A DNA stretch of 64,000 bases from Cytophagales bacterium (GTDB lineage: Bacteria; Bacteroidota; Bacteroidia; Cytophagales; Bernardetiaceae), in the NCBI GenBank assembly GCA_013299045.1, contig JAAFJX010000009.1:1-64000 (forward strand), read 5' to 3'. Below are positions 1 to 64,000 of the stretch, in pieces. A program made the position numbers and the translations under genes. Position 1 is the stretch's first letter. Every line of letters starts with the position of its first letter. The notes beneath the pieces were generated by a model. The model was not told where the DNA came from. It made no database searches and saw nothing but the letters and a program-made list of their open reading frames with translations.

Positions 1-3000
1 CGCCAACGTAGAATCTCAAGGAGTAACTTCTGGAACTAACTGGGGCTGTTATTTGGGCTTGGGCGCTAAGGATACCCGTGCCAGAGCGGCCTTTGGTGGT
101 TTTACCAATACTGACCCTGTAGCAGTATGGAACGCCACAGGTGGTTTTACAGGCACACTGGGTGCTACCAACAGCGCAGATGAAGGCAACTCTTTGTCTT
201 TCAATATTGGTACAATGGCAGCAAGTGCTTCTACCGAAATTGCCTTTGCCTACACCATGAGCCAGGCAGAATTGTCTGAAGCATTGGATTTGACAGCCTC
301 TAGTACAACAGCTACAGCAGACGGTGCAGATATTTCTTACTCTGGTGCAGCATCAGCTTGCCGCAACACACCTATTAACTTAGTAGTTTCAGGTGGTGCT
401 GGTTATTCTTGGGTATGGTCGCCTGGCACTTATTTGAACACAACAATAGGCGCGTCGGTTACTTGTACGCACACAGGTGTAACACCGATTACCTATACCG
501 TAACAGGCACAAGCCCTTGTAATCCAACTGTTGTTAGAACAATTACAGTAAACCCAACTGCTCCTGCCACTCCGCCAACAGCAGCTAACTTGTCTATTTT
601 CTGCGGTCAGTCAGCTACTATAGTTGCCACACCTTCTACAGGTGGTACTATCGATTGGTGGACAGCCTCTGTTGCTGGTACTCAGTTAGGTGATAATAGC
701 AATACCTACATCACACCATTCTTAGCGGCAGGTACTTACACTTATCACATTGACGAATATACCTTCAGCCCTGGTTCTGGCAATGGTATTTTGCCTTATT
801 TAGAGAACTTTGAAGGGGCTACGGTAGCAACTTACACGACAAGTCAGTCGCCTATACCTGGCTCTGGTACATCTATGAATGAGTGGAATTACACAGCCTT
901 CTCTGCACAATCGCGTTTGCGCTTTGGTGCGGCAGGCGTAACTCCTTATGTAGGTGGTGTGCGTTCTATGACTCTAGACCGCTCTAGTGCTGGCGGCCCA
1001 GTAACAGGCGATGCTATTTTGACTTTGAACTTGGCTGGCTATTCTACGGCTACGAACATGAGTTTAACCTTTGCTTATTGCAAGCACGGTGCAGTTACAC
1101 CAGCAGATTTTGTGGTTTACGCCCGTAAAAATAGCTCAGACGCTTGGACAGTTATTGCTGGCGGCGGCGGCCCTGCCCTATGGGGCGCTTCAGGCACCTG
1201 GACTGTTTCGCCTACCTTTGACTTAGACGCTGTTCTGGGCGTAGGCTTTACTTCTACCTTCCAAGTACGTTTCTCGGTTACTTCAAACAATACCGTGGCG
1301 AGCATGACGACCAACTATGGTGTGTCTTTTGATGACATCAAGATTGAAGGTACAGAAAATACACCGCCTTCATTTTGCCGTAGCAACCGCTCACCTGTAA
1401 CAGTTACGGTAAACCCATTGGCCATGCCTGTATCGCCTACAGGTGTTTATGCTAATACCATTTGTAGTGGCACGTCTGTAACCTTAACCGCTAACAGCGC
1501 AACAGGCATTGCGGCTAATCAAGTAAACTGGTACAATGCTGCTTCAGGCGGAACGCTTTTGGCAGGCCCTAGTACCACTTACACCACACCTGTTTTGGGC
1601 GTAGGGACTTACAACTATTGGGCACAAGAGAACTCACCTCCAGGCATAGACCAGATATGGAACTTTACGGCTGGCTTAGATAGTTGGACACCAGCACAAG
1701 TTTGTGCAACAGGTGCTGGCACATGGGGCTGGGCATCAGACGGTGGTGTGGGTGCTGCCATGTGTGCTAACGCTAATAATGCAAGCCAAACACTGACTTC
1801 GCCTATTACACCGCTTCCTGCTGGTATGACCACCTTGACTTTGAGCTACAATCATCGTTTGAACACCGAGTCTTGCTGCGATAAAGGTACTGTAAGGTAT
1901 CGTTTGCGTACAGGCGGTGTATGGGGTGCTTGGATAAAATTCACACCTACTACAGGTGCTTATAACTCTTTGGCTACTTGGTTTAACAATACACCATATT
2001 CAGGTTGTACAAATACAACAGAAGATGCTTATGCGGGTTCTCTTGCATATTCTACCCACTCTGGCAACATTGCTGTAGGCGCTGCTACTGATATACAGTT
2101 AGAGTTCTATGCCTACTATGACGGTTCAGTAACAACAGGTAGCTGGTATTTGGATTGGGTACGCTTGAATGGTGGCCCCGCTATTTCTTGTACAAGTCCT
2201 CGCCGTATGTACACTGTGAACGTGAACACAAGCCCAACAAACAACAACTTCTGTAATGCAACAGCTGCCTTTGTAGGTTACAACAGCTTCCACTCAAACC
2301 GTTGCGCAAACGCACAAACCAGCGAGCCTAGCACACCTACAAGCTGCTTCCGTACCAATGGTGGCACAAACCCAGGTGTAAGCCACTCTGTATGGTTCCG
2401 CTTTACCAGCCCAGTAACACAGGTTTATGGTGCTTGTATCTACTACGGCACAGATGCAGCCAACGTTCCTACGGGTGGTCAGTTTGACTCTGAATTGGCA
2501 ATGTACACTCTTGCAAGCGGTTCTTGCGCAGGCAACCCTAACTTTACGGGTGCAGGCCCTATTGCACTGACGCAAGTGGCTTGTAATGACGACGGTGTTC
2601 TTGCGCCGGCTATTCACGGCCCATGGGGTGTTCGTTCTGCCTTCAACTGCGGCTCTATTGCAGCAGGTAACACGACTTACTTCCAAGTGGACGGTGCTTG
2701 GCGTGTAGCAGCGGGTACTAAAGGCTCGCGTATGGACGCATTCCCAGGCGCTTCTGAGTCAGACGACTTTGTATTACACATCTTCCCTATTACGCTTTTG
2801 GATGTAGATTGGGTGAAGTTCGCTGGCAAACGCACCAACAATGGCAATTTGCTTGATTGGGTAACTGCAAACGAGTATGGCACAAAGGAGTTTGAAGTTC
2901 AGCGTTCTGCTGATGGCAAAACCTTTACCACAATCGGTACAGTAGCGGCCAAAGGCGGTGTAAACAATAGCTACACTTTCACAGATGTTAATCCATTGAC

Positions 3001-3340
3001 GAACTCTTACTACCGTTTGAGAGAAGTGGCGATGGACGGCAAAGAGCATTTCAGCAAAGTGATAGTGCTTAATAAAAATGTAACAGGCTTTGGTATATTG
3101 AGCATCAGCCCTAACCCAGCTAAGGACGTGGCTGAAGTACGCTACAATGTAGAAGAAGCTGCGACTGTTAAAATAGAACTCTTTGATGCGACTGGCCGCT
3201 TGGTGTTGTCGTCCGAAATGAGTGCTACAGCAGGCGCTAACTCAACTGCTCTCAATGTATCGGCTTTGTCAAAAGGCAATTATGTAGTTAGCCTCACAAG
3301 CGGTACAAACAAAGCCACTAGCAAACTCGTGAAGAGATAA
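1..3340 (+). CDS. T9SS type A cargo protein, 5'-truncated by window edge
   Basis: The reading frame is open from base 2 with no stop and no convincing start, so this is the 3' part of a longer gene; the TTG at 53 is only the first start-like codon in the window. The remaining ~1112 residues are a Thr/Ser/Gly-rich, Lys-poor extracellular protein. It has Ig/PKD-like strands with paired cysteines (around bases 350-560), and two lectin- or MAM-like beta-sandwich stretches (about 780-1360 and 1650-2200), the first ending in SFDDIKIEG and the second in GSWYLDWVRLNG. The last ~80 residues (ISPNPAKD...KGNYVV...KLVKR) are a typical Por secretion-system C-terminal sorting domain, which in this phylum directs export by T9SS and usually attachment to surface polysaccharide. 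No catalytic motif was recognised. The likely role is a surface adhesin or cell-surface structural protein (inference). Confidence 0.85.
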   Translation, partial: ANVESQGVTSGTNWGCYLGLGAKDTRARAAFGGFTNTDPVAVWNATGGFTGTLGATNSADEGNSLSFNIGTMAASASTEIAFAYTMSQAELSEALDLTASSTTATADGADISYSGAASACRNTPINLVVSGGAGYSWVWSPGTYLNTTIGASVTCTHTGVTPITYTVTGTSPCNPTVVRTITVNPTAPATPPTAANLSIFCGQSATIVATPSTGGTIDWWTASVAGTQLGDNSNTYITPFLAAGTYTYHIDEYTFSPGSGNGILPYLENFEGATVATYTTSQSPIPGSGTSMNEWNYTAFSAQSRLRFGAAGVTPYVGGVRSMTLDRSSAGGPVTGDAILTLNLAGYSTATNMSLTFAYCKHGAVTPADFVVYARKNSSDAWTVIAGGGGPALWGASGTWTVSPTFDLDAVLGVGFTSTFQVRFSVTSNNTVASMTTNYGVSFDDIKIEGTENTPPSFCRSNRSPVTVTVNPLAMPVSPTGVYANTICSGTSVTLTANSATGIAANQVNWYNAASGGTLLAGPSTTYTTPVLGVGTYNYWAQENSPPGIDQIWNFTAGLDSWTPAQVCATGAGTWGWASDGGVGAAMCANANNASQTLTSPITPLPAGMTTLTLSYNHRLNTESCCDKGTVRYRLRTGGVWGAWIKFTPTTGAYNSLATWFNNTPYSGCTNTTEDAYAGSLAYSTHSGNIAVGAATDIQLEFYAYYDGSVTTGSWYLDWVRLNGGPAISCTSPRRMYTVNVNTSPTNNNFCNATAAFVGYNSFHSNRCANAQTSEPSTPTSCFRTNGGTNPGVSHSVWFRFTSPVTQVYGACIYYGTDAANVPTGGQFDSELAMYTLASGSCAGNPNFTGAGPIALTQVACNDDGVLAPAIHGPWGVRSAFNCGSIAAGNTTYFQVDGAWRVAAGTKGSRMDAFPGASESDDFVLHIFPITLLDVDWVKFAGKRTNNGNLLDWVTANEYGTKEFEVQRSADGKTFTTIGTVAAKGGVNNSYTFTDVNPLTNSYYRLREVAMDGKEHFSKVIVLNKNVTGFGILSISPNPAKDVAEVRYNVEEAATVKIELFDATGRLVLSSEMSATAGANSTALNVSALSKGNYVVSLTSGTNKATSKLVKR

Positions 3341-3360
3341 GTTTAATTTGTTTAATGATT

Positions 3361-3407
3361 GAAAGAAAATGACTACTATGCTTTGGCATGGTGGTCATTT
3401 CTTCTTT
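3361..3407 (+). terminator. Intrinsic terminator after T9SS cargo gene
   Basis: A 15-bp stem (3367-3381 with 3386-3400, two G-U pairs, 4-nt loop) is followed by a T-rich run, 20 bases after the stop codon. Confidence 0.75.
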
Positions 3408-3463
3408 TGAAAAGATTTGAAAATAAACTCTTTACAAACAAACATTATCATTGAAAAAAGCGT

Positions 3464-3471
3464 TATTTTTG
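3464..3471 (+). promoter_or_regulatory. Bacteroidota -7 element (TATTTTTG)
   Basis: Matches TAnnTTTG 79 bases upstream of the ahcY ATG. No clear -33 TTG at the usual spacing. Confidence 0.5.
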
Positions 3472-3549
3472 CATAATATTTCTCTTTTATTTGATTAAAT
3501 AGCCTTTGAACTATATTAATCTGCTTTTCTTAAAAAATCAATCCAATTT

Positions 3550-4863
3550 ATGATGACGGTAGGAACTGCCACTAAGTACAAAGTAAAAGATATTGCGCTT
3601 GCTGAATGGGGTCGCAAAGAGATTCGTTTGGCTGAAGCCGAAATGCCAGGCTTGATGGCTCTGCGCGAGAAATATGGCCAATTGAAGCCATTGAAAGGCG
3701 CACGCATAGCGGGTTGTTTGCACATGACCATTCAAACAGCGGTACTCATTGAGACTCTAGTAGCACTCGGAGCAGATGTGCAATGGTCTTCTTGTAATAT
3801 TTTTTCTACGCAAGACCATGCCGCAGCCGCGATCGCAGCTGCTGGTGTTCCTGTATTTGCTTGGAAGGGCATGACTGAACCAGAATATGAGTGGTGTATT
3901 GACCAAACGCTCTTTTTTGGCGAAGACCGTCAGCCTTTGAACATGATTCTTGATGATGGAGGCGACCTAACCAATGTCGTTTTAGATAAATATCCTGAAT
4001 TGGCGCATCATGTGAAGGGTATTTCCGAAGAAACAACGACAGGTGTACACAGGCTATATTTAAGAGTTGAAAAAGGTACTTTGCCTATTCCTGCTATCAA
4101 CGTGAACGACTCTGTTACGAAGTCTAAGTTTGATAACAAATATGGTTGCAAAGAGTCGTGTGTGGACGCTATCCGCCGCGCAACTGATGTCATGATGGCT
4201 GGTAAAGTAGCTGTTGTGGCTGGTTATGGCGACGTGGGTAAGGGGTCAGCAGCATCTTTGGTGGGTGCTGGCGCAAGGGTTATCATAACAGAAATAGACC
4301 CAATATGTGCTTTACAAGCTGCTATGGATGGTTTTGCGGTTATGCCTATGAGCAAGGCTATCAAACAGGCTGATATTGTTGTTACTGCTACTGGCAACTG
4401 CAACATTATCAAAGAAGAACACTTCCGCGCAGCAAAAGATAAGGCTATCATCTGTAACATTGGTCACTTTGACAACGAAATTGATATGGCCTGGTTGAAT
4501 AAAAACTACGGCCATACACGCAATGAAGTCAAACCACAAGTGGATATTTATACCATTGAAGGGCGTGAATTAATCATTTTGGCTGAAGGGCGTTTGGTAA
4601 ACTTGGGTTGTGCGACAGGCCACCCTTCGTTTGTCATGTCTAATTCATTCACAAACCAAACGCTTGCTCAAATTGAACTTTGGGCTAACCACAAAAATTA
4701 CGAAAACAAGGTTTACGTTTTGCCTAAGCACCTTGATGAGATGGTGGCGCGCTTGCACTTGTCTAAAATTGGCGTGGAGCTAGAAACTCTTACCCAAGAA
4801 CAGGCTGATTATATTGGCGTTAAAATGGACGGCCCTTATAAGCCAGAGTACTACCGCTACTAA
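3550..4863 (+). CDS. ahcY: Adenosylhomocysteinase
   Basis: Hydrolyses S-adenosylhomocysteine to adenosine and homocysteine in the cytosol, removing the inhibitory product of SAM-dependent methylation and feeding the methionine cycle. The 437-residue product has the family's usual length. The NAD-binding glycine-rich motif GYGDVGKG is at residues 225-232, the substrate-domain signature [16 protein letters not shown] is near residue 80, and the canonical tail KPEYYRY completes the active site of the neighbouring subunit. Two consecutive ATGs (3550 and 3553) are possible starts. The gene is monocistronic: it has an upstream -7 element and a strong hairpin directly behind it. Confidence 0.97.
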
Positions 4864-4879
4864 ACTTAGGGTTTAGGAC

Positions 4880-4924
4880 AAAAGCCAAATTGAATCGCGC
4901 CTTGCTCGGTTTGATTTGGCTTTT
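4880..4924 (+). terminator. Intrinsic terminator of ahcY
   Basis: An 11-bp perfect stem (4880-4890 with 4914-4924) is extended inward by seven further pairs including wobbles, and the right arm ends in TTTT. Confidence 0.8.
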
Positions 4925-4938
4925 ACGTTTTAAACATC

Positions 4939-4957
4939 TTTTTTGTATAAAAAAAAC
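4939..4957 (+). promoter_or_regulatory. Recurrent TTTTGTATAAAAAAA motif
   Basis: T-tract, TTGTA, A-tract motif 28 bases upstream of the next ATG (4985). The same motif occurs at four other intergenic places in the window; function unknown. Confidence 0.3.
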
Positions 4958-4984
4958 TCAAAAATTACTATTGATCCAGCCCAA

Positions 4985-6013
4985 ATGAACCTAGGTGAAA
5001 AAATAAGACTTATACACGACAGCGTGGAAGGCGTTGTGGTCGCATTTTTAGGCAACAATATGATTGAGATTGAAACTCCAGATGGTTTCAGAATGCAGGT
5101 GTTGCAGCGGGAAGCCGTGCGTGTGAGTGCGAGCGAAGAACTTTATTTTTCTACACCCAAGCCTGATAAAATTGTTCTTTCAAAACCTTTGGGAGTCAGC
5201 AGTGTAGAGAAAGTGGCGGTTTCGGAAAGCGGATTGTATTTGGCTTTTACGGCGGCTAATTCCCAAACCTATAACATGAATCTGGTTAATTACAGTGAAT
5301 GGGACGCGCTCGTTTTGGTAGCGGAAGAATTTAGTCATGCGCACTCGGTTTTGTTCGTTGGCAGCATCAATAGAGGCAAATTCCATAAAATTACAGAAAC
5401 AAGCCTGAATAATTTAGACAAAAAAGCAGCCCTCGTCTTCCAGATTCTTTTGCATCGTGAAGGGCTTTTTAAAATACAAGAGCCTTTACAAAAGGGGTTT
5501 GACTTCGGCACGGCCAACTTTAAAGCCAATTTGAAAGTGGCTCCTATTTTACGCAAAGAGGCATTTTTGTTTGAACTACTTAGTTATGCGCCAGAGCTTG
5601 TAAAAGTTCATAACATAGTGGCTAACACAACAGCAAGCAGCCAGATAGATGCACAAAAGTTGAAGGAGAAGATGATGGCAGGCAGTAAGGCAGAACCGCT
5701 CAAACAATTTGTCAAAAAAACGATTCAATCACCACCTGCCGAAGTAGATTTACACATAGAGTGCTTAGTTGCGGAATCCACGAAGCTATCAAATGCCGAA
5801 ATTATCCAAATTCAGCTTAATGCTTTTTTGAGTAATCTGGACGCTGCCATGGCATCTGGAATGCCACAGATAACATTTATACATGGAGTAGGAAACGGTG
5901 TTTTGAGAACAGAGATACAGAAAAGATTGAGTAAGCACCCACAAATCAAATTTTTTCAGGACGCAAAACGCGAAAAATTTGGCTATGGTGCCACTGTTAT
6001 ACATTTTGCTTAG
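4985..6013 (+). CDS. DUF2027 and Smr (MutS2 C-terminal-like) domain protein
   Basis: A Bacteroidota-type protein with an N-terminal Tudor/SH3-like beta region (GEKIRLIHDSVEGVV) and a central DUF2027 beta-sandwich. A C-terminal Smr domain occupies the last ~85 residues, with the signatures VDLHIECL and ITFIHGVGNGVLR. Smr domains are known nicking endonucleases or nucleic-acid binders in MutS2; DUF2027 has no proven role, so a DNA/RNA-processing function is an inference. I chose ATG 4985 over an upstream TTG (4943) because that TTG lies inside the T/A-tract promoter-like motif and family members begin close to this ATG. It converges with the next gene, with 11 bases between the stops. Confidence 0.85.
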   Translation: MNLGEKIRLIHDSVEGVVVAFLGNNMIEIETPDGFRMQVLQREAVRVSASEELYFSTPKPDKIVLSKPLGVSSVEKVAVSESGLYLAFTAANSQTYNMNLVNYSEWDALVLVAEEFSHAHSVLFVGSINRGKFHKITETSLNNLDKKAALVFQILLHREGLFKIQEPLQKGFDFGTANFKANLKVAPILRKEAFLFELLSYAPELVKVHNIVANTTASSQIDAQKLKEKMMAGSKAEPLKQFVKKTIQSPPAEVDLHIECLVAESTKLSNAEIIQIQLNAFLSNLDAAMASGMPQITFIHGVGNGVLRTEIQKRLSKHPQIKFFQDAKREKFGYGATVIHFA

Positions 6014-6024
6014 TCAGAATCCAT

Positions 6025-7005
6025 TTAAAAACTCAGATAGGGGCTTAACTTCTGCAAGGTCGTTTCGTCTATAACCACTATTTTAAGCAAATCGGTTGGT
6101 TTTTGAAAAGCGTCGTTGTGCTTGCGGTATTTTTCAATAACTGATGCGTGTTTACCGATATAAGGGTGTTTGCGCATTTCAGCATAGGTGGCTTTGTTAA
6201 TATTGATTTTCACGATGGAATTGGTGGTGAGGCGCGTTTTTTGTATGATTTCTTCTATCACTTCTGGTTTAAGCCCATAAATTTCTTTCAGTTGCTCGTA
6301 TGCATAAAAGCCACCTAATTTTTGTCTATGAGTTACAATTCGTTGTGCCAGTACCGCACCTATCCCCTTTATACGGTTAAGTTGAGCGGTGTCGGCAATA
6401 TTCAAATCAAAAACTTCAATGGTATTCGTTGTGCGCTTTTTTTTATAACTATCTGTATATCTGTTTTTTTGCTGTACTGAATCCTTGCTGGAGTAGTTGT
6501 TTTGTGCAAATTTTTTGTGCTGGAGTGTATCTGGCAGAAGCAATGCGGGACTTATGAGTTCAAAAACCTCTTCAGGGAAGCCATAAATTTTGAGTAAATC
6601 TGTTTTTACTCTGAATCTACCCCCTTTTTGCACATAGTTGGTTATGCGTTTTGCCAAAAAACTGCGCAAGCCTATCTTTTCCCAATCAGTTGCTGATAGC
6701 TTATTCGGGTCTATGTTGCCGCCCAAATTGATTTGATGGTCGTTTCTGTATTTTCCTTTATAGAACTGAGCTTTTCGTTCGGCTGTTGCGTCCAGGCTTA
6801 TGAGCAAAGGTTCTAGCTTATCCTTCCCAAGTGCCGTAAGTACCAGATTATCATGTGGCCAAACTCGTTTGAGAGCAGGGATAAAAAATAGAAGGAGGCA
6901 GAGTAGAGGCAAAAGAACCACCACGCCATTCATCTCTCTTGCAGAGAAGCCGAGATGAACCCGCAATTTATTCAGCCATTTAACGTGTAAGACCCACTTT
7001 GCCAT
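6025..7005 (-). CDS. Membrane-anchored ComEA-like triple helix-hairpin-helix protein
   Basis: The 326-residue protein has one N-terminal membrane span (about residues 25-45, VVLLPLLCLLLFFIPAL). Three helix-hairpin-helix modules follow: around residues 85-150 (LSATDWEKIGLRSFLAKRI), 195-255 (DTAQLNRIKGIGAVLAQRI) and 262-326 (INKATYAEMRKHPYIGKHA). Helix-hairpin-helix modules bind DNA non-specifically. The ComEA family captures DNA at the cell surface during natural transformation, so a periplasmic DNA-uptake or DNA-binding role is plausible but unproven. Three tandem copies are more than in classical ComEA. A -7 element lies 29 bases upstream. Confidence 0.8.
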   Translation of the reverse strand: MAKWVLHVKWLNKLRVHLGFSAREMNGVVVLLPLLCLLLFFIPALKRVWPHDNLVLTALGKDKLEPLLISLDATAERKAQFYKGKYRNDHQINLGGNIDPNKLSATDWEKIGLRSFLAKRITNYVQKGGRFRVKTDLLKIYGFPEEVFELISPALLLPDTLQHKKFAQNNYSSKDSVQQKNRYTDSYKKKRTTNTIEVFDLNIADTAQLNRIKGIGAVLAQRIVTHRQKLGGFYAYEQLKEIYGLKPEVIEEIIQKTRLTTNSIVKININKATYAEMRKHPYIGKHASVIEKYRKHNDAFQKPTDLLKIVVIDETTLQKLSPYLSF

Positions 7006-7033
7006 AAGTGCCTTTTCTATAAATCCTTAGAAG

Positions 7034-7041
7034 CAAATGTA
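7034..7041 (-). promoter_or_regulatory. Bacteroidota -7 element (TACATTTG)
   Basis: Matches TAnnTTTG on the minus strand, 29 bases upstream of the helix-hairpin-helix gene. Confidence 0.5.
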
Positions 7042-7115
7042 TGAAAAAAGACTCTTGTTTCAAACAAGAAAGTGTTGTTTTATGAAAAAATGACTCATTT
7101 CGTATAAACCTGGCT

Positions 7116-8063
7116 CTAATGTTCAGTGCGAAGTATTTTATGGGCTTTGGCCTTATCCAAAAGCATCTGCTCCCGCATGACCTCCATATTCTCGAACTTT
7201 ACTTGTGGTCTGATGTATTGTTTGAAGTAGAGTGTAATAGTTTCGCCATAAATATCTTGGTCAAAATCAAAAATATTGACTTCAATACAACGCGCCAAGT
7301 TATCGGCAACCGTAGGCTTGTGGCCTATGCTCAAAACGCCCTCAAAAAAATAATTATCAAAACTAACTCTTACCGCATAAATGCCGTCTGGAGGAATGAG
7401 TTTATTGAGTTCACTTATGTGCAGATTGGCGGTAGGAAATCCTAAAGTTCTGCCTACTTGCTTGCCTCTTTCTACAAAGCCAGTTAGCAGATAAGGGTAG
7501 CCCAGTAGTTCATTGGCGGCAGGTATATTGCCCTCGAACAACGATTGACGAATTTGAGTGCTGCTAACCAACTTGTCGTTCCACTCAAAAGGCAGTATTT
7601 GCTCAACCTTAAAGCCATAACGCTCTTCGTTTTGCTTCAAGAAATCAAATGAACCTTCGCGCCCCTGTCCGAAACGGTGGTCATGACCAACTACCAATAC
7701 TTTGGTATTCAGTTTTTTACGCAAAACATTTTCTACAAAAGTTTCGGCGCTTTTTGAGGCAAATTCTTTATCAAAGGGAATCCAAATCAAATGGTCTATC
7801 CCATAACGCCCCAATAGCTCTACTTTCTCTTCGTTGGAGGTAAGGAGTTTAAGGTCTTTTTGCTCTGGAAAAAGCACCAAACGGGGGTGTGGTTTAAAAG
7901 ACAATAACACGGTTCTTGCCCCAGCGTGTTGCTTTTTATAGTCGTGCATTTGGTCTAGTATCTGCTGATGTCCCAGGTGTACTCCGTCAAAAGTACCAAT
8001 AGTAACAATGCTACCGTCTTCAAAAACAGGCAGTTGAGTATCTTTAAGATTGGATATCAGCAT
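7116..8063 (-). CDS. ribF: Bifunctional riboflavin kinase / FAD synthetase
   Basis: Converts riboflavin to FMN and then FAD in the cytosol. The N-terminal nucleotidyltransferase (FAD synthetase) half shows TIGTFDGVHLGHQQIL, including the HxGH nucleotide-binding motif. The C-terminal flavokinase half shows GRTLGFPTANL and PPDGIYAVRV. The ATG at 8063 (MLISNLKD) was preferred to the farther GTG at 8117 because it gives the usual short lead before the TIGTFDG strand. It lies downstream of hutH on the same strand, 109 bases away, with its own -7 element between them, so it can be transcribed independently. Confidence 0.95.
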   Translation of the reverse strand: MLISNLKDTQLPVFEDGSIVTIGTFDGVHLGHQQILDQMHDYKKQHAGARTVLLSFKPHPRLVLFPEQKDLKLLTSNEEKVELLGRYGIDHLIWIPFDKEFASKSAETFVENVLRKKLNTKVLVVGHDHRFGQGREGSFDFLKQNEERYGFKVEQILPFEWNDKLVSSTQIRQSLFEGNIPAANELLGYPYLLTGFVERGKQVGRTLGFPTANLHISELNKLIPPDGIYAVRVSFDNYFFEGVLSIGHKPTVADNLARCIEVNIFDFDQDIYGETITLYFKQYIRPQVKFENMEVMREQMLLDKAKAHKILRTEH

Positions 8064-8148
8064 CTTGATTCTAGTTCTATATGCAGTATTGTTTGAGTCC
8101 TTAACAAGACAAAACACTTTCGGTAAAAGTATTGTTCAAAATACATTC

Positions 8149-8156
8149 CAAAGTTA
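8149..8156 (-). promoter_or_regulatory. Bacteroidota -7 element (TAACTTTG) for ribF
   Basis: Minus-strand TAnnTTTG between hutH and ribF, 86 bases upstream of the chosen ribF ATG. Confidence 0.45.
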
Positions 8157-8172
8157 CTCCTTTTGTAGGTGC

Positions 8173-9666
8173 TTAGGAAAAAATAGGATAATTTTTTATG
8201 AAACTTTGTGTTTTTTGTAAGTCAGGGTATAAAAATCTGTCCTCGGTGAGAATCGGTACAACAGCCCGATACTGCGTTATAAGCTGCTCCAGTGGTTCGG
8301 AAGTACGTAGAGGTAGTTTGAACGAAAGCGCTTGCGAAGTAGTCAGTAGCTCTACTGCCAGAATATTGTATAAATTTTGAACAATTAGGCGCAGCTTGGT
8401 GGCCGCATTTGCGCCCATGCTCACGTGGTCTTCTTGACCATTAGACGAGACGATGGAGTCCACAGAAGCCGGTGTGGCGAGTTGTTTGTTTTGACTCACA
8501 AGCGCGGCGGCAGAATACTGCGGTATCATTAGGCCAGAGTTAAGTCCTGAGGCCTGTATCAAAAACGGGGGCAAACCTCTGCTGCCCGAAATGAGTTGAA
8601 AAGTACGTCTTTCAGAAATATTACCCAATTCGGCCAAGGCTATGGCCATAAAGTCCAAACTGAGTGCCAGAGGCTGCCCGTGGAAGTTGCCGCCCGAAAG
8701 AATGGCCTCATCGTCTGCAAAAACGTTTGGATTGTCTGTAACGGCATTAAGTTCGGTGGTAAAAACCTGTTCACAGTAGGCTATGGCATCTTTTGTAGCG
8801 CCATGTACTTGTGGTACGCAACGGAAAGAGTAAGGGTCTTGTACTTGCTTCTTGCTGCTTTTTTGTAGTTCAGAGCCTTGCAGGAGTTGCCTAATTGTTT
8901 GGGCAGTATGAAGTTGGCCTTTATGAGGACGTATCTGGTGCAAGCGTTCATCAAAAGGCTCTAGTTTTCCGCCAAAAGCCTCCAACGAAAGCGCTGCCAG
9001 AACGTCTGCCCAGCGCATAAGTCGCTGCGCCTCTTGCCAAGCCCAAATGCTGTATGCACACATAAACTGCGTACCATTCAGCAAGGCCAAACCTTCTTTA
9101 GACTGTAGCTCAAGCGGTTTCAAGTCCATTTTTTTGAGAACCTCAGCAGCCATGATTAGCTCGTTTTCCACGCGCATTTGTCCCTCACCCATGAGTGGTA
9201 GGCAGAGGTGTGCGAGTGGTGCAAGGTCGCCAGAAGCGCCCAAAGAACCTTGTTCATAAACAACAGGCAGCAAGTCCTTATTGTAGAAAAAGAGCAAACG
9301 CTCTACAGTTTCTACCGCTACGCCAGAGTAGCCATAAGCCAGCGAGCGCACCTTGAGTAGGAGCATGATGCGCACAATGTCTGCATCTACCATGTTGCCA
9401 AACCCGCAAGCGTGGGAGCGCATGAGGTTTTTTTGTAGAAGGGCCAAATCTGTATGCGAAATGGCTTCGTTGCACAAAAACCCAAAACCTGTATTAATGC
9501 CATAAACGGGTTCGGATTCGGCCTGCCCAAATTTTTTGTTCAAAAAATTTCTGCTTTTTTGAACTATCTGCCGTGTTTGCGGGCTGAGCGAAAGGTCTTT
9601 GTGGGCAAGGAGGTCTACAAAACCTGAAAGGCTTAAAGGCTGGTTATCAAGAAACTGCGCTGACAT
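8173..9666 (-). CDS. hutH: Histidine ammonia-lyase
   Basis: Removes ammonia from L-histidine to give urocanate, the first step of histidine degradation. At 497 residues it has the length of the bacterial family. The Ala144-Ser145-Gly146 triad in GSLGASGDLAPLAHL cyclises into the MIO electrophilic cofactor. The N-terminal YGINTGFGFL and the later QDPYSFRCVPQVHG and SGGNFHGQP motifs are also conserved. Other hut genes are absent from the window, so the rest of the pathway must lie elsewhere. An alternative aromatic amino-acid ammonia-lyase specificity cannot be fully excluded, but the overall sequence fits HutH. Only 15 bases separate it from the upstream DUF5686 gene, suggesting cotranscription. 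Confidence 0.93.
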   Translation of the reverse strand: MSAQFLDNQPLSLSGFVDLLAHKDLSLSPQTRQIVQKSRNFLNKKFGQAESEPVYGINTGFGFLCNEAISHTDLALLQKNLMRSHACGFGNMVDADIVRIMLLLKVRSLAYGYSGVAVETVERLLFFYNKDLLPVVYEQGSLGASGDLAPLAHLCLPLMGEGQMRVENELIMAAEVLKKMDLKPLELQSKEGLALLNGTQFMCAYSIWAWQEAQRLMRWADVLAALSLEAFGGKLEPFDERLHQIRPHKGQLHTAQTIRQLLQGSELQKSSKKQVQDPYSFRCVPQVHGATKDAIAYCEQVFTTELNAVTDNPNVFADDEAILSGGNFHGQPLALSLDFMAIALAELGNISERRTFQLISGSRGLPPFLIQASGLNSGLMIPQYSAAALVSQNKQLATPASVDSIVSSNGQEDHVSMGANAATKLRLIVQNLYNILAVELLTTSQALSFKLPLRTSEPLEQLITQYRAVVPILTEDRFLYPDLQKTQSFIKNYPIFS

Positions 9667-9681
9667 AGTAGCAAGAATTTT

Positions 9682-12255
9682 TTAGAGTCTGAAGGTGGCC
9701 GAAACGCGCACACCTATTTTTTCACGTTGTTTGAGGCCATCGAGATAAGTGAGGCGGTGAACTACCAATACTTTAATAAACTTAAATATGTTTTCCACTC
9801 CGTAGGCCACTTCCGCATAAGGACGGTGTATTTCTAAGCGCCCAAAAGTAGGATAGGGTTCACCGTCTGCATTTAGCTTAGGAATGATGGCTAGTTGCTT
9901 ATCAGAGGCTTGACCTACCAGGACATTGCCTTCGGCCACAGTTCGGAGTTTTCCTCTCTTTAAAAGCGGAATACTATTGAAGAACAAACCTTCAAAATTA
10001 TGGGCATAACGCAAAGAAACGTAGCGGTCGCTGGTAAACTCAAAGTAGTTCATCAAGTTGAAGGCAAGCTGGTTATAAAAAATATTTTGATTGCCCAAAT
10101 GGTTTTCTAGAAGCGGATAGGGCAGGGCATCTGGTATGTAACCAGCATTCAAATTATACTCCGAACGGCCTAGCGCACCCAAGCGAAAAGTTTGGTCTAT
10201 ACCCAGATAAAATTTGCTGTATCGGAGTTGGCTACCCATAATATTGGGCAGACCCATGATGTAACCCATTGTAATAACTGGCCTAGCTCCAGAACCTGCA
10301 CTATAACGCTCCAAATCATTTTGTAACCACTTTTCTTTGAAAGAAATTCGCGTATCAAACTGTATCTCGGTGGTGTTAATGTCTCTTAGAAGTGTGCCAT
10401 CAGTTTTTTTCTGGTCAAAGTAAGCGAACTGAAAAAGTGGGTCAATTTGCTGATTCCTGACAATAATTTTTTGTCTTAAACCTTTTACAATATCTGTTTG
10501 AAAAAAAGCACTGGCTTCGCGGTGCATAAAAGGCCGTCTGGACTCAATGTCGCCCCAATAAGTGGCAGCAATGAATAGAATATTTTGCGTATTGCGAAAG
10601 CTCTCATTCATCAAGGACGTTTGGTTGATATCGTATTTATAATTTGCACCCACAACAGTCCAAGGTCTTCTTTTGAGCACCATACGGAAATTACCCCCAT
10701 ACTTGAAGGTTTGGTCCTCTGTGCCGTAAGCACCAAAAATATTAATAGCCAAGCGTTTGCTGAACTTATTGTTTGTGCCCATGCGCAGACGCAATCTATG
10801 ACCTTCTACATTGTTGTAAGCATAAAGATTGGAGTAAGTACCTATTTCAAATGCGCCTATTGGCTGAGAGCCTTCTATCAAAAAATTAGCTACATCAATG
10901 TATGATTTCACGATAGGCAATTGTTTAATAGTGTCCACCATTCTAAAAAGATTTTTTTCAGTACTGGTAAGCGAGTCGTGGCGGTTCTTGTCCCAGAAGT
11001 TGGCATCGCTTCTGCTGGCTTCTTCATCAATGACGATGGGGTCTTTATAGAATTTTAGCTCATGGGGTTGGTTAATGATATGGTTCTTGCTAGAGGTATA
11101 GGATTTGGCCAACATACCTGCCCATTTTTCTTGGATTTCGGCCACGTCTACCAGAACGCGGGTTTTGGCAGGCAGCCATGCAGACTCTTCACCATTTTTG
11201 ACAAAAACAAGCTCTTGCTGCACCTTAATTCTCTCTATAAAATTTAGGTTAGCCTCTTTAGTAATGGTGGCATCTATGCGCTTGAGGGCGTAGTTGTGCG
11301 TGGAGTCTGCAATCCACATGATGCCGGTAAAAGCGAGGTCTTTGGGGCGTTTGGGTGCAAAAGAAATTTTATGGCAAGGCACACCATCTATCACATCTTT
11401 AGCTAATTCGTCTAGCTCATAATCATACATCAAACGCCAGCCTTCGGCTATGGGCGACATGAAATCCTTGCTGACAAGAGGCAACCAATCTTTATAAAAA
11501 TTGTAATCTTGAAAAGTAGAACCTATGATTTGTGAAACTGTGCTGCCATCTTGTACGCCAATACCATTGATTTTGGTTTTGAGAATATCCTCACGAATTT
11601 TCTCTGGATTGTTGCGAAAATGATACTTAGAAATGGTTTCGGATAAGAAAACAGGCAGAACAGGCTTGCCGTCATCGCCCGCTATTTGCTCTATGCTGTC
11701 TACAACCGAAATAATTTTTTGCATCATTTTTCGGTTCTTGAACTTGTCCGAAATGTTGTCCACATCTAGCTCTAGCTTTGAATAACTCTCATATTCATAG
11801 GCATTGAGGCGGCGTTTGTCATTCATCTTTTTAAAGTCTTGTACTTTGCGTAAAATATCCCAAGCGGGGTTTTCGGCCTTACGACGACCTTTTCGGAAGG
11901 TAACCACCACTTCGTTCATTTCTGGTTCTAGCTGAAAATTGATGGTTTGGACTGTGCCTATCACCACAAATTTGGGTCTGACCACGTAGCCCACAAAAGA
12001 GGCAAACAAGGAATCGTTGGCATTAGCGCTAGTGAGGGTATAGTATCCCTCAAAATCTGTCATAACGCCTACAGTAGCGCCTTTGAAATAAACATTCGCA
12101 AAAGCCACAGGGTCGCCGCTTTGTGCATCTATGACGCGCCCGCTGACGGTAGTATTTTTTTGCTGCGCATAGGACTGCATAGCCAGCAACAAAAATAGAA
12201 AACTGAATAAAAATCTTTTGGCAAAATAAAAGCAACTTGATGTATTGGAACGCAT
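9682..12255 (-). CDS. DUF5686 / carboxypeptidase-like regulatory domain outer-membrane protein
   Basis: The 857-residue protein has a signal peptide (residues 1-30, ending AMQSYAQ) and a CarboxypepD_reg-like beta-sandwich (about 34-115, SGRVIDAQSGDPVAFANVY). A long DUF5686 region follows, starting about residue 120 (NPAWDILRKVQDFKKMND). The C-terminal half is rich in alternating aromatic strands ending in RVSATFRL, typical of an outer-membrane beta-barrel. No TonB plug is visible, so it is not a classical TonB receptor. Its biochemical function is unknown. It heads a probable two-gene unit with hutH. The ATG at 12255 gives the signal peptide. Confidence 0.85.
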   Translation of the reverse strand: MRSNTSSCFYFAKRFLFSFLFLLLAMQSYAQQKNTTVSGRVIDAQSGDPVAFANVYFKGATVGVMTDFEGYYTLTSANANDSLFASFVGYVVRPKFVVIGTVQTINFQLEPEMNEVVVTFRKGRRKAENPAWDILRKVQDFKKMNDKRRLNAYEYESYSKLELDVDNISDKFKNRKMMQKIISVVDSIEQIAGDDGKPVLPVFLSETISKYHFRNNPEKIREDILKTKINGIGVQDGSTVSQIIGSTFQDYNFYKDWLPLVSKDFMSPIAEGWRLMYDYELDELAKDVIDGVPCHKISFAPKRPKDLAFTGIMWIADSTHNYALKRIDATITKEANLNFIERIKVQQELVFVKNGEESAWLPAKTRVLVDVAEIQEKWAGMLAKSYTSSKNHIINQPHELKFYKDPIVIDEEASRSDANFWDKNRHDSLTSTEKNLFRMVDTIKQLPIVKSYIDVANFLIEGSQPIGAFEIGTYSNLYAYNNVEGHRLRLRMGTNNKFSKRLAINIFGAYGTEDQTFKYGGNFRMVLKRRPWTVVGANYKYDINQTSLMNESFRNTQNILFIAATYWGDIESRRPFMHREASAFFQTDIVKGLRQKIIVRNQQIDPLFQFAYFDQKKTDGTLLRDINTTEIQFDTRISFKEKWLQNDLERYSAGSGARPVITMGYIMGLPNIMGSQLRYSKFYLGIDQTFRLGALGRSEYNLNAGYIPDALPYPLLENHLGNQNIFYNQLAFNLMNYFEFTSDRYVSLRYAHNFEGLFFNSIPLLKRGKLRTVAEGNVLVGQASDKQLAIIPKLNADGEPYPTFGRLEIHRPYAEVAYGVENIFKFIKVLVVHRLTYLDGLKQREKIGVRVSATFRL

Positions 12256-12483
12256 AAATTGTAAAAGATGTGTTTTTGATGTAAGAAGGCAATTTTTATA
12301 GGCTATCGTAGAAGTTTTAAAAAGTATGAAACGTTGCTAGTAAACGCATTTTAAGTGCATAGTTATATATAAAAAAAGTTTTTGGTCTTTTTTTGAAGGT
12401 CTTTTTTTGTTTGTAAAATTACTTAGATTCAACAGATAAATGCAACGTTTTGCATAGGGGAATAAAGAGGCGATTTTGCCTGT

Positions 12484-13084
12484 GTGCTTCAACGTTTCCT
12501 TTGTACCTTTGGGTTTTCCCTACTCAAAAAGACAGATGGCACATCTCACACAGCGCAAAGGTACATGATTGCGCAACTTATTGCAAAAAAACACGCAATA
12601 ACTTCTATTGCAGAGGCCATTAACAAGGATAAATCAGTGGTTAGCAGAGAAATAAAGCGCAAATACAAGGCTGATTTGGCTCAGAAAAACTGATTTGCAC
12701 CACAAACAGAAACCCAAGAAAATTGCATTTGACCAAAAAGCAGAACAGTCCATTTAGCCCTTGATTATAGCCCTGAAAAAGTAGTGGGTATGGTTAAGAT
12801 TCTCACTCAAGAAGCCTCTGTTGTTCAAACAAAAGCAATCAAACTTTTACAAGATTGGAAGCCTCATTGGCATACCATTACACAGACAATGGCAATGAGT
12901 TTGTAAACTATAAAAAATTACTAAAGTGCTCTTTATCAGTTGTTTATTCGCAGCCCCATTCCACGCTGACGGAGAGATGCCAATGAAAATTTAAATGGGC
13001 TTACTAGGCAATATTTCCCTAAAAAAACTAATTTGGAATGCTCCTCGGAACAAGATATTTTTAATCATTCAAAACAAAATTAAC
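12484..13084 (+). pseudogene. Decayed IS30-family transposase
   Basis: Fragments of one DDE transposase can be read in several frames. MAHLTQ from ATG 12536 is followed after a frameshift by an N-terminal helix-turn-helix, QRYMIAQLIAKKHAITSIAE and DKSVVSREIKR (12560-12690). Next comes LDYSPEKVVGMVKIL (about 12757-12801) and KAIKLLQDWKPHW. A frameshift leads to YTDNGNEFVNYKK, which carries the second catalytic Asp. A last frameshift leads to DANENLNGLTRQYFPKKTNL, which carries the catalytic Glu (about 12974-13035). The region holding the first catalytic Asp is deleted. The order and motifs are those of IS30 transposases; the element cannot be active. Confidence 0.85.
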
Positions 13085-13158
13085 GAATTCAAACTAGTCA
13101 TTTTATCCCGCGCTAATCCGTGTTTTTAAGGGGCAACCAACTACTGTTGAAAAAAGTT

Positions 13159-13199
13159 AAAAAGAGCAGCTTTTGTTTCTGACACAGGCTGCTCTTTTT
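13159..13199 (-). terminator. Intrinsic terminator of thiolase gene
   Basis: A perfect 12-bp stem (13159-13170 with 13188-13199) containing GAGCAGC is flanked by A and T tracts, 31 bases downstream of the thiolase stop. It is symmetric and could act on both strands. Confidence 0.8.
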
Positions 13200-13230
13200 T
13201 GATGAAACAAACAATAAGGACAGACAAGGT

Positions 13231-14451
13231 TCAGACCTTTTCTAAAACCACTGCATAGCCTTGCCCAACACCGATGCACATGGTACAAAGCGCGTATCTC
13301 CCGCCACTTTTTTGTAGCTGACGAGCGGCTTGTAACACAAGGCGCGCACCAGACATACCCAGAGGGTGTCCTAGTGCAATAGCGCCGCCGTTAGGGTTCA
13401 AACGAGGGTCGTTGTCCGCTAATTTCATTTGGCGTGTACAGGCCAGTACTTGTGCTGCAAAGGCTTCATTCACTTCAATCACGCTCATATCTTCAAGGCG
13501 TAAACGAGCACGCTCTAAGGCCATCTCTGAGGCTTTAACAGGGCCAATACCCATGATTCGGGGTTCTACACCAGCTATACCAGAACTCAAAACGCGGGCT
13601 ACAGGCTGGAGGCCAAATTGTGCTGCACCCGCTTCAGAGGCCATCAAAATAGCCGCAGCCCCATCATTGAGACCTGAGGCATTCCCCGCCGTAACGCTAC
13701 CGTCTTTCTTAAAAGCAGGTTTTAACTTTGTTAGCCCTTCTAAGGAAGTCTGAGGCTTGATAAACTCATCTTTTTGCACCAACACAGGCTCGCCCTTGCC
13801 TTTACTTATAGAAACAGGTATAATGTCAGAATCAAAAAAGCCAGATTCTTGTGCTTTTGCCGCTTTTAACTGAGAGTTTAGCGCAAAAACATCTTGGTCT
13901 GTTCTCGAAATTTGATACATTTCTGCCAAATTTTCAGCAGTTTCGCCCATACTGTGTGTGCCATATTGCGCTTGCAGCTTCGGATTAATAAAACGCCAGC
14001 CAAAAGACGTATCAAAGAATTGCGCATCACGACCAAAAGGAGCCGCGGATTTAGACAACACATAGGGCGCACGGGTCATGCTCTCTACACCACCCGCCAC
14101 ATACAAAGAACCCTCACCCGCCCAAATGGCACGGCTCGCTGCTGCCACCGCCGACATACCCGATGCACAAAGCCTATTGATTGTTTCGGCAGGAATCGTT
14201 TGGGGCAAACCCGCCAAAAGCACAGCCATACGTGCGACGTTGCGGTTGTCTTCGCCGGCCTGATTAGCGCAACCCATAAGCACATCTGCTACGGCTTCGG
14301 GCAGGGCTTTCGGATTGCGTTCAAACAATGCTTTAATGACCAAAGCCGCAAGGTCATCTGGTCTAACGTTGGCTAGTGCGCCACCCAAATTGCCGATAGG
14401 AGTCCGTACACCGTCAATGATAAAAGCAGAAGGCTTAGAGAAAGATGCCAT
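13231..14451 (-). CDS. pcaF: Acetyl-CoA acyltransferase, 3-oxoadipyl-CoA thiolase type
   Basis: A 406-residue thiolase-fold enzyme that cleaves a 3-oxoacyl-CoA with CoA to acetyl-CoA plus a shortened acyl-CoA. The three catalytic residues are visible: Cys95 in NRLCASGMSAV, His362 in GGAIALGHPLG and Cys392 in CTMCIGVGQG. The combination VESMTRAPYV, FDTSFGWRF and SMGETAENLAE resembles the PcaF/PaaJ group (3-oxoadipyl-CoA thiolases of aromatic breakdown) more than fatty-acid FadA or biosynthetic PhaA. No other aromatic-degradation genes are present here, so substrate assignment is tentative. It is a single gene bounded by terminators on both sides. Confidence 0.88.
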   Translation of the reverse strand: MASFSKPSAFIIDGVRTPIGNLGGALANVRPDDLAALVIKALFERNPKALPEAVADVLMGCANQAGEDNRNVARMAVLLAGLPQTIPAETINRLCASGMSAVAAASRAIWAGEGSLYVAGGVESMTRAPYVLSKSAAPFGRDAQFFDTSFGWRFINPKLQAQYGTHSMGETAENLAEMYQISRTDQDVFALNSQLKAAKAQESGFFDSDIIPVSISKGKGEPVLVQKDEFIKPQTSLEGLTKLKPAFKKDGSVTAGNASGLNDGAAAILMASEAGAAQFGLQPVARVLSSGIAGVEPRIMGIGPVKASEMALERARLRLEDMSVIEVNEAFAAQVLACTRQMKLADNDPRLNPNGGAIALGHPLGMSGARLVLQAARQLQKSGGRYALCTMCIGVGQGYAVVLEKV

Positions 14452-14515
14452 TGGATTGCTATTTTTAATATTTGTTTTTACGAGCGCAATATAAACCCAA
14501 AAAAGGTGCTAAAAC

Positions 14516-14552
14516 AAAAAAGCAAACCAAAATAAATATGGTTTGCTTTTTT
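14516..14552 (-). terminator. Intrinsic terminator after type B T9SS gene
   Basis: A perfect 14-bp palindrome (14516-14529 with 14539-14552) has an A tract on one side and a T tract on the other, 23 bases beyond the stop at 14575. Confidence 0.85.
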
Positions 14553-14574
14553 GTACGCACAGTTGACCTAGAAT

Positions 14575-17500
14575 CTAGTCGCGAAGTAGAGTAACCGTGC
14601 CTTTGTATGTTTTGGAAACATACTTAATCATATAATTGTAGATACCAGCCGGAAAACCCTCGCCACTCCATTTGAAGTCGCGCAAGTCACTTTCAAAAAC
14701 TTGCTTACCCCATCGGTTATAGATAATAATGCGTTCAAAAGCATCTTGGCAAGTGTTTAAGGGCAAGTCTTTGATTTCATAAAAATCATTTTTGCCGTCT
14801 CCATTTGGCGTAAAGACGTTATTAGGAAGGAAAGCCCGCGAGTCGGCCTCGTCCAGCACCGTAATTTTTACTAAAATTGGTTGCGAAGCCGTTAAGCCAC
14901 ACTGGGTCTGGTCGCTGACGTTAAATTCAATGACGTAGTCCTTTTTAGTAGCACCATTCAGCATCTCGCAAGTAGGAGTCCACTCAAAAGGCGCTTTTTG
15001 CTTAGGTGGCCCACTTACTCCCTCAAACAGCATACCGAGCGCTTTCATGTCAAAGCCAAGCCCCTCACCGCTAATAGTAACAGGATTATTGTCTGCATCA
15101 TCGCCAATGAGGTCAAAATTGATAGACTGCCCCACAATAATTGTTTTTTCATAAACGCCCGTGGTGCTGTTTAGGTCTATGCCCTCTGCTGTAATGGTTG
15201 GCGGCTTGTTATCTGGGTTGGCAGTCAAATCCAAGCGTACTGTAACGGTATCGGTAGAGGTTACCTTGCAGTTGGTGAGGTCTGTTATCACAAAATCAAT
15301 GATATAAACCGTGTCGCGGTTCAGCTTACCGAGCAGTTCGCAGCTTGTTGGCCATGTAAATTTGCCAATCTGAGGCGGCAAACCAATCACGTCTTCAAAA
15401 TCCATTTCTACACCACTCAAGGAGAATCCACGAGGGACAGCTTCTATCTTGACGGTATTGTTCTCGGGGTCGGTGCCTTTGATGTCAAATTTGACGACTT
15501 CACCCGCTTTCACCCGCCTGTAATACATCCCCTTACTGGTATCAAAACCAATACCGATGGCTGTACCTTCAGGTTTTGCATTTGGTTTATCCAAGAAGCG
15601 CAAAAGTATTTTGACGCGAATGGTGTCGCCGAGTGAGGTCTTGCACTCGTTGTAATCTCTGGCCACAAAGTTAATAAAGAATGCTTTTTCAAAGGTTTTA
15701 TCTGGCTTTATGCCCAAATATTCACAGAGCGTTTGCCAAAAGAAAGGCGCTTTGAGTGTAGCAAAACCAGCCGTGTCGCGGAAAATCATGTTGAAGTCCG
15801 CTAAAGCAAATCCATCAGGCAGGGCTTTGATAGACACACTATCGTTTTCGTCATCGCGGCAGATAATCTCAAAATCGGTAGAGTTGCCCACAATAACAGT
15901 ATCCATATATAAATCTTCAGCAGCATTGTAGAAGAGCGAAGCGCTCAGCTTAGGTGCTGTGTTGGGGGCATTATTGGGCAACAAAACAAGCGTAACGCAG
16001 GTGGTATCACTCAAATTTGTATTGCAGCCTTTTTTATCCCTGACAATAAAATTCATATTGAACTCACGCGGTTTGGTGAGGTCTTTAAGCATATCGCAGT
16101 TTGTGCGCCAAGTGAACTCAGAAGTTACAGTACCCACACCTGTTTTATTCTCAAAGTTCATTTTAAAATCTGCAAAATTGAAGCCATTGCCTTTACCAGT
16201 AAGCTCGAGCGTGTCGGCATCAGGGTCAAAGCCTTTTACGGTGAATTTGACCAAACTGCCCACCGCCACGCTATCGCGGTAGCAGTTGGGTGCTGGGTCA
16301 GTAGCCGAAAGGCTTGTAGTAACAATAGGTTTTGTGTTTTTGACTGGCGCAATGATGAAGCGTACACGAATAGTATCTTTGGCTCCCAATCGGTTGCAGG
16401 CCTTTAAATCTTGCAGGAAGATGTCTAGAATAAACTCTTGAGACTTGCTGAGGTCTTTCAAATCTTTGCAGTTGGTACGCCAGAGGAACTTGCTTTTGAA
16501 AGAGGCCAGCCCTGCATCTGGGGTCAGAGTAATATCGCGGCCAGTAATTGTAAAATTTACGCCGTTCATACTCAGCTTCATGGAATCTCCGTCTGGGTCT
16601 AGGCAGGTGATGTTGAAATCAGCGTTCTGGCCTACAAAGAGTGTATCCGGATAGTTAAACAGCTTGGCCACAGGGTCAAAAATAATTTTGTCTGGGGTCA
16701 TGATTGGTGCTTTGTTAGAATCTGGCAGGGCAGTAACTTTTATGGTTACACAGGTCTTAGCCACTAGCCCACTGTCGCATTTTCGTTTGTCTCGCACCTC
16801 AAAGTCTATGGTATAGAACTTTTCTTTTTCTGAGGCTTTCAGTAGGTCGCAGGCGGGTTTGAACTTAAAAGGCGCTTTAAGAATAGGTTTACCCGTCGCA
16901 CCGTCAAAACTCATCACGCCTACCGAAGCAATATCAAAACCACGTCCTTTACCTGTTATCACAATGTCGTCAAAGTTTGCATCATTGCCAATAACATCAA
17001 AGGAGAGTGTTTCGCCTACCGCCACAGAGGCTGAATAACAGCTATCCGCGCCTTTCGTGAGCAAGGACGTACTTATCTTTGGAGCATCATTAGGCAGTGC
17101 CTTAATCAAAACTTTGGCTTTGATGGTGTCCAAAAGCGGCACCGCACAACTGTTGTCTGCTATAATGATGTCAAAAATATAAGGCTCACCTGAGGGCAGA
17201 GGGCATTCTGGGAAGCAAATTTTCATATCTAACTGGCTACCTGAACCAGCAATAGTCCCAGAAGAGGGCGTAATGACTACATCAGAACTCGTAAAATTGA
17301 TAGGTTCTATCTTGGCGACAACGGTTGTGGAGGCATCAATATCCTTAACAACGATGCGTCCACAGCGGTCTTCGGTGGGTTCTATTGTGATAACACTACC
17401 TTCAGTGTAGGGGGTGGTGCCTGTGCCCTCAAAAAGCTGGGCTGTAGGAGCATTAGCGCCAGGACAGTTCAAGACTAAGAGCTGGAACTCGCGCCTCACC

Positions 17501-18348
17501 TCACCAATTTTTACGCCACCTCTAAACTCGTCAACGGCCACAGCAAAAACATAAAGCCCCACATCAAAGGCTTTAAGCGTTAAAACGCCTGTACTGGGAT
17601 TAATGGTGAGAGGGGGAGAGCCAGGAATCATATTGCTAACGCCTATACCTGGCCAAAAAATGACGTTAGGATAAGGCCCTGGTGAAGGCGGTGGCAGAGG
17701 TACTGTACTAGAACTAAACCCATTTAAAGGGGCTACCAGGCGGTATTTGAGCAGGTCGCCATCTAGGTCTTTGCCACCAAAATTGAAATAAAAAGGTTGG
17801 TTTACGCAAGCGTAATCGCTCAAAGGCGGGAAAAGCGTAGGCGAAGAGTTGATAAAATTAAAGCCTGTAGAAGCATCCTTCAAACGCGGAAACTCCAAAT
17901 AAAAAGCCTGCCCAGCCGCACCCGGGTCAACAATATTGACAATCGTACCATTGCGACAGCAGCGCTCCCATGATATGTAGTAGCCTTGTGGGTGGGTGTA
18001 TAGGTCTCTGTTAAAAGTAACCTCAGCGCAATATAAAATTTTGCGCGTAATCAAGTCTCCCGAGGCACAAGCAGGCTGCGTATAAGGTACGAGTGTGTTA
18101 GACACTTGAGATAGCAAAATTGCTCCCATATTGAAGTTGTCCACCTTACGGAAAATATTGACGGTTACGTCTGGGTCAATAGCACCAGGGTTGCCATTCA
18201 CTTGGTCAAAGTACATGGCCAAACAAACCTTGTAGCGGTTGCCAGAAATGTAAATCATTTCTATTTCACCGCCCACAATGTGCGTGGCTCGTGCGCCAAA
18301 AGCGGCGGCCAGCATCAGAAGGGTACAGAGAATAATCTTTTTCATCAT
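14575..18348 (-). CDS. Large repeat protein with gliding-motility-associated (T9SS type B) C-terminal domain
   Basis: The 1257-residue protein has a signal peptide ending FGARA and the conserved mature start THIVGGEIEMIYI. About 300 residues of N-terminal beta-rich adhesin-like region follow. From about residue 430 there are six related repeats of ~115 residues. Each combines an F-x-(V/I) strand, DPD/DADN turn, GxGFxxxxxxMxF, a (F/W)xWxTxCxxL segment and a second Cys near NECKTS or KGCNTN, suggesting one disulphide per repeat. The last ~85 residues (NVFTPNGDGKNDFYEI...IYNRWGKQVFE...GIYNY) are the CHU_C/gliding-motility-associated domain that directs T9SS type B export. A surface adhesin or filament component is the likely role (inference). 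Confidence 0.9.
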   Translation of the reverse strand: MMKKIILCTLLMLAAAFGARATHIVGGEIEMIYISGNRYKVCLAMYFDQVNGNPGAIDPDVTVNIFRKVDNFNMGAILLSQVSNTLVPYTQPACASGDLITRKILYCAEVTFNRDLYTHPQGYYISWERCCRNGTIVNIVDPGAAGQAFYLEFPRLKDASTGFNFINSSPTLFPPLSDYACVNQPFYFNFGGKDLDGDLLKYRLVAPLNGFSSSTVPLPPPSPGPYPNVIFWPGIGVSNMIPGSPPLTINPSTGVLTLKAFDVGLYVFAVAVDEFRGGVKIGEVRREFQLLVLNCPGANAPTAQLFEGTGTTPYTEGSVITIEPTEDRCGRIVVKDIDASTTVVAKIEPINFTSSDVVITPSSGTIAGSGSQLDMKICFPECPLPSGEPYIFDIIIADNSCAVPLLDTIKAKVLIKALPNDAPKISTSLLTKGADSCYSASVAVGETLSFDVIGNDANFDDIVITGKGRGFDIASVGVMSFDGATGKPILKAPFKFKPACDLLKASEKEKFYTIDFEVRDKRKCDSGLVAKTCVTIKVTALPDSNKAPIMTPDKIIFDPVAKLFNYPDTLFVGQNADFNITCLDPDGDSMKLSMNGVNFTITGRDITLTPDAGLASFKSKFLWRTNCKDLKDLSKSQEFILDIFLQDLKACNRLGAKDTIRVRFIIAPVKNTKPIVTTSLSATDPAPNCYRDSVAVGSLVKFTVKGFDPDADTLELTGKGNGFNFADFKMNFENKTGVGTVTSEFTWRTNCDMLKDLTKPREFNMNFIVRDKKGCNTNLSDTTCVTLVLLPNNAPNTAPKLSASLFYNAAEDLYMDTVIVGNSTDFEIICRDDENDSVSIKALPDGFALADFNMIFRDTAGFATLKAPFFWQTLCEYLGIKPDKTFEKAFFINFVARDYNECKTSLGDTIRVKILLRFLDKPNAKPEGTAIGIGFDTSKGMYYRRVKAGEVVKFDIKGTDPENNTVKIEAVPRGFSLSGVEMDFEDVIGLPPQIGKFTWPTSCELLGKLNRDTVYIIDFVITDLTNCKVTSTDTVTVRLDLTANPDNKPPTITAEGIDLNSTTGVYEKTIIVGQSINFDLIGDDADNNPVTISGEGLGFDMKALGMLFEGVSGPPKQKAPFEWTPTCEMLNGATKKDYVIEFNVSDQTQCGLTASQPILVKITVLDEADSRAFLPNNVFTPNGDGKNDFYEIKDLPLNTCQDAFERIIIYNRWGKQVFESDLRDFKWSGEGFPAGIYNYMIKYVSKTYKGTVTLLRD

Positions 18349-18518
18349 AACAGTTGCTTACATTCTACAAAAACAAAAGGAGTTTGGACAAATGTGGGTC
18401 AAGAACTTAGGCATATAAAGGTGGAGCATACAGTTTTCTACCATGCTACAAACATAACAAAATGTTTTGATTTTGAGCGGTAATTTGCACCAAAAAAAAC
18501 AAAATTTTGTCTGGGTGG

Positions 18519-18526
18519 CAAAGTTA
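18519..18526 (-). promoter_or_regulatory. Bacteroidota -7 element (TAACTTTG)
   Basis: Minus-strand TAnnTTTG, 171 bases upstream of the type B T9SS gene start. The distance implies a long leader. Confidence 0.35.
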
Positions 18527-18569
18527 AAAATGCTCTAGGCTAAGACAAGCCTACTTGACAGAAAAAATG

Positions 18570-21500
18570 TTAAAGTTCTAGCCTTGCACCAAAAATAAGA
18601 ATATCGTCTACTTGTCTATGTTGTTTGACAGTCCAGTCTTGAAGTGTTTTTTCTAAAATATTGTGTTGTATGGCTGCTGGCTGGCTGGCAATATTCTCCA
18701 AAAGTCGTCTGAAGTTTCGAGACATAAACTTGCGTCCTTTTTCGCCACCAAACTGGTCTTGATAGCCATCTGAATACAGGAAGAACACTGTTGGCTGGTT
18801 GAGGTCAATCGTATTCAAAATAAAATCTTGTCGTTTTTGCTCCACGCCGCCTAGCCCCCAGCGGTCGCCACGGACAGAACGACCAACACCGTCTTGAACC
18901 AGAAATAAATCATTGTTTGCACCAGCAAAAAAGAGCTTTTTGTGTGTTTTGTCTATCAATAAAATGCCTATGTCCATGCCGTCGCGGCTGAGCGTTTCCT
19001 CTTGGCGCAAGGAGCGCACAATTTCGGCACTCATACGGACAAGGATTTTATTTGGTTCAAAAATTTCTTCTTGAATGATAATTTCATAGAGGAGTTGATT
19101 GCCTATCATGGACATAAACGCGCCAGGGACACCGTGCCCCGTGCAATCCGAAACAACCAGAATACTCAGCTCGCGGCCATCTAGGCGGGCTATGTTGGCT
19201 TGGGTGAGGTCTGCAAACCAATAAAAGTCGCCCGAAACAATATCCCTTGGTTTGTAAAAGACAAAAAAGTCATCTAGCACCTGTGCAATGCGTTCCGTAA
19301 AAGGCAACATGGCGCGTTGTATGCGCTGGGCATAAAGTATGCTGGCGGTTATGTCTTGGTTCTTTTGGTTAATGAGCAGGCTTTTTTCAACAATTTCTAG
19401 ATTAGCTTGTTTGAGATTTTCGGCCTGAATCAAAATTTCTTCTTTCTGTTGCTCCAGCTCGGTATTTTTGAGCAAGATATGTTGATTTTGTAGGCGTACC
19501 TCTGCTGTTTTTTCATTGACGATGCGCTCTAAGTCTAGCTGGCGTTGCTTGAGAGAGGCGGTTCTAGCGCGAAATATGGCCAAAATGATGCCTATGAAGA
19601 GGCAAAGCCCAAGGGCTTGTACCCACCAGAGTCTGTACCAAGGCGGGCTTACTGTGAACTCATAGCGTATGGGCTGTGTCCAGTCGCCGTTATGATGACG
19701 TGCGCGAACTTTAAAAACATAAGCTCCGTGAGGCAGATTAGGGTAAGAGGCTTCTGTTTTTTGGCTTTCAGGCGACCATTCCGCATCTATACCCTCAAGT
19801 TGCCATTGTAACAAAACCTTTTCGGGGGTTTTGTAATGCACCGCCTCAAAATCAAAAGAAATATGGTTATAAGCATAGGGCAGTTTTAAAAATTGAGGAA
19901 TTTTGAGCCACGGAATTAGCCCTTGATGAAATTCTTTGTAAACATCAGAAAGCCAATCTATTGGTTTGAAAAATAGACGAATATTGGTAATGGCGACTTT
20001 CGGGGCTTCTATTTTTTGGGAGAGCAATGCAGGGTCGCAACGAAAAGCCCCTGCAATAGTTCCGAACCATATACTGCCGTCTTTGTCTTTGTAAATGGCC
20101 GCCCCATTCGTTTCGTTGGTCAGGAAGCCATCTGCCTTGTCATAATGCCTGATGTTCAAAATTTGGCTTTTTTCGTCCAAAACGATATGATTGATACCAT
20201 TTTGTGTGCCTATCCAGAGGTTTCCTTGTTCATCAGAAATAACAGAATAAAGAATATCCGACTCAATTTTTGAGTTGCTCGTATTGAACTGCTCAAAACG
20301 TTCGCCATTCAAACGGTGTAAACCACCACCATAAGTTGCTACCCAAAGCGTGCCATTTTTGTCCTCGCTAATGCTTATGCAAATGCAGTTCAATATACCA
20401 GAATTTTCAGCATAAATCTTGGTATCATTGCCATTTCGGCAAATAAGGCCATTGTTCGTTCCTATCCACAAGCGGCCTTTGGTATCGTGCAACAAAGAGT
20501 GAATGACATTGGCTTTGCTTTTGCCATTTGCCACATTAAAGACCTCTTGTTCAGCGCCTGATTTTCTAAAAAGGCCAACTCCCCATGTACCTAACCAATA
20601 GTCTTTGTCTATATTTTTGACAAAAGAGACAGCAGCACCTGCTGGCAGATTAGGCATTAGTTCCTGTGTAACGTTGCTTAATTGTCCATTTTTATATGCA
20701 AAAATACCAGCACCTCCCATGGTAGAGAGATAAATACGGCCATTCGCATCTTCTGAAATGTGTTTGACCATCGCAATATTAGGATTGTCCTTTAAAAAGC
20801 GTTCTTCTGTGCCGTTGGGGTTTCGTTTAATGGCTGAGCCGAGTGTTCCCACCCAAAAATTATCTTCCCTATCTCTGGCAAAAGCGCGCACGGCATCATT
20901 GGGCCAGAACTGCTGAATACCAGCACCGGAATAGCGCAAAATGCCGCGCCCACTCGTTCCAAACCAAATGTTGCCGTCTTTATCGCCTGTTATGCAGCGT
21001 GTTGTTACAATAAACCGATTGCTGACATTGCTTTCATTCAAAGCAGTAAAACTGCCTTTTTCATAGATATAAACCCCTGTAGAGCGCGCCGTTGCAATCC
21101 AAATTTTTCCATCTACAGCTTCCCAAAAAGGTTTATAGCCACCAAAATTATTGACCAAACCCTCCGGAACTTCCAACTTCCTGAGTTGATTGTCTTTGAG
21201 CAAGTAGCAGATTCCATTGCTCTGAAGCCAGAGTGTGCCGTCTTTCTGTTCGAACAAAACAGCAAAACCTTGGGCTAGTTCTTTAAAACGCTCGCCCAAA
21301 GTTACACGCTCAAGCCTGTTTTTATGCAAAAAATAAGACTCTTGCGCCGAAACAAACAAATAAAGACGGCCATTTTGCAGTTCGGAAGAAAAAGTGATAG
21401 GCTTGTTTTCTAGTTCCTTGAAGCGTGTTTCTGGATTAAATTGTTCATTTTCAAAACGTTTTAGTACGCCTGTAACGAAGTCAATAAGCCATATATTTTG

Positions 21501-21902
21501 GGCATCGTCCTGATAAAGAGCATTGAACCCATTGACAGAAAGCCCCTTTTCGCTGCCATAAGATTTAAAGTTCAGACCGTCATAACAGGCAATCCCCAAG
21601 AAAGTATTTATCCAAAGTCTATCTTGTTTGTCTTGAAATTCGGGTCTTGTTTGGTTACTTGGCAAACCATTCTTGGTATCCAAAACTTCAAAACCATTGC
21701 CTCTGAACCTGACCAAACCACCACCGTTCGTGCCGCCCCAAAGGTAGCCGCGCTTATCTACAAAAACTGACCATAACTCGGATTGTGGCAAGCCTTGCTC
21801 TGTACCATAAGTGCCTAAAAACAAACGCTGTGCAAAACTAATTTCAGCGCTCAGACAAAGCGCCAAACAAACAAAATACCATGATAAACCTATTTTTCTC
21901 AT
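18570..21902 (-). CDS. Propeller sensor with SpoIIE-type PP2C phosphatase output
   Basis: The ~1110-residue protein has a signal peptide (MRKIGLSW...AEISFAQ). At least thirteen two-component-regulator-propeller repeats (LWxGTNGGGLxRF type, e.g. LWGGTNGGGLVRF, IWFGTSGRGILRY, LWIGTNNGLICRN) fill roughly residues 25-650, enough for two seven-bladed beta-propellers. They are followed by a Y_Y_Y Ig-like domain (~680-745), one membrane helix (~752-775), a ~100-residue coiled coil and a SpoIIE/PP2C Ser/Thr phosphatase (~874-1105: DIVSGDFYWF, VVSDCTGHGVPGAFMS, LYSDGYQDQFGG). The output is a phosphatase instead of the usual histidine kinase; likely targets are anti-sigma-factor antagonists or similar phosphoproteins (family knowledge). 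ATG 21902 starts the signal peptide; a TTG 36 bases upstream is less likely. Confidence 0.9.
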   Translation of the reverse strand: MRKIGLSWYFVCLALCLSAEISFAQRLFLGTYGTEQGLPQSELWSVFVDKRGYLWGGTNGGGLVRFRGNGFEVLDTKNGLPSNQTRPEFQDKQDRLWINTFLGIACYDGLNFKSYGSEKGLSVNGFNALYQDDAQNIWLIDFVTGVLKRFENEQFNPETRFKELENKPITFSSELQNGRLYLFVSAQESYFLHKNRLERVTLGERFKELAQGFAVLFEQKDGTLWLQSNGICYLLKDNQLRKLEVPEGLVNNFGGYKPFWEAVDGKIWIATARSTGVYIYEKGSFTALNESNVSNRFIVTTRCITGDKDGNIWFGTSGRGILRYSGAGIQQFWPNDAVRAFARDREDNFWVGTLGSAIKRNPNGTEERFLKDNPNIAMVKHISEDANGRIYLSTMGGAGIFAYKNGQLSNVTQELMPNLPAGAAVSFVKNIDKDYWLGTWGVGLFRKSGAEQEVFNVANGKSKANVIHSLLHDTKGRLWIGTNNGLICRNGNDTKIYAENSGILNCICISISEDKNGTLWVATYGGGLHRLNGERFEQFNTSNSKIESDILYSVISDEQGNLWIGTQNGINHIVLDEKSQILNIRHYDKADGFLTNETNGAAIYKDKDGSIWFGTIAGAFRCDPALLSQKIEAPKVAITNIRLFFKPIDWLSDVYKEFHQGLIPWLKIPQFLKLPYAYNHISFDFEAVHYKTPEKVLLQWQLEGIDAEWSPESQKTEASYPNLPHGAYVFKVRARHHNGDWTQPIRYEFTVSPPWYRLWWVQALGLCLFIGIILAIFRARTASLKQRQLDLERIVNEKTAEVRLQNQHILLKNTELEQQKEEILIQAENLKQANLEIVEKSLLINQKNQDITASILYAQRIQRAMLPFTERIAQVLDDFFVFYKPRDIVSGDFYWFADLTQANIARLDGRELSILVVSDCTGHGVPGAFMSMIGNQLLYEIIIQEEIFEPNKILVRMSAEIVRSLRQEETLSRDGMDIGILLIDKTHKKLFFAGANNDLFLVQDGVGRSVRGDRWGLGGVEQKRQDFILNTIDLNQPTVFFLYSDGYQDQFGGEKGRKFMSRNFRRLLENIASQPAAIQHNILEKTLQDWTVKQHRQVDDILIFGARLEL

Positions 21903-21975
21903 AGATTGGGAACTACATTTTTGGCAAACAGGCGGCAACGGTGTAGAATTATGGGGCTGATTATTCGAATAGCAT

Positions 21976-21983
21976 CAAAAGTA
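21976..21983 (-). promoter_or_regulatory. Bacteroidota -7 element (TACTTTTG)
   Basis: Minus-strand TAnnTTTG, 74 bases upstream of the ATG of the propeller-SpoIIE gene. Confidence 0.5.
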
Positions 21984-22190
21984 TTGGGCAATTTAATACA
22001 AGGATTCTTCAAAGTCAAATTAATGAAGCCCAAACGCAATATTTTTTTCAGACCTCTTAATAAGTTGCCGAGTATTATGGACTTGGTTTTGACAGACGGC
22101 AGGCATAACAACTATCAGTCATTAAGCCGAAAGTTGAGCAACAAAAAAACTGAGTGTTGAAGTGGCATTTTTTTTGCTTTCCTCTTAATT

Positions 22191-22700
22191 TTAGTCTGAG
22201 TGCTCTTTGAGGAGTTGTTCTATTTTTTTAAAAAGTGTTTTTTGACTGAGCTCCCCACTAAAAAAAGTTTTTTCTTGACGGTCTGCCGACACCAGAAGCG
22301 TGGCGGGTATGGCACCGTCCCAGTCGGAAGATACGAGGGGCATCCAGTCGTTGTAGTTGAGGTCGCGCATAAGCCAAACTTCTGTATGAATGCCCTTGCG
22401 TTGTAAAAAAGGCACTAACTTGGTCTCTAAATCTGTATCAAAATCCAAAGAAATGAGTATAACGTGCACGTTGCGGGCAGAATAAGCGGAGTCAGCAGCC
22501 AGAAAATAAGGCAATTCTCGCACACAGGGCTTGCACCAAGTAGCCCAGAAGTTGATAACTAAATGCTTATTGCTAGGTTGTTTGAGAAGTTCCGCAAGTT
22601 GATTTTTGTTGGCCAGAATCGGTTTGCTTTGGGCAATAGCTCTTGTAAAAGCACTCATTGATAAAAAAGTAGCGACAAGAATTAGAATTTTGACAGGCAT
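22191..22700 (-). CDS. TlpA/ResA-like thiol-disulfide oxidoreductase
   Basis: The 169-residue secreted thioredoxin-fold protein has an N-terminal signal peptide (ending AIAQ) and the redox motif WCKPC (Cys56, Cys59) inside NFWATWCKPCVRELPYF, followed by the cis-Pro region GAIPATLLV. It probably works in the periplasm or on the outer face of a membrane to reduce or isomerise disulfides; several T9SS cargo proteins in this window carry cysteine pairs. It is the third gene of a tight row with the response regulator and the sensor kinase (16-base gap to the kinase), so it is probably cotranscribed with them. Confidence 0.88.
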   Translation of the reverse strand: MPVKILILVATFLSMSAFTRAIAQSKPILANKNQLAELLKQPSNKHLVINFWATWCKPCVRELPYFLAADSAYSARNVHVILISLDFDTDLETKLVPFLQRKGIHTEVWLMRDLNYNDWMPLVSSDWDGAIPATLLVSADRQEKTFFSGELSQKTLFKKIEQLLKEHSD

Positions 22701-22716
22701 TTTTTTGTAATTAGAT

Positions 22717-23814
22717 TTAATCTTCTTGGCTCTCTGCCTCCAAGTGTTTGGGTAGCTTAAAACTGAAGGTAGTTCCTAAACCGACTTGACTAGAAACATT
22801 AATTTTGGAATTGTGCTTTTCTAAAATATGTTTGGTAATAGCAAGCCCCAAGCCAGTTCCGCCTTGCATCTTGGAGCGGCTCTTATCCACCCTATAGAAG
22901 CGCTCAAAAATCCTGCCTAAATGCTCGGGGTTAATGCCTTGCCCGTCGTCGCGGACTGTAATCTTAACAGCATTTTCATTGGCTTTAAGCTCCAGCCAAA
23001 CAGTTCCGCCCTCTCTGCCATATTTTATGCCGTTAATAACCAAGTTAATCAAAACTTGCTTAATGCGCTGCTCGTCTGCCCATACATTAAAAGGCATATC
23101 TCCATCTGTTTTTCGGGCTTTCAGCACTAGTTTACACTGTATGCTGCGCTTTTCGGCATGGTTTTCTAGTTGTTCAATGACATCTTTTCCTAACTCGTGC
23201 AAGTTAAAAATATCCGGCATCATGGTAATAGCACCTGACTCAATCTGTGAAAGCGTAAGCAAGTCTTTAACCAGGCGCGTCAGAGAATCTAAATTTTTGG
23301 CAGCTTTTTCCAGGAAAGTCATACGTACGGTTTCGTCTTCCATCGCGCCGTCTATGAGCGTATGAATAAAGCCCTGCGCAGCAAACAACGGCGTTTTAAG
23401 CTCGTGCGATACATCTGCAATAAATTCGCGACGGTACTGCTCTAGTTTTTTGAGTTTGTCTATTTCGTGTAATTTTTCGGTGGTATAAGCCGTTATTTCT
23501 TCGTTTACTTGCCTAATGGGGTTCGTAAAAAAGCCGACAGCATGGCTAACGTCAGGGCTATTTATTTGAAAATCAGCGGTGGCATAGTCGCGCTTTTTAA
23601 TTTTGCTAAACTTATTGTAAATGCTATTGACTTCCCTAAAAATAAGAAATTCAAAAGTAACAAAGGTCAGGACAAAGCAAGCCCCAAAGGATAATATCCC
23701 ACTCAAAAAGACGGCTAGCTGAGGTGTACCACTCACCAAAGACAAGAAAGCTGCCGTAATGAGCGATACGGACGTAGCGAGCAGAAGTGCCACCGCTTTG
23801 GCGTTTACAAACAT
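22717..23814 (-). CDS. PhoR-like sensor histidine kinase
   Basis: The 365-residue inner-membrane kinase has two membrane helices (about residues 6-28 and 33-56) with only a few residues between them, so there is almost no periplasmic sensor domain. A cytoplasmic linker leads to the HisKA domain with phospho-acceptor His137 in FIADVSHELKTPLF. The HATPase domain has the N box (NLVINGIKYG), G1 (DDGQGI), F box (FERFYRVDKSRS) and G2 (GTGLGLAI). The short sensor region resembles PhoR/WalK-type kinases. It lies 12 bases behind the response regulator gene, its obvious partner. Phosphate sensing is not shown by the sequence. Confidence 0.92.
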   Translation of the reverse strand: MFVNAKAVALLLATSVSLITAAFLSLVSGTPQLAVFLSGILSFGACFVLTFVTFEFLIFREVNSIYNKFSKIKKRDYATADFQINSPDVSHAVGFFTNPIRQVNEEITAYTTEKLHEIDKLKKLEQYRREFIADVSHELKTPLFAAQGFIHTLIDGAMEDETVRMTFLEKAAKNLDSLTRLVKDLLTLSQIESGAITMMPDIFNLHELGKDVIEQLENHAEKRSIQCKLVLKARKTDGDMPFNVWADEQRIKQVLINLVINGIKYGREGGTVWLELKANENAVKITVRDDGQGINPEHLGRIFERFYRVDKSRSKMQGGTGLGLAITKHILEKHNSKINVSSQVGLGTTFSFKLPKHLEAESQED

Positions 23815-23826
23815 GGCTTAAACGGA

Positions 23827-24531
23827 TTAAGTATTAGGAGTTTCAAACTTATAGCCTACGCCTTTGACGGTTTTTATAAAACCTTCACCAATTTTTTCGC
23901 GTATGCGCCTTATGTGTACGTCCACAGTACGCGCCAATACGTAAACATCAGTCCCCCAGATGTTTATAAGTATATCTTCGCGGCTAAATACACGATTGGG
24001 GTGCAATGCCAAAAAGCATATCAGCTCAAATTCTTTTTTGGGTAGGGCAAGTGCCTGACCGTCCAGATAGAAAGTATAGCTGGCGCGGTCTATAACAAAA
24101 TTTGCAATCTTGATAACCTCTTGGTTAGAAGAACTTGGTGCGTCTTTCTTGGTTTCTCGCCTAAAAAGGGCATTGAGGCGGCTAAGCAAGGCACGTGGCT
24201 TAATAGGCTTTGTGATATAGTCGTCTGCACCTACTTCAAAAGCCGCTACCTCAGAATATTCTTCGGCTCTGGCCGTAAGAAAGATGATGTAAGTATCGTT
24301 CAACTCCTGGATAGTACGCATCTGGCGGCAGGCTTCTACGCCGTCCAAATGTGGCATCATGATGTCCATAAGCACAAGATGTGGCAGGAATTTTTTGGCT
24401 TCCTCTAAGGCTTGTAGGCCGTCCGCAGCTGTTCGGACGTTGTAACCTTCTTTTTTTAGATTGTATTGTAAGAGTTCCAGAATGTCAGGTTCATCATCAA
24501 CAATCAGTATTCTATGCCCAGTGGCTTCCAT
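23827..24531 (-). CDS. OmpR/PhoB-family response regulator
   Basis: The 234-residue transcription factor has an N-terminal receiver with the acidic pocket (Asp12, Asp13), phospho-acceptor Asp56 in VLMDIMMPHLDG, the switch residue in FLTARAEE and Lys in DYITKPIKPR. The C-terminal winged helix (about residues 137-230) shows LPKKEFELICFLALHPNRVF and RTVDVHIRRIREKIG. It is the first gene of an operon with the sensor kinase and TlpA-like protein and has its own -7 element. The target genes are unknown; in Bacteroidota this pair is close to PhoB/PhoR and WalR/WalK. Confidence 0.94.
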   Translation of the reverse strand: MEATGHRILIVDDEPDILELLQYNLKKEGYNVRTAADGLQALEEAKKFLPHLVLMDIMMPHLDGVEACRQMRTIQELNDTYIIFLTARAEEYSEVAAFEVGADDYITKPIKPRALLSRLNALFRRETKKDAPSSSNQEVIKIANFVIDRASYTFYLDGQALALPKKEFELICFLALHPNRVFSREDILINIWGTDVYVLARTVDVHIRRIREKIGEGFIKTVKGVGYKFETPNT

Positions 24532-24850
24532 ATAGCACTTTTTAAGTTAATATATTGCGCAAAAGTACAATTTTGTTGGCGCTTATTGGTTGAATTTGAA
24601 TGAATTTTTGATGAAAAAATGAATACTTTGTTAAAGCCCGTGTAAGCTATAAGACGCTTTCTTTTAACATAGCCAAAATGACAAAGAAGCCATGTTTGGC
24701 CAAACACGAAAGTTAGACCGCCTTATGCCTATGCAAAATACGAACAGACGGGTTACCTTTTAAGTCGGTTGCGGCATTAGTCTGCAAACAAGCACAATGA
24801 TTATCTTTTGTTAAAAACAAGTATTTGCAATAACTCTTAAAACCAGCACC
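24532..24850. other. Divergent intergenic region between response regulator and gldN
   Basis: It contains the minus-strand -7 element at 24560-24567. On the plus side the sequence before gldN is AT-rich and has only a near-match (TATTTGC about 30 bases upstream of the ATG). No ORF or repeat was recognised. Confidence 0.5.
24560..24567 (-). promoter_or_regulatory. Bacteroidota -7 element (TACTTTTG) of the two-component operon
   Basis: Minus-strand TAnnTTTG, 29 bases upstream of the response regulator ATG. Confidence 0.6.
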
Positions 24851-25708
24851 ATGAAAACTCATCTCTTAGTAGCCTCTCTGTTTACGGCGCTTCTTATTTC
24901 GCAAACAGCCTATTCTCAGGAATTTATAGATTTTAACGACGGTTACAATCATCATTCTGTTAGGCCAGTACAAGAGCCGCACATCATGTACAAAAAAACA
25001 CTTTGGTACAGAATGTCTTTGAAAGAAAAGCAAAACAAACCCTTATTTGCTAAGAATAACGAACTCTCGCGCTTAATCATTGAAGCGGCTAAACTAGGCA
25101 TTATTCGTCCTTATGAAAACGACTCTTTACAAACGCGCAAAAGCAATGAAAGGTTTTTAGAGGCCCTCAAAATACCGAGCAGCGAGCCTACTCTCAATCC
25201 AGAAGAGCTAGAAATGGGCTTTCCCTTGAATGACAACGAAGACGAAGATTGGGGTACGGACGGTTCTGGAGCGCCTATCGTCAATGAGTATTTTATGACA
25301 GATTACTACATGATGGAAATTCGTGAGGATATGCTGTTTGATAAAAAACGTTCCCGAATGATTCACGACCTTCAAGCCATTACGCTTATTCTGCCTGCCG
25401 AGAGAGATGTATCTGGCAAAGGGATTGAAATACCCATAGCCTCTTTCAGCTACAAAGAACTCTGCCAAAACCTCTTTAGAGATAACCCTAACGCCAGGTG
25501 GTATAGCGACGTGAATCAACGCAGCCACTTGAACCTCGAAAAAGCATTTGATTTGCGCCTTTTTGCAGCAAGAGTAGCCAAATATGGCAATGGAGATGAC
25601 CGTTCAATAAGCGACTTGAGCCAGAATAATGAAATGGGCGCACTCATAGAAAGCCAGCGTTATGAGCATGAGCTGGCAGAGTATGAGAGTAATCTCTGGG
25701 AGAACTAA
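24851..25708 (+). CDS. gldN: Gliding motility / T9SS protein GldN (PorN-like)
   Basis: The 285-residue periplasmic protein has a signal peptide (ending QTAYSQ). Typical GldN landmarks are present: KKTLWYRMSLKEKQNKPLF near the N-terminus, SFSYKELCQNLFRDNPNARW in the middle, KAFDLRLFAARVAKY, and the C-terminal EHELAEYESNLWEN. GldN/PorN forms the periplasmic ring of the type IX secretion machine with GldK/PorK and is needed for secretion and gliding. Unlike the usual gldK-gldL-gldM-gldN order, it stands alone here, between the two-component operon and a TonB receptor, with its own terminator. It may be a relocated single copy or a second paralogue. Confidence 0.85.
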   Translation: MKTHLLVASLFTALLISQTAYSQEFIDFNDGYNHHSVRPVQEPHIMYKKTLWYRMSLKEKQNKPLFAKNNELSRLIIEAAKLGIIRPYENDSLQTRKSNERFLEALKIPSSEPTLNPEELEMGFPLNDNEDEDWGTDGSGAPIVNEYFMTDYYMMEIREDMLFDKKRSRMIHDLQAITLILPAERDVSGKGIEIPIASFSYKELCQNLFRDNPNARWYSDVNQRSHLNLEKAFDLRLFAARVAKYGNGDDRSISDLSQNNEMGALIESQRYEHELAEYESNLWEN

Positions 25709-25730
25709 AAGTTTTTTTACTAAAAACGAA

Positions 25731-25768
25731 ATAAAACCATCTGTGCAAGCAAATGGTTTTGTTTTTTT
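25731..25768 (+). terminator. Intrinsic terminator of gldN
   Basis: A 10-bp stem (25731-25740 with 25753-25762, one G-U) is followed by a T7 run. Confidence 0.75.
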
Positions 25769-25786
25769 GTGTGTTAAAGAGCAGCA

Positions 25787-25803
25787 ATTTGTATAAAAAA
25801 AAG
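25787..25803 (+). promoter_or_regulatory. Recurrent TTTGTATAAAAAAAA motif
   Basis: Second copy of the T/A-tract motif, directly upstream of the -7 element of the TonB receptor gene. Confidence 0.3.
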
Positions 25804-25811
25804 TATTTTTG
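25804..25811 (+). promoter_or_regulatory. Bacteroidota -7 element (TATTTTTG)
   Basis: Plus-strand TAnnTTTG, 32 bases upstream of the chosen ATG at 25843. Its position also argues against a farther upstream start for the gene. Confidence 0.6.
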
Positions 25812-25842
25812 CAGACGTTATACGCACAATTCTCAAAAAACT

Positions 25843-28203
25843 ATGCTTTCATTCATTCCTAAGCACAAATTGACTGCCTTTTGGGCTTTTACTTTTCTTT
25901 TTTTCTTGAGCAACCTAGCGCTTTGGGCGCAGGCTAAGAAAAACTTTACTCTAAGTGGCTTTGTCTATGAAGAGGGAAGTATGGAAACACTCATAGGGGT
26001 AACCGTTTATTTTCCTAGCCTCAAACAGGGTAATATTTCCAACACTTATGGTTTTTATTCGGTCAGCGTCCCGGCTACGCAAGACTCTTTGCAGGTCATT
26101 TTTTCAATGGTGGGCTATCAGAAACAAGCCTTTAAGGTTTCTACCACCACTGATATAAGCCAATTCAACATCAATTTGGTGGTAGAACAGGGCGAGGAGG
26201 TCGTGGTTATTGGCCCAGAAAATGACGAGCGCCAAAGCCAAACGGCTCAAATGAGCAAACTGAGCATTCCGATTCAACAAATTAAAGAGATACCTGCCTT
26301 TTTGGGCGAAAAAGACGTTCTTAAGGTCTTACAGCTCATGCCAGGAGTTCAGAGTGGTAGCGAGGGCAATGCGGGGCTTTATGTGCGCGGTGGTGGCCCA
26401 GACCAAAACCTGATTATTCTCGACGATGCCGTTGTTTATAATGCCTTCCATTTGTTCGGCTTTTTCTCTTTGTTTAATGGCGATGCCATCAAGAGTGTGG
26501 AACTCACCAAAGGCGGCTTTCCTGCACGGTATGGCGGACGTATTTCATCTGTTTTGGATATTAACCTCAAAGACGGCAACAAAGAAAAGATACGCGGTGA
26601 AGGCGGCATTGGCCTTATTGCTTCGCGTTTTGTCTTGGAGGGGCCTATCCAAAAGAAAAAATCGTCTTTCATTGTGTCTGCTCGCCGCACCTACATAGAT
26701 GCTCTCATTCGCCCGTTCATGCCCAAAGATGATAATGGTGGTTATTATTTTTATGATTTAAACGCCAAAGTGAACTTTCAGATTACACCCAAAGACCGCA
26801 TTTATTTGAGTGGATACTTTGGTCAAGACAAGTTTTATTTTAATACAGTGGGCATTAAGGGTGGCTTTGAGTGGGGCAATGGTACGGGTACGCTTCGTTG
26901 GAATCATGTGTTTAACAAAAAATGCTTTGCCAATCTTTCAGCAATTTTTAGCCGCTATCAGTTCAATATTTTTATGGCTGAAAAAGAAGATGATTACAGC
27001 TTTAATTTGGATTACCGCTCTGGCATTAGGGATTGGGGCGCAAAATACGACTTGGAGTATGCGCATTCTGCTAAGCATAATTTCCGTTTTGGTTTGGCCA
27101 GCACCGCCCACCGCTTTACGCCAAGCGCTATTGTGTATAAGGATAACCAAAATTTTGAGTTTAAAGATGAAAAAAGCACCATAGATGTCGTTGAGTCAGG
27201 TATTTATGCAGAGGATACTTACACGCCTACGCGCAAGATAACCGCCAATTTGGGCATACGACTGAGCGCTTTTCAATACAAAGAAACCAGCTACTTTATG
27301 CCTGAGCCGCGTGCATCTTTGGCTTATCTGATTAATGACGAGCTTTCAATAAAAGCCTCTTATGCGCGTATGAACCAGTACATTCATCTGCTCTCAAACA
27401 CAGGCGTAGGTTTACCAACCGACCTCTGGGTGCCTTCCACCACCCGCGTCAAACCGCAAAGTTCTACGCAGTACGCACTGGGGCTGGCCAAAGACATTCC
27501 TCACAAGCGGCTTTCATTTACGGCAGAGGCGTATTATAAAAAATCTCAAAACGTGATTGGGTATAAGGAAGGAGCGAGCTTTTTGTTGTTAGATGACCCC
27601 ACAAGCAATGATGAACTCTCTTGGCAAAGTAACATTACAGCTGGGCAGGCCGAATCCTATGGGGTAGAGTTACTCCTACAGCGGAAAGTGGGTAAGGTGA
27701 GTGGCTGGCTGGGCTACACGCTCTCTTGGACACGCTTGCAGTTTGACTCTCTAAATTTTGGCAAATGGTTTTATGCGCGCTACGACCGCCGCCACGATGC
27801 CAAAGCGGTGCTTATCTACAAGCCTAACAAGAATTTTACATTTTCGGCGGTTTGGGTTTATGGCACAGGCAACGCCATCACGCTGCCTTTAGCGAGCTAC
27901 GCTGCACCCGAGCACGACCCCACCGACATTAGCCGTGGTAACAATTTTGGTTCAAATGTAGTCAATGAATATGGCCAAAAAAATGGATTTAGAATGAAAG
28001 CCTATCATAGGCTAGACCTTTCGGCGCAGTTTCATCGCCGTAACAAACACTACGAAAGTGTGTGGGAAGTGAGTGTTTATAACGCATATAGCCAAAAGAA
28101 CCCGTTTTTTTACTACATCGAGAACGTGGATGGCACGAACGTCCTCAAACAAATTACGCTCTTTCCTATTATTCCGTCCGTAAGTTATGCCTTTAAGTTC
28201 TGA
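25843..28203 (+). CDS. TonB-dependent receptor with carboxypeptidase-regulatory N-domain
   Basis: A ~786-residue outer-membrane receptor. The signal peptide ends NLALWAQ. A CarboxypepD_reg-like domain (about residues 37-120, SGFVYEEGSMETLIGVTVYF) precedes the TonB plug (about 140-240: IPAFLGEKDVLKVLQLMPGV, GLYVRGGGPDQNLIILDDA). A 22-strand-type barrel rich in aromatic girdle residues follows, ending VSYAFKF. Such receptors import siderophores, vitamins or glycans using TonB-ExbBD energy; no SusD-like partner lies next to it, so a non-glycan or unknown substrate is likelier. ATG 25843 was chosen because the upstream in-frame ATG at 25753 lies inside the gldN terminator and upstream of the -7 element. 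Confidence 0.9.
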   Translation: MLSFIPKHKLTAFWAFTFLFFLSNLALWAQAKKNFTLSGFVYEEGSMETLIGVTVYFPSLKQGNISNTYGFYSVSVPATQDSLQVIFSMVGYQKQAFKVSTTTDISQFNINLVVEQGEEVVVIGPENDERQSQTAQMSKLSIPIQQIKEIPAFLGEKDVLKVLQLMPGVQSGSEGNAGLYVRGGGPDQNLIILDDAVVYNAFHLFGFFSLFNGDAIKSVELTKGGFPARYGGRISSVLDINLKDGNKEKIRGEGGIGLIASRFVLEGPIQKKKSSFIVSARRTYIDALIRPFMPKDDNGGYYFYDLNAKVNFQITPKDRIYLSGYFGQDKFYFNTVGIKGGFEWGNGTGTLRWNHVFNKKCFANLSAIFSRYQFNIFMAEKEDDYSFNLDYRSGIRDWGAKYDLEYAHSAKHNFRFGLASTAHRFTPSAIVYKDNQNFEFKDEKSTIDVVESGIYAEDTYTPTRKITANLGIRLSAFQYKETSYFMPEPRASLAYLINDELSIKASYARMNQYIHLLSNTGVGLPTDLWVPSTTRVKPQSSTQYALGLAKDIPHKRLSFTAEAYYKKSQNVIGYKEGASFLLLDDPTSNDELSWQSNITAGQAESYGVELLLQRKVGKVSGWLGYTLSWTRLQFDSLNFGKWFYARYDRRHDAKAVLIYKPNKNFTFSAVWVYGTGNAITLPLASYAAPEHDPTDISRGNNFGSNVVNEYGQKNGFRMKAYHRLDLSAQFHRRNKHYESVWEVSVYNAYSQKNPFFYYIENVDGTNVLKQITLFPIIPSVSYAFKF

Positions 28204-28297
28204 AGCCAAGTCTTTTGATGCCCTTTGGTTTAGCAAAAGAGCATGAAGGTCTATCAAAAAGCACCACTTAGCTCATTGATTTGAGCAACTCTATCGT

Positions 28298-29257
28298 TTA
28301 AACATCGCATGATTGTCCTTGCTCTATCTTGTCTGAAATGATATAGATAGGGCGGTGTTTAACGCCATCAAAAATTTTACCCAAATACAGCCCCATGATA
28401 CCTAATGTAAAAACAATAAGCCCAGAAAAAAACCAAATAGAAATGATAAGACTCGCATAACCCACCACCTGAATCTTATTCATAACGGCCAAAACTAGAA
28501 TAATCAGCGCTGAAATAGCCGCTGTAAAGGCAATGACAAAGCCCATTTTGACAGTTAGGCGAAGCGGCTTGTCCGAATAAGCCAGCATGATGTCTGTTGC
28601 GAACATGAGCAAACGCTTCCAATTATAACTGCTTTGGCCAACAGCACGGGCAGCGTGTTCTACGGCAACAGTATGCCGGCCAAAACCCACCCATTTCACC
28701 ATAACAGGAAAAACCCGAATACTCTCGCGCATAGAACACACAGCTTCAATGACCTTTCTGCTATAAAGCCCAAAATTAGCGACGCTGGGGTCAAAATTTG
28801 CTCCTGTCAAGTAAGAAAGTACCTTATAGAATGCAGCCGAACTCATGCGTTTGCCCAGGCTGTCTTGTCGGTCGTGGCGGCTGGCCAAAATGATGTCTGC
28901 TTTGTCTTTGGCGGCATAAAGCTTTAAAATCTCCTCTGGTTGGTCTTGGAGGTCGCAGTCCATAACCACCACCCAATCACCCTTTGCATGGTCTAGCCCT
29001 GCTGTAATGGCGTAGTGCTGCCCAAAGTTTCGGGAGAGTTTGATACCCACTACCTTCGGTTCATTTTTGGCGAGTTCGGCAAGCGTTTCCCAAGCGCCAT
29101 CGGGGCTGCCGTCATTCACCAAAATTATTTCATAGTGCGGTGTTATTTGAGAAAGAGTCTGTTTGAGGCGCATACACAGCTCTTGTAAGCAGGCTTTGCA
29201 GCCATAAACAGGACTTACGACAGAAATATAAGGACGAGAGTGGGGCGTGAGAGTCAT
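28298..29257 (-). CDS. GT2 family glycosyltransferase with C-terminal membrane helices
   Basis: A 319-residue GtrB/dolichol-phosphate-sugar-synthase-like enzyme. The GT-A catalytic domain shows SVVSPVYGCKACL, ILVNDGSPDGAW, KLSRNFGQHYAITAGLDHA and the metal-binding VMDCDLQDQPEEI. Two C-terminal membrane helices (about residues 230-255 and 265-292) anchor it in the inner membrane. The family transfers a sugar from a nucleotide-sugar to a polyprenyl phosphate carrier, supplying lipid-linked sugars for surface glycans. The substrate cannot be told from sequence. It converges with the TonB receptor gene and diverges from rodA. Confidence 0.9.
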   Translation of the reverse strand: MTLTPHSRPYISVVSPVYGCKACLQELCMRLKQTLSQITPHYEIILVNDGSPDGAWETLAELAKNEPKVVGIKLSRNFGQHYAITAGLDHAKGDWVVVMDCDLQDQPEEILKLYAAKDKADIILASRHDRQDSLGKRMSSAAFYKVLSYLTGANFDPSVANFGLYSRKVIEAVCSMRESIRVFPVMVKWVGFGRHTVAVEHAARAVGQSSYNWKRLLMFATDIMLAYSDKPLRLTVKMGFVIAFTAAISALIILVLAVMNKIQVVGYASLIISIWFFSGLIVFTLGIMGLYLGKIFDGVKHRPIYIISDKIEQGQSCDV

Positions 29258-29294
29258 GGCGACAGGCGCTAATTCGGAACAGGGTTTTGGCCTA

Positions 29295-29302
29295 CAAAGG
29301 TA
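29295..29302 (-). promoter_or_regulatory. Bacteroidota -7 element (TACCTTTG)
   Basis: Minus-strand TAnnTTTG, 38 bases upstream of the glycosyltransferase ATG. Confidence 0.55.
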
Positions 29303-29497
29303 TAAGATTTTACTTTTGATTAAAGCCTAAAATCAAGACAATGCACAAAAAACTAGGCAAAAGGGCTTGTCAGTTCCAATAAGACCGCTTTTTCTTTGTT
29401 TTTGGAACTTTTACTAACTACATTTATTGATGTTGCACAAGCGCACACATTCATACGATGGATTATTATTAGTCGCCGCTTTTTTTAAAATTTTTAC

Positions 29498-29505
29498 TAC
29501 TTTTG
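29498..29505 (+). promoter_or_regulatory. Bacteroidota -7 element (TACTTTTG) of rodA
   Basis: Plus-strand TAnnTTTG, 39 bases upstream of the rodA ATG. Confidence 0.6.
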
Positions 29506-29543
29506 TGGCCTAAAACAATACGAAAAGTTTACCTCTCAGAAAC

Positions 29544-31004
29544 ATGGACGACTACGGACAGCGAATTAGTACGCAAATAGATTGGTTTACGGTTGGTTTA
29601 TATGTTGTTTTGGTCATTCTAGGCTGGTTGAATATCTATGCGGCGGTTTACGATATGGATAGCCCGCGTCCCATCTTTGATTTTAGCCTTAACTCTGGCC
29701 GTCAGTTGGTGTTTATAGCGGTAAGTTTTGCTGTTGCCTGGTTTCTTGTCGTATCAGACGTGCGCCTTATTACAAATTTTTCATATATCAGTTACGGTTT
29801 AGGTATTTTGTTGCTCGTCGCGGTACTGATTTTTGGCGGTGTAGTCTCGGGGTCTCGTTCATGGTTTGAAATAGGTGTTTTTAAATTTCAGCCTGCTGAG
29901 TTAGCCAAATATGTTACGGCTTTGGCTCTGGCGCGTTTTCTGGCCTATCCTCACCTTAAAATGAACAAAATTGCAGACATTTCCTTGGCTTTGTTGTTTC
30001 TTATTGTTCCTGTTGTACTGATTCTTATGCAGGGCGATACGGGTTCTGCCATGGTTTTCGTGGGCTTTTCTGCCATGCTTTATAGGGAAGGAATGTCTGG
30101 CAAAATTATGCTGGCAGGCATTTTCTGTACCGCTCTTTTGATTGTAACCGTCATCATGAATGATTTTAAAACAGAACTGCTTAACCACATTTTGAATGCT
30201 GGAGCTATGCTCATGTTTTTGGGCTTGCTCTACGGTATTCGTTACGAGCGCGGCGATTACAAAAAAGGTTGGTTACAAATTTTGTTGGAAGTCTTGGCTA
30301 TTTTGGCAGTAAGCGCGGCCGCTTATTTGCTAGAAGATGCTTACCAACTTTGGGCGATACTTGGCGCATTGCTGTTAGCTCTGGTCTTGTATAGCATTTT
30401 TAAGCGTAAAGTTAAGCTAGTAGTCGTTATTTTTTCGCTTACAGCTTTTACCTACTTGGCCGCAAATAGCCTACACTATTTTATTAATGACATTCTGCGC
30501 GACTATCAACGTGAGCGCTTGATGGTGCTTGTCAATCCAGAAATTGACCCTGCGGGTATAGGCTGGCAGGTTAAGCAATCCAAAGTAGCCATTGGCGCTG
30601 GTGGAATCTGGGGACGCGGTTATTTAGAGGGCACACAAACCAAATTCAAGTTTGTGCCAGACCAAAGCACCGACTTTATTTTTTGTACCATAGGCGAAGA
30701 GCATGGCTGGGTAGGCTCTTTCTTTTTGGTAGCGGCCTATGTTACGCTTCTTTGCCGCTTGGTGGTGTTGGCGGAGCGTCAAAAAGCGCGTTTGGCAAGG
30801 GTTTACGGCTACTGTACGGTAGGCATTTTCTTTTTTCATTTTATTGTAAACTTGGGCATGACAATAGGCTATCTGCCCGTTATTGGCATTCCATTGCCCT
30901 TTTTTAGTTATGGTGGCTCTGCACTAGTCTCTTTTACGCTTTTGCTGTTTACCATGATAAAATTTGATATACATCGTCAGCAAGAAGTCCTTTTAAACGA
31001 TTAA
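29544..31004 (+). CDS. rodA: Rod-shape peptidoglycan polymerase RodA (SEDS family)
   Basis: A 486-residue polytopic SEDS glycosyltransferase that polymerises lipid II for lateral wall synthesis together with a class B PBP. SEDS signatures are VVSGSRSWFEIGVFKFQPAE near the N-terminus, GDTGSAMVF, and the C-terminal GEEHGWVGSFF and GIPLPFFSYGGSALV. It is about 110 residues longer than enterobacterial RodA, because of extra hydrophobic segments in the middle (around residues 215-310), which is common in this phylum. The FtsW paralogue is an alternative, but the lack of dcw-cluster neighbours and the sequence favour RodA. The spmAB-like gene starts 29 bases downstream, probably in one transcript. 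Confidence 0.9.
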   Translation: MDDYGQRISTQIDWFTVGLYVVLVILGWLNIYAAVYDMDSPRPIFDFSLNSGRQLVFIAVSFAVAWFLVVSDVRLITNFSYISYGLGILLLVAVLIFGGVVSGSRSWFEIGVFKFQPAELAKYVTALALARFLAYPHLKMNKIADISLALLFLIVPVVLILMQGDTGSAMVFVGFSAMLYREGMSGKIMLAGIFCTALLIVTVIMNDFKTELLNHILNAGAMLMFLGLLYGIRYERGDYKKGWLQILLEVLAILAVSAAAYLLEDAYQLWAILGALLLALVLYSIFKRKVKLVVVIFSLTAFTYLAANSLHYFINDILRDYQRERLMVLVNPEIDPAGIGWQVKQSKVAIGAGGIWGRGYLEGTQTKFKFVPDQSTDFIFCTIGEEHGWVGSFFLVAAYVTLLCRLVVLAERQKARLARVYGYCTVGIFFFHFIVNLGMTIGYLPVIGIPLPFFSYGGSALVSFTLLLFTMIKFDIHRQQEVLLND

Positions 31005-31033
31005 AACAAGGCTTTTAAGCCTAACTTATAGCT

Positions 31034-32266
31034 ATGGTTTTGAACTATGTTTGGATAGCCTTTTTTATCATTGCTTTTGCTGTGGCTCTCTTCAAATGTG
31101 TTTTTGAAGGCAATACCGCCATTTTTTCTGAACTCGTAACTGCCCTCATGGACAGTTCTAAAACAGGTTTTGAAATCGCCATTGGCTTAACTGGCCTTAT
31201 GACGTTCTGGCTAGGACTCATGCAGGTAGGGCAACAAGCAGGCGTTATACAAGCTCTAGCACGCTTGGTAAGCCCTTTTTTTACAAAACTTTTCCCTGAA
31301 GTGCCCGCCAACCACCCGGCCATGGGCGCTATGATTATGAATTTTGCCGCCAATATGCTAGGATTGGATAACGCAGCTACGCCTCTTGGCCTCAAAGCCA
31401 TGCAAGAGTTGCAAAGTTTGAATCCAAACAAAGAAACCGCTAGCAATGCACAAATTATGTTTTTGGTTATCAATACAGCTGGTCTTACGCTTATTCCAAT
31501 CAGCATTATGATGTACCGCAAGGAGCTCGGAGCTGCCAATCCTGCCGATGTTTTTATTCCAATTCTGCTCATTACTTTGGTAGCGGCTACCTTGAGTATT
31601 ATTATAACGGCTTGGGTACAGCGTATTAGCCTTTGGCATAGAAGCGTAGTACTTACTTTTGTGGGTATCTTTGGAGGGGCTGCTGGCTTGGTTTGGTATT
31701 TCAGTACATTGAGCGAAAGCGCTCTCAATACACAGTCTGCACTCATTAGCGGTGCGGTTTTGATGAGCATCATCACGCTTTTTGTAGCGGCAGGTGCAAT
31801 TAAGCGCATCAATGTTTATGAGGCTTTTATAGACGGCGCAAAAGAGGGCTTTCAGACTGCCATTGGCGTAGTTCCTTACTTGGTAGCTGTTTTGGTAGCC
31901 GTGGCAGTTTTTAGAGCTTCTGGCGCGCTCAATGTTCTAACGGATACACTTGCCTACCTTCTAAGTGCTTGTGGTGTGAATACAGATTTTGTACCCGCTT
32001 TACCTACGGCTTTTATGAAGCCACTCAGCGGCAGTGGTGCACGTGGCCTTATGTTAGAAACCATGAAAACCTACGGTGCGGATAGCTTTGTGGGTAAAGC
32101 GGTTTGTGTAGTACAAGGCTCTACCGACACCACCTTTTACATTCTAGCAGTTTATTTTGGCGCAGCAAAAATAAAGAATACCCGTCATGCACTCTCTTGT
32201 GGCCTTATTGCAGATGCCATAGGGATTTTGGGAGCTGTACTTTTGGCTTATTTCTTTTTTCATTAA
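31034..32266 (+). CDS. SpmA-SpmB fusion (nucleoside-recognition/Gate domain membrane protein)
   Basis: The 410-residue membrane protein fuses homologues of the Bacillus spore maturation proteins SpmA and SpmB. The N-half (1-200) shows MGAMIMNFAANMLGLDNAAT and GLKAMQEL, as in SpmA. The C-half (about 215-410) shows GAKEGFQTAIGVVPYLVAVL, MKPLSGSGARGLMLE and GSTDTTFYILAVYFG, as in SpmB. The family belongs to the Gate/nucleoside-recognition fold; its molecular role is not established, though SpmAB affect spore core dehydration. Nothing here suggests sporulation, so a small-molecule or osmolyte transport role in envelope physiology is an inference, supported only by the operon-like position behind rodA. 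Confidence 0.88.
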   Translation: MVLNYVWIAFFIIAFAVALFKCVFEGNTAIFSELVTALMDSSKTGFEIAIGLTGLMTFWLGLMQVGQQAGVIQALARLVSPFFTKLFPEVPANHPAMGAMIMNFAANMLGLDNAATPLGLKAMQELQSLNPNKETASNAQIMFLVINTAGLTLIPISIMMYRKELGAANPADVFIPILLITLVAATLSIIITAWVQRISLWHRSVVLTFVGIFGGAAGLVWYFSTLSESALNTQSALISGAVLMSIITLFVAAGAIKRINVYEAFIDGAKEGFQTAIGVVPYLVAVLVAVAVFRASGALNVLTDTLAYLLSACGVNTDFVPALPTAFMKPLSGSGARGLMLETMKTYGADSFVGKAVCVVQGSTDTTFYILAVYFGAAKIKNTRHALSCGLIADAIGILGAVLLAYFFFH

Positions 32267-32326
32267 AAATAATTACCAAAGACTTTTCAAACACCACCAC
32301 CTTCAAGAACTATAAATTTTGCGAAT

Positions 32327-32440
32327 TAGCCTTCCCTTAAAAAATACATAAAGTGCTTATTGTCAGTAAATTAAACAAGCATTTCATCTTGAGAATCTCT
32401 TAGTTTTTAACCTATTTTGTCAAAAAACGGGTAAAATTGT
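32327..32440 (+). repeat. IS-end-like intergenic repeat, copy A
   Basis: Starts TAGCCTTCCCTTAAAAAA and runs through GTCAGTAAATTAAACAAG and AACCTATTTTGTCAAA. It aligns with copies at 36206 and 58818. The 32267-32592 gap holds nothing else I recognise. Confidence 0.7.
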
Positions 32441-32592
32441 AAGAACTACCCATAAAAATCTTATAAAGAAAAAGGAAGAGGTTTTTCCTTATCAACTACT
32501 AAAAATAAATTCAAGACAAGTGCAGAAGTAGAAACAATACGCTACCAAACTGCGTTTATAATAACGAATATTTTAATACTTGACTTGCATCT

Positions 32593-33732
32593 ATGAGATT
32601 CCTTTTTCTTATTTGTTTTAATACTCTTGGTCTATTTGGGAGTTTTTTTTCTATCGCTGCCTGTTATGCGCAATTGCCTTGTCAGCAAATAAGAATTTAT
32701 GCAGTGAATACCGAAGGACAACCTTATCTTGACAGCGAAACGGTTAGCTGTGTTGATTCTCAAGGGCGCTTGGTGGAGTATCGTGAATTTGGGCAGGGCC
32801 GAGAACTCCAATATTTTAAACGCGAGTATGATGAAAGAAGCGGCTATTTGATGAAAGAAAGCTATAGACATGGTTACGAATCTTTTGATGGTGGCGAAGG
32901 CACATACTCCTACGTTTATGCAGAAATGCCGCTAAAAAGAATGAAGGAAGTGATTTGTACGGCAAAAACAGCCCATTTTAAGCGCATTACAAATTCACTC
33001 ACTCAATTAAATGAAAAAGGATTAATTACAAGCATAACCATAGACGAAAGTACCGAAAGTGAAGTCATGGAAGATATGAATTACAAGCGTAAAACAAGTA
33101 TTGTGCGTATTTATGACGAGCGGGATTCTATGATTTCAGAAATTATTAGAGAGCCAGAGTCTGAAATAATCCACAAAAAGGAATTTAATCAGAAAGGCCA
33201 GATAACGCTTTATGAGTACGTGGAGCGTGAAATTCCATCAGGAAATATGACGAGCGCATACCGTATCCTATACAGCTACAACCAGCAAGGCTTGCTTCTT
33301 GAACTTAAACAGTTAATCTTACCCAACGAGGAGCCTTTTAGCACAACCACCAATACCTATGAAAAAGGACTTCTTACACAAGAGAAGTATCTTTCCTACT
33401 TGAATGGCAAAGTTGATGAAACCCGCATCACAAACAATAGCTACGACAATAACAAAAGGCTTACACAAACCAAGATGGTTTCAACCATAAAAAACAAGCA
33501 AGATGGCCAGCTTTCTGTGCAAACCACAACCACCATGTATGAGGCCGAAGGTCGTACAACCATAGATATGACGCAGCAGCTAAACGGCAAAGTCCATACA
33601 AGAAATCAAGAAGTGTATCAAGACGATGTTTTACAAAGCTCTGTTTATGAGTATGAAGGTTCTCGCACTGTGAGCAATTACACGCAAGAGAAAAAAGTGT
33701 TGGCTACTATGCCTCCCCTGCCCGAGGAGTAG
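32593..33732 (+). CDS. Secreted YD/RHS-like beta-repeat protein, function unknown
   Basis: The 379-residue protein has a signal peptide (ending ACYAQ). From about residue 150 it shows short tandem beta-hairpin motifs of the form YDxxxxxxxEIxR, FNQKGQITLYEYV, YNQQGLLLELKQL, YEKGLLTQEKYLS and YEAEGRTTIDMTQ. These resemble the YD/MORN-like N-x-x-G-x-(L/I)-x-x-x repeats seen in many Bacteroidota periplasmic or surface proteins. There is no sorting domain at the C-terminus (ends PPLPEE), so it is probably periplasmic. No enzyme motif was recognised and the neighbours do not suggest a role. Confidence 0.75.
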   Translation: MRFLFLICFNTLGLFGSFFSIAACYAQLPCQQIRIYAVNTEGQPYLDSETVSCVDSQGRLVEYREFGQGRELQYFKREYDERSGYLMKESYRHGYESFDGGEGTYSYVYAEMPLKRMKEVICTAKTAHFKRITNSLTQLNEKGLITSITIDESTESEVMEDMNYKRKTSIVRIYDERDSMISEIIREPESEIIHKKEFNQKGQITLYEYVEREIPSGNMTSAYRILYSYNQQGLLLELKQLILPNEEPFSTTTNTYEKGLLTQEKYLSYLNGKVDETRITNNSYDNNKRLTQTKMVSTIKNKQDGQLSVQTTTTMYEAEGRTTIDMTQQLNGKVHTRNQEVYQDDVLQSSVYEYEGSRTVSNYTQEKKVLATMPPLPEE

Positions 33733-34076
33733 GTTCATTTTTTTGTATCGCGCCATTTTGGCAGATTATCCCTTTTGAGTCTGATAAAATGCCATAGCAA
33801 GCACATCAATGACTTGGAACGCTGAAAAATCAGATACGGATTTTTTTTGACCAAAATGACGAGGCTTTGTACCCTAACTATTGCTTTTGCCAATTTTAGC
33901 GCCTTTATTTGAGGCATCTAAGGCTTGTTGGTAGTTTTTTCCTGCTTAACGGAACAGTTATTGTTCAATGACTATTTGTAAAATTATTGGTAACCAAAAC
34001 ATATAGGCCGCAAAAGACGTTACATAGCCAAATTAATGGCGTGAAATGCTTACGCAACTGATTAAACAAAACATAA
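33733..34076. other. Intergenic region upstream of ftsH
   Basis: 344 AT-rich bases. A 60-codon minus-strand ORF (33735-33917) has no recognisable relative and is not called. No exact TAnnTTTG was found near the ftsH start. Confidence 0.4.
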
Positions 34077-36101
34077 ATGTCTGATAAAAATTCCGAAAAA
34101 AACCTTATGCCAAAGCCAAGCGGAGGCTCCCGAGGCAGTTATCAAATTTGGTTGCTGTTGGCTTTGTTGATAGTAGTCTTAGGTCTTACATATTTTAACC
34201 GCAGCAGTGCTATAGAGATTATCAGGAATAGATTTGAAAAAATGTTTCTGGCAGGTGATGTACGCGAAGTTATTTTAGTAAATAAACGATACGTTGAAAT
34301 TGTACTTACCAATACAGCCCTCCAGAAAACAGAGTACAAGCGCGAAATACAGCAAAAAATGCCGCTTAACTCCATACAAAGCCCGCATTATCGCTTTGAA
34401 ATAACATCTGCACAGCGCTTTGAGGCTTATTTAGAAGCCCTACAAGCCCAAAGAGGCAAAGACCAAAAAGTGGCTTATAGGGTGGAGACGCGCCAAGATA
34501 TGGGCAATTTGCTCATGATGTGGACGCTGTTCTTGATTATTGGCGTTGGCGTTGTGCTACTATTCAAAAGAATGACGGGCGGGGCAGGAGGCGCACAGTT
34601 CTTTAATATTGGAAAAGCCAAAGTTTCTGTTTTTGATGCCGAAAGCCGTGTAAAGATTACGTTTGAAGATGTGGCAGGGCTAGACGAAGCCAAAGAGGAA
34701 ATTGAAGAAATTGTGCAGTTTCTTAAAAATCCGTCCAAATACACCGATCTGGGCGGGAAAATCCCAAAAGGTGCTCTGCTTGTAGGCCCTCCCGGAACGG
34801 GCAAAACGCTTCTAGCAAAGGCTGTTGCGGGGGAGTCTGGTGTACCGTTCTTCTCACTTTCAGGCTCCGACTTCGTAGAAATGTTCGTAGGCGTGGGGGC
34901 TGCTCGTGTGCGCGACCTCTTCAAACAGGCCAAAGAAAAAGCACCTTGTATCATTTTTATTGATGAAATTGATGCCATAGGCCGCTCAAGAGGTAGTGGG
35001 CGTATGCCTGGCTCTAATGACGAACGTGAAAATACGCTCAACTCACTCCTGGTTGAGATGGACGGCTTCGGCACGGACTCTGGCGTTATCATTTTGGCAG
35101 CAACCAACCGCCCCGATATTCTGGATAGCGCCTTGTTGCGCCCAGGCCGCTTTGACCGCATGATTAGCGTGGACAAACCAGACATTAAAGGCCGTGAAGC
35201 CATCTTTAAAGTTCACCTCAAAGGTCTTAAATTAAACCCCGAGGTGGACGCTAAAAAATTAGCTGCCCAAACACCTGGTTTTGCTGGTGCTGAAATTGCA
35301 AACGTTTGTAATGAAGCCGCTCTTATTGCAGCACGCCGCGACAAACATTCTATTGATATGGACGACTTCCAAGCCGCAGTAGACCGCGTTATTGGTGGTT
35401 TGGAAAAGAAAAATAAAATCATCTCGCCCGAAGAAAAACGAATTGTAGCTTATCATGAGGCTGGTCATGCAGTAGCTGGCTGGTTTTTAGAGCATACAGA
35501 CCCCCTTGTAAAGGTAAGTATCGTACCGCGTGGTGTAGCTGCTTTGGGCTACGCTCAGTACTTGCCAAAAGAGCAGTTCTTACACACTACCGAGCAACTT
35601 ATAGATGATATCTGTGTTTCATTGGGTGGCAGAGCGGCAGAAGATGTTGTTTTTGGTAAGGTATCCACAGGAGCGCTTTCCGACCTTGAGCGTGTTACGA
35701 AGCTAGCATACAGTATGGTGAGTGTTTATGGCATGAACGATATAGTCGGCAATATCTCTTTCTACGATTCTAAAAGTTCGGAATACAACTTCAATAAGCC
35801 TTATTCTGAAGCCACTGCCCAAACCATTGATGTAGAAGTAAAAAAGATGGTGGACAGCGCCTACAAGCGTACTTTTGATTTGCTCGTTTCTAAGCGCGAG
35901 GCTTTAGAAATATTAGCGCAGGAGCTTTTATCCAAAGAAGTGCTTTTTCAATCAGACCTCGAAAAACTACTAGGCAAGAGGCCGTTTGATAACCCCACTG
36001 CCTATGATGCTTATGTCAATGGCAAAAAGCCTACATCTGAAGATGAGCCAACAACCTATGTAGAACAAAACGAAGCGCGTACTACAAATGTAGAAGGCTG
36101 A
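34077..36101 (+). CDS. ftsH: ATP-dependent zinc metalloprotease FtsH
   Basis: The 674-residue membrane AAA protease degrades misfolded membrane proteins and short-lived regulators. Two N-terminal membrane helices (about 22-40 and 145-162) bracket a periplasmic domain. The AAA module has Walker A GPPGTGKT (237-244), Walker [13 protein letters not shown], and the second region of homology ending LRPGRFDR. The zinc site HEAGH is at residues 460-464, with the third ligand in [10 protein letters not shown]. The C-terminus is extended by a low-complexity acidic tail. It is a single gene followed by a hairpin and one of the intergenic repeats. Confidence 0.97.
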
Positions 36102-36127
36102 AACATATTGAGGAGATTTGACAAAAG

Positions 36128-36164
36128 AGTCCTGTTTGCAATGAATTCAAGCAGGCTTTTTTTG
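36128..36164 (+). terminator. Intrinsic terminator of ftsH
   Basis: An 8-bp stem CCTGTTTG/CAAGCAGG (36131-36138 with 36148-36155) is followed by C and a T7 run. Confidence 0.7.
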
Positions 36165-36205
36165 TTGATGAGCGGCAAAAATCAAAAGAAGGTTTGACGC
36201 TATTT

Positions 36206-36445
36206 TAGTCGTCCCTAAAAATATATCTAAGATATTTGTTATCAGTAAATTAAACAAGTATTTCAACTTTAGAACATCTTAATTCTTAGCCTATTTTGTC
36301 AAATAACTGGTAAAACCGCAAGGGCTTTTTAAGTCCTGTACTGCCTCGCATCAGACAAAAGCGAATGGCTCAAATGTCAGAGGGTGAGATTTTTTGTGCA
36401 ACCATGTTTGGTAAAAGCACCCCAATCAAAGAAAAGCCATTCAAA
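36206..36445 (+). repeat. IS-end-like intergenic repeat, copy B
   Basis: Starts TAGTCGTCCCTAAAAATA and shares about 240 bases with the element at 58818, including ATCAGTAAATTAAACAAG, CTGCCTCGCATCAGACAAAA, and the inner pair GAATGGCT ... AGCCATTC. No matching right end was found. It fills most of the ftsH to TonB-receptor gap (36102-36628). Confidence 0.75.
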
Positions 36446-36628
36446 ATCTTGGGTATTCTTAAAATAATTCAATGATAAAGGCTTAATTGGTCAGATATGT
36501 CTTGTAGAAAACGTTTGCAGGTACTGCCAGATGGTTTTTCTGAAGCATAGTTATCTTATTTGTACTTGTTGCGCAAACAAAAAACGACTTTTTGGGTTTA
36601 AGAGGCTGTTTCTCATTCACTCCTATCC

Positions 36629-39097
36629 ATGTTATTCTACAAAAAACTTCAAAAGTATTGCGGTATTCTGTTTTTTTTGGCGGGCTTGCTATTATGCTCC
36701 AATAGCTTTGCACAGCGAACAGGTATCATTACAGGAACCGTTCTGGACAAAAACACGCAAGAAGCACTGCCCGGCGTTACCATTAAAATTGAAAATACTA
36801 CCACAGGCACACTTACCGATACGGAAGGACTTTTTAGGCTTGAAAACGTCCCTACAGGGAGTATTAATCTCGTGGCGAGCTTTGTGGGCTACAAAACCGA
36901 AACACGTTACAATCTGGTCGTTACATCTGGTAACATCCTCACAGTCAAGATAGAATTGCTTGAGGAGGTAAGCCAGTTGGACGAAGTGGTGGTAACTTTT
37001 AATCGCTCTATTTCGGTTGCCAGTACCCAAACGCCTTTATCCATTCAGAGCCTTTCTACCGAAGAAATAAAGAGTAATCCGGGCGGGAACTTTGATATTT
37101 CTCGTGTCATTCAGAGCCTGCCTGGTGTAGGCGGTACTACTGGCGGTGGGGGGTTTCGCAACGACATCGTTATTCGCGGTGGTGCGCCGAACGAAAATGT
37201 TTATTATCTGGATGGTGTAGAGATTCCCGTCATCAACCATTTTTCTACCCAAGGTAGCGCTGGCGGCCCTACTGGTATGCTGAACGTGTCTTTTATAGAA
37301 GATGTAACGCTCACTACCAGTAGTTTTGATGCGCGATACGATAACGCCATGGCCTCTGTTTTGCAGTTCAAACAGCGCGACGGCAACAAAGAGCGTTTTC
37401 AAGGTAATTTTCGCCTCAGCGGTACAGAAGCTGCCCTGACCCTAGAAGGGCCTGTTGGCAAAAAGACTAGCTACTTGGTGTCAGCACGCCGTTCTTATCT
37501 ACAATTTTTGTTTGCTCTTATTGATTTGCCTATCCGCCCCAACTACTGGGACTTTCAGTACAAAGTTACCCATAAACTGAACACCAAAACAACGCTAACC
37601 GCTATTGGTGTGGGTGCTATTGATGAGTTTAGCTTTGGAGTGCCGCGCGAAAGCTCACCTTCCAAGGAGTACGTCCTTCGCGCCACGCCCAGCATCGAAC
37701 AATGGAACTACACGACGGGCTTTATTCTGAAAAGGCTCATTCCTAAAGGATTCTGGGACATAGCCCTTAGCCGCAACGACTTCAACAATAGCATAGACCG
37801 CTTTGAAGATGGAAAAGAAGAAGAAAGTGGCAGAATTTTGAAAATACGTTCGCGTGAGGCAGAAAATAAATTAAGGTTTAACTTGACTAAAAACACAGGC
37901 GCATGGAAGCATCAATTCGGTTTGGCAGCTCAGTATGTTCAATTTACAAATGATACCTACAACCGCATTCTCAAAGTCATTAGGGACTCTAGCGGCAACT
38001 TGATTCAGCCTGCCTTAGAAGTGAATTTCAGCACGGCCATCAATTTTGCACGTTTTGGGGTTTATTACCAAACTTCCAGAGCCTTTTTGAGCGATAAATT
38101 GCGCTTTTCGGCTGGCATCAGGACAGACATGAATACCTTTACAGACAAGGGCATGAATCCGCTTGAAGCTATTTCGCCGCGTGTGGCGCTTTCCTACTCG
38201 CTTAGCACCACTCTGAACGCCAATTTGTCGGTGGGGCAGTATTATAAAATGCCAATTTACACCGTGCTGGGCTACCAAGACTCTAGCGGCAGCTTTGCCA
38301 ATAAAAACAGCCGTTATATGCAATCTACGCACTACACAGGTGGTTTTGAGTGGATCCCGCGGGCCAGTACGCGGTTCACGATGGAAGGTTTCTATAAAGA
38401 TTATCGTCGCTATCCAGTTTCGGTTCGCGATGGCATTTCGTTGGCAAATCTGGGTGGAGATTTTAGTGTAGTGGGCAATGAGGCTGTTACGCCAAATGGC
38501 AGAGGTCGCGCTTATGGTTTTGAGTTTTTTGCGCAACAAAAACTCACAAAGGGCACTTTTGCGGTGTTTTCATATACCTTTGTGCGAAGCGAGTTTACCG
38601 GAACAGATACCGAAAAGTTCATTGCCTCTGCATGGGACAGCCGCCATTTGGTATCCGCGCTTTTTGGTCAAAAATTGGGCAAGGGCTGGGAGTTAGGACT
38701 AAAGTACCGTTTTGCGGGCGGAGCGCCCTTTACCCCGTTTGACTTAGCTGCCTCGCAACGCAACTATGCCACTTTTGGTGTGGGTATTTTAGACAACAGC
38801 CGCTTGAATGCAGAGCGTTTGGGTAGTTTTAACCAACTAGATTTCCGCATAGACAAAAAATGGAACTTTAAACGCGCTACTTTTGACTTATTTTTGGATA
38901 TTACCAACTTCAGCGCACCTTTTACGAATAATCCGGCTTTCCCGCAATATACCTTTGAGCGCAATGCAGACAACAGCGGTTTTGCTACCAACGATGGCCA
39001 GCCTCTGTCTGCAGACGGCAGCAATGCTATTCCGCTCATTCTGGACGACGAAGCCGACACCCTTATTCCCACCATTGGCTTTATCATAGAATTTTAG
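36629..39097 (+). CDS. TonB-dependent receptor with carboxypeptidase-regulatory N-domain
   Basis: An 822-residue outer-membrane receptor. The signal peptide ends NSFAQ, the CarboxypepD_reg domain covers about residues 34-115 (GTVLDKNTQEALPGVTIKIE), and the plug covers about 130-240 (IQSLPGVGGTTGGGGFRNDI, VIRGGAPNENVYYLDGVEIP). The barrel follows, ending IIEF. The architecture matches the receptor at 25843, but the sequences differ throughout, so they are distant paralogues. No SusD-like, siderophore or vitamin genes are adjacent, so the substrate is unknown. It is monocistronic with a strong terminator. Confidence 0.92.
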   Translation: MLFYKKLQKYCGILFFLAGLLLCSNSFAQRTGIITGTVLDKNTQEALPGVTIKIENTTTGTLTDTEGLFRLENVPTGSINLVASFVGYKTETRYNLVVTSGNILTVKIELLEEVSQLDEVVVTFNRSISVASTQTPLSIQSLSTEEIKSNPGGNFDISRVIQSLPGVGGTTGGGGFRNDIVIRGGAPNENVYYLDGVEIPVINHFSTQGSAGGPTGMLNVSFIEDVTLTTSSFDARYDNAMASVLQFKQRDGNKERFQGNFRLSGTEAALTLEGPVGKKTSYLVSARRSYLQFLFALIDLPIRPNYWDFQYKVTHKLNTKTTLTAIGVGAIDEFSFGVPRESSPSKEYVLRATPSIEQWNYTTGFILKRLIPKGFWDIALSRNDFNNSIDRFEDGKEEESGRILKIRSREAENKLRFNLTKNTGAWKHQFGLAAQYVQFTNDTYNRILKVIRDSSGNLIQPALEVNFSTAINFARFGVYYQTSRAFLSDKLRFSAGIRTDMNTFTDKGMNPLEAISPRVALSYSLSTTLNANLSVGQYYKMPIYTVLGYQDSSGSFANKNSRYMQSTHYTGGFEWIPRASTRFTMEGFYKDYRRYPVSVRDGISLANLGGDFSVVGNEAVTPNGRGRAYGFEFFAQQKLTKGTFAVFSYTFVRSEFTGTDTEKFIASAWDSRHLVSALFGQKLGKGWELGLKYRFAGGAPFTPFDLAASQRNYATFGVGILDNSRLNAERLGSFNQLDFRIDKKWNFKRATFDLFLDITNFSAPFTNNPAFPQYTFERNADNSGFATNDGQPLSADGSNAIPLILDDEADTLIPTIGFIIEF

Positions 39098-39119
39098 GCG
39101 CGAAAATGCCATAATCAAA

Positions 39120-39162
39120 AAAAAAATCCTGTTTTAGATTATTTCTGAAACAGGATTTTTTT
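39120..39162 (+). terminator. Intrinsic terminator of TonB receptor gene
   Basis: A 15-bp perfect stem (39120-39134 with 39148-39162) built on ATCCTGTTT/AAACAGGAT has A and T tracts. Confidence 0.85.
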
Positions 39163-39165
39163 AGG

Positions 39166-39263
39166 TAGTCTTCCCTGAAAATATATCTAAGATATTTTAA
39201 AGCTAAAAATATTAGTTAATTTGTTGATAATAAATGTTTTATGTACTTTTTCAGGAACGACTA
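39166..39263 (+). mobile_element. MITE-like element, 98 bp
   Basis: Both ends of the window's repeat family meet within 98 bases. The left end is TAGTCTTCCCTGAAAATA; the right end is TTTTTCAGGAACGACTA, whose reverse complement starts TAGTCGTTCCTGAAAA. The interior contains TTAATTTGTTGATAATAAA. There is no coding capacity. It starts 4 bases after the preceding terminator. Confidence 0.7.
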
Positions 39264-39264
39264 T

Positions 39265-39312
39265 TTAACTTGCTGACAATAAAATATTTATATGTTTTTT
39301 TAAGGACAACCA
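39265..39312 (+). repeat. Solitary right end of the same repeat family
   Basis: TTTAACTTGCTGACAATAAA ... TTTTTTTAAGGACAACCA matches the right-end consensus. It stops 1 base before the stop codon complement of the minus-strand gene at 39314. Confidence 0.6.
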
Positions 39313-39313
39313 T

Positions 39314-41554
39314 TTATTTGGCATTCCGCATTTTGCGCAGCCGTTTTTCGTAGGTTTCTATGAGCTTCCAATACACAACAGGAATATCTACAATATATTC
39401 AGCCTCAATGACATAAAGTATAGTGTCTTTGTTGGCGCTAAATTCACAGACGCTCTGAGTTCCAAATAGTATGGTGTCAGTACCAAAAAAGTCTGTCTTT
39501 TTGAGCTTGGCAATACGCTTTTCTTCATAAATAACCTCTATTTCACCTTTTAGTATCATATAAAGGCACTCTTTGGGGCTTAGCACCACCATTTGCCCTT
39601 GCGGCACTTCCATAGGCTGCATTCTTTGCGCTATTCCCGAAAGTATAGGGAAAGACACGACTTCCCCAAATAACCAGGTAGTTTCCAAAAACACAATATT
39701 GGCTTCCAGAAGGCGCAAATCTTCATATAGCTTATTGCGCTCCACAAAATCGTGATAGGCTTCCGAGGGAAGTTCTAAAACACTGATATTGCTGGCAGCC
39801 CAGTAGGTTTCTAGTGCGTCCATGCCCAAAAAGTCAGAGTAGAAGCCTATCAAGGAGCCTGCCGAAAATACATGAACTCCACCTGACTGCGAATCCGTAA
39901 ACTCTACAGAGCCAGTCAGCAGCAAGTAAACGTAACGATTCACCTGCCCTTTTCTGTAAATCATAGAACCTGCATTGAAAGAGCGTATGGGGTGGTTGAG
40001 GAGGTAGCTTATTTCGTAGCTTGGCGCTTTGGGAAAGTAAAAACTAAGGTGCTGGTATGCAAAATCGGCCAGATAATCACGCGAGGCCGGAATGAGTACG
40101 TCTGCCATACCAAAGGCAGAGGAAGAGCCTATTTCGCGCTGGCTCATGGTAAGTGGCTTATGTGTGTGTGCCAGAATGATTTTATCGGACTTATCGTGCC
40201 TAAAGTCCTCATGGTCTCCGTGTATAAGGCCGCCTCCTATGTCAATTTTTTTGAGATTGGCCGGGGCTAAATAATGCTCTTTTACTTTTTTGAAGCGCTC
40301 AAGGCTAATCTGAGGGTCGTTAGCTACCATCTTGCTAAAGGTATTAAGCGCCACTATGTCAGCCAAATGAGCATACACTTTGTACTCACCGTCCCAGCGT
40401 GCTCTAAAAAAGAAGATATTGGTTTCAACGGGGTGTGGAGAATAAATAGGCATAATTTCTAGCCCTTCTACGGCGTTCCAGATGTCAAATTCAAGGTCGC
40501 AGATGTCAAAAAAACTAGAAAAATGTTCTTCTTTGATGGACATAAGTGCGCACAATTTTTTGGTAACAGCACTCCGCACCAACGGCGTAGCAAAATACTT
40601 GAAGCGCCTGTCCGTACGAATGAGCGTGGTTAGCCCTGCAAAATGGTCGTCGTGGGCGTGTGTATGAAAAATGCCTTCAATTTCATTCATGCTGATTCCT
40701 AAATAGTTGAGTGTAGCCGAAATATTAGGCCCCGCATCTATAAGATACACTTTCCCTTGAAAAATGAGCACGGCTGCCATGCAAGGACGGTGTATGTCCC
40801 AGCCGTCGCCTTCGCCTGAATGCACTACCGCCATATATTCGCGCCTAACAGTATGAAAACCAAGCTGATAAGGCGCTTCATATTTTTCATTTGGCTGTAA
40901 GTTTAAGTCCACTTGTACCTTTTCATCTTTATAAGAAATTTCGTACTTGTTTAGCCCCAGGCGTTTAACAAAAACCGAGTTACGAAGTTCTACTGGCTTG
41001 CTGCCCAAAAAGCGGTTATCTAAGAGTTCATTTGCAGAGGATATTTTGCCAAAAGCAAAGTTGAGCTTAATGCGCATCATTTCTTCGGCTAGCTTAGGTT
41101 CAATGCCCGCGTCCATGATTTCTTGCAGATTGACAAGGCCATAGTTTCCTCTAAAAATATATTCAATTTGGGCGCGTACCTGCTCTTCAAGACCAATCAA
41201 CATAGGTTTTACACCTGTGTTGTTGGGGTGGTTCGGAATAATCATGCCTTGCAAATAAAGCATTTGCAGAACAGGAAACTCCGTCAGGTTAGAAAATGAA
41301 CCATTCTGAATGAGTACGTCTGACAGCAAAATAGCATTAGGCCCAGATTCAAAAGAAACCCCGCTCGTATCTTGCGATTCTACAAGACCTCGTTTTTTGA
41401 GGTGCTTGACGGTGTCGGCAGGGCAGCCGCAGAGCAAATAGATTTGCGCTTCGGGCACTTCCACCCAATAAATGCCCGTACTCACCTTAATCTTTTTAAT
41501 CTTAGTATTGACTAAGGCTGGAGAGGGCGAGGCTTGTTTGTCGCGGCTGGTCAT
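39314..41554 (-). CDS. Metallo-beta-lactamase fold protein with two cyclic-nucleotide-binding-like domains
   Basis: A ~746-residue cytosolic protein. An N-terminal ~200-residue region of unknown function precedes a metallo-beta-lactamase domain with the metal motif H299-x-H301-x-D303-H304 (in HTHAHDDH), then SPHPVETNIFFF, the Asp of HLADIV and a late His in ILAHTHKP. Two cNMP-binding-like beta-rolls follow (about 515-615: SMIYRKGQVNRYVYLLLTGS; about 645-735: MVVLSPKECLYMILKGEIEV). Such a build suggests a hydrolase or oxygen/redox-type diiron centre gated by a ligand-binding sensor module; ligand and substrate are unknown. ATG 41554 was chosen: a TTG 30 bases upstream overlaps the -7 element. 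Confidence 0.85.
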   Translation of the reverse strand: MTSRDKQASPSPALVNTKIKKIKVSTGIYWVEVPEAQIYLLCGCPADTVKHLKKRGLVESQDTSGVSFESGPNAILLSDVLIQNGSFSNLTEFPVLQMLYLQGMIIPNHPNNTGVKPMLIGLEEQVRAQIEYIFRGNYGLVNLQEIMDAGIEPKLAEEMMRIKLNFAFGKISSANELLDNRFLGSKPVELRNSVFVKRLGLNKYEISYKDEKVQVDLNLQPNEKYEAPYQLGFHTVRREYMAVVHSGEGDGWDIHRPCMAAVLIFQGKVYLIDAGPNISATLNYLGISMNEIEGIFHTHAHDDHFAGLTTLIRTDRRFKYFATPLVRSAVTKKLCALMSIKEEHFSSFFDICDLEFDIWNAVEGLEIMPIYSPHPVETNIFFFRARWDGEYKVYAHLADIVALNTFSKMVANDPQISLERFKKVKEHYLAPANLKKIDIGGGLIHGDHEDFRHDKSDKIILAHTHKPLTMSQREIGSSSAFGMADVLIPASRDYLADFAYQHLSFYFPKAPSYEISYLLNHPIRSFNAGSMIYRKGQVNRYVYLLLTGSVEFTDSQSGGVHVFSAGSLIGFYSDFLGMDALETYWAASNISVLELPSEAYHDFVERNKLYEDLRLLEANIVFLETTWLFGEVVSFPILSGIAQRMQPMEVPQGQMVVLSPKECLYMILKGEIEVIYEEKRIAKLKKTDFFGTDTILFGTQSVCEFSANKDTILYVIEAEYIVDIPVVYWKLIETYEKRLRKMRNAK

Positions 41555-41581
41555 CTGGCTTTCAAAAGAAAATGTTTTGAG

Positions 41582-41589
41582 CAAATATA
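41582..41589 (-). promoter_or_regulatory. Bacteroidota -7 element (TATATTTG)
   Basis: Minus-strand TAnnTTTG, 28 bases upstream of the chosen ATG at 41554. Confidence 0.6.
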
Positions 41590-41922
41590 AAGACTCTTTC
41601 TAAACTAACAAAAAAAATGGTCATTTTACTCAGACTTCCGCTTCAAATTATCTATCCTTCGGTATGAGTTATTGCTCAAGTTTAGCTCGCTTTTCTTGGT
41701 GGTGAGTGAGATTTTGAGAAGTTTTTTTTTATACAAAAAGCACCAAAAACATAGGATTTTTCAAGAAAATATGCTTTATTATGAATGAAACTTAGACTTT
41801 ACGACGACTCAAAGAGCTTGATTTCGGTTTCAGCTACTCTTTGGAAGACCATTGGGTGCGTTCAAGGTGAACCCCAGTTGCCTACTACTGTTCGTTTATA
41901 AAAAGCAGGCATTTTTGATTGC
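41590..41922. other. Intergenic region between MBL-cNMP gene and marR-like gene
   Basis: 333 bases without a recognisable gene. It includes a minus-strand copy of the TTTTGTATAAAAAAA motif at 41722-41740. Nothing else was seen. Confidence 0.4.
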
Positions 41923-42354
41923 TTATTGGCCAACGTTTGATATAATTTTAGAAAGGATGCTATTCAGGAGTTCAATATCATGCTGCGATAGGCCTGTGAG
42001 CGCTGCCGTGCGGTTGTTGTTGATAATTGGCTCAAGCAATTTGATAACGTTCCTACCCTCTTGGGACAGAGTTAGCTCAAAGCGTCTTCGGTCTTCTTTG
42101 TGGAAATCGCGTATCAAGTAACCGTTTTTTACCAAAAGTTCTATGATTCTGGTAATAGAAGCAAAGTCCTTAAATACCTTTAGCGCCAGTTGTTGCTGGC
42201 TCATGTTTGCATTATCCTGAATCGTTTTAAGGACGAGCCACTGGTCAATGGTGATATTAAAACCTGCATTTTTGATATTCTTTTGTGCGAATTGCCGATA
42301 AGTTTTGATGGCTTTCTCTATGCTGTAAAAAATGATTTTATCTAACTTGTCCAT
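41923..42354 (-). CDS. MarR-family transcriptional regulator
   Basis: A 143-residue winged-helix regulator. Residues 1-35 form the dimerisation helices. The DNA-binding winged helix (about 38-105) contains MSQQQLALKVFKDFASITRI and LVKNGYLIRDFHKEDRRRFE, where the DRR wing motif is characteristic of MarR proteins. The C-terminal helices complete the dimer interface. Members usually respond to small aromatic or oxidative ligands and repress neighbouring genes, but no adjacent target is evident: the next gene downstream on this strand is 368 bases away. The 42355-42567 gap behind the YfhO gene holds no recognised signal. Confidence 0.88.
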   Translation of the reverse strand: MDKLDKIIFYSIEKAIKTYRQFAQKNIKNAGFNITIDQWLVLKTIQDNANMSQQQLALKVFKDFASITRIIELLVKNGYLIRDFHKEDRRRFELTLSQEGRNVIKLLEPIINNNRTAALTGLSQHDIELLNSILSKIISNVGQ

Positions 42355-42567
42355 CTTTTTTTTGATGTAAATATATTTGATGTGTCAATAAAAATGCGAG
42401 GCATATAATGCTAGCCTGGTGCAAAGTGTATCTGCTCCTTCTGCTGTCCAGCATTTTGTTATCAAGAGTTCTCCTTTTTGGTAGGTTTCTTGCTTTCTGG
42501 GCTTCCTTTAGGGTGTAAAATCAAATATTTTCATAAAACCGCCTTCAATAAGTCAAACATCAATTAT

Positions 42568-45069
42568 CTAGGCTACAGGCTCATCATTTTTAGCTTTGAA
42601 AGTGCCCCAAAAAACCATTGCTAGCGCCACCAATACCCAAACGCATACCAAATATGAGCTTACAAGCGTATAAAAAGCGCCTTTTTCATAGGAATCCGAC
42701 TCAAAGGTAAAGGTAATGGTATGTTTGCCTTTGGGTATTTCCATACCGCGCAGCACAAAGTTTACACCCAGTATCTCTGCATCTTTGCCGTCAATTTGAG
42801 CCTTCCAGCCTTCAGGATAATAAATTTCTGAAAAAACTACAAAACCGTCTGCACTATTATTGCTTTCATAAACAATTTTGTTGGAGGCAAATTCTTTGAT
42901 AAGGACAGAACGGCTGCTGTCAGCACTGTAAACGCTCTGCTTGGCCTTAAACCTACTCGCATCTAGAATGGCGTAGTTCCGCAAATTAACTTGGCCTAGG
43001 GCTTTTATCTCCTCGTCTGCATTTTGTACCAAACGGAGGCTATCCACAAACCATGCTGCACCAAGGGCGGCCGGGTTCTGTAAAACAGCATTTTCCTCGT
43101 CGCCGAACTTAAAATAGCGCGTGTTGAGCATATTCAAAACGGGAATACCACTGAAGGTAATTTTGTTAATATCACCTTTTGAAGCATTCAGCATATTGCC
43201 AAAGCCTTGTATTTCCGTTTGTAAAGTGCGTTCTGTTAAGTCTTGATAACGGCGCATTTTGGCGGCAAAGTAGCCGCCCACTGAGCGGTGATGAATGGAC
43301 ACAGAGGCATCTTGGAAGGGGTCGTTCATAGTCAGGACGCGATAGGCCAAGGCTTTATCGGTTTTGATTTTGAGGTCTGCAGGCGAGGCCACGGCTGTTT
43401 TTTGGGCAATGTTCTCTTCAAAATCGGTAGCCAACAAATAGCGTTTTCCAATAAGCCAGAGGTCGCCTACCATGAGCAAGCCAATGCCCAAAAGACCTAG
43501 CTCCTTGCTCAATTTTTGGTTCATAATAGCCCATAAAAGCCCAACAGAAACTGCAATCAAACAAAAAGTACGAATAGAGTCATGGCGAAGGAGGTATTTG
43601 CGGTCTGCCAAAACAGCGTCCAGAATGCCCCCTAAACGTGGGTCTATCTCCGGGTTTTGTACGCTCACTATACCAGTACCTATCAGGCCAACAAGCAAGG
43701 CAATACCAGCTGTTGGTGCAGCAGCATAGAGCAATTTATTCTGAAAAACTTTGTCCCACTTTTCTTCACAGGCCCACTCCAAAGCCAAGCCACCGAGTAG
43801 TGCAACCAATAAAACCGTGATGCTCAAAGCCATAGACACCGAGCGGAACTTGTTAAAACCAGGTAGGTTATCAAATAAAAAATAGTTAAATGTAGCAAAA
43901 TTATCGCCCCAGCCAAAGAAAAGGGTTATGATACAGCCCGCAATAATCCAGTAGCGAAGACGGTCTTCTAAGGCCACACAGCCCAGCGCAAACAAGAAGC
44001 AGAGAATTGCGCCCGCATAGATTGGCCCTGCCGTAAAAGGCTGTCTGCCATGATAAAGCGGAATAGAGGCTATCATTTCTTCAGCTTGCATGGGTGAGCC
44101 TTGGCTCGCAATCATTTTGTAGGTTTCGGACTTATCAGAGAGCTTTTCGGAACTTGAGCCTCCATAAAGCCCTGGTATCAATAAAGTGAAAGATTCGCCT
44201 ATACCCTGACTCCAGCCAAAGGCATAATCCTTATCCAAGCCCTCTGCACCCTTTTTTTCACCCGCTAGTGGCGTGAGTTGCGCCGAGCCACGTGTGGAGT
44301 AGGGCGTGTATTCAAGCGTGGTGAGTAAGTGCCCAGCATAGGTGGCTGCACCCAAACCCACCGAAATAAGAAGCACAGCCGCATGGACACCAAATTCTTT
44401 GAAAGCCTTTTGTTGAAAAGCAAAAAACACCTCGCTAAGGCCATAAAAAGCACAGACAAAGGCCAGGTAGTAGGTAATTTGAGGGTGGGCGGCGCGGAGC
44501 TCTAGGGTCATAGCAAGCGCCATCAAAGCCCCTCCAAGCCATATTTTTTGGCGATGCAAAACAAGGTGCATAGCGCCCAGAATCAATGGACAATAGCCAA
44601 TAGCACGGAGCTTTGTAACGTGCCCTACATCAATCAGAATTAGGTTATAAGTGGTCAGAGAGAAGCCCGCCGCTACACCCGCTGCTATAAGAGGCCGAAC
44701 CCCAAAGCATAAGAGCATAAGATACGTACAAAGCATAGGCAAAAACACCAAATGTGCAGAACCATTGTCTGCAAAAAAGCCGTAAGTAGCCTTTTCAATA
44801 ATGGTGATGGGGCCGTAATCAAATTTTGAAAAAATAAGATACCCCGGCATACCGCCAAACATTCTAGCATTCCACATACAAACCTCACCAGTTTTGTTGT
44901 AAAATTCTGCCTGGTCAGCCACCATACCCTGATACTTGAGCATATCGTCCTGCCTAATCTTTTTGTTATCAAGTAGTTCAGCCTTGAAGTAAAAAAACGT
45001 GAGGGCATAGAAAAACAAAATAGCCAAGCCGTGTGGCAACAAGGATTTAGGGTCAAAGGACTTGCTCAT
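42568..45069 (-). CDS. YfhO-family polytopic membrane protein
   Basis: The ~833-residue inner-membrane protein has about a dozen hydrophobic helices in the first ~550 residues and a final pair near the C-terminus (YTLVSSYLVCVWVLVALAMVF). A ~230-residue extracytoplasmic domain sits between them (FSEIYYPEGWKAQIDGKDAE, FVLRGMEIPKGKHTITFTF). The early GVRPLIAAGVAAGFSLTTYN and the extracytoplasmic EIYYPEGWKA/GKHTITF patterns are typical of YfhO proteins, which are GT-C-fold glycosyltransferase relatives proposed to glycosylate lipoteichoic acids or surface glycans. The substrate in this Gram-negative is unknown. ATG 45069 was chosen over a TTG two codons upstream. Confidence 0.88.
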   Translation of the reverse strand: MSKSFDPKSLLPHGLAILFFYALTFFYFKAELLDNKKIRQDDMLKYQGMVADQAEFYNKTGEVCMWNARMFGGMPGYLIFSKFDYGPITIIEKATYGFFADNGSAHLVFLPMLCTYLMLLCFGVRPLIAAGVAAGFSLTTYNLILIDVGHVTKLRAIGYCPLILGAMHLVLHRQKIWLGGALMALAMTLELRAAHPQITYYLAFVCAFYGLSEVFFAFQQKAFKEFGVHAAVLLISVGLGAATYAGHLLTTLEYTPYSTRGSAQLTPLAGEKKGAEGLDKDYAFGWSQGIGESFTLLIPGLYGGSSSEKLSDKSETYKMIASQGSPMQAEEMIASIPLYHGRQPFTAGPIYAGAILCFLFALGCVALEDRLRYWIIAGCIITLFFGWGDNFATFNYFLFDNLPGFNKFRSVSMALSITVLLVALLGGLALEWACEEKWDKVFQNKLLYAAAPTAGIALLVGLIGTGIVSVQNPEIDPRLGGILDAVLADRKYLLRHDSIRTFCLIAVSVGLLWAIMNQKLSKELGLLGIGLLMVGDLWLIGKRYLLATDFEENIAQKTAVASPADLKIKTDKALAYRVLTMNDPFQDASVSIHHRSVGGYFAAKMRRYQDLTERTLQTEIQGFGNMLNASKGDINKITFSGIPVLNMLNTRYFKFGDEENAVLQNPAALGAAWFVDSLRLVQNADEEIKALGQVNLRNYAILDASRFKAKQSVYSADSSRSVLIKEFASNKIVYESNNSADGFVVFSEIYYPEGWKAQIDGKDAEILGVNFVLRGMEIPKGKHTITFTFESDSYEKGAFYTLVSSYLVCVWVLVALAMVFWGTFKAKNDEPVA

Positions 45070-45109
45070 ACACAATAAGAATGCGGATTAGGAAAGTATT
45101 TTTAGCGGC

Positions 45110-45117
45110 CAAAGGTA
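45110..45117 (-). promoter_or_regulatory. Bacteroidota -7 element (TACCTTTG)
   Basis: Minus-strand TAnnTTTG, 41 bases upstream of the YfhO ATG. Confidence 0.6.
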
Positions 45118-45362
45118 AATAAAATTTTTTAAAAATAGCGTTTTACTTAGATTATACTCCCGATAAACGCATCAGAAACTCTGCCATAACCAATATATGA
45201 TTTCATTCACTTGATACAAACTTTTTACCCTTTATGCGTTCATCAAAATACAGGTAGAGATGCGCTTAATACGGATTAGGCAGATAAAAACAGATGTTTA
45301 AAATCCGTAAAAATCAGCACAATGTGCGTTATCCGTGTGCAAATAAAAACAACATAAGTCGT

Positions 45363-45578
45363 ATGGAACTACTACACAAAGAAATTACAGACAAAGTGCT
45401 GAAAACTTTTTACCAAGTTTACAATGAATTGGGATTTGGTTTTTTAGAAAGAGTTTACCAAAATGCAATGTTTTACGAACTCAAAGCACAAGGCTTTACT
45501 TGTGAAACCGAAAAACCTATTAAAGTCTGTTATAAAAACAAGCTCTTAATTAACCTCTCTAAGAGATGTAAGTTTTAG
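45363..45578 (+). pseudogene. GxxExxY protein, 5' fragment interrupted by an inverted-repeat element
   Basis: ATG 45363 opens MELLHKEITDKVLKTFYQVY followed by NELGFGFLERVYQNAMFYEL, the signature of the GxxExxY family (here G-F-L-E-R-V-Y), and TEKPIKVCYKN. Family members run to about 125-135 residues with a nuclease-like (PDDEXK-type) core. Here the match stops at about residue 60, where the left inverted repeat of the 45541-46016 element begins, and the frame ends 12 codons later. The expected second half (ADLxVE...ELKAVE) was not found beyond the element. The biochemical function of the family is unknown. Confidence 0.8.
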
Positions 45579-45635
45579 GAAGCGAATAATTGTACTTTTC
45601 TAAGATAGAGGCTTTACTTTTAAAGTACGGCCAAC

Positions 45636-45679
45636 TACGGCTATGATACGGCTATCATACGGCTATCCTATGGCTAAGG
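45636..45679. repeat. 11-bp tandem repeat, four units
   Basis: TACGGCTATGA, TACGGCTATCA, TACGGCTATCC and a degenerate TATGGCTAAGG at exact 11-base spacing. Confidence 0.85.
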
Positions 45680-45697
45680 CAAAATAGGACAAAAGGT

Positions 45698-45729
45698 ATA
45701 AAGCGGCCTTGCCGCTTTATGTTTTTTTT
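45698..45729 (+). terminator. Intrinsic terminator-like hairpin inside the 476-bp element
   Basis: A 10-bp perfect stem ATAAAGCGGC/GCCGCTTTAT with a 3-base loop is followed by G and T8. Confidence 0.75.
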
Positions 45730-45770
45730 GTTATTGAGTACGTCTATTGGCCTGTATTTTGCGTTAGAGA

Positions 45771-45843
45771 GGCGGCGGGTTTAGTGCGTAGCACCGAAGC
45801 GAAGCGAAGCCCAAAGACGAACGACCGCGAAGCGGGAACGCCC
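45771..45843 (+). other. GC-rich hairpin cluster, possible structured RNA
   Basis: It contains GTGC-GTA-GCAC (45784-45794), a CGAAG triplicate (about 45794-45809) and CCGC-GAA-GCGG (45825-45835) in an otherwise AT-rich non-coding stretch. No known RNA family was recognised. Confidence 0.35.
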
Positions 45844-46067
45844 AATAAATTGTACAAAAACAACAATACGTCAAAAAGTTAGATATAAGGAATTTGACAA
45901 AAAGTTATTTGAAAACGCGAGAAAATGGCCTCTACAAAAGTGAAAAGAGGGCAATTAGAACTTAAAAAACTCAAAAAGGGCTTTTTGACGACTCAAGAGA
46001 GGTTAATTTAAGAGCTTGCTTTCGTTCAAAAACCCCCGCAACTCTGCGGAAAGCACGGTTTGAATAA

Positions 46068-46277
46068 ATGACTAAATTGTTCTTAGCAGGATTTTATTCA
46101 TCATTTGCGCTAGAATTAATTTCAACAGTAGATTTTATCGTTTCGGAAAAGAACGTCAATACAGAAGAAAAGATTATCAGAGAATTAGAGCATTGGAATG
46201 TTAGAAAGAAAACCTTATTTACCAACCAAAAATTTATTCAAATAGCATTGAACAACATAAATGCACATCTAAACTAA
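46068..46277 (+). CDS. Small ORF, probable 3' remnant of a larger gene
   Basis: A 69-codon ORF reading LFLAGFYSSFALELISTVDF and HWNVRKKTLFTNQKFIQIAL. The composition looks like real protein, and the start lies directly behind the 476-bp element and a small GC hairpin. From memory it resembles the C-terminal tail of macrodomain (DarG-type) antitoxins, but I cannot verify this. It has no identifiable start region, so it is most likely the tail of a gene whose front was lost with the insertion. Confidence 0.35.
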   Translation: MTKLFLAGFYSSFALELISTVDFIVSEKNVNTEEKIIRELEHWNVRKKTLFTNQKFIQIALNNINAHLN

Positions 46278-46319
46278 AAAAAAGTCCGATTCGCCCCATA
46301 CTACATTTATTCAAGAAGG

Positions 46320-46455
46320 GCGGCTTCAGTTCTGCATCAAGGCAAAAAGTAGAGATAAAAAGCACCCCAAAATCATGAGGGTGTTCCTAAAGAAGAGTAA
46401 TCATATCAATCAATTGATGTGCTTGTTCTTATCCAGACTTTTTCAGGGACAACTA
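46320..46455 (+). repeat. Right-half fragment of the TAGTYGTCC repeat family
   Basis: GCTTCAGTTCTGCATCAAGG, AAAAAGTAGAGA and GGTGTTC align with the right half of the 58818-59287 element. It ends TTTTTCAGGGACAACTA, a family right end. Confidence 0.65.
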
Positions 46456-46462
46456 CACAGAC

Positions 46463-46516
46463 AAAAAAACGACCCATCTGGAGAGCTTTTTGCTTCGCCA
46501 AATGAATCGTTTTTTT
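46463..46516 (-). terminator. Probable terminator of the S8 peptidase gene
   Basis: A 10-bp A/T-flanked stem AAAAAAACGA/TCGTTTTTTT (46463-46472 with 46507-46516), 26 bases beyond the stop, with a long loop. Confidence 0.5.
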
Positions 46517-46542
46517 TTAGGTCTGAAAATATGCGGTTGTGC

Positions 46543-49500
46543 CTATTCTTTTACCACCTTGGTCGTGTAAATAGTCCCTTCGTTCATAATACGGACAGCA
46601 TACAAGCCCTTGGCCAGCTTGGCCAAATCCAAAGACACCACTTGCGCAACCCCGCTGGCTGCCAGTTCTTTGGTTTGCAAAGTGCGGCCTAGTTCATCAA
46701 TGAGTTCTATACGCACAGTCCCCCTCAAGTCCGTAGGCAGCGTAATGAAGAAGTCTTTTTGCGTAGGGTTGGGATAGAACTTAAAGCCCAGCTTTTCAGC
46801 TTCGTTGTCGTCCGTGCCCAAAACAGAGAGGACAAAGCGAATGCTGCCGCTTTCTGTTTCGCAACCGCCCGTCCCCCAAACGACTTTATAAGTGCCGTTT
46901 TGGGTAGGTGTAATGGTCGTTTTGCCCGTAAATTCAGGCAGTACGTCGCCGTTCAGCAACCAAGTAATTTCAGTGCTGATAGAACCGTCCGAAGCCTTAG
47001 CAGTCAGTTCATTAAAGCCAGAGCCAGTAATTTTGACGCTCGGAACAGCAATGCGCCTGATGGTTATTTCGTCGCTTGTGCCTGTGCAGCCCAAATTATT
47101 GATAAGCACCGTATAAACACCTGTTTTGTTGGTTTCAAGCGTGTTGCTGTTGGTAAGGGCTTCGCGTTTGCCGTCTCTGAGCCACTCGTAAGTAGCGCCG
47201 CTTATGCTCGGTGCGCTGAGTTCGGTTGTGCCATTGGGGCAAACCTCAGTGTTAGTCGCCGAAATTTCTATCTTGGCAGGGAGTGTGCCAAACTTAACTG
47301 TTGTTTCGGCCGTAGCAGAGCAGCCATTTTTGGTAACCAGTAACGTGTAAACACCCGATTCCGTAACAGGTAGGCTAGGGCCAGTACCCGCGAGCGCTGT
47401 GCCAGAGAACCATTCGTAGTTAGCGTCTTTCAGCAATTTAGCATTCAGAGAGCCGCCCGCACACAAAGTAGGCGTTGTACCTTCCAAAATACGGGCTTCA
47501 GGCTGGTAGTTCAACACCACACGCACGGCTTCGGATATAGAGCTACACCCATTCAAATTGGCGCTCATGGTATAAGAACCTGTTTGACTGGCTACGTAGT
47601 TCGGTATGCTCGTCGTGGCTATCTTAACGGTGTTTAGATACCAATCGTAAGTAGCGCCCGGCACTTCTTCGGCAGCCAAATTATAGCTGCTGGTGCAAGC
47701 GAATTGCGTAGGCAAGCCCATCAGTTTAGAGGTAGGCAAGGGTTTCACTAAAACCGTAACAGCGGTGCGCGGTGCGCTTTCAAAACCTTGCCCCTTGGCC
47801 GTTACGTAGAAGCGCTTTTCGGCAGTCAGTGGGCTAGTCGTAAAAAGCCCTTTTGTTATGGTAGCACCGCTTACATCTACCAAAGGATTGATTGCTGTTT
47901 CGGACTCGTACCAGTAAAATTCACCAGAGAGATGTGTTCCTTTTACTTCAATTTGGCCACTTGCATTCAAACAAGCATCTCTGACCGACACCAAAGTAGG
48001 TGCATTGGGGTAGGTAAAACCAATGGCCTCGTCTGATGTCTGATAGACCTCGCCTACATAAGGGCGCACAAAGTACACATAGCGCGTATCGGGCTGCAAA
48101 CCAGTATCTACAAAGTTCATTTCACCTGAGCCAGCCGGAACGGTGGTCAGTAACCCAAACTCGAAGCCATTGGCCGTAGAGCGATATATGCGGTAGCCGC
48201 TTTCGTTAGGGGTCATGTCGTACCAGCGCAAATCAATAGATGTTGTATTGATACCAACTGCCTTAATCCAAAGCGGAGGCGTAAGGCTGATGGCTGGTGC
48301 GCCTGCACTACCACTTGCCCCTGTCCCTGTGGTAAAGCGCCAGTCCGTAGGCATCTGTATTTGGGTAAACGCATTGCCTGCGGCATCTTGCAAAGAGCCT
48401 GGTGCAAAAATGATGTAATACACTGTGCTTGGTAGTAAGTCGGCAGTAGGGTTCAAGACCAAAATGCCGCCTGAGAAGCCAGCTAAAGGGAACGTTTGAA
48501 CCAGAACACCCGCAGCCGTAAAGATAGAGACCGTTCCGCCAGCAGTGCCAAGCACGGTTTCGCTAAACGTAATGCTACAATCGGTATCCAGAGCCACGCC
48601 CACTGCACCGTTTGTAGGGCTTAGTGCCACAAAAACGGGTGGTGTTACGTCTGAAGGAGCCACTGTAGTAAACGACCACGTACCAGCCGTGTAGTTAATG
48701 CCACAAACGTTGCGTATGGCTGCAGCCGCTATACTTACGGAATAGGTTTTGCTAAAAGCCAAATCTGCTGTGGGATTGATAGTCAGCACATTGCCAGCAA
48801 TCGTAACTTGCGAACTCGTTACTGGGATGACAATAGGCGTTACGCCGTCTGTAATGGTGATGTTACCAATGCCAGCGCTGATTTCTTGGTCAAAAGTCAT
48901 CATAAGGTTTGCACCAACCGCCACACCAGTAGCTCCGTTTGTAGGACTCAAAGATACCAAGCTAGGCGCATTGCTAGAGCATATCTTGACATCATCTACG
49001 GCAAGGCCAGTGCCCCAACTGCCGTCGTCGTCATGATGAAAAGCTACCCAGACTTGTGGAGCACCATCATAGGCAGAAAGACTGATATTGATATTCTGCC
49101 AAGTAGCGTCTACACCAGTCAAGGTATAGACAGTAGTCCAAGGCCCTGAGGCGCTTGTAGTACTCACCTTCACGAAAGCCTGCGAGCCAAAGTTATCATT
49201 GGGATAAACCGCCTGAAAGTTCAAACCTACGCCAACGTGCCCACTAAAGTTCAAGCGTGGCGTTATGAGAAAGTCAGCGGCCATGTTGCAGTCGCAGGCA
49301 TCATCGTTTGAGGAGGCATACTGGGTGTGTGGCGGAATGCTAAAAGAACCGCTGCTGTTGCTTGGGCTATAAATGAAACCATCAGAGCCAGCATTTTGTG
49401 TGCGTGTCCAGCAAGGGGCTGGGTTAGGGTTTTCAAAGTCTTCGTAGAGCGGTAAATTAACAGCCGATTTTACCTCGTAGCCAGTAACGGTATTATTGGA

Positions 49501-52275
49501 GGCTACTACATCGCCAGGAAAAGCCACCGCCGCGTCCAAGAAATAAGTGCCTGGTGCAGGAAAGCTTGCCAAAGTTGTAAAGGTGTAGTTTACAAAACCA
49601 CCCGATGCTAAGGGCGCTGCCAAAACCATGTTTTCAGAAACTGTAACGCCTCGTGTGTAGCTGACGGGAATAATGGTGCCAGTGGGGAGCGTTGCGCAAG
49701 CATTGCTCTTCAAACGAATGGTTACGGCTTGTGTACCTGGAGCGGCAAAGTCGCAGGTGGGGCTTAAAATAGCGACCATTTGCATATCGTTGGCAGCAAG
49801 TACAATATTAACGTTTATGGCATTAGAACGTATACTCACAGCGCCTGTTCCGGCGTGTTTGGCCACCACTGCAAACCAATGGCTTCCTAGCGCAAGGCCA
49901 GTGGCACTATAGCTGGCTACGGCAGTATTGGCTACAAAATCGTAGTTGCCGGTTGTCGTGTTCAGCTTCAATACATCATAAGAAGTGGCGCTTGTTACGG
50001 CAGTCCAAGTCAAATTGGCTGTACCACAACCTGTAACAGCAGCCAAGCCAGTAGGGCGACGAAGCAGGGAAAATACCGCGTCGCTCTGGTCGCTGAGTGC
50101 GCCACTCGTAACGCGAATAAGGGCTTGATTGCTAATAGTGCCAGGAGTTGTCCAGCTGAAAGAGCGTGCCGTTGAGGCTAAAGAAGAACTCAGGGTAGTC
50201 CATGTTGCGCCATTGTTGAGAGAGAACTCAAGTGTCTGTGTACCTGCTATGCCCAAACCGTCCCAGTTTACGGTATAGTTTGTGCCTGTTTCCAATTGCT
50301 CGCCGCCTATCGGATAAGTAACACGAATATAGGGCTGGTCTATGCTCCAGGTTAAAGCATAAGACTGCGGGCCTGTTGGTACGCTTGTTCCTGCAACGTT
50401 AATGGTATAGTCGCCAGCAGGTGGATTATTAATAGTAACCTGCTCCATGTTGTTGAGATTATCCACCCCGCGTACTGCCGTAGCAGAGGGAACGGCTGGG
50501 TCCAGAATCCAAGGATTAAACACGGCACTCGCTGGGTCAGTAACAGTGAGGTTCAGGTTATTGACAAGGGCTGGCGCAGCGCTGACTGCTGCGGCAGGGT
50601 CGCGCCAAACAATCATAACACGCAACTGGCTTGTTCCAGCCGGCACGGTTATCGTTTTGTTGTAAGAGCCACCTCCTGAAATCATGTTTTCTTCATAACG
50701 GTTTTCTTCCATAGCCTTGATGGTATTCAAAGCATTGATTCTGCCATAGCCAAAGCGGTAGTCGGGGCCAGCATTGCCAAAATCTTGTGCATTATTAAGC
50801 AGGGTTGCTTTTATCAAAGCATTTTGAGGGAAGGTAACTCCGCCGCCTTTTACGTTTTTGTACCACTCATATATTTGAGCAATAGTGCCTGAGACACCAG
50901 GTGTGGACATAGACGTGCCGCTCATGCTGCCGTAATTGTTGCCTGGTGTTGTGGAATTAACGTTTTCGCCGATTCCGCAAATTTCTGGTTTAATACGGCC
51001 ATCAGAAACTGGGCCAAAGCTGCTAAAACCCGTCATACCGTCCGCACTATTCAATGCACCTACGCCAATGCAGTTTTTGGATATTTCCCAGCCGCTCGTG
51101 ATGCTTCGGAAACCACCCGCCACGCAGCCAGCGCCTTGTGAGTTGCCTATGGCCCATTGCGCGGACATAAAAGGGTAGTCGTTGCAAAACATATCTACGA
51201 ATCGTGCATCTGCATCATACACGCCTGGCGTAGGGCAACCAAAGAAGCCGTTCCCCCACGAGTTGGTGGTAATCTCAAAGCGGTCAGATGGATTCAGCAT
51301 GGCATTGCTCATTTCAAGGTTTGTGTCGCCATCAAAATCCCATGAATAAAGTTTAGCTTTAGGGGCCATGCCCATACGCAAAGGGTTGAGCAAACCAGCT
51401 CCTGCTGTTGTGCCTCCTACGTGAGTTGCGTGGTCGTTTGGTGAGCCTTCTTTAACAAACAGTCGGCTAGTAAAATCCAGATGTGAATCTACACAGCCGC
51501 CGTCCCACTCGCCAACCGTAACACCCGCACCAGTAAGACCGTAAGTGGCTGCTGAATAAACTGCAGCTGAACGGTGGTTGCCTCTTTCTACAAAATTGTA
51601 GGCCACTTTAGGGCGAGAGGTAAGGTCTGCATACTGCACCCAAGCCAGTTCTACAACATCATCGGCTTTGTGTAAAGGCACTCTAAATTCTATGGTGCCA
51701 TAGAGGGGTTCATTTCGTATGAATCGACCGCCAAGTGCATAAACATCAGCCTCTATGTCTTTGCGGCTGTAAGCCCCCCAAATGTCTACGCGCAAATCTA
51801 CATAACCAGGTTTACTATTGGTTGCAAAAGAGGCAAAAGGGCGGGTTTGGAAGACTTCGCTGGTCTTTTCGCCAAAAACAGGGCTATAAATAGCACTTAC
51901 TCCGTATTTTTTGAGGGAAGCCCAATTGATAGGAGCACTGACCTGTGCATAATAGGCATTGGTAGGCATATAGTCCAGAAGCCTAATACCAGCGCCCAGC
52001 ATACCGTGGCGTTCTGCATCAGAAGGTAACTTTACAAATTGCAAAAGGACGTGGTAAGCTCCTTTAAAGAGGGTTCTTGCGGGCAGCGTTCCGCTCTGTT
52101 CAAGGTTTTCCAAATTGGGCAATAGTGGGCGCTTTCCGTTCTTGAAGAGCAAGTCATCGCCCTGTGCATGGGCCTTCAGACTAAGCCCCAAAAACGCAAG
52201 GAGCGTAAGCAAAGCGAGGGCATTTGGCCTCAGAGATGCTTTAAAGCGGTTTTTTGTTATGGAATAGAGTGACAT
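46543..52275 (-). CDS. Subtilisin-like (S8) serine protease, giant T9SS type A cargo
   Basis: The 1910-residue secreted protein has a signal peptide ending LKAHAQ and a pro-region to about residue 240. The S8 domain carries the catalytic triad Asp258 (GEWDGG), His282 (HATHVGG) and Ser455 (GTSMSTPG), and the oxyanion Asn lies in TTNSWGNG. Further along come a P-domain-like beta-sandwich, an Ig/Fn3 region, a MAM/jelly-roll-like module (about 960-1090), two Big_5/SbsA-type Ig domains (LSPTNGATGVAV and LSPTNGAVGVAL), an Fn3 domain and Cys-containing Ig-like repeats. The final ~80 residues (FYPNPTQKDF...KGLYAVRIM) are a T9SS type A sorting domain. It probably degrades extracellular protein at the cell surface. 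It is the longest gene in the window. Confidence 0.93.
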   Translation of the reverse strand: MSLYSITKNRFKASLRPNALALLTLLAFLGLSLKAHAQGDDLLFKNGKRPLLPNLENLEQSGTLPARTLFKGAYHVLLQFVKLPSDAERHGMLGAGIRLLDYMPTNAYYAQVSAPINWASLKKYGVSAIYSPVFGEKTSEVFQTRPFASFATNSKPGYVDLRVDIWGAYSRKDIEADVYALGGRFIRNEPLYGTIEFRVPLHKADDVVELAWVQYADLTSRPKVAYNFVERGNHRSAAVYSAATYGLTGAGVTVGEWDGGCVDSHLDFTSRLFVKEGSPNDHATHVGGTTAGAGLLNPLRMGMAPKAKLYSWDFDGDTNLEMSNAMLNPSDRFEITTNSWGNGFFGCPTPGVYDADARFVDMFCNDYPFMSAQWAIGNSQGAGCVAGGFRSITSGWEISKNCIGVGALNSADGMTGFSSFGPVSDGRIKPEICGIGENVNSTTPGNNYGSMSGTSMSTPGVSGTIAQIYEWYKNVKGGGVTFPQNALIKATLLNNAQDFGNAGPDYRFGYGRINALNTIKAMEENRYEENMISGGGSYNKTITVPAGTSQLRVMIVWRDPAAAVSAAPALVNNLNLTVTDPASAVFNPWILDPAVPSATAVRGVDNLNNMEQVTINNPPAGDYTINVAGTSVPTGPQSYALTWSIDQPYIRVTYPIGGEQLETGTNYTVNWDGLGIAGTQTLEFSLNNGATWTTLSSSLASTARSFSWTTPGTISNQALIRVTSGALSDQSDAVFSLLRRPTGLAAVTGCGTANLTWTAVTSATSYDVLKLNTTTGNYDFVANTAVASYSATGLALGSHWFAVVAKHAGTGAVSIRSNAINVNIVLAANDMQMVAILSPTCDFAAPGTQAVTIRLKSNACATLPTGTIIPVSYTRGVTVSENMVLAAPLASGGFVNYTFTTLASFPAPGTYFLDAAVAFPGDVVASNNTVTGYEVKSAVNLPLYEDFENPNPAPCWTRTQNAGSDGFIYSPSNSSGSFSIPPHTQYASSNDDACDCNMAADFLITPRLNFSGHVGVGLNFQAVYPNDNFGSQAFVKVSTTSASGPWTTVYTLTGVDATWQNINISLSAYDGAPQVWVAFHHDDDGSWGTGLAVDDVKICSSNAPSLVSLSPTNGATGVAVGANLMMTFDQEISAGIGNITITDGVTPIVIPVTSSQVTIAGNVLTINPTADLAFSKTYSVSIAAAAIRNVCGINYTAGTWSFTTVAPSDVTPPVFVALSPTNGAVGVALDTDCSITFSETVLGTAGGTVSIFTAAGVLVQTFPLAGFSGGILVLNPTADLLPSTVYYIIFAPGSLQDAAGNAFTQIQMPTDWRFTTGTGASGSAGAPAISLTPPLWIKAVGINTTSIDLRWYDMTPNESGYRIYRSTANGFEFGLLTTVPAGSGEMNFVDTGLQPDTRYVYFVRPYVGEVYQTSDEAIGFTYPNAPTLVSVRDACLNASGQIEVKGTHLSGEFYWYESETAINPLVDVSGATITKGLFTTSPLTAEKRFYVTAKGQGFESAPRTAVTVLVKPLPTSKLMGLPTQFACTSSYNLAAEEVPGATYDWYLNTVKIATTSIPNYVASQTGSYTMSANLNGCSSISEAVRVVLNYQPEARILEGTTPTLCAGGSLNAKLLKDANYEWFSGTALAGTGPSLPVTESGVYTLLVTKNGCSATAETTVKFGTLPAKIEISATNTEVCPNGTTELSAPSISGATYEWLRDGKREALTNSNTLETNKTGVYTVLINNLGCTGTSDEITIRRIAVPSVKITGSGFNELTAKASDGSISTEITWLLNGDVLPEFTGKTTITPTQNGTYKVVWGTGGCETESGSIRFVLSVLGTDDNEAEKLGFKFYPNPTQKDFFITLPTDLRGTVRIELIDELGRTLQTKELAASGVAQVVSLDLAKLAKGLYAVRIMNEGTIYTTKVVKE

Positions 52276-52304
52276 AGTAGGGTTGATTGATAAATTTTTG
52301 CGCT

Positions 52305-52312
52305 CAAATATA
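52305..52312 (-). promoter_or_regulatory. Bacteroidota -7 element (TATATTTG)
   Basis: Minus-strand TAnnTTTG, 30 bases upstream of the S8 protease ATG. Confidence 0.6.
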
Positions 52313-52345
52313 ATTAAAGAATTAATTAAAATATAAACATTCTAA

Positions 52346-52362
52346 TTTTTTTTTATACAAAA
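52346..52362 (-). promoter_or_regulatory. Recurrent TTTTGTATAAAAAAA motif
   Basis: Minus-strand copy of the T/A-tract motif, about 34 bases upstream of the -7 element of the S8 protease gene. Confidence 0.3.
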
Positions 52363-52410
52363 CAAATAAAAGTAATAATCTAAAATAACGATATTTTTTT
52401 GTTACTAAAA

Positions 52411-52455
52411 AGGAAATAGCCTGTTAAAATAAATCATTTTAACAGGCTATTTCCT
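52411..52455 (-). terminator. Intrinsic terminator of rplU-rpmA
   Basis: A perfect 20-bp stem (52411-52430 with 52436-52455) with a 5-base loop, 22 bases beyond the rpmA stop. It is the longest perfect hairpin I found in the window. Confidence 0.85.
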
Positions 52456-52476
52456 TTGTGCAAGGCTTATCAATGA

Positions 52477-52737
52477 CTAAGACTCGTAGGGGACAACACT
52501 GATAAAAGTGCGGCCTAAAAAGCCTTTTTTGAACTCTACTTTGCCGTCAATAAGGGCAAAAATAGTATGGTCTTTGCCTAAACCAACGTTTTTGCCAGGG
52601 TGGCAACTAGTGCCGCGCTGACGCAAAATGATATTGCCAGCTTTAGCGTTCTGACCGCCAAAAATTTTAACTCCAAGACGCTTACTTTCTGATTCGCGCC
52701 CGTTTTTGGTACTACCTACACCTTTTTTGTGTGCCAT
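52477..52737 (-). CDS. rpmA: 50S ribosomal protein L27
   Basis: The 86-residue ribosomal protein has its N-terminal tail near the peptidyl-transferase centre. Landmarks are [30 protein letters not shown] and [20 protein letters not shown], with no Firmicutes-type cleavable N-terminal extension. It is 45 bases downstream of rplU and shares its transcript. Confidence 0.98.
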
Positions 52738-52782
52738 GGTACTTATTTTTTTTTTATGGGTTAGAAATAAGAAAAGAGCGGA

Positions 52783-53094
52783 TTAACCGATAATGGCATC
52801 AATATGAACCTTTGTGAGGCACTGACGGTGGCCGTTCAGTTTTTGATAGCCCTTACGGCGTTTCTTTTTGAAGACAATCACTTTGTCATCGCGGAGATGC
52901 TCCAAAATTTTGCCTTCCACTTTAGCACCGGATACGGTAGGCTCTCCTACTCTGACAGCGCCGCCGTTATCTATCAAAAGCACCTTGTCAAAAGAAACGT
53001 TGTCGCCTTCGTTTCCTGGGAGTTGGTGTGTGTAGATGAAGCGGTCTTTTTCTACTTTAAATTGCTGTCCGGCAATTTCTACAATGGCGTACAT
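52783..53094 (-). CDS. rplU: 50S ribosomal protein L21
   Basis: The 103-residue ribosomal protein binds 23S rRNA domain VI with L20. It starts MYAIVEIAGQQFKVEKDRFI and ends in the basic KKKRRKGYQKLNGHRQ segment conserved in L21. It is first in the two-gene rplU-rpmA operon with its own -7 element. Confidence 0.98.
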   Translation of the reverse strand: MYAIVEIAGQQFKVEKDRFIYTHQLPGNEGDNVSFDKVLLIDNGGAVRVGEPTVSGAKVEGKILEHLRDDKVIVFKKKRRKGYQKLNGHRQCLTKVHIDAIIG

Positions 53095-53151
53095 ATACTT
53101 AAAATTAAACCGTGAAATAACGTTTGCTTACAAATAGCTCACAAACGGCTG

Positions 53152-53159
53152 CAAAATTA
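53152..53159 (-). promoter_or_regulatory. Bacteroidota -7 element (TAATTTTG) of rplU-rpmA
   Basis: Minus-strand TAnnTTTG, 58 bases upstream of rplU. Confidence 0.55.
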
Positions 53160-53257
53160 CTATTTTGTTTTAAAAAGCCAAACATTTTGTTTGATATTTT
53201 TAGCACTTCCGCATGAAAAAAACGTCACAAAGTTTTAAAATTTTATAACGAGTTGTT

Positions 53258-53295
53258 TAGTCTTCCTTTAAAAAGGCTGTATAGGCATATCTAAT
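53258..53295 (+). repeat. Solitary left end of the repeat family
   Basis: TAGTCTTCCTTTAAAAAG is an additional left end immediately before the one at 53296, giving nested ends. Confidence 0.5.
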
Positions 53296-53447
53296 TAGTC
53301 GTCCCTTAAAAAACCTCTAAGGTATTCGTTATCAATAAATTATTATTTAATTTGTTTGAAAAAATCTGCTAGGTTTAGGATATTTGCCTTGTAAACCTTG
53401 CAAATAATCGTGATGATTGCAAGCAGAAAACCAAATGGCTTGTTCTT

Positions 53448-53753
53448 TTGTTTTTTGGATACGCTCAACCCCAAATACCTGCTCTATCTCTTGCCAGCAA
53501 GATAGACTGGACGGTTTTTGAAACGGAATTTGCCCCTTTGATAACCACAATCCGGGCAAAACCCATTCGCTTCATGGTGGGCTTGCTGAGTTCAAACATC
53601 TTCGTAATGTATCCGATGAAAGCGTGCTTACAGAGATGTTTATTCCTAAAAATCAAGTACTTATTACCAGAAAAAAAACTCTGTGAGGCGCATAAAAAAA
53701 GAGCAGATATAGAAGCTGTCATACGGAAAGCATCTTTTTGGCGCGTGTTCTAA
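53448..53753 (+). pseudogene. IS5/IS1182-type transposase remnant
   Basis: Frame 53448 gives SLASKIDWTVFETEFAPL and AKPIRFMVGLL, matching the N-terminal domain of IS5/IS1182-like transposases. A frameshift leads to FKHLRNVSDESVL, the continuation of the same domain. A third piece, AHKKRADIEAVI, resembles the C-terminal catalytic region and ends FWRVF-stop. Most of the catalytic core is deleted. The last codons and 3' flank (53737-53781) reappear at 56228-56271. Confidence 0.7.
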
Positions 53754-53834
53754 AAAATTATTCCCGCATTGCAAAGCGTTTCATAAATATCCAATATATT
53801 TATGTTTCTTAAATCTGAGTTATTCAGGAAGACT
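53735..53834 (+). repeat. Right end of IS remnant, diverged copy
   Basis: The sequence from TTTTTGGCGCGTGTTCTAAA to TTATTCAGGAAGACT matches the 56228-56330 right end in its first ~48 bases and is diverged at the terminus. Confidence 0.55.
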
Positions 53835-53837
53835 CGT

Positions 53838-54613
53838 TACTAATCATTCCTCTAATGAAGCAATTTGTTGATATACGCGCTTTTGATTTAAAACAATGGG
53901 CTATCTTGGCCTCATTACTTGCGTTATCGGTTTGCTTTCATGTCTTCACGCATGAGTTGGGGCATTTTGCCTTCGCTCATGCGTTCGGTTGCAAAAAGAT
54001 TATTTTGCATCACGTGAGCGTAGAGACGGGCGATTATCCCAGTACAAAACGGCTCGACAGTCTTGGTGAAGTGTTGTCGGCTGTCCCTTTTGAAAAAATG
54101 GAAGAACACCCCGTCTATCCAGAGTTTTCTAAAGAGGTGGTTCATCAGTTATATGTCCCTAGTTTCTGGATTTTTTCTGGCGGACAACTCGTTAATCTGC
54201 TTATAGGGCTTGTTGCGGCGGTACTCTTGGGTAAAAGAGGCTCTATTGACATTCTGGGCAGTTTCTATCAGAAGTTAAAATTTGCGCTCGCAATGGCTTT
54301 GCCACAATTTTTAGCAGATTTTCTTTCTGTATTACTTCTTTTTCTAAAGAACAAGCCCACAAAGCACAAAGGCGATAGCATGAATATGGGCTATTATTTC
54401 CGTCATATTTTTTTTGAAGAGCAAACATACTGGGACTATTTTTTTGTTGGTCTTGCGGGTGTTATTGGTCTTGCGGGTCTATATTATCTTTTTTGGTATC
54501 TTTTGAAGCCAACAGAAAGGGCAACTGTTTGGGCAGCAGCGCTCGTCGGAATCCCTTTAGGTGCTTATCTTTGGCAGGGGCCGCTGGGCAAGTTCTTGTT
54601 GCCATAGTTTGGA
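53838..54613 (+). repeat. 776-bp direct repeat, copy 1
   Basis: Identical by eye to 55452-56227 (offset 1614). It begins with the last Tyr codon plus stop of the lipoprotein gene (TACTAATCATTCC) and ends GTTTGGA just after the protease stop. Confidence 0.9.
53855..54607 (+). CDS. M50-like membrane zinc metalloprotease, copy 1
   Basis: The 250-residue polytopic protein has a first hydrophobic helix (about residues 15-31) running into H33-E34-L-G-H37, the HExxH zinc motif seen in site-2-protease (M50) enzymes. Further helices lie at about 104-125 (FWIFSGGQLVNLLIGLVAAV), 145-167 (with Asp near 156, FLADFLSVL, a possible third metal ligand), 198-220 and 225-243. The loop SGGQLVN resembles the conserved Gly/Asn loop of M50, but the classical NPDG motif is absent, so activity is inferred, not shown. 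The product is identical to that of the gene at 55469. A 1.6-kb unit with a lipoprotein gene separates the copies. Confidence 0.65.
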   Translation: MKQFVDIRAFDLKQWAILASLLALSVCFHVFTHELGHFAFAHAFGCKKIILHHVSVETGDYPSTKRLDSLGEVLSAVPFEKMEEHPVYPEFSKEVVHQLYVPSFWIFSGGQLVNLLIGLVAAVLLGKRGSIDILGSFYQKLKFALAMALPQFLADFLSVLLLFLKNKPTKHKGDSMNMGYYFRHIFFEEQTYWDYFFVGLAGVIGLAGLYYLFWYLLKPTERATVWAAALVGIPLGAYLWQGPLGKFLLP

Positions 54614-54787
54614 ACAAGATACCCTTAAAATAGTTTTTTACTAAGCAAAGGCTGGCAGCTATTAGAAATTTTATTGTTATGCAATAAATCTACTTTTTTC
54701 TCGTTTTAGGGGTGTACTCCCTTTTTGTTATTTAAACTTTTGGTTGTACATTAAATAAACCTTTGTTTTCTTAAATTCTTTAGCATT
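54614..54787. other. Spacer between protease copy 1 and lipoprotein gene
   Basis: 174 AT-rich bases that presumably carry the lipoprotein gene's promoter. No exact TAnnTTTG was seen. Confidence 0.35.
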
Positions 54788-55457
54788 ATGAAAAACACAA
54801 TTCGTTCTTCGTTCTTCGTTCTTCGTTGTAGCTTGTAGCTTTTTGTTTCTATTAAGTAGCTGCGGCAAAGACGAAAAAATTATCATAGAAGAAACCAAAA
54901 TACTTGCCGCTAACAATGAGTATGAAAATTACTGTGATTATTGCTGTAAAAATCAAGGGGTTGGCTGCCCAAATCATTGTGATTGTGATGCAATACTTAA
55001 CCCTACTCGTGGTATATGTGAAGGTGAAACAGTCGCTCGGGCAAAAGCGTCAAATTATGATGCCTTCATTAACCCCTTTCACTTAGTAAAGAATAAATTA
55101 CTAGCGGATAGTTCTTCTGTTAGTATGGATATACTGACTATTTACTATGGTCATCCAGGCCAAGTTACTGATATTTTGCTTCATGATAGCGCACTTATGC
55201 TCGCTGCCTATAATTTAATGGTTAATCTGACACCATATATGCTAGACTTCGCAAATGATAACAGCAATAGCGCTACGCTAATCACGTCTGAACTTGTATT
55301 ACAAATTCAGGCATTTATCAATCAAATCGTTTCAGCCAGTAGTCCGCAAAGCCCTTTAGCTACAGATTTGAACTTCATGATAAATAAACTCAATCTAAAC
55401 ACTTTAGTAGGCTTGAATGCCGTACAAGCATGGGCTGCAATCAAAGCTAGCTACTAA
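54788..55457 (+). CDS. Cys-rich lipoprotein, out of frame with its likely start (possibly phase-variable)
   Basis: The frame ending at 55457 is open from about 54843 (LFLLSSC, a lipobox with Cys at 54861). The only good start, ATG 54788 (MKNTIRSS), is in another frame and meets a stop at 54836. Removing one 7-base unit (two instead of three) joins them into a normal lipoprotein signal peptide of 22 residues before the Cys; five units would also be in frame. The mature ~199 residues begin CGKDEKIII and carry a Cys cluster (YCDYCCKNQGVGCPNHCDCD), then a helical, Leu/Asn-rich body. No family was recognised. The stop is 11 bases before protease copy 2, suggesting cotranscription. A TTG start at 54843 would give a product without a proper signal. 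Confidence 0.6.
54801..54827 (+). repeat. Heptanucleotide tract (CGTTCTT)3 in the signal-peptide region
   Basis: Three perfect CGTTCTT units (54803-54823) are flanked by partial units (TT before, CGTT after). The tract lies 13 bases after ATG 54788. A change of one unit shifts the frame, so unit number decides whether the downstream lipoprotein is translated. Confidence 0.9.
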
Positions 55458-56227
55458 TCATTCCTCTAATGAAGCAATTTGTTGATATACGCGCTTTTGA
55501 TTTAAAACAATGGGCTATCTTGGCCTCATTACTTGCGTTATCGGTTTGCTTTCATGTCTTCACGCATGAGTTGGGGCATTTTGCCTTCGCTCATGCGTTC
55601 GGTTGCAAAAAGATTATTTTGCATCACGTGAGCGTAGAGACGGGCGATTATCCCAGTACAAAACGGCTCGACAGTCTTGGTGAAGTGTTGTCGGCTGTCC
55701 CTTTTGAAAAAATGGAAGAACACCCCGTCTATCCAGAGTTTTCTAAAGAGGTGGTTCATCAGTTATATGTCCCTAGTTTCTGGATTTTTTCTGGCGGACA
55801 ACTCGTTAATCTGCTTATAGGGCTTGTTGCGGCGGTACTCTTGGGTAAAAGAGGCTCTATTGACATTCTGGGCAGTTTCTATCAGAAGTTAAAATTTGCG
55901 CTCGCAATGGCTTTGCCACAATTTTTAGCAGATTTTCTTTCTGTATTACTTCTTTTTCTAAAGAACAAGCCCACAAAGCACAAAGGCGATAGCATGAATA
56001 TGGGCTATTATTTCCGTCATATTTTTTTTGAAGAGCAAACATACTGGGACTATTTTTTTGTTGGTCTTGCGGGTGTTATTGGTCTTGCGGGTCTATATTA
56101 TCTTTTTTGGTATCTTTTGAAGCCAACAGAAAGGGCAACTGTTTGGGCAGCAGCGCTCGTCGGAATCCCTTTAGGTGCTTATCTTTGGCAGGGGCCGCTG
56201 GGCAAGTTCTTGTTGCCATAGTTTGGA
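55452..56227 (+). repeat. 776-bp direct repeat, copy 2
   Basis: Identical by eye to 53838-54613. Because it starts within the last codon of the lipoprotein gene, this copy is in the natural context and copy 1 is probably the duplicate. Confidence 0.9.
55469..56221 (+). CDS. M50-like membrane zinc metalloprotease, copy 2
   Basis: Its 250-residue product is identical to that of the gene at 53855: HELGH at residues 33-37 at the end of the first membrane helix, and five or six predicted helices. It starts 11 bases after the lipoprotein stop, so lipoprotein and protease form a natural pair. An intramembrane protease acting on, or controlled by, the neighbouring lipoprotein is a reasonable hypothesis only. 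Six bases after its stop, the sequence switches to the IS right end. Confidence 0.65.
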   Translation: MKQFVDIRAFDLKQWAILASLLALSVCFHVFTHELGHFAFAHAFGCKKIILHHVSVETGDYPSTKRLDSLGEVLSAVPFEKMEEHPVYPEFSKEVVHQLYVPSFWIFSGGQLVNLLIGLVAAVLLGKRGSIDILGSFYQKLKFALAMALPQFLADFLSVLLLFLKNKPTKHKGDSMNMGYYFRHIFFEEQTYWDYFFVGLAGVIGLAGLYYLFWYLLKPTERATVWAAALVGIPLGAYLWQGPLGKFLLP

Positions 56228-56330
56228 TTTTGGCGCTTGTTCTAAAAAATTATTCCCGCTTTGCAAAGCGTTTGCCTAACAGTTAATTTATTGATGGTAA
56301 ATGTTTTGGATACATTTTAAGGAACGACTA
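56228..56330 (+). repeat. Right end of IS remnant bordering the island
   Basis: It begins with a homologue of the transposase tail (TTTTGGCGCTTGTTCTAAAA, reading FWRLF-stop), repeats 53737-53781 nearly exactly, and ends AAGGAACGACTA. It stops 1 base before the symporter stop codon. Confidence 0.75.
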
Positions 56331-56331
56331 T

Positions 56332-57720
56332 TCAACTTAATTCTTCTTTCTTTGTGCAGATGCTTCCTAGCCAAACGGCCAAAATACTTGCGCTTAGACC
56401 TGGGAGAATGCTGGGCACTTCCCCCCACTTGTAATGCTCAAAAAGTAGCCATACAACCATGCCAGCCGCCATACCGCTAATAGCGCCAGTAGCATTAGAC
56501 TGCTGCCATAGCATTCCTGCCACCAAAGGCGCAAACAGAGAAACTAAGCTCAGCTGAGACGAACTAGACACTAACTCGTATATATCCTGCCCCTGTAGAG
56601 CAAAAACAAGGCTTACAACCACTACAAACAAAACCGATAGGCGTGCAGTTAGTAGTAAGGACTTATCGCTCATAGGCTTGATGTGTGGCTTTATAAGATT
56701 TTCGGCCAAAATTGTAGCGGGAGCAAGCGTAGCGCCGCTGGCAGTGCTCAAAATAGCTGAAAGCAAAGCACCAAAAAAGATGATTTGTAAATACAGAGGC
56801 GAAGCCTCCAGAATGACACGTGGTAAAAACTGCTCTGCTCCCTTGGCTAATAAATGAGGATACAAAACCTTAGCACTCAAAACCACCAAGAGAGGCAAAA
56901 ATGCAATACTCAAATACATTAGTCCACCAATAATAGAGGCTTGAACAGCTATCTTTTCATTCTTTGAAGACATTACTCTCTGAAAAACATCTTGTTGAGG
57001 AATTGAGCCCAAACTCATTATCATCCATGCTGCCATATACTCCATGATGGCGTGTGCATTGCCCTCGGGGTACATTCTAAAAAAGCCTTCTGGCGCAGAG
57101 TCCAAAACAACAGAAAGACCACCAGCCTGGTCAGTAAGTAGATAAGCAATAACTGCCATGCCCAGAACGATAACGATGGTTTGAAAAAAGTCTGTGATAG
57201 AAATTGCCCACATACCACCTATGTAGGTATAGAAAAGTACCACAGCAGCCCCTAAAACAATGCCCCACTCCAAGACAATAGCGCCACCCGTAACTGTCTG
57301 CATAATGATACCCAAGGCAGCGAGTTGTGCGGCTGTCCAGCCAAAGTAAGAAAATATCAGACAAATACTAGAGGCCAGTTCGGAGCCTTTGCCAAAACGC
57401 CGGCCAAAATAGTCCGCCATAGTGTGTAAGTTCATTCTATAAAAGGCTTTTGCAAAGAATAGACCCACCAAGATGAGACACAAAGAAGAGCCAAAAGGGT
57501 CTTCGATAACGCCAATAAGCCCTTTTTGAATAAACTCAGACGATGCGCCCAGAACAGTCTCTGAACCAAACCAAGTAGCAAAAACAGTTGTAGTGGCCAT
57601 GTGCAATGGTAATTGTCTGCCAGCCAGCATAAAGTCATCGGCAGTTTTGACGTAACGCGAGGCATAAGCGCCTATTGCAATAGTTATGAGCAAATAAATA
57701 ACAACGGACAAAAGCAACAT
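56332..57720 (-). CDS. Sodium:solute symporter (SSS family)
   Basis: A 462-residue inner-membrane secondary transporter with about 12-13 hydrophobic helices. It has SSS landmarks: DFMLAGRQLPLHMATTTVFA, the Na+-site region TWFGSETVLGASSEFIQKGL, WTAAQLAALGIIMQTVTG, GGMWAISITDFFQ and LLSAILSTASGATLAPATIL. The family couples Na+ entry to uptake of proline, pantothenate, sugars or organic acids; the substrate here is not resolvable, though the PutP-like sodium-site sequence suggests an amino acid or carboxylate. Its last codons abut the inverted-repeat end of the accessory island, so the 3' untranslated region has been replaced by the insertion. Confidence 0.9.
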   Translation of the reverse strand: MLLLSVVIYLLITIAIGAYASRYVKTADDFMLAGRQLPLHMATTTVFATWFGSETVLGASSEFIQKGLIGVIEDPFGSSLCLILVGLFFAKAFYRMNLHTMADYFGRRFGKGSELASSICLIFSYFGWTAAQLAALGIIMQTVTGGAIVLEWGIVLGAAVVLFYTYIGGMWAISITDFFQTIVIVLGMAVIAYLLTDQAGGLSVVLDSAPEGFFRMYPEGNAHAIMEYMAAWMIMSLGSIPQQDVFQRVMSSKNEKIAVQASIIGGLMYLSIAFLPLLVVLSAKVLYPHLLAKGAEQFLPRVILEASPLYLQIIFFGALLSAILSTASGATLAPATILAENLIKPHIKPMSDKSLLLTARLSVLFVVVVSLVFALQGQDIYELVSSSSQLSLVSLFAPLVAGMLWQQSNATGAISGMAAGMVVWLLFEHYKWGEVPSILPGLSASILAVWLGSICTKKEELS

Positions 57721-57747
57721 ATATGAACAAGGCTAAGGTGAGTTGAA

Positions 57748-57755
57748 CAAAAATA
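57748..57755 (-). promoter_or_regulatory. Bacteroidota -7 element (TATTTTTG)
   Basis: Minus-strand TAnnTTTG, 28 bases upstream of the symporter ATG. A second copy lies at 57790-57797. Confidence 0.55.
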
Positions 57756-57915
57756 AAATAATTTTCAAAAAACAGCATCTAATCTTTAACAAAAATAGTT
57801 TATATATAAAATTTGGGTTACTAATGCGCAACGCTTAATGATTGCATTAAAAACCTAAGCAACGCATATCAGTTATGCCATACTCAATTAACGACGCTAA
57901 ACCAGATTAACTACT

Positions 57916-57923
57916 TAAATTTG
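57916..57923 (+). promoter_or_regulatory. Bacteroidota -7 element (TAAATTTG)
   Basis: Plus-strand TAnnTTTG, 27 bases upstream of the SPFH lipoprotein ATG. Confidence 0.55.
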
Positions 57924-57949
57924 ACTTTAAAATAAATTATTTCTAACAG

Positions 57950-58762
57950 ATGACTATTAGCTCCAAAAACACTCTCAAATCAGTTATCAAAATTGTTGTA
58001 CTGGCTTTTTGCATTTGTTCGCTCAATGCTTGTGCGATAGTTCGGCCTGGTCAGGTTGGCGTTAAGCAAAGGCTTGGCAAAATTAAGAGCAAGGCACCAC
58101 TCAAGGCAGGTGTATATGGCATTTGTCCCTTTACCACTAAGGTTGTCAAAGTACCTACCAGAACCATCAACTTGCCTGTCAATTTAACCTCTTTGCCCTC
58201 TAAAGAAGGCTTGAGCATTGATTGTGAACTGGCCGTGTTGTTTCACATAGAGCCTGCTTCGGCCATTAAGATTGTAGAAACTGTAGGAGTGCGTTATGGA
58301 GAGGGCATCATTCTGAGCAGTTTGCGTTCGGCTGCTGCCGACGTTACGGCGCAGTTTTTTGCGAAGGATATGCACACCTCCGAGCGTGAAAAAATAGAAC
58401 AAGCCATTGCAGAAAAAATGACCAGCATACTCGGCGACCGCGGCTTTGTGGTAGAGGCTGTTTTGCTCAAAAGCATAAGCCTGCCCGAAAACTTAGCACG
58501 TGCCATAGAACGCAAGCTCCAAGCAGAACAAGAAGCACAAACTATGGAGTTTGTACTTCAGAAAGAAACACAAGAGGCAGAACGCTTGCGTATAGAGGCA
58601 GAAGGCATACGAAATGCTAATAAAATCATAACGGAAGGGCTAAATGACTTGATTATTAAATACAAGAGCCTTGAAGTATTTGACAAACTTTCTCGTTCGC
58701 CGAACGCCAAAGTTATCATCACAAATGGGAATGCACCACTTCTTATAGATGACAAACCTTAA
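57950..58762 (+). CDS. SPFH/prohibitin-family lipoprotein
   Basis: The 270-residue band-7 protein is anchored as a lipoprotein: residues 1-28 form a signal ending in the lipobox LNAC. The SPFH domain (about 32-200) shows RPGQVGVKQRLGKI, PLKAGVYGICPF, VNLTSLPSKEGLSIDCELAV, and the typical helical end ILGDRGFVVEAVLLKSISLP. A charged coiled coil (about 185-230, AEQEAQTMEFVLQKETQEAE) follows. Prohibitin-like proteins form ring or cage oligomers that organise membranes and can regulate FtsH; most use a membrane helix rather than a lipid anchor. ftsH is in this window but far away (34 kb). A terminator follows directly. Confidence 0.87.
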   Translation: MTISSKNTLKSVIKIVVLAFCICSLNACAIVRPGQVGVKQRLGKIKSKAPLKAGVYGICPFTTKVVKVPTRTINLPVNLTSLPSKEGLSIDCELAVLFHIEPASAIKIVETVGVRYGEGIILSSLRSAAADVTAQFFAKDMHTSEREKIEQAIAEKMTSILGDRGFVVEAVLLKSISLPENLARAIERKLQAEQEAQTMEFVLQKETQEAERLRIEAEGIRNANKIITEGLNDLIIKYKSLEVFDKLSRSPNAKVIITNGNAPLLIDDKP

Positions 58763-58774
58763 GACAACTAAACA

Positions 58775-58808
58775 AAAGTCCCTCAGAATAGCCTTTCTGG
58801 GGGATTTT
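58775..58808 (+). terminator. Intrinsic terminator of SPFH gene
   Basis: A 14-bp stem (58775-58788 with 58795-58808, two G-U) with a 6-base loop, ending in TTTT. Confidence 0.75.
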
Positions 58809-58817
58809 CGTTTCACT

Positions 58818-59287
58818 TAGTTGTCCTTTAAATACAAATATGCCATTAATTATCAGCAAATTAATAGAGTTTCCATCTTTAAAATTTCTTAGCTTTTAGC
58901 CTATTCTGTCAAAAAAACTGGTAAAACCTCAAGGGCTTCTTGCGGTCTATACTGCCTCGCATCAGACAAAAGCGAATGGCTCAAAGGTCGGAGGGTGAGA
59001 TTTTCTGTGCAACTCTGTTTTGTAAGAGAGTAAATCAAAGAAAAAGCCATTCGCTGGTTTAGATGAAAAATTTGTCTTTTCGTCTAAATTGGCCTTTTGC
59101 GAGGCTTGATTTTTTTTGCTATGCCCTACGGTCGGAGCTTTCAGCTCGCGCTTCGGTTCTGCATCAAGGCAAAAAAAGTAGAGAAGAGAAGTCTATCAAA
59201 GGCCGTCAAGGTGTTCTCCAAATAGGTAAACTATGCTCCTTGAAATTGAGCTTACATCTATTGAAAGTACTTTCTAAGGGAAAACTA
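58818..59287 (+). mobile_element. 470-bp non-autonomous element of the TAGTYGTCC family, copy C
   Basis: The left end is TAGTTGTCCTTTAAATAC; the right end, reverse-complemented, is TAGTTTTCCCTTAGAAAG. The left ~240 bases match the 36206 copy, including the inner pair AGCGAATGGCT/AGCCATTCGCT. The right half matches the 46320-46455 fragment (TTCTGCATCAAGGCAAAAA). There is no transposase; an 82-codon ORF at 59063 is not convincing. It fills the SPFH to aroE gap and ends 30 bases before aroE. Confidence 0.7.
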
Positions 59288-59317
59288 TTTATTTTTTTTA
59301 CGCTTACTTAAACTTAA

Positions 59318-60079
59318 ATGATGCAAAAAATATATGGACTTTTAGGCTTTCCTTTGGCTCATTCTTTTTCGCAAGCCTATTTTACAAGCAAATTTCAAGC
59401 GTTGGGGCTCTATGGCTTTAGTTACCAGCTTTTTGAACAGCCGGCAGTTTCTGCTGTCCGTACAATTTTTGATAAAAATAGTGATTTGGTAGGCTTAAAT
59501 GTTACAATTCCGCATAAGATTGCTGTTATTCCTTACTTAGATAGCCTGGACGATTCTGCCATTTTAGTAGGAGCGGTTAATGTGGTCAAAAGACTCAAAA
59601 ACAATGATTTACGCGGATATAATACAGATTTTATTGGCTTGAAGCAGCATCTTGAGATTTTGCTAAAGCAACAAAAAGGCATGGAAGCCTTGATATTGGG
59701 TAACGGCGGTGCTGCTCGCGCTGCTCGTGCTGCTGTTGGCTCACTTGGTTTTACTTCAAAAACTGTTTCAAGAAGCCCTCATAAAGAATTTTGCTATGAA
59801 GACCTGAGCTCTGAAATAATGGCCAACCATCTGCTTATCATACAAACTACACCGCTCGGCACCTGGCCTAATGTAGAAAGTTGCCCAGCGATTCCATATC
59901 AGAGCTTTACGCCGCAACACATAGCCTACGATTTGGTATACAATCCGTCTGAAACACTTTTTATGAAAAAGGCTAGTGCTTTTGGTGCGCAAACTTTCAA
60001 TGGCTTAACGATGCTGCATAACCAAGCCGAAGCAGCCTGGGCTATATGGCAGAACGACGAAACAATAAGCTCTCTTTAA
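59318..60079 (+). CDS. aroE: Shikimate dehydrogenase
   Basis: A 253-residue NADPH-dependent enzyme that reduces 3-dehydroshikimate to shikimate in the aromatic amino-acid pathway. The substrate-binding half has GFPLAHSFSQAYF, catalytic Lys67 in LNVTIPHK and Asp104 in GYNTDFIG. The Rossmann half has LILGNGGAARAA (about 126-137). The C-terminal region has the usual NGLTMLHNQAEAAWAIW. No upstream -7 element was seen because the 470-bp repeat element sits directly in front, so the element's right end may carry its promoter. Confidence 0.95.
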   Translation: MMQKIYGLLGFPLAHSFSQAYFTSKFQALGLYGFSYQLFEQPAVSAVRTIFDKNSDLVGLNVTIPHKIAVIPYLDSLDDSAILVGAVNVVKRLKNNDLRGYNTDFIGLKQHLEILLKQQKGMEALILGNGGAARAARAAVGSLGFTSKTVSRSPHKEFCYEDLSSEIMANHLLIIQTTPLGTWPNVESCPAIPYQSFTPQHIAYDLVYNPSETLFMKKASAFGAQTFNGLTMLHNQAEAAWAIWQNDETISSL

Positions 60080-60106
60080 GTGTAAGAACAACAAAAAGAG
60101 AGCTTA
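60066..60106. repeat. Inverted repeat overlapping the aroE stop
   Basis: A 12-bp perfect stem TAAGCTCTCTTT/AAAGAGAGCTTA between the convergent aroE and TPR genes. It has no good T tract on either strand, so terminator function is uncertain. Confidence 0.45.
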
Positions 60107-60129
60107 AGGAATCAAAACAAGCAAGTCTA

Positions 60130-61275
60130 TTACAACTTGTCAATTTCCGCTTTGATGGCGACTGCCTTGTCTTTTTGGCCGAGTAGGTCATAAGAGAGAC
60201 GGAGAGCCTCAAGTAGTTTGCGGTCTTCGCGTTTGATGCTTAATGCAGTTTCTAAATAAGGAACTGCTAAAGCCATGTTTTCCTTAATCGTTTTTGTTTT
60301 GGCGTTATTAGGGTCATTGAATTCACGTTGGTTGATGTCTTTATAAACCAAAGAACCTCGGTTGTAATAAATGATGCCCAAATTGAAAGCTGCCTCATAA
60401 TAGTCAGGTTTAATCTCTAGCGCTTTTTTGTATGCCGCAATAGAGCCTTCAGGGTCATTTTTATCTGACAAAATAACACCCATCATATACTGGTACTGAG
60501 GTTGTTTTGGATTAGCTGATACCCCTTTTTTAAGAAATTCGAGGGCTTCGTCCATTTTTTCGTCTTCTACAAGCAGGTTAATGATGGTAGATAGTAATTC
60601 TGAATCGGAAGGATACTTCAGATGCCCTTCTTTGGCTACTGCAAGGGCTTCTGGTTTTTTGTCTTGTTGCGAAAGACAATACAAGAGGTTATAATATACA
60701 TCTGAGCGTTTGTAATCAGCTATTTGCGTCATACGGCGGAACTGCTTTTCGGCCTCGGGCAACATTTCGGCATTAATGGCCAAAATACCTGCATTTTTGA
60801 TAATCGTCGTATCGGTTGTGAACACGTCAGAAAGCATATCAAACGTTTTGTACGCCATAGCCTTGTCGGTATCTTGGTAGGTTACCCCCGCATTGAAAAG
60901 ACCAGCCTTGAACTTATCGCGAACAGACATAAGCCCAAGTGCTTCTACGGTAACGTCCATTTTACCTACCCAAGAACCCCCTTTTTTATCCAGTTCTCTT
61001 ACTTTGGCATCGGCCTCATTGAAGTCTTTGGCCAAAGTAGGCATAGCCAGAGCGCTGCTGGGGTCGTTGCTTACCAACTCTGCCAACGTGAGTGCACGCA
61101 CATACCATGTACGAGGTTTAACTTGTTGTTTTACGTCTGCAATACAAAGAGCGGCCTCATTAACAGCATCTTTGTATTTTTTTTGAGTGATAAGAGACTC
61201 TGCTTTGTTGAGGGACTGCGCCCATGCTGCCAGGTGCAAAAGCGAAAGCACAGCAATAAGAGAAAGATATTTCAT
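60130..61275 (-). CDS. Secreted TPR-repeat protein
   Basis: The 381-residue periplasmic protein has a signal peptide ending LAAWAQ. Two-helix TPR motifs occur throughout, clearest at 195-320 (VYYNLLYCLSQQDKKPEALA, YQYMMGVILSDKNDPEGSIA, YEAAFNLGIIYYNRGSLVYK). TPR arrays mediate protein-protein contacts, often in envelope complexes of this phylum. No catalytic motif is present. A -7 element lies 96 bases upstream. A second secreted TPR gene is divergent across 478 bases; the two do not look like duplicates. Confidence 0.8.
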   Translation of the reverse strand: MKYLSLIAVLSLLHLAAWAQSLNKAESLITQKKYKDAVNEAALCIADVKQQVKPRTWYVRALTLAELVSNDPSSALAMPTLAKDFNEADAKVRELDKKGGSWVGKMDVTVEALGLMSVRDKFKAGLFNAGVTYQDTDKAMAYKTFDMLSDVFTTDTTIIKNAGILAINAEMLPEAEKQFRRMTQIADYKRSDVYYNLLYCLSQQDKKPEALAVAKEGHLKYPSDSELLSTIINLLVEDEKMDEALEFLKKGVSANPKQPQYQYMMGVILSDKNDPEGSIAAYKKALEIKPDYYEAAFNLGIIYYNRGSLVYKDINQREFNDPNNAKTKTIKENMALAVPYLETALSIKREDRKLLEALRLSYDLLGQKDKAVAIKAEIDKL

Positions 61276-61370
61276 CAGAAACCTGAATTTTAAACTTTTG
61301 AACGATGTTTTAAGAGCATGATTGAACTTTCAGAGCATTTTGGTTGGCCGCATACTCTAGGAGTAGAACG

Positions 61371-61378
61371 CAAATTTA
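61371..61378 (-). promoter_or_regulatory. Bacteroidota -7 element (TAAATTTG)
   Basis: Minus-strand TAnnTTTG, 96 bases upstream of the minus-strand TPR gene. Confidence 0.45.
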
Positions 61379-61562
61379 GGGAATAACCTTTTAGTAGCAC
61401 ACAAAAACTTTAAGAAATCTCTTAAAATTTAAAGCCGCCAAGTTCTGCATAATTTGCACAAAGGCGAGGCATAACAGCACATAATAGAGTAAACACTATT
61501 AGAAGTCGCTGTTTTTTTTAAATAAATTTCTATTTTGTATCTGTTTTGCTGAGTTTTAGAAT

Positions 61563-61570
61563 TACTTTTG
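61563..61570 (+). promoter_or_regulatory. Bacteroidota -7 element (TACTTTTG)
   Basis: Plus-strand TAnnTTTG, 184 bases upstream of the plus-strand TPR gene. It implies a long leader if used. Confidence 0.4.
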
Positions 61571-61753
61571 CAGCGTGAAGCATAAGCCAGTTGCGCTGGA
61601 ACAGGACTATGCAGCAGCCCAAAAAAATGTTAAATTTTAATTTTAGGCATTCAATTTGTACTTTTTGGGATACATTTATCTGTAGTTCACATCTTTGTTG
61701 ATGAAAATTTCGTTAAACAAATATAAAAGGTTCAGCCAAAACTGTTAAAAATC

Positions 61754-63139
61754 ATGTATCGCCCACATCAATTTGTTAAGCAAATAAGCAAGGGTATTGC
61801 CCTTGTTATGTTATTTTGTGTTTTTGCAGGACACGTCATGGCGCAGGGCGACCCCCTAGACTTGTACGTGGCTGGCGAAAATGCCCGCAATGCAGGTAAA
61901 TTTGCCGATGCAGTGGCTTCTTTTGATAAAGCCATAGCTTTAGACGGCAACAATTACAAGTTCCATTTCAGCAAGGGCAAGTGCCACGTAAGCCTGCGCG
62001 AAGATGCCAAAGCCATTGAGTCCTTTGAAAAAGCAACTGCACTCAAAGCGGATTATTTGGAGGCCTACTTGCCTTTGGCTAAGTTGTACCAAAAAAACAA
62101 TAAAGCCAATGAGGCCATTAAAGCCTACGATAATGCTTATAAGTATGAGCAGGAGAATGCCAAAAAACTTGGCTATAAGCTAAATATCATTAAAATTTTG
62201 CAAAAAGAAAACCGTCTCAAAGAAGCCGGTACGCATATAGACGAAGCCAAAGTGCTTGGCCCTGACAATCTTGAAGTGCTTTATTATTTTGCTAAGTTGG
62301 CAAACACCACCGAAAGACCTACCGAAGCGCGTGATGCCATGATAAAAGCGACTTCTTTGCTTAAAACCCAAGAACCTAAAGAGATTGCCCGCTATTATTT
62401 TGAGCTGGGTAATGCCTACTTTTTGTTGAGCGACTACGCCAAGCAAGACGAAGCCTTTGAAAAAGCCAAGTGGGGGCCTTTTACACGCAAAATATTAGAA
62501 ATGTCGCCACAATATTATCACTCTATTGCCTTGGCTTACTATGATGTTTTTGAATTTGAAAAAAGTAAAGACCTTGTTAATCAGGCTCTTAAAATGCGAA
62601 AAGATTTTGCTCGTGCACACGACCTACTCGCTAAAATAGCTACAGCACAAACGGATAAAAACCAGGTGATTGAGCACCAAAAAAAGTCTATTGAAATGGA
62701 GCGCGACCCTGCCAAAAAAGCAGTCAAGTACAGCGATTTGTGCGAGTTAGAACTAGAAGCTGGTCGCTTTGAAGACGCAATCAAGTCTGCAGATGCTTGC
62801 TTGACGGTGCAGCCCAAAAACTTTATGGTGAACTACTACAAAGCTATTGCGCAGTACAAACTGAAACAGTCTGCTATTTCTACAAAAACATTAGAGTCTG
62901 TCATAACCGCCCCCGAAATGGACCCACAAACAAAGGCCATGTACGGTTTTGCGCTCGCTATGATGTATGAAAAAACCAATAAGGAAAAGGCTAAAGAACT
63001 TTATACCACCACTGCCAACTACGGCGACTTTAAGTTTGCGGCACAAGAGGCTCTCAAGAAATTAGACCCTCAAAAGTATGGTCTAACGGCAGAACCCGAA
63101 GAAACAGGTACTGTTATTAATCCAGAGGGCAGGCCATAG
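61754..63139 (+). CDS. Secreted TPR-repeat protein
   Basis: The 461-residue protein has a signal peptide ending GHVMAQ and at least eight TPR motifs from about residue 35 (YVAGENARNAGKFADAVASF, FHFSKGKCHVSLREDAKAIE, AYLPLAKLYQKNNKANEAIK and, later, MVNYYKAIAQYKLKQSAIST). It ends in a short acidic tail. The architecture resembles the scaffold TPR proteins of the Bacteroidota envelope, but the OmpA or peptidoglycan-binding domain found in PorE-like T9SS proteins is absent. A function in envelope assembly is an inference. Confidence 0.8.
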   Translation: MYRPHQFVKQISKGIALVMLFCVFAGHVMAQGDPLDLYVAGENARNAGKFADAVASFDKAIALDGNNYKFHFSKGKCHVSLREDAKAIESFEKATALKADYLEAYLPLAKLYQKNNKANEAIKAYDNAYKYEQENAKKLGYKLNIIKILQKENRLKEAGTHIDEAKVLGPDNLEVLYYFAKLANTTERPTEARDAMIKATSLLKTQEPKEIARYYFELGNAYFLLSDYAKQDEAFEKAKWGPFTRKILEMSPQYYHSIALAYYDVFEFEKSKDLVNQALKMRKDFARAHDLLAKIATAQTDKNQVIEHQKKSIEMERDPAKKAVKYSDLCELELEAGRFEDAIKSADACLTVQPKNFMVNYYKAIAQYKLKQSAISTKTLESVITAPEMDPQTKAMYGFALAMMYEKTNKEKAKELYTTTANYGDFKFAAQEALKKLDPQKYGLTAEPEETGTVINPEGRP

Positions 63140-63158
63140 TTTTTTGTATAAAAAAAAG
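63140..63158 (+). promoter_or_regulatory. Recurrent TTTTTTGTATAAAAAAAA motif
   Basis: Fifth copy of the T/A-tract motif, directly after the TPR gene stop and before its terminator. Here it is 231 bases from the next start, so promoter function is less likely. Confidence 0.3.
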
Positions 63159-63164
63159 AACTTG

Positions 63165-63198
63165 AACGCCTCATTAACCGAATTATGAGGCGTTTTTT
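63165..63198 (+). terminator. Intrinsic terminator of TPR gene
   Basis: A 10-bp perfect stem AACGCCTCAT/ATGAGGCGTT (63165-63174 with 63185-63194) is followed by T5. Confidence 0.8.
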
Positions 63199-63388
63199 TA
63201 TGAATTTATTGTCATGCAGTGCTTTGCTTATTTTTTGCAACATACCGCACCGCAATAAAAAATATAACACCAAACGGTAGGTTTGTTTAATAATTTATTG
63301 CTAATTTTACGTGTTGTTTTGAATAAAATTAGTTTGGTCATATATAAGGCGCTTCTCCAACTCACATTTGTTTAATTCTTATATCTTT

Positions 63389-64000
63389 ATGATGGTTTCT
63401 TTCAAAAAAATTATCAACCCGCTTTTGGGCGTTGTAGTGGCTATATTTTTAACCTCTTGCTTTGAAATCCGCGAAGAGTTTGACATAAAGTCCAATGGTT
63501 CTGGTACTTATAAGTTTGTGATGGACATGGCTCAAATGGGTGAAATGATGAAATCCATGCAAGAAAGTATGCCAGATTCAGCCAAGCAAGAAAGTGATGG
63601 AAGTATGGGCAACATAGTAGCACAAGGCAGTGCCAAAGACCTTGAGGGCATTGAAGGCATTACGAACATTATCTCTATCAATGACAAAGAAACTTTCATT
63701 TTTGGTGCGCAGTTTGATTTTGCCAACATAGATGCCTTAAATAAGGCCCTTTGCATTATGAGCCGCGACAGCGTTACGGGCGATATGCCGCCAGCTCTTT
63801 ACTCTTTCAACAAAAAAACTGGCTTTTCGCGTAAGTGGCACGACCAGTATTTTGTCAGTAAGGTATTCAGCGACCGTGGCGCTAACTTAGGCGGCGGCGG
63901 TGGAGGCCCCGAAGTAGAACAGATATTGGGCAAGGTGCTTTACAAATGTGTTGTACGGACGAGTGGTGCTACAAAAAAGTACAGTAAATCTAAAGTAAAA
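63389..64000 (+). CDS. Lipoprotein, 3'-truncated by window edge
   Basis: ATG 63389 opens 204 codons with no stop before the end of the window. The start is MMVSFKKIINPLLGVVVAIF followed by the lipobox LTSC. The mature N-terminus CFEIREEFDIKSNGSGTYKF is a pattern I associate with lipoproteins of unknown function in this phylum that begin with a short beta-hairpin. The rest alternates Met/Ser-rich helices (MGEMMKSMQESMPDSAKQES) with strands. A Gly-rich stretch (GGGGGGPE) occurs near the end of the visible part. No domain was recognised. The frame does not close, so the true length is unknown. Confidence 0.75.
   Translation, partial: MMVSFKKIINPLLGVVVAIFLTSCFEIREEFDIKSNGSGTYKFVMDMAQMGEMMKSMQESMPDSAKQESDGSMGNIVAQGSAKDLEGIEGITNIISINDKETFIFGAQFDFANIDALNKALCIMSRDSVTGDMPPALYSFNKKTGFSRKWHDQYFVSKVFSDRGANLGGGGGGPEVEQILGKVLYKCVVRTSGATKKYSKSKVK

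Follow-up and report, generated by a model that had tools for sequence, protein, structure and literature searches.

The opa genes of Neisseria carry CTCTT repeats in the codons of the leader peptide (PMC5354566, PMC3960869), and opa tracts as short as (CTTCT)2 exist (PMC5320596). For the Bacteroidota, the literature on phase variation that we searched describes DNA inversion. Here, we analyse a lipoprotein gene of a Cytophagales bacterium whose 5′ coding region holds a tandem repeat with a unit (7 nt) not divisible by three. The proteins encoded in the genome, a GldM-like ORF among them, suggest membership of the Bacteroidota. Among the described systems, the locus would work most like opa, in which a pyrimidine-rich pentamer switches each copy of a multigene family (PMC5354566, PMC3960869). 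In the following, the window is the whole stretch of 64,000 nucleotides that was analysed.

Results

Two heptamer arrays in the leader of a lipoprotein gene

The leader, as it stands in the window, extends from ATG 54788 to a TAG at 54836–54838 (54788–54838, + strand) and reads MKNTIRSSFFVLRCSL in the present frame. It contains an array of three CGTTCTT units plus partial copies (54801–54827, + strand; 3.9 copies of the 7-mer with a 100% match), located within the codons for the hydrophobic core of the signal peptide. The run of positions identical at a lag of 7 is 20 bases at the tract, whereas none of 20 simulated 64-kb sequences had a run longer than 10, indicating that the array is not explained by chance. 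It is the sole array with at least three exact copies and a period of 4–24 in the window. With a single array of this type in the window, there is no clear sign that the organism abounds in such switches.

The lipobox, LFLLSSC, is in the +1 frame relative to the frame of ATG 54788. The lipobox frame (LFLLSSCGK...) is uninterrupted from 54843 to 55457 (+ strand) and comprises 204 codons, with a Cys-rich N-terminal part (CxxCC...CxxxCxC). The sequence therefore confirms the anatomy given in the original prediction (ATG 54788, three CGTTCTT units and a partial one, TAG 54836, and a lipobox open in another frame), with the correction that the lipobox Cys is followed by 197 codons rather than 199. 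From the upstream TGA to where the hydrophobic core ends, the lipobox frame has no start codon; the only one at this locus is TTG 54843. Therefore, the lipoprotein needs ATG 54788 together with a change of frame.

Frame arithmetic defines the outcome for each repeat number. With two, five, or eight CGTTCTT units, the ATG is joined to the lipobox, giving products of 220, 227, and 234 aa, respectively, and it is only at these numbers that the n-region and the hydrophobic core share the frame of the lipobox (LSSC/LGSC, present at the window locus and at the second locus described below). With zero, one, three, four, six, or seven units, the products are peptides of 9–23 aa. At both loci, one repeat number in three thus gives the full-length protein and the rest give a premature stop. 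The same arithmetic bears out the earlier claim that losing one unit or having five would join the two parts, and that three or four end at a stop. The two-unit leader at the window locus would read MKNTIRSSFFVVACSFLFLLSSC, a full lipoprotein signal peptide.

A second heptamer array, TTGTAGC x2.3 (54826–54841, + strand), supplies two TAGs (54829–54831 and 54836–54838), which are 7 nt apart, hence in different frames, and close both wrong frames. The first TAG is in frame with one, four, or seven CGTTCTT units and the second with zero, three, or six, and the ON frame passes through both as V-V-A-C-S. Removing one TTGTAGC copy would likewise restore the lipobox frame.

The lipoprotein matches no family in Pfam or NCBIfam. 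Its AlphaFold model has a mean pLDDT of 55.6 and no PDB match at E ≤ 0.001, so we propose no fold for it. The lipobox suggests that the protein is located on the surface. Defence-system models gave no match. Upstream of the gene, between it and the first of two M50-like gene copies, a terminator-like hairpin is followed by a T-run (54708–54723, + strand; a match to the consensus only).

A diverged paralogue with the same arrangement

Triple CGTTCTT occurs at just two places in the 4.06-Mb genome, and both are the start of a gene from one lipoprotein family. The second place is position 82337 of another contig, C48, and the product encoded there is 52–54% identical to the window lipoprotein. 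The C48 locus has three CGTTCTT units, TTGTAGT x2, a matching TAG, and a matching off frame; the unit counts are equal at the two loci, with exactly three CGTTCTT and two TTGTAGY at each. The double stop (a TAG in each wrong frame, with the right frame reading through) is found in both paralogues, the second heptamer being TTGTAGY x2. In the lipobox frame, the only starts at the C48 locus are a TTG and a CTG immediately before the lipobox, and a two-unit C48 leader would read MKNSVRSSFFVVVCSLFVLLLGSC, a good signal peptide. We considered the homogenisation of TTGTAGC x2 and TTGTAGT x2 as a trace of past slippage, but dropped it, as another gap placement in the alignment accounts for the pattern too.

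The gene 3′ of the C48 lipoprotein gene is M50-like and 52% identical to the partner gene in the window. The C48 pair is flanked by a nucleoside-transporter-like gene and, on the other strand, an OmpA-like gene (L002 1–3021, L014), and has no element ends right beside it. When the leader DNA was compared with the rest of the genome, no significant match was found beyond the C48 copy, and the genome contains no further lipoproteins bearing a leader of the MKNTIRSSFFVLRCSL type.

Comparing the lipoprotein frame of the two paralogues gives a pN of 0.30 and a pS of 0.79 (saturated), with identities of 64, 75, and 40% at the three codon positions. Because pS is saturated while pN is 0.30, this pattern indicates that the lipobox frame has long been translated and is under purifying selection. 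Mutations accumulating downstream, which the original prediction had named as the sign of a plain pseudogene, were not found: neither the window gene (204 codons) nor the C48 gene (210 codons) has a stop or frameshift inside its body.

The leader is far more similar than the sequence that follows. The 51-nt leaders match at 47 of 51 positions, while the best 51-nt window elsewhere matches at 40 in the lipoprotein gene and 44 in the M50-like gene, and the longest exact word common to the paralogues is 31 nt in the leader versus 12 nt elsewhere. Of the conserved residues, 12 of 13 in the leader are encoded by the same codon in both copies, versus 101 of 222 in the part that follows (Fisher p = 0.0008), in a test that compares two sequences only and has little depth. 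Such conservation suggests that the tract is selected for its nucleotide sequence, or that the copies have exchanged it. Because the leader is near-identical while downstream sites are saturated, one sequencing error or a single old pseudogene does not fit; on these comparisons, the former is excluded and the latter unlikely. The paralogue comparison alone fails to separate a switch from recoding.

The M50-like genes and the flanking element

The partner gene 3′ of the window lipoprotein gene (55469–56221, + strand) encodes an M50-like membrane protein with the motif HELGH; the match to PF02163 (E 0.0023, 17.8 bits) is under the 27.2-bit cut-off. The gene order is repeated at the C48 locus and in a genome from the order of the source genome (G147), and suggests a functional link between the lipoprotein and the M50-like protein. 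A second M50-like gene, with an identical ORF, is located 5′ of the lipoprotein gene (53855–54607, + strand). The two M50-like genes are each held by one copy of a perfect 775-nt direct repeat (left copy, 53839–54613; right copy, 55453–56227; both + strand), and the copies, 1614 bp from start to start, bracket the lipoprotein gene. If the copies recombined, 1614 bp would be lost and the lipoprotein gene with them, and the perfect repeat is a possible assembly risk. The direct repeat, the TTGTAGC x2.3 array, and the C48 paralogue are additions to the original prediction.

The M50-lipoprotein-M50 cassette is enclosed by remnants of a dispersed IS/MITE-like family whose ends are TAGTCGTYCCTTAAAA, in agreement with the earlier description of a mobile-looking island. 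On the left is a degraded part of the element (53296–53804, + strand) with the terminal inverted repeat TAGTCGTCCCTTAAAA and 53 matching pieces genome-wide, and on the right is an end from the same family (56228–56330, + strand) with the end sequence TTTTAAGGAACGACTA. The ORF at 53448–53753 resembles a transposase relic and matches no Pfam family. Elsewhere in the window, a 49-bp unit x2.1 at 39216–39316, with the terminal sequence TTTTTAAGGAACAACCAT, resembles the end of this IS/MITE-like element. No invertible segment was seen around the lipoprotein gene.

Homologues in other genomes

Homologues of the lipoprotein were searched for in 98 relatives, the GTDB species genomes, viral contigs, 390 genomes of the order, 395 genomes of the phylum, plasmids, and the family of G147, which yielded only the C48 paralogue, a relative in G147, and a fragment in G044. 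The last is spurious, as it contains three stops and lies inside unrelated genes. In G147, the lipoprotein gene is paired with an M50-like gene, has an in-frame stop, and is cut by the end of the contig. Among the relatives, the GTDB species genomes, and the order, phylum, and G147-family genomes searched, none had a homologue whose leader is intact and in frame. The DNA pattern ATGAAAAAN{0,30}CGTTCTTCGTTSTW has six matches in 85,000 species genomes, all unrelated. A Bacteriovoracaceae MAG contig (L022 5438–5492) ends within a heptamer array of CGTTCTT units (TTCGTTCTTCGTTCTTCGTTCTT) behind an ATG, so that the gene is unreadable further.

Of 395 genomes in the class, 16, the source genome included, encode relatives of the M50-like protein, and most of these relatives have no lipoprotein neighbour. 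In one genome of the class (G799; L046 796–1920), an unrelated-looking lipoprotein with an ordinary signal peptide directly precedes a short M50-like gene, and in one genome of the family (G004; L013 2326–3506), the gene before the M50-like gene encodes a secreted protein of 152 aa that is of a different type.

Discussion

We favour, with a probability of roughly 0.55, an opa-type slippage switch in the signal-peptide codons, which would be OFF at both loci in the sequenced clone. In the proposed mechanism, slipped-strand mispairing would add or remove one 7-bp unit and thereby bring ATG 54788 into the lipobox frame or take it out of that frame. A full lipoprotein signal peptide would be produced at two, five, or eight CGTTCTT units (MKNTIRSSFFVVACSFLFLLSSC at two), and at the remaining numbers, translation would halt at one of the two TAGs that immediately follow the tract. 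The neighbouring M50-like membrane protein and the mature lipoprotein probably act together. The proposal rests on the observed anatomy, the frame arithmetic, the identically arranged paralogue, the purifying selection downstream, and the nucleotide conservation of the leader, from which we infer an actual change of unit number. The original prediction of a phase-variable surface lipoprotein is thus supported in part: the tract shared with the diverged paralogue, the off frame, the purifying selection, and the double stop agree with it, but the unit number is equal at both loci, 3.9 copies is short, and the surface location is suggested by the lipobox. With a count of three at both loci, the gene cannot be filed as proven phase-variable, and a tract of 3.9 copies may slip at a rate close to background.

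The arrangement could instead reflect a decayed state shared by dead or dying genes, in which the extra heptamer arose in each gene or spread by gene conversion and the downstream selection belongs to the past. Neither locus is in the ON phase in the sequenced clone, the region is dynamic, with its perfect 775-nt duplication and element remains, and the G147 relative holds an in-frame stop, with its contig ending within the gene. However, the open frames of 204 and 210 codons show no additional damage, and a gene broken before the duplication would not have held its reading frame until synonymous sites were saturated. An identical +7 event occurring twice independently is unlikely, as is the conversion of a tract of merely ~31–40 nt between diverged flanks. 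We therefore consider decay unlikely. Sequencing or assembly error deserves hardly any weight: the genome is a draft of 79 contigs and the nearby perfect 775-nt repeat could trouble assembly, but an independent locus, on a different contig, shows the identical arrangement, and the 27-bp array is shorter than any read length.

A programmed +1 frameshift in the leader, which would give a regulated level of protein from the three-unit sequence, is, among the rivals, the one that best accounts for finding equal unit counts at the two loci. Two diverged genes, albeit two sequences only, share the repeat number, the frame break, and a near-identical leader, and a conserved frameshift site is a hallmark of recoding in the GeneTack classification (PMC3711429). 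Nevertheless, we regard such recoding as improbable: a prfB-like slippery sequence (CUU UGA) is missing, the in-frame stop being a UAG after UUG; the RNA folds of the two leaders are weak and unlike (z −1.2 and −2.0), supporting no stimulatory structure; and the first TAG, outside the present frame, is conserved although recoding needs no such stop, a conservation that the protein frame could explain. Alternatively, the 16-residue ORF, which is conserved in both copies, could be a regulatory leader peptide, with the downstream ORF starting by re-initiation at TTG 54843 or elsewhere. A repeat-based, attenuation-like mechanism is known for pil1 of Streptococcus gallolyticus (PMC3894217). The product of re-initiation at the TTG, however, would have neither n-region nor hydrophobic core, yet the lipobox is kept in both copies, which makes this alternative very improbable. 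That the three-unit leader is a conserved recoding or leader-peptide element, in which a non-prfB +1 frameshift would proceed from the out-of-frame start and the two TAGs would set the default to off, is likewise improbable.

If the slippage switch is real, it would bring opa-kind switching to the Bacteroidota, through a coding heptamer in the lipoprotein signal peptide of two diverged paralogues. A tract followed by tandem stops in two frames would then be a simple sequence signature for finding more switches.

As in Neisseria opa, a short tandem repeat with a unit that is not a multiple of three lies in signal-peptide codons, in several paralogous genes for outer-envelope proteins (PMC5354566, PMC3960869). 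The locus differs from opa in its 7-nt unit (versus 5), its ~4 copies (versus commonly 11–30), its two genes (versus ~12), its product, a lipoprotein, and the equal repeat length of both loci. The hmw1A and hmw2A genes of Haemophilus influenzae share the 7-bp unit and a surface protein as the product, but the main hmw tracts have 13–38 copies and lie in the promoter, where they alter transcription, whereas the tract described here is coding and short (PMC2651432). P78 of Mycoplasma fermentans, as presented where PMC3711429 cites it, is likewise a phase-variable lipoprotein with a frameshift tract, although that tract is poly-A and the gene belongs to an ABC-transporter operon in the Mollicutes. 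Bacteroides fragilis, also of the Bacteroidota, phase-varies surface functions (capsule, SusC/SusD genes) (PMC11868660); there, the variation is driven by invertases through site-specific inversion, whereas slippage is proposed here.
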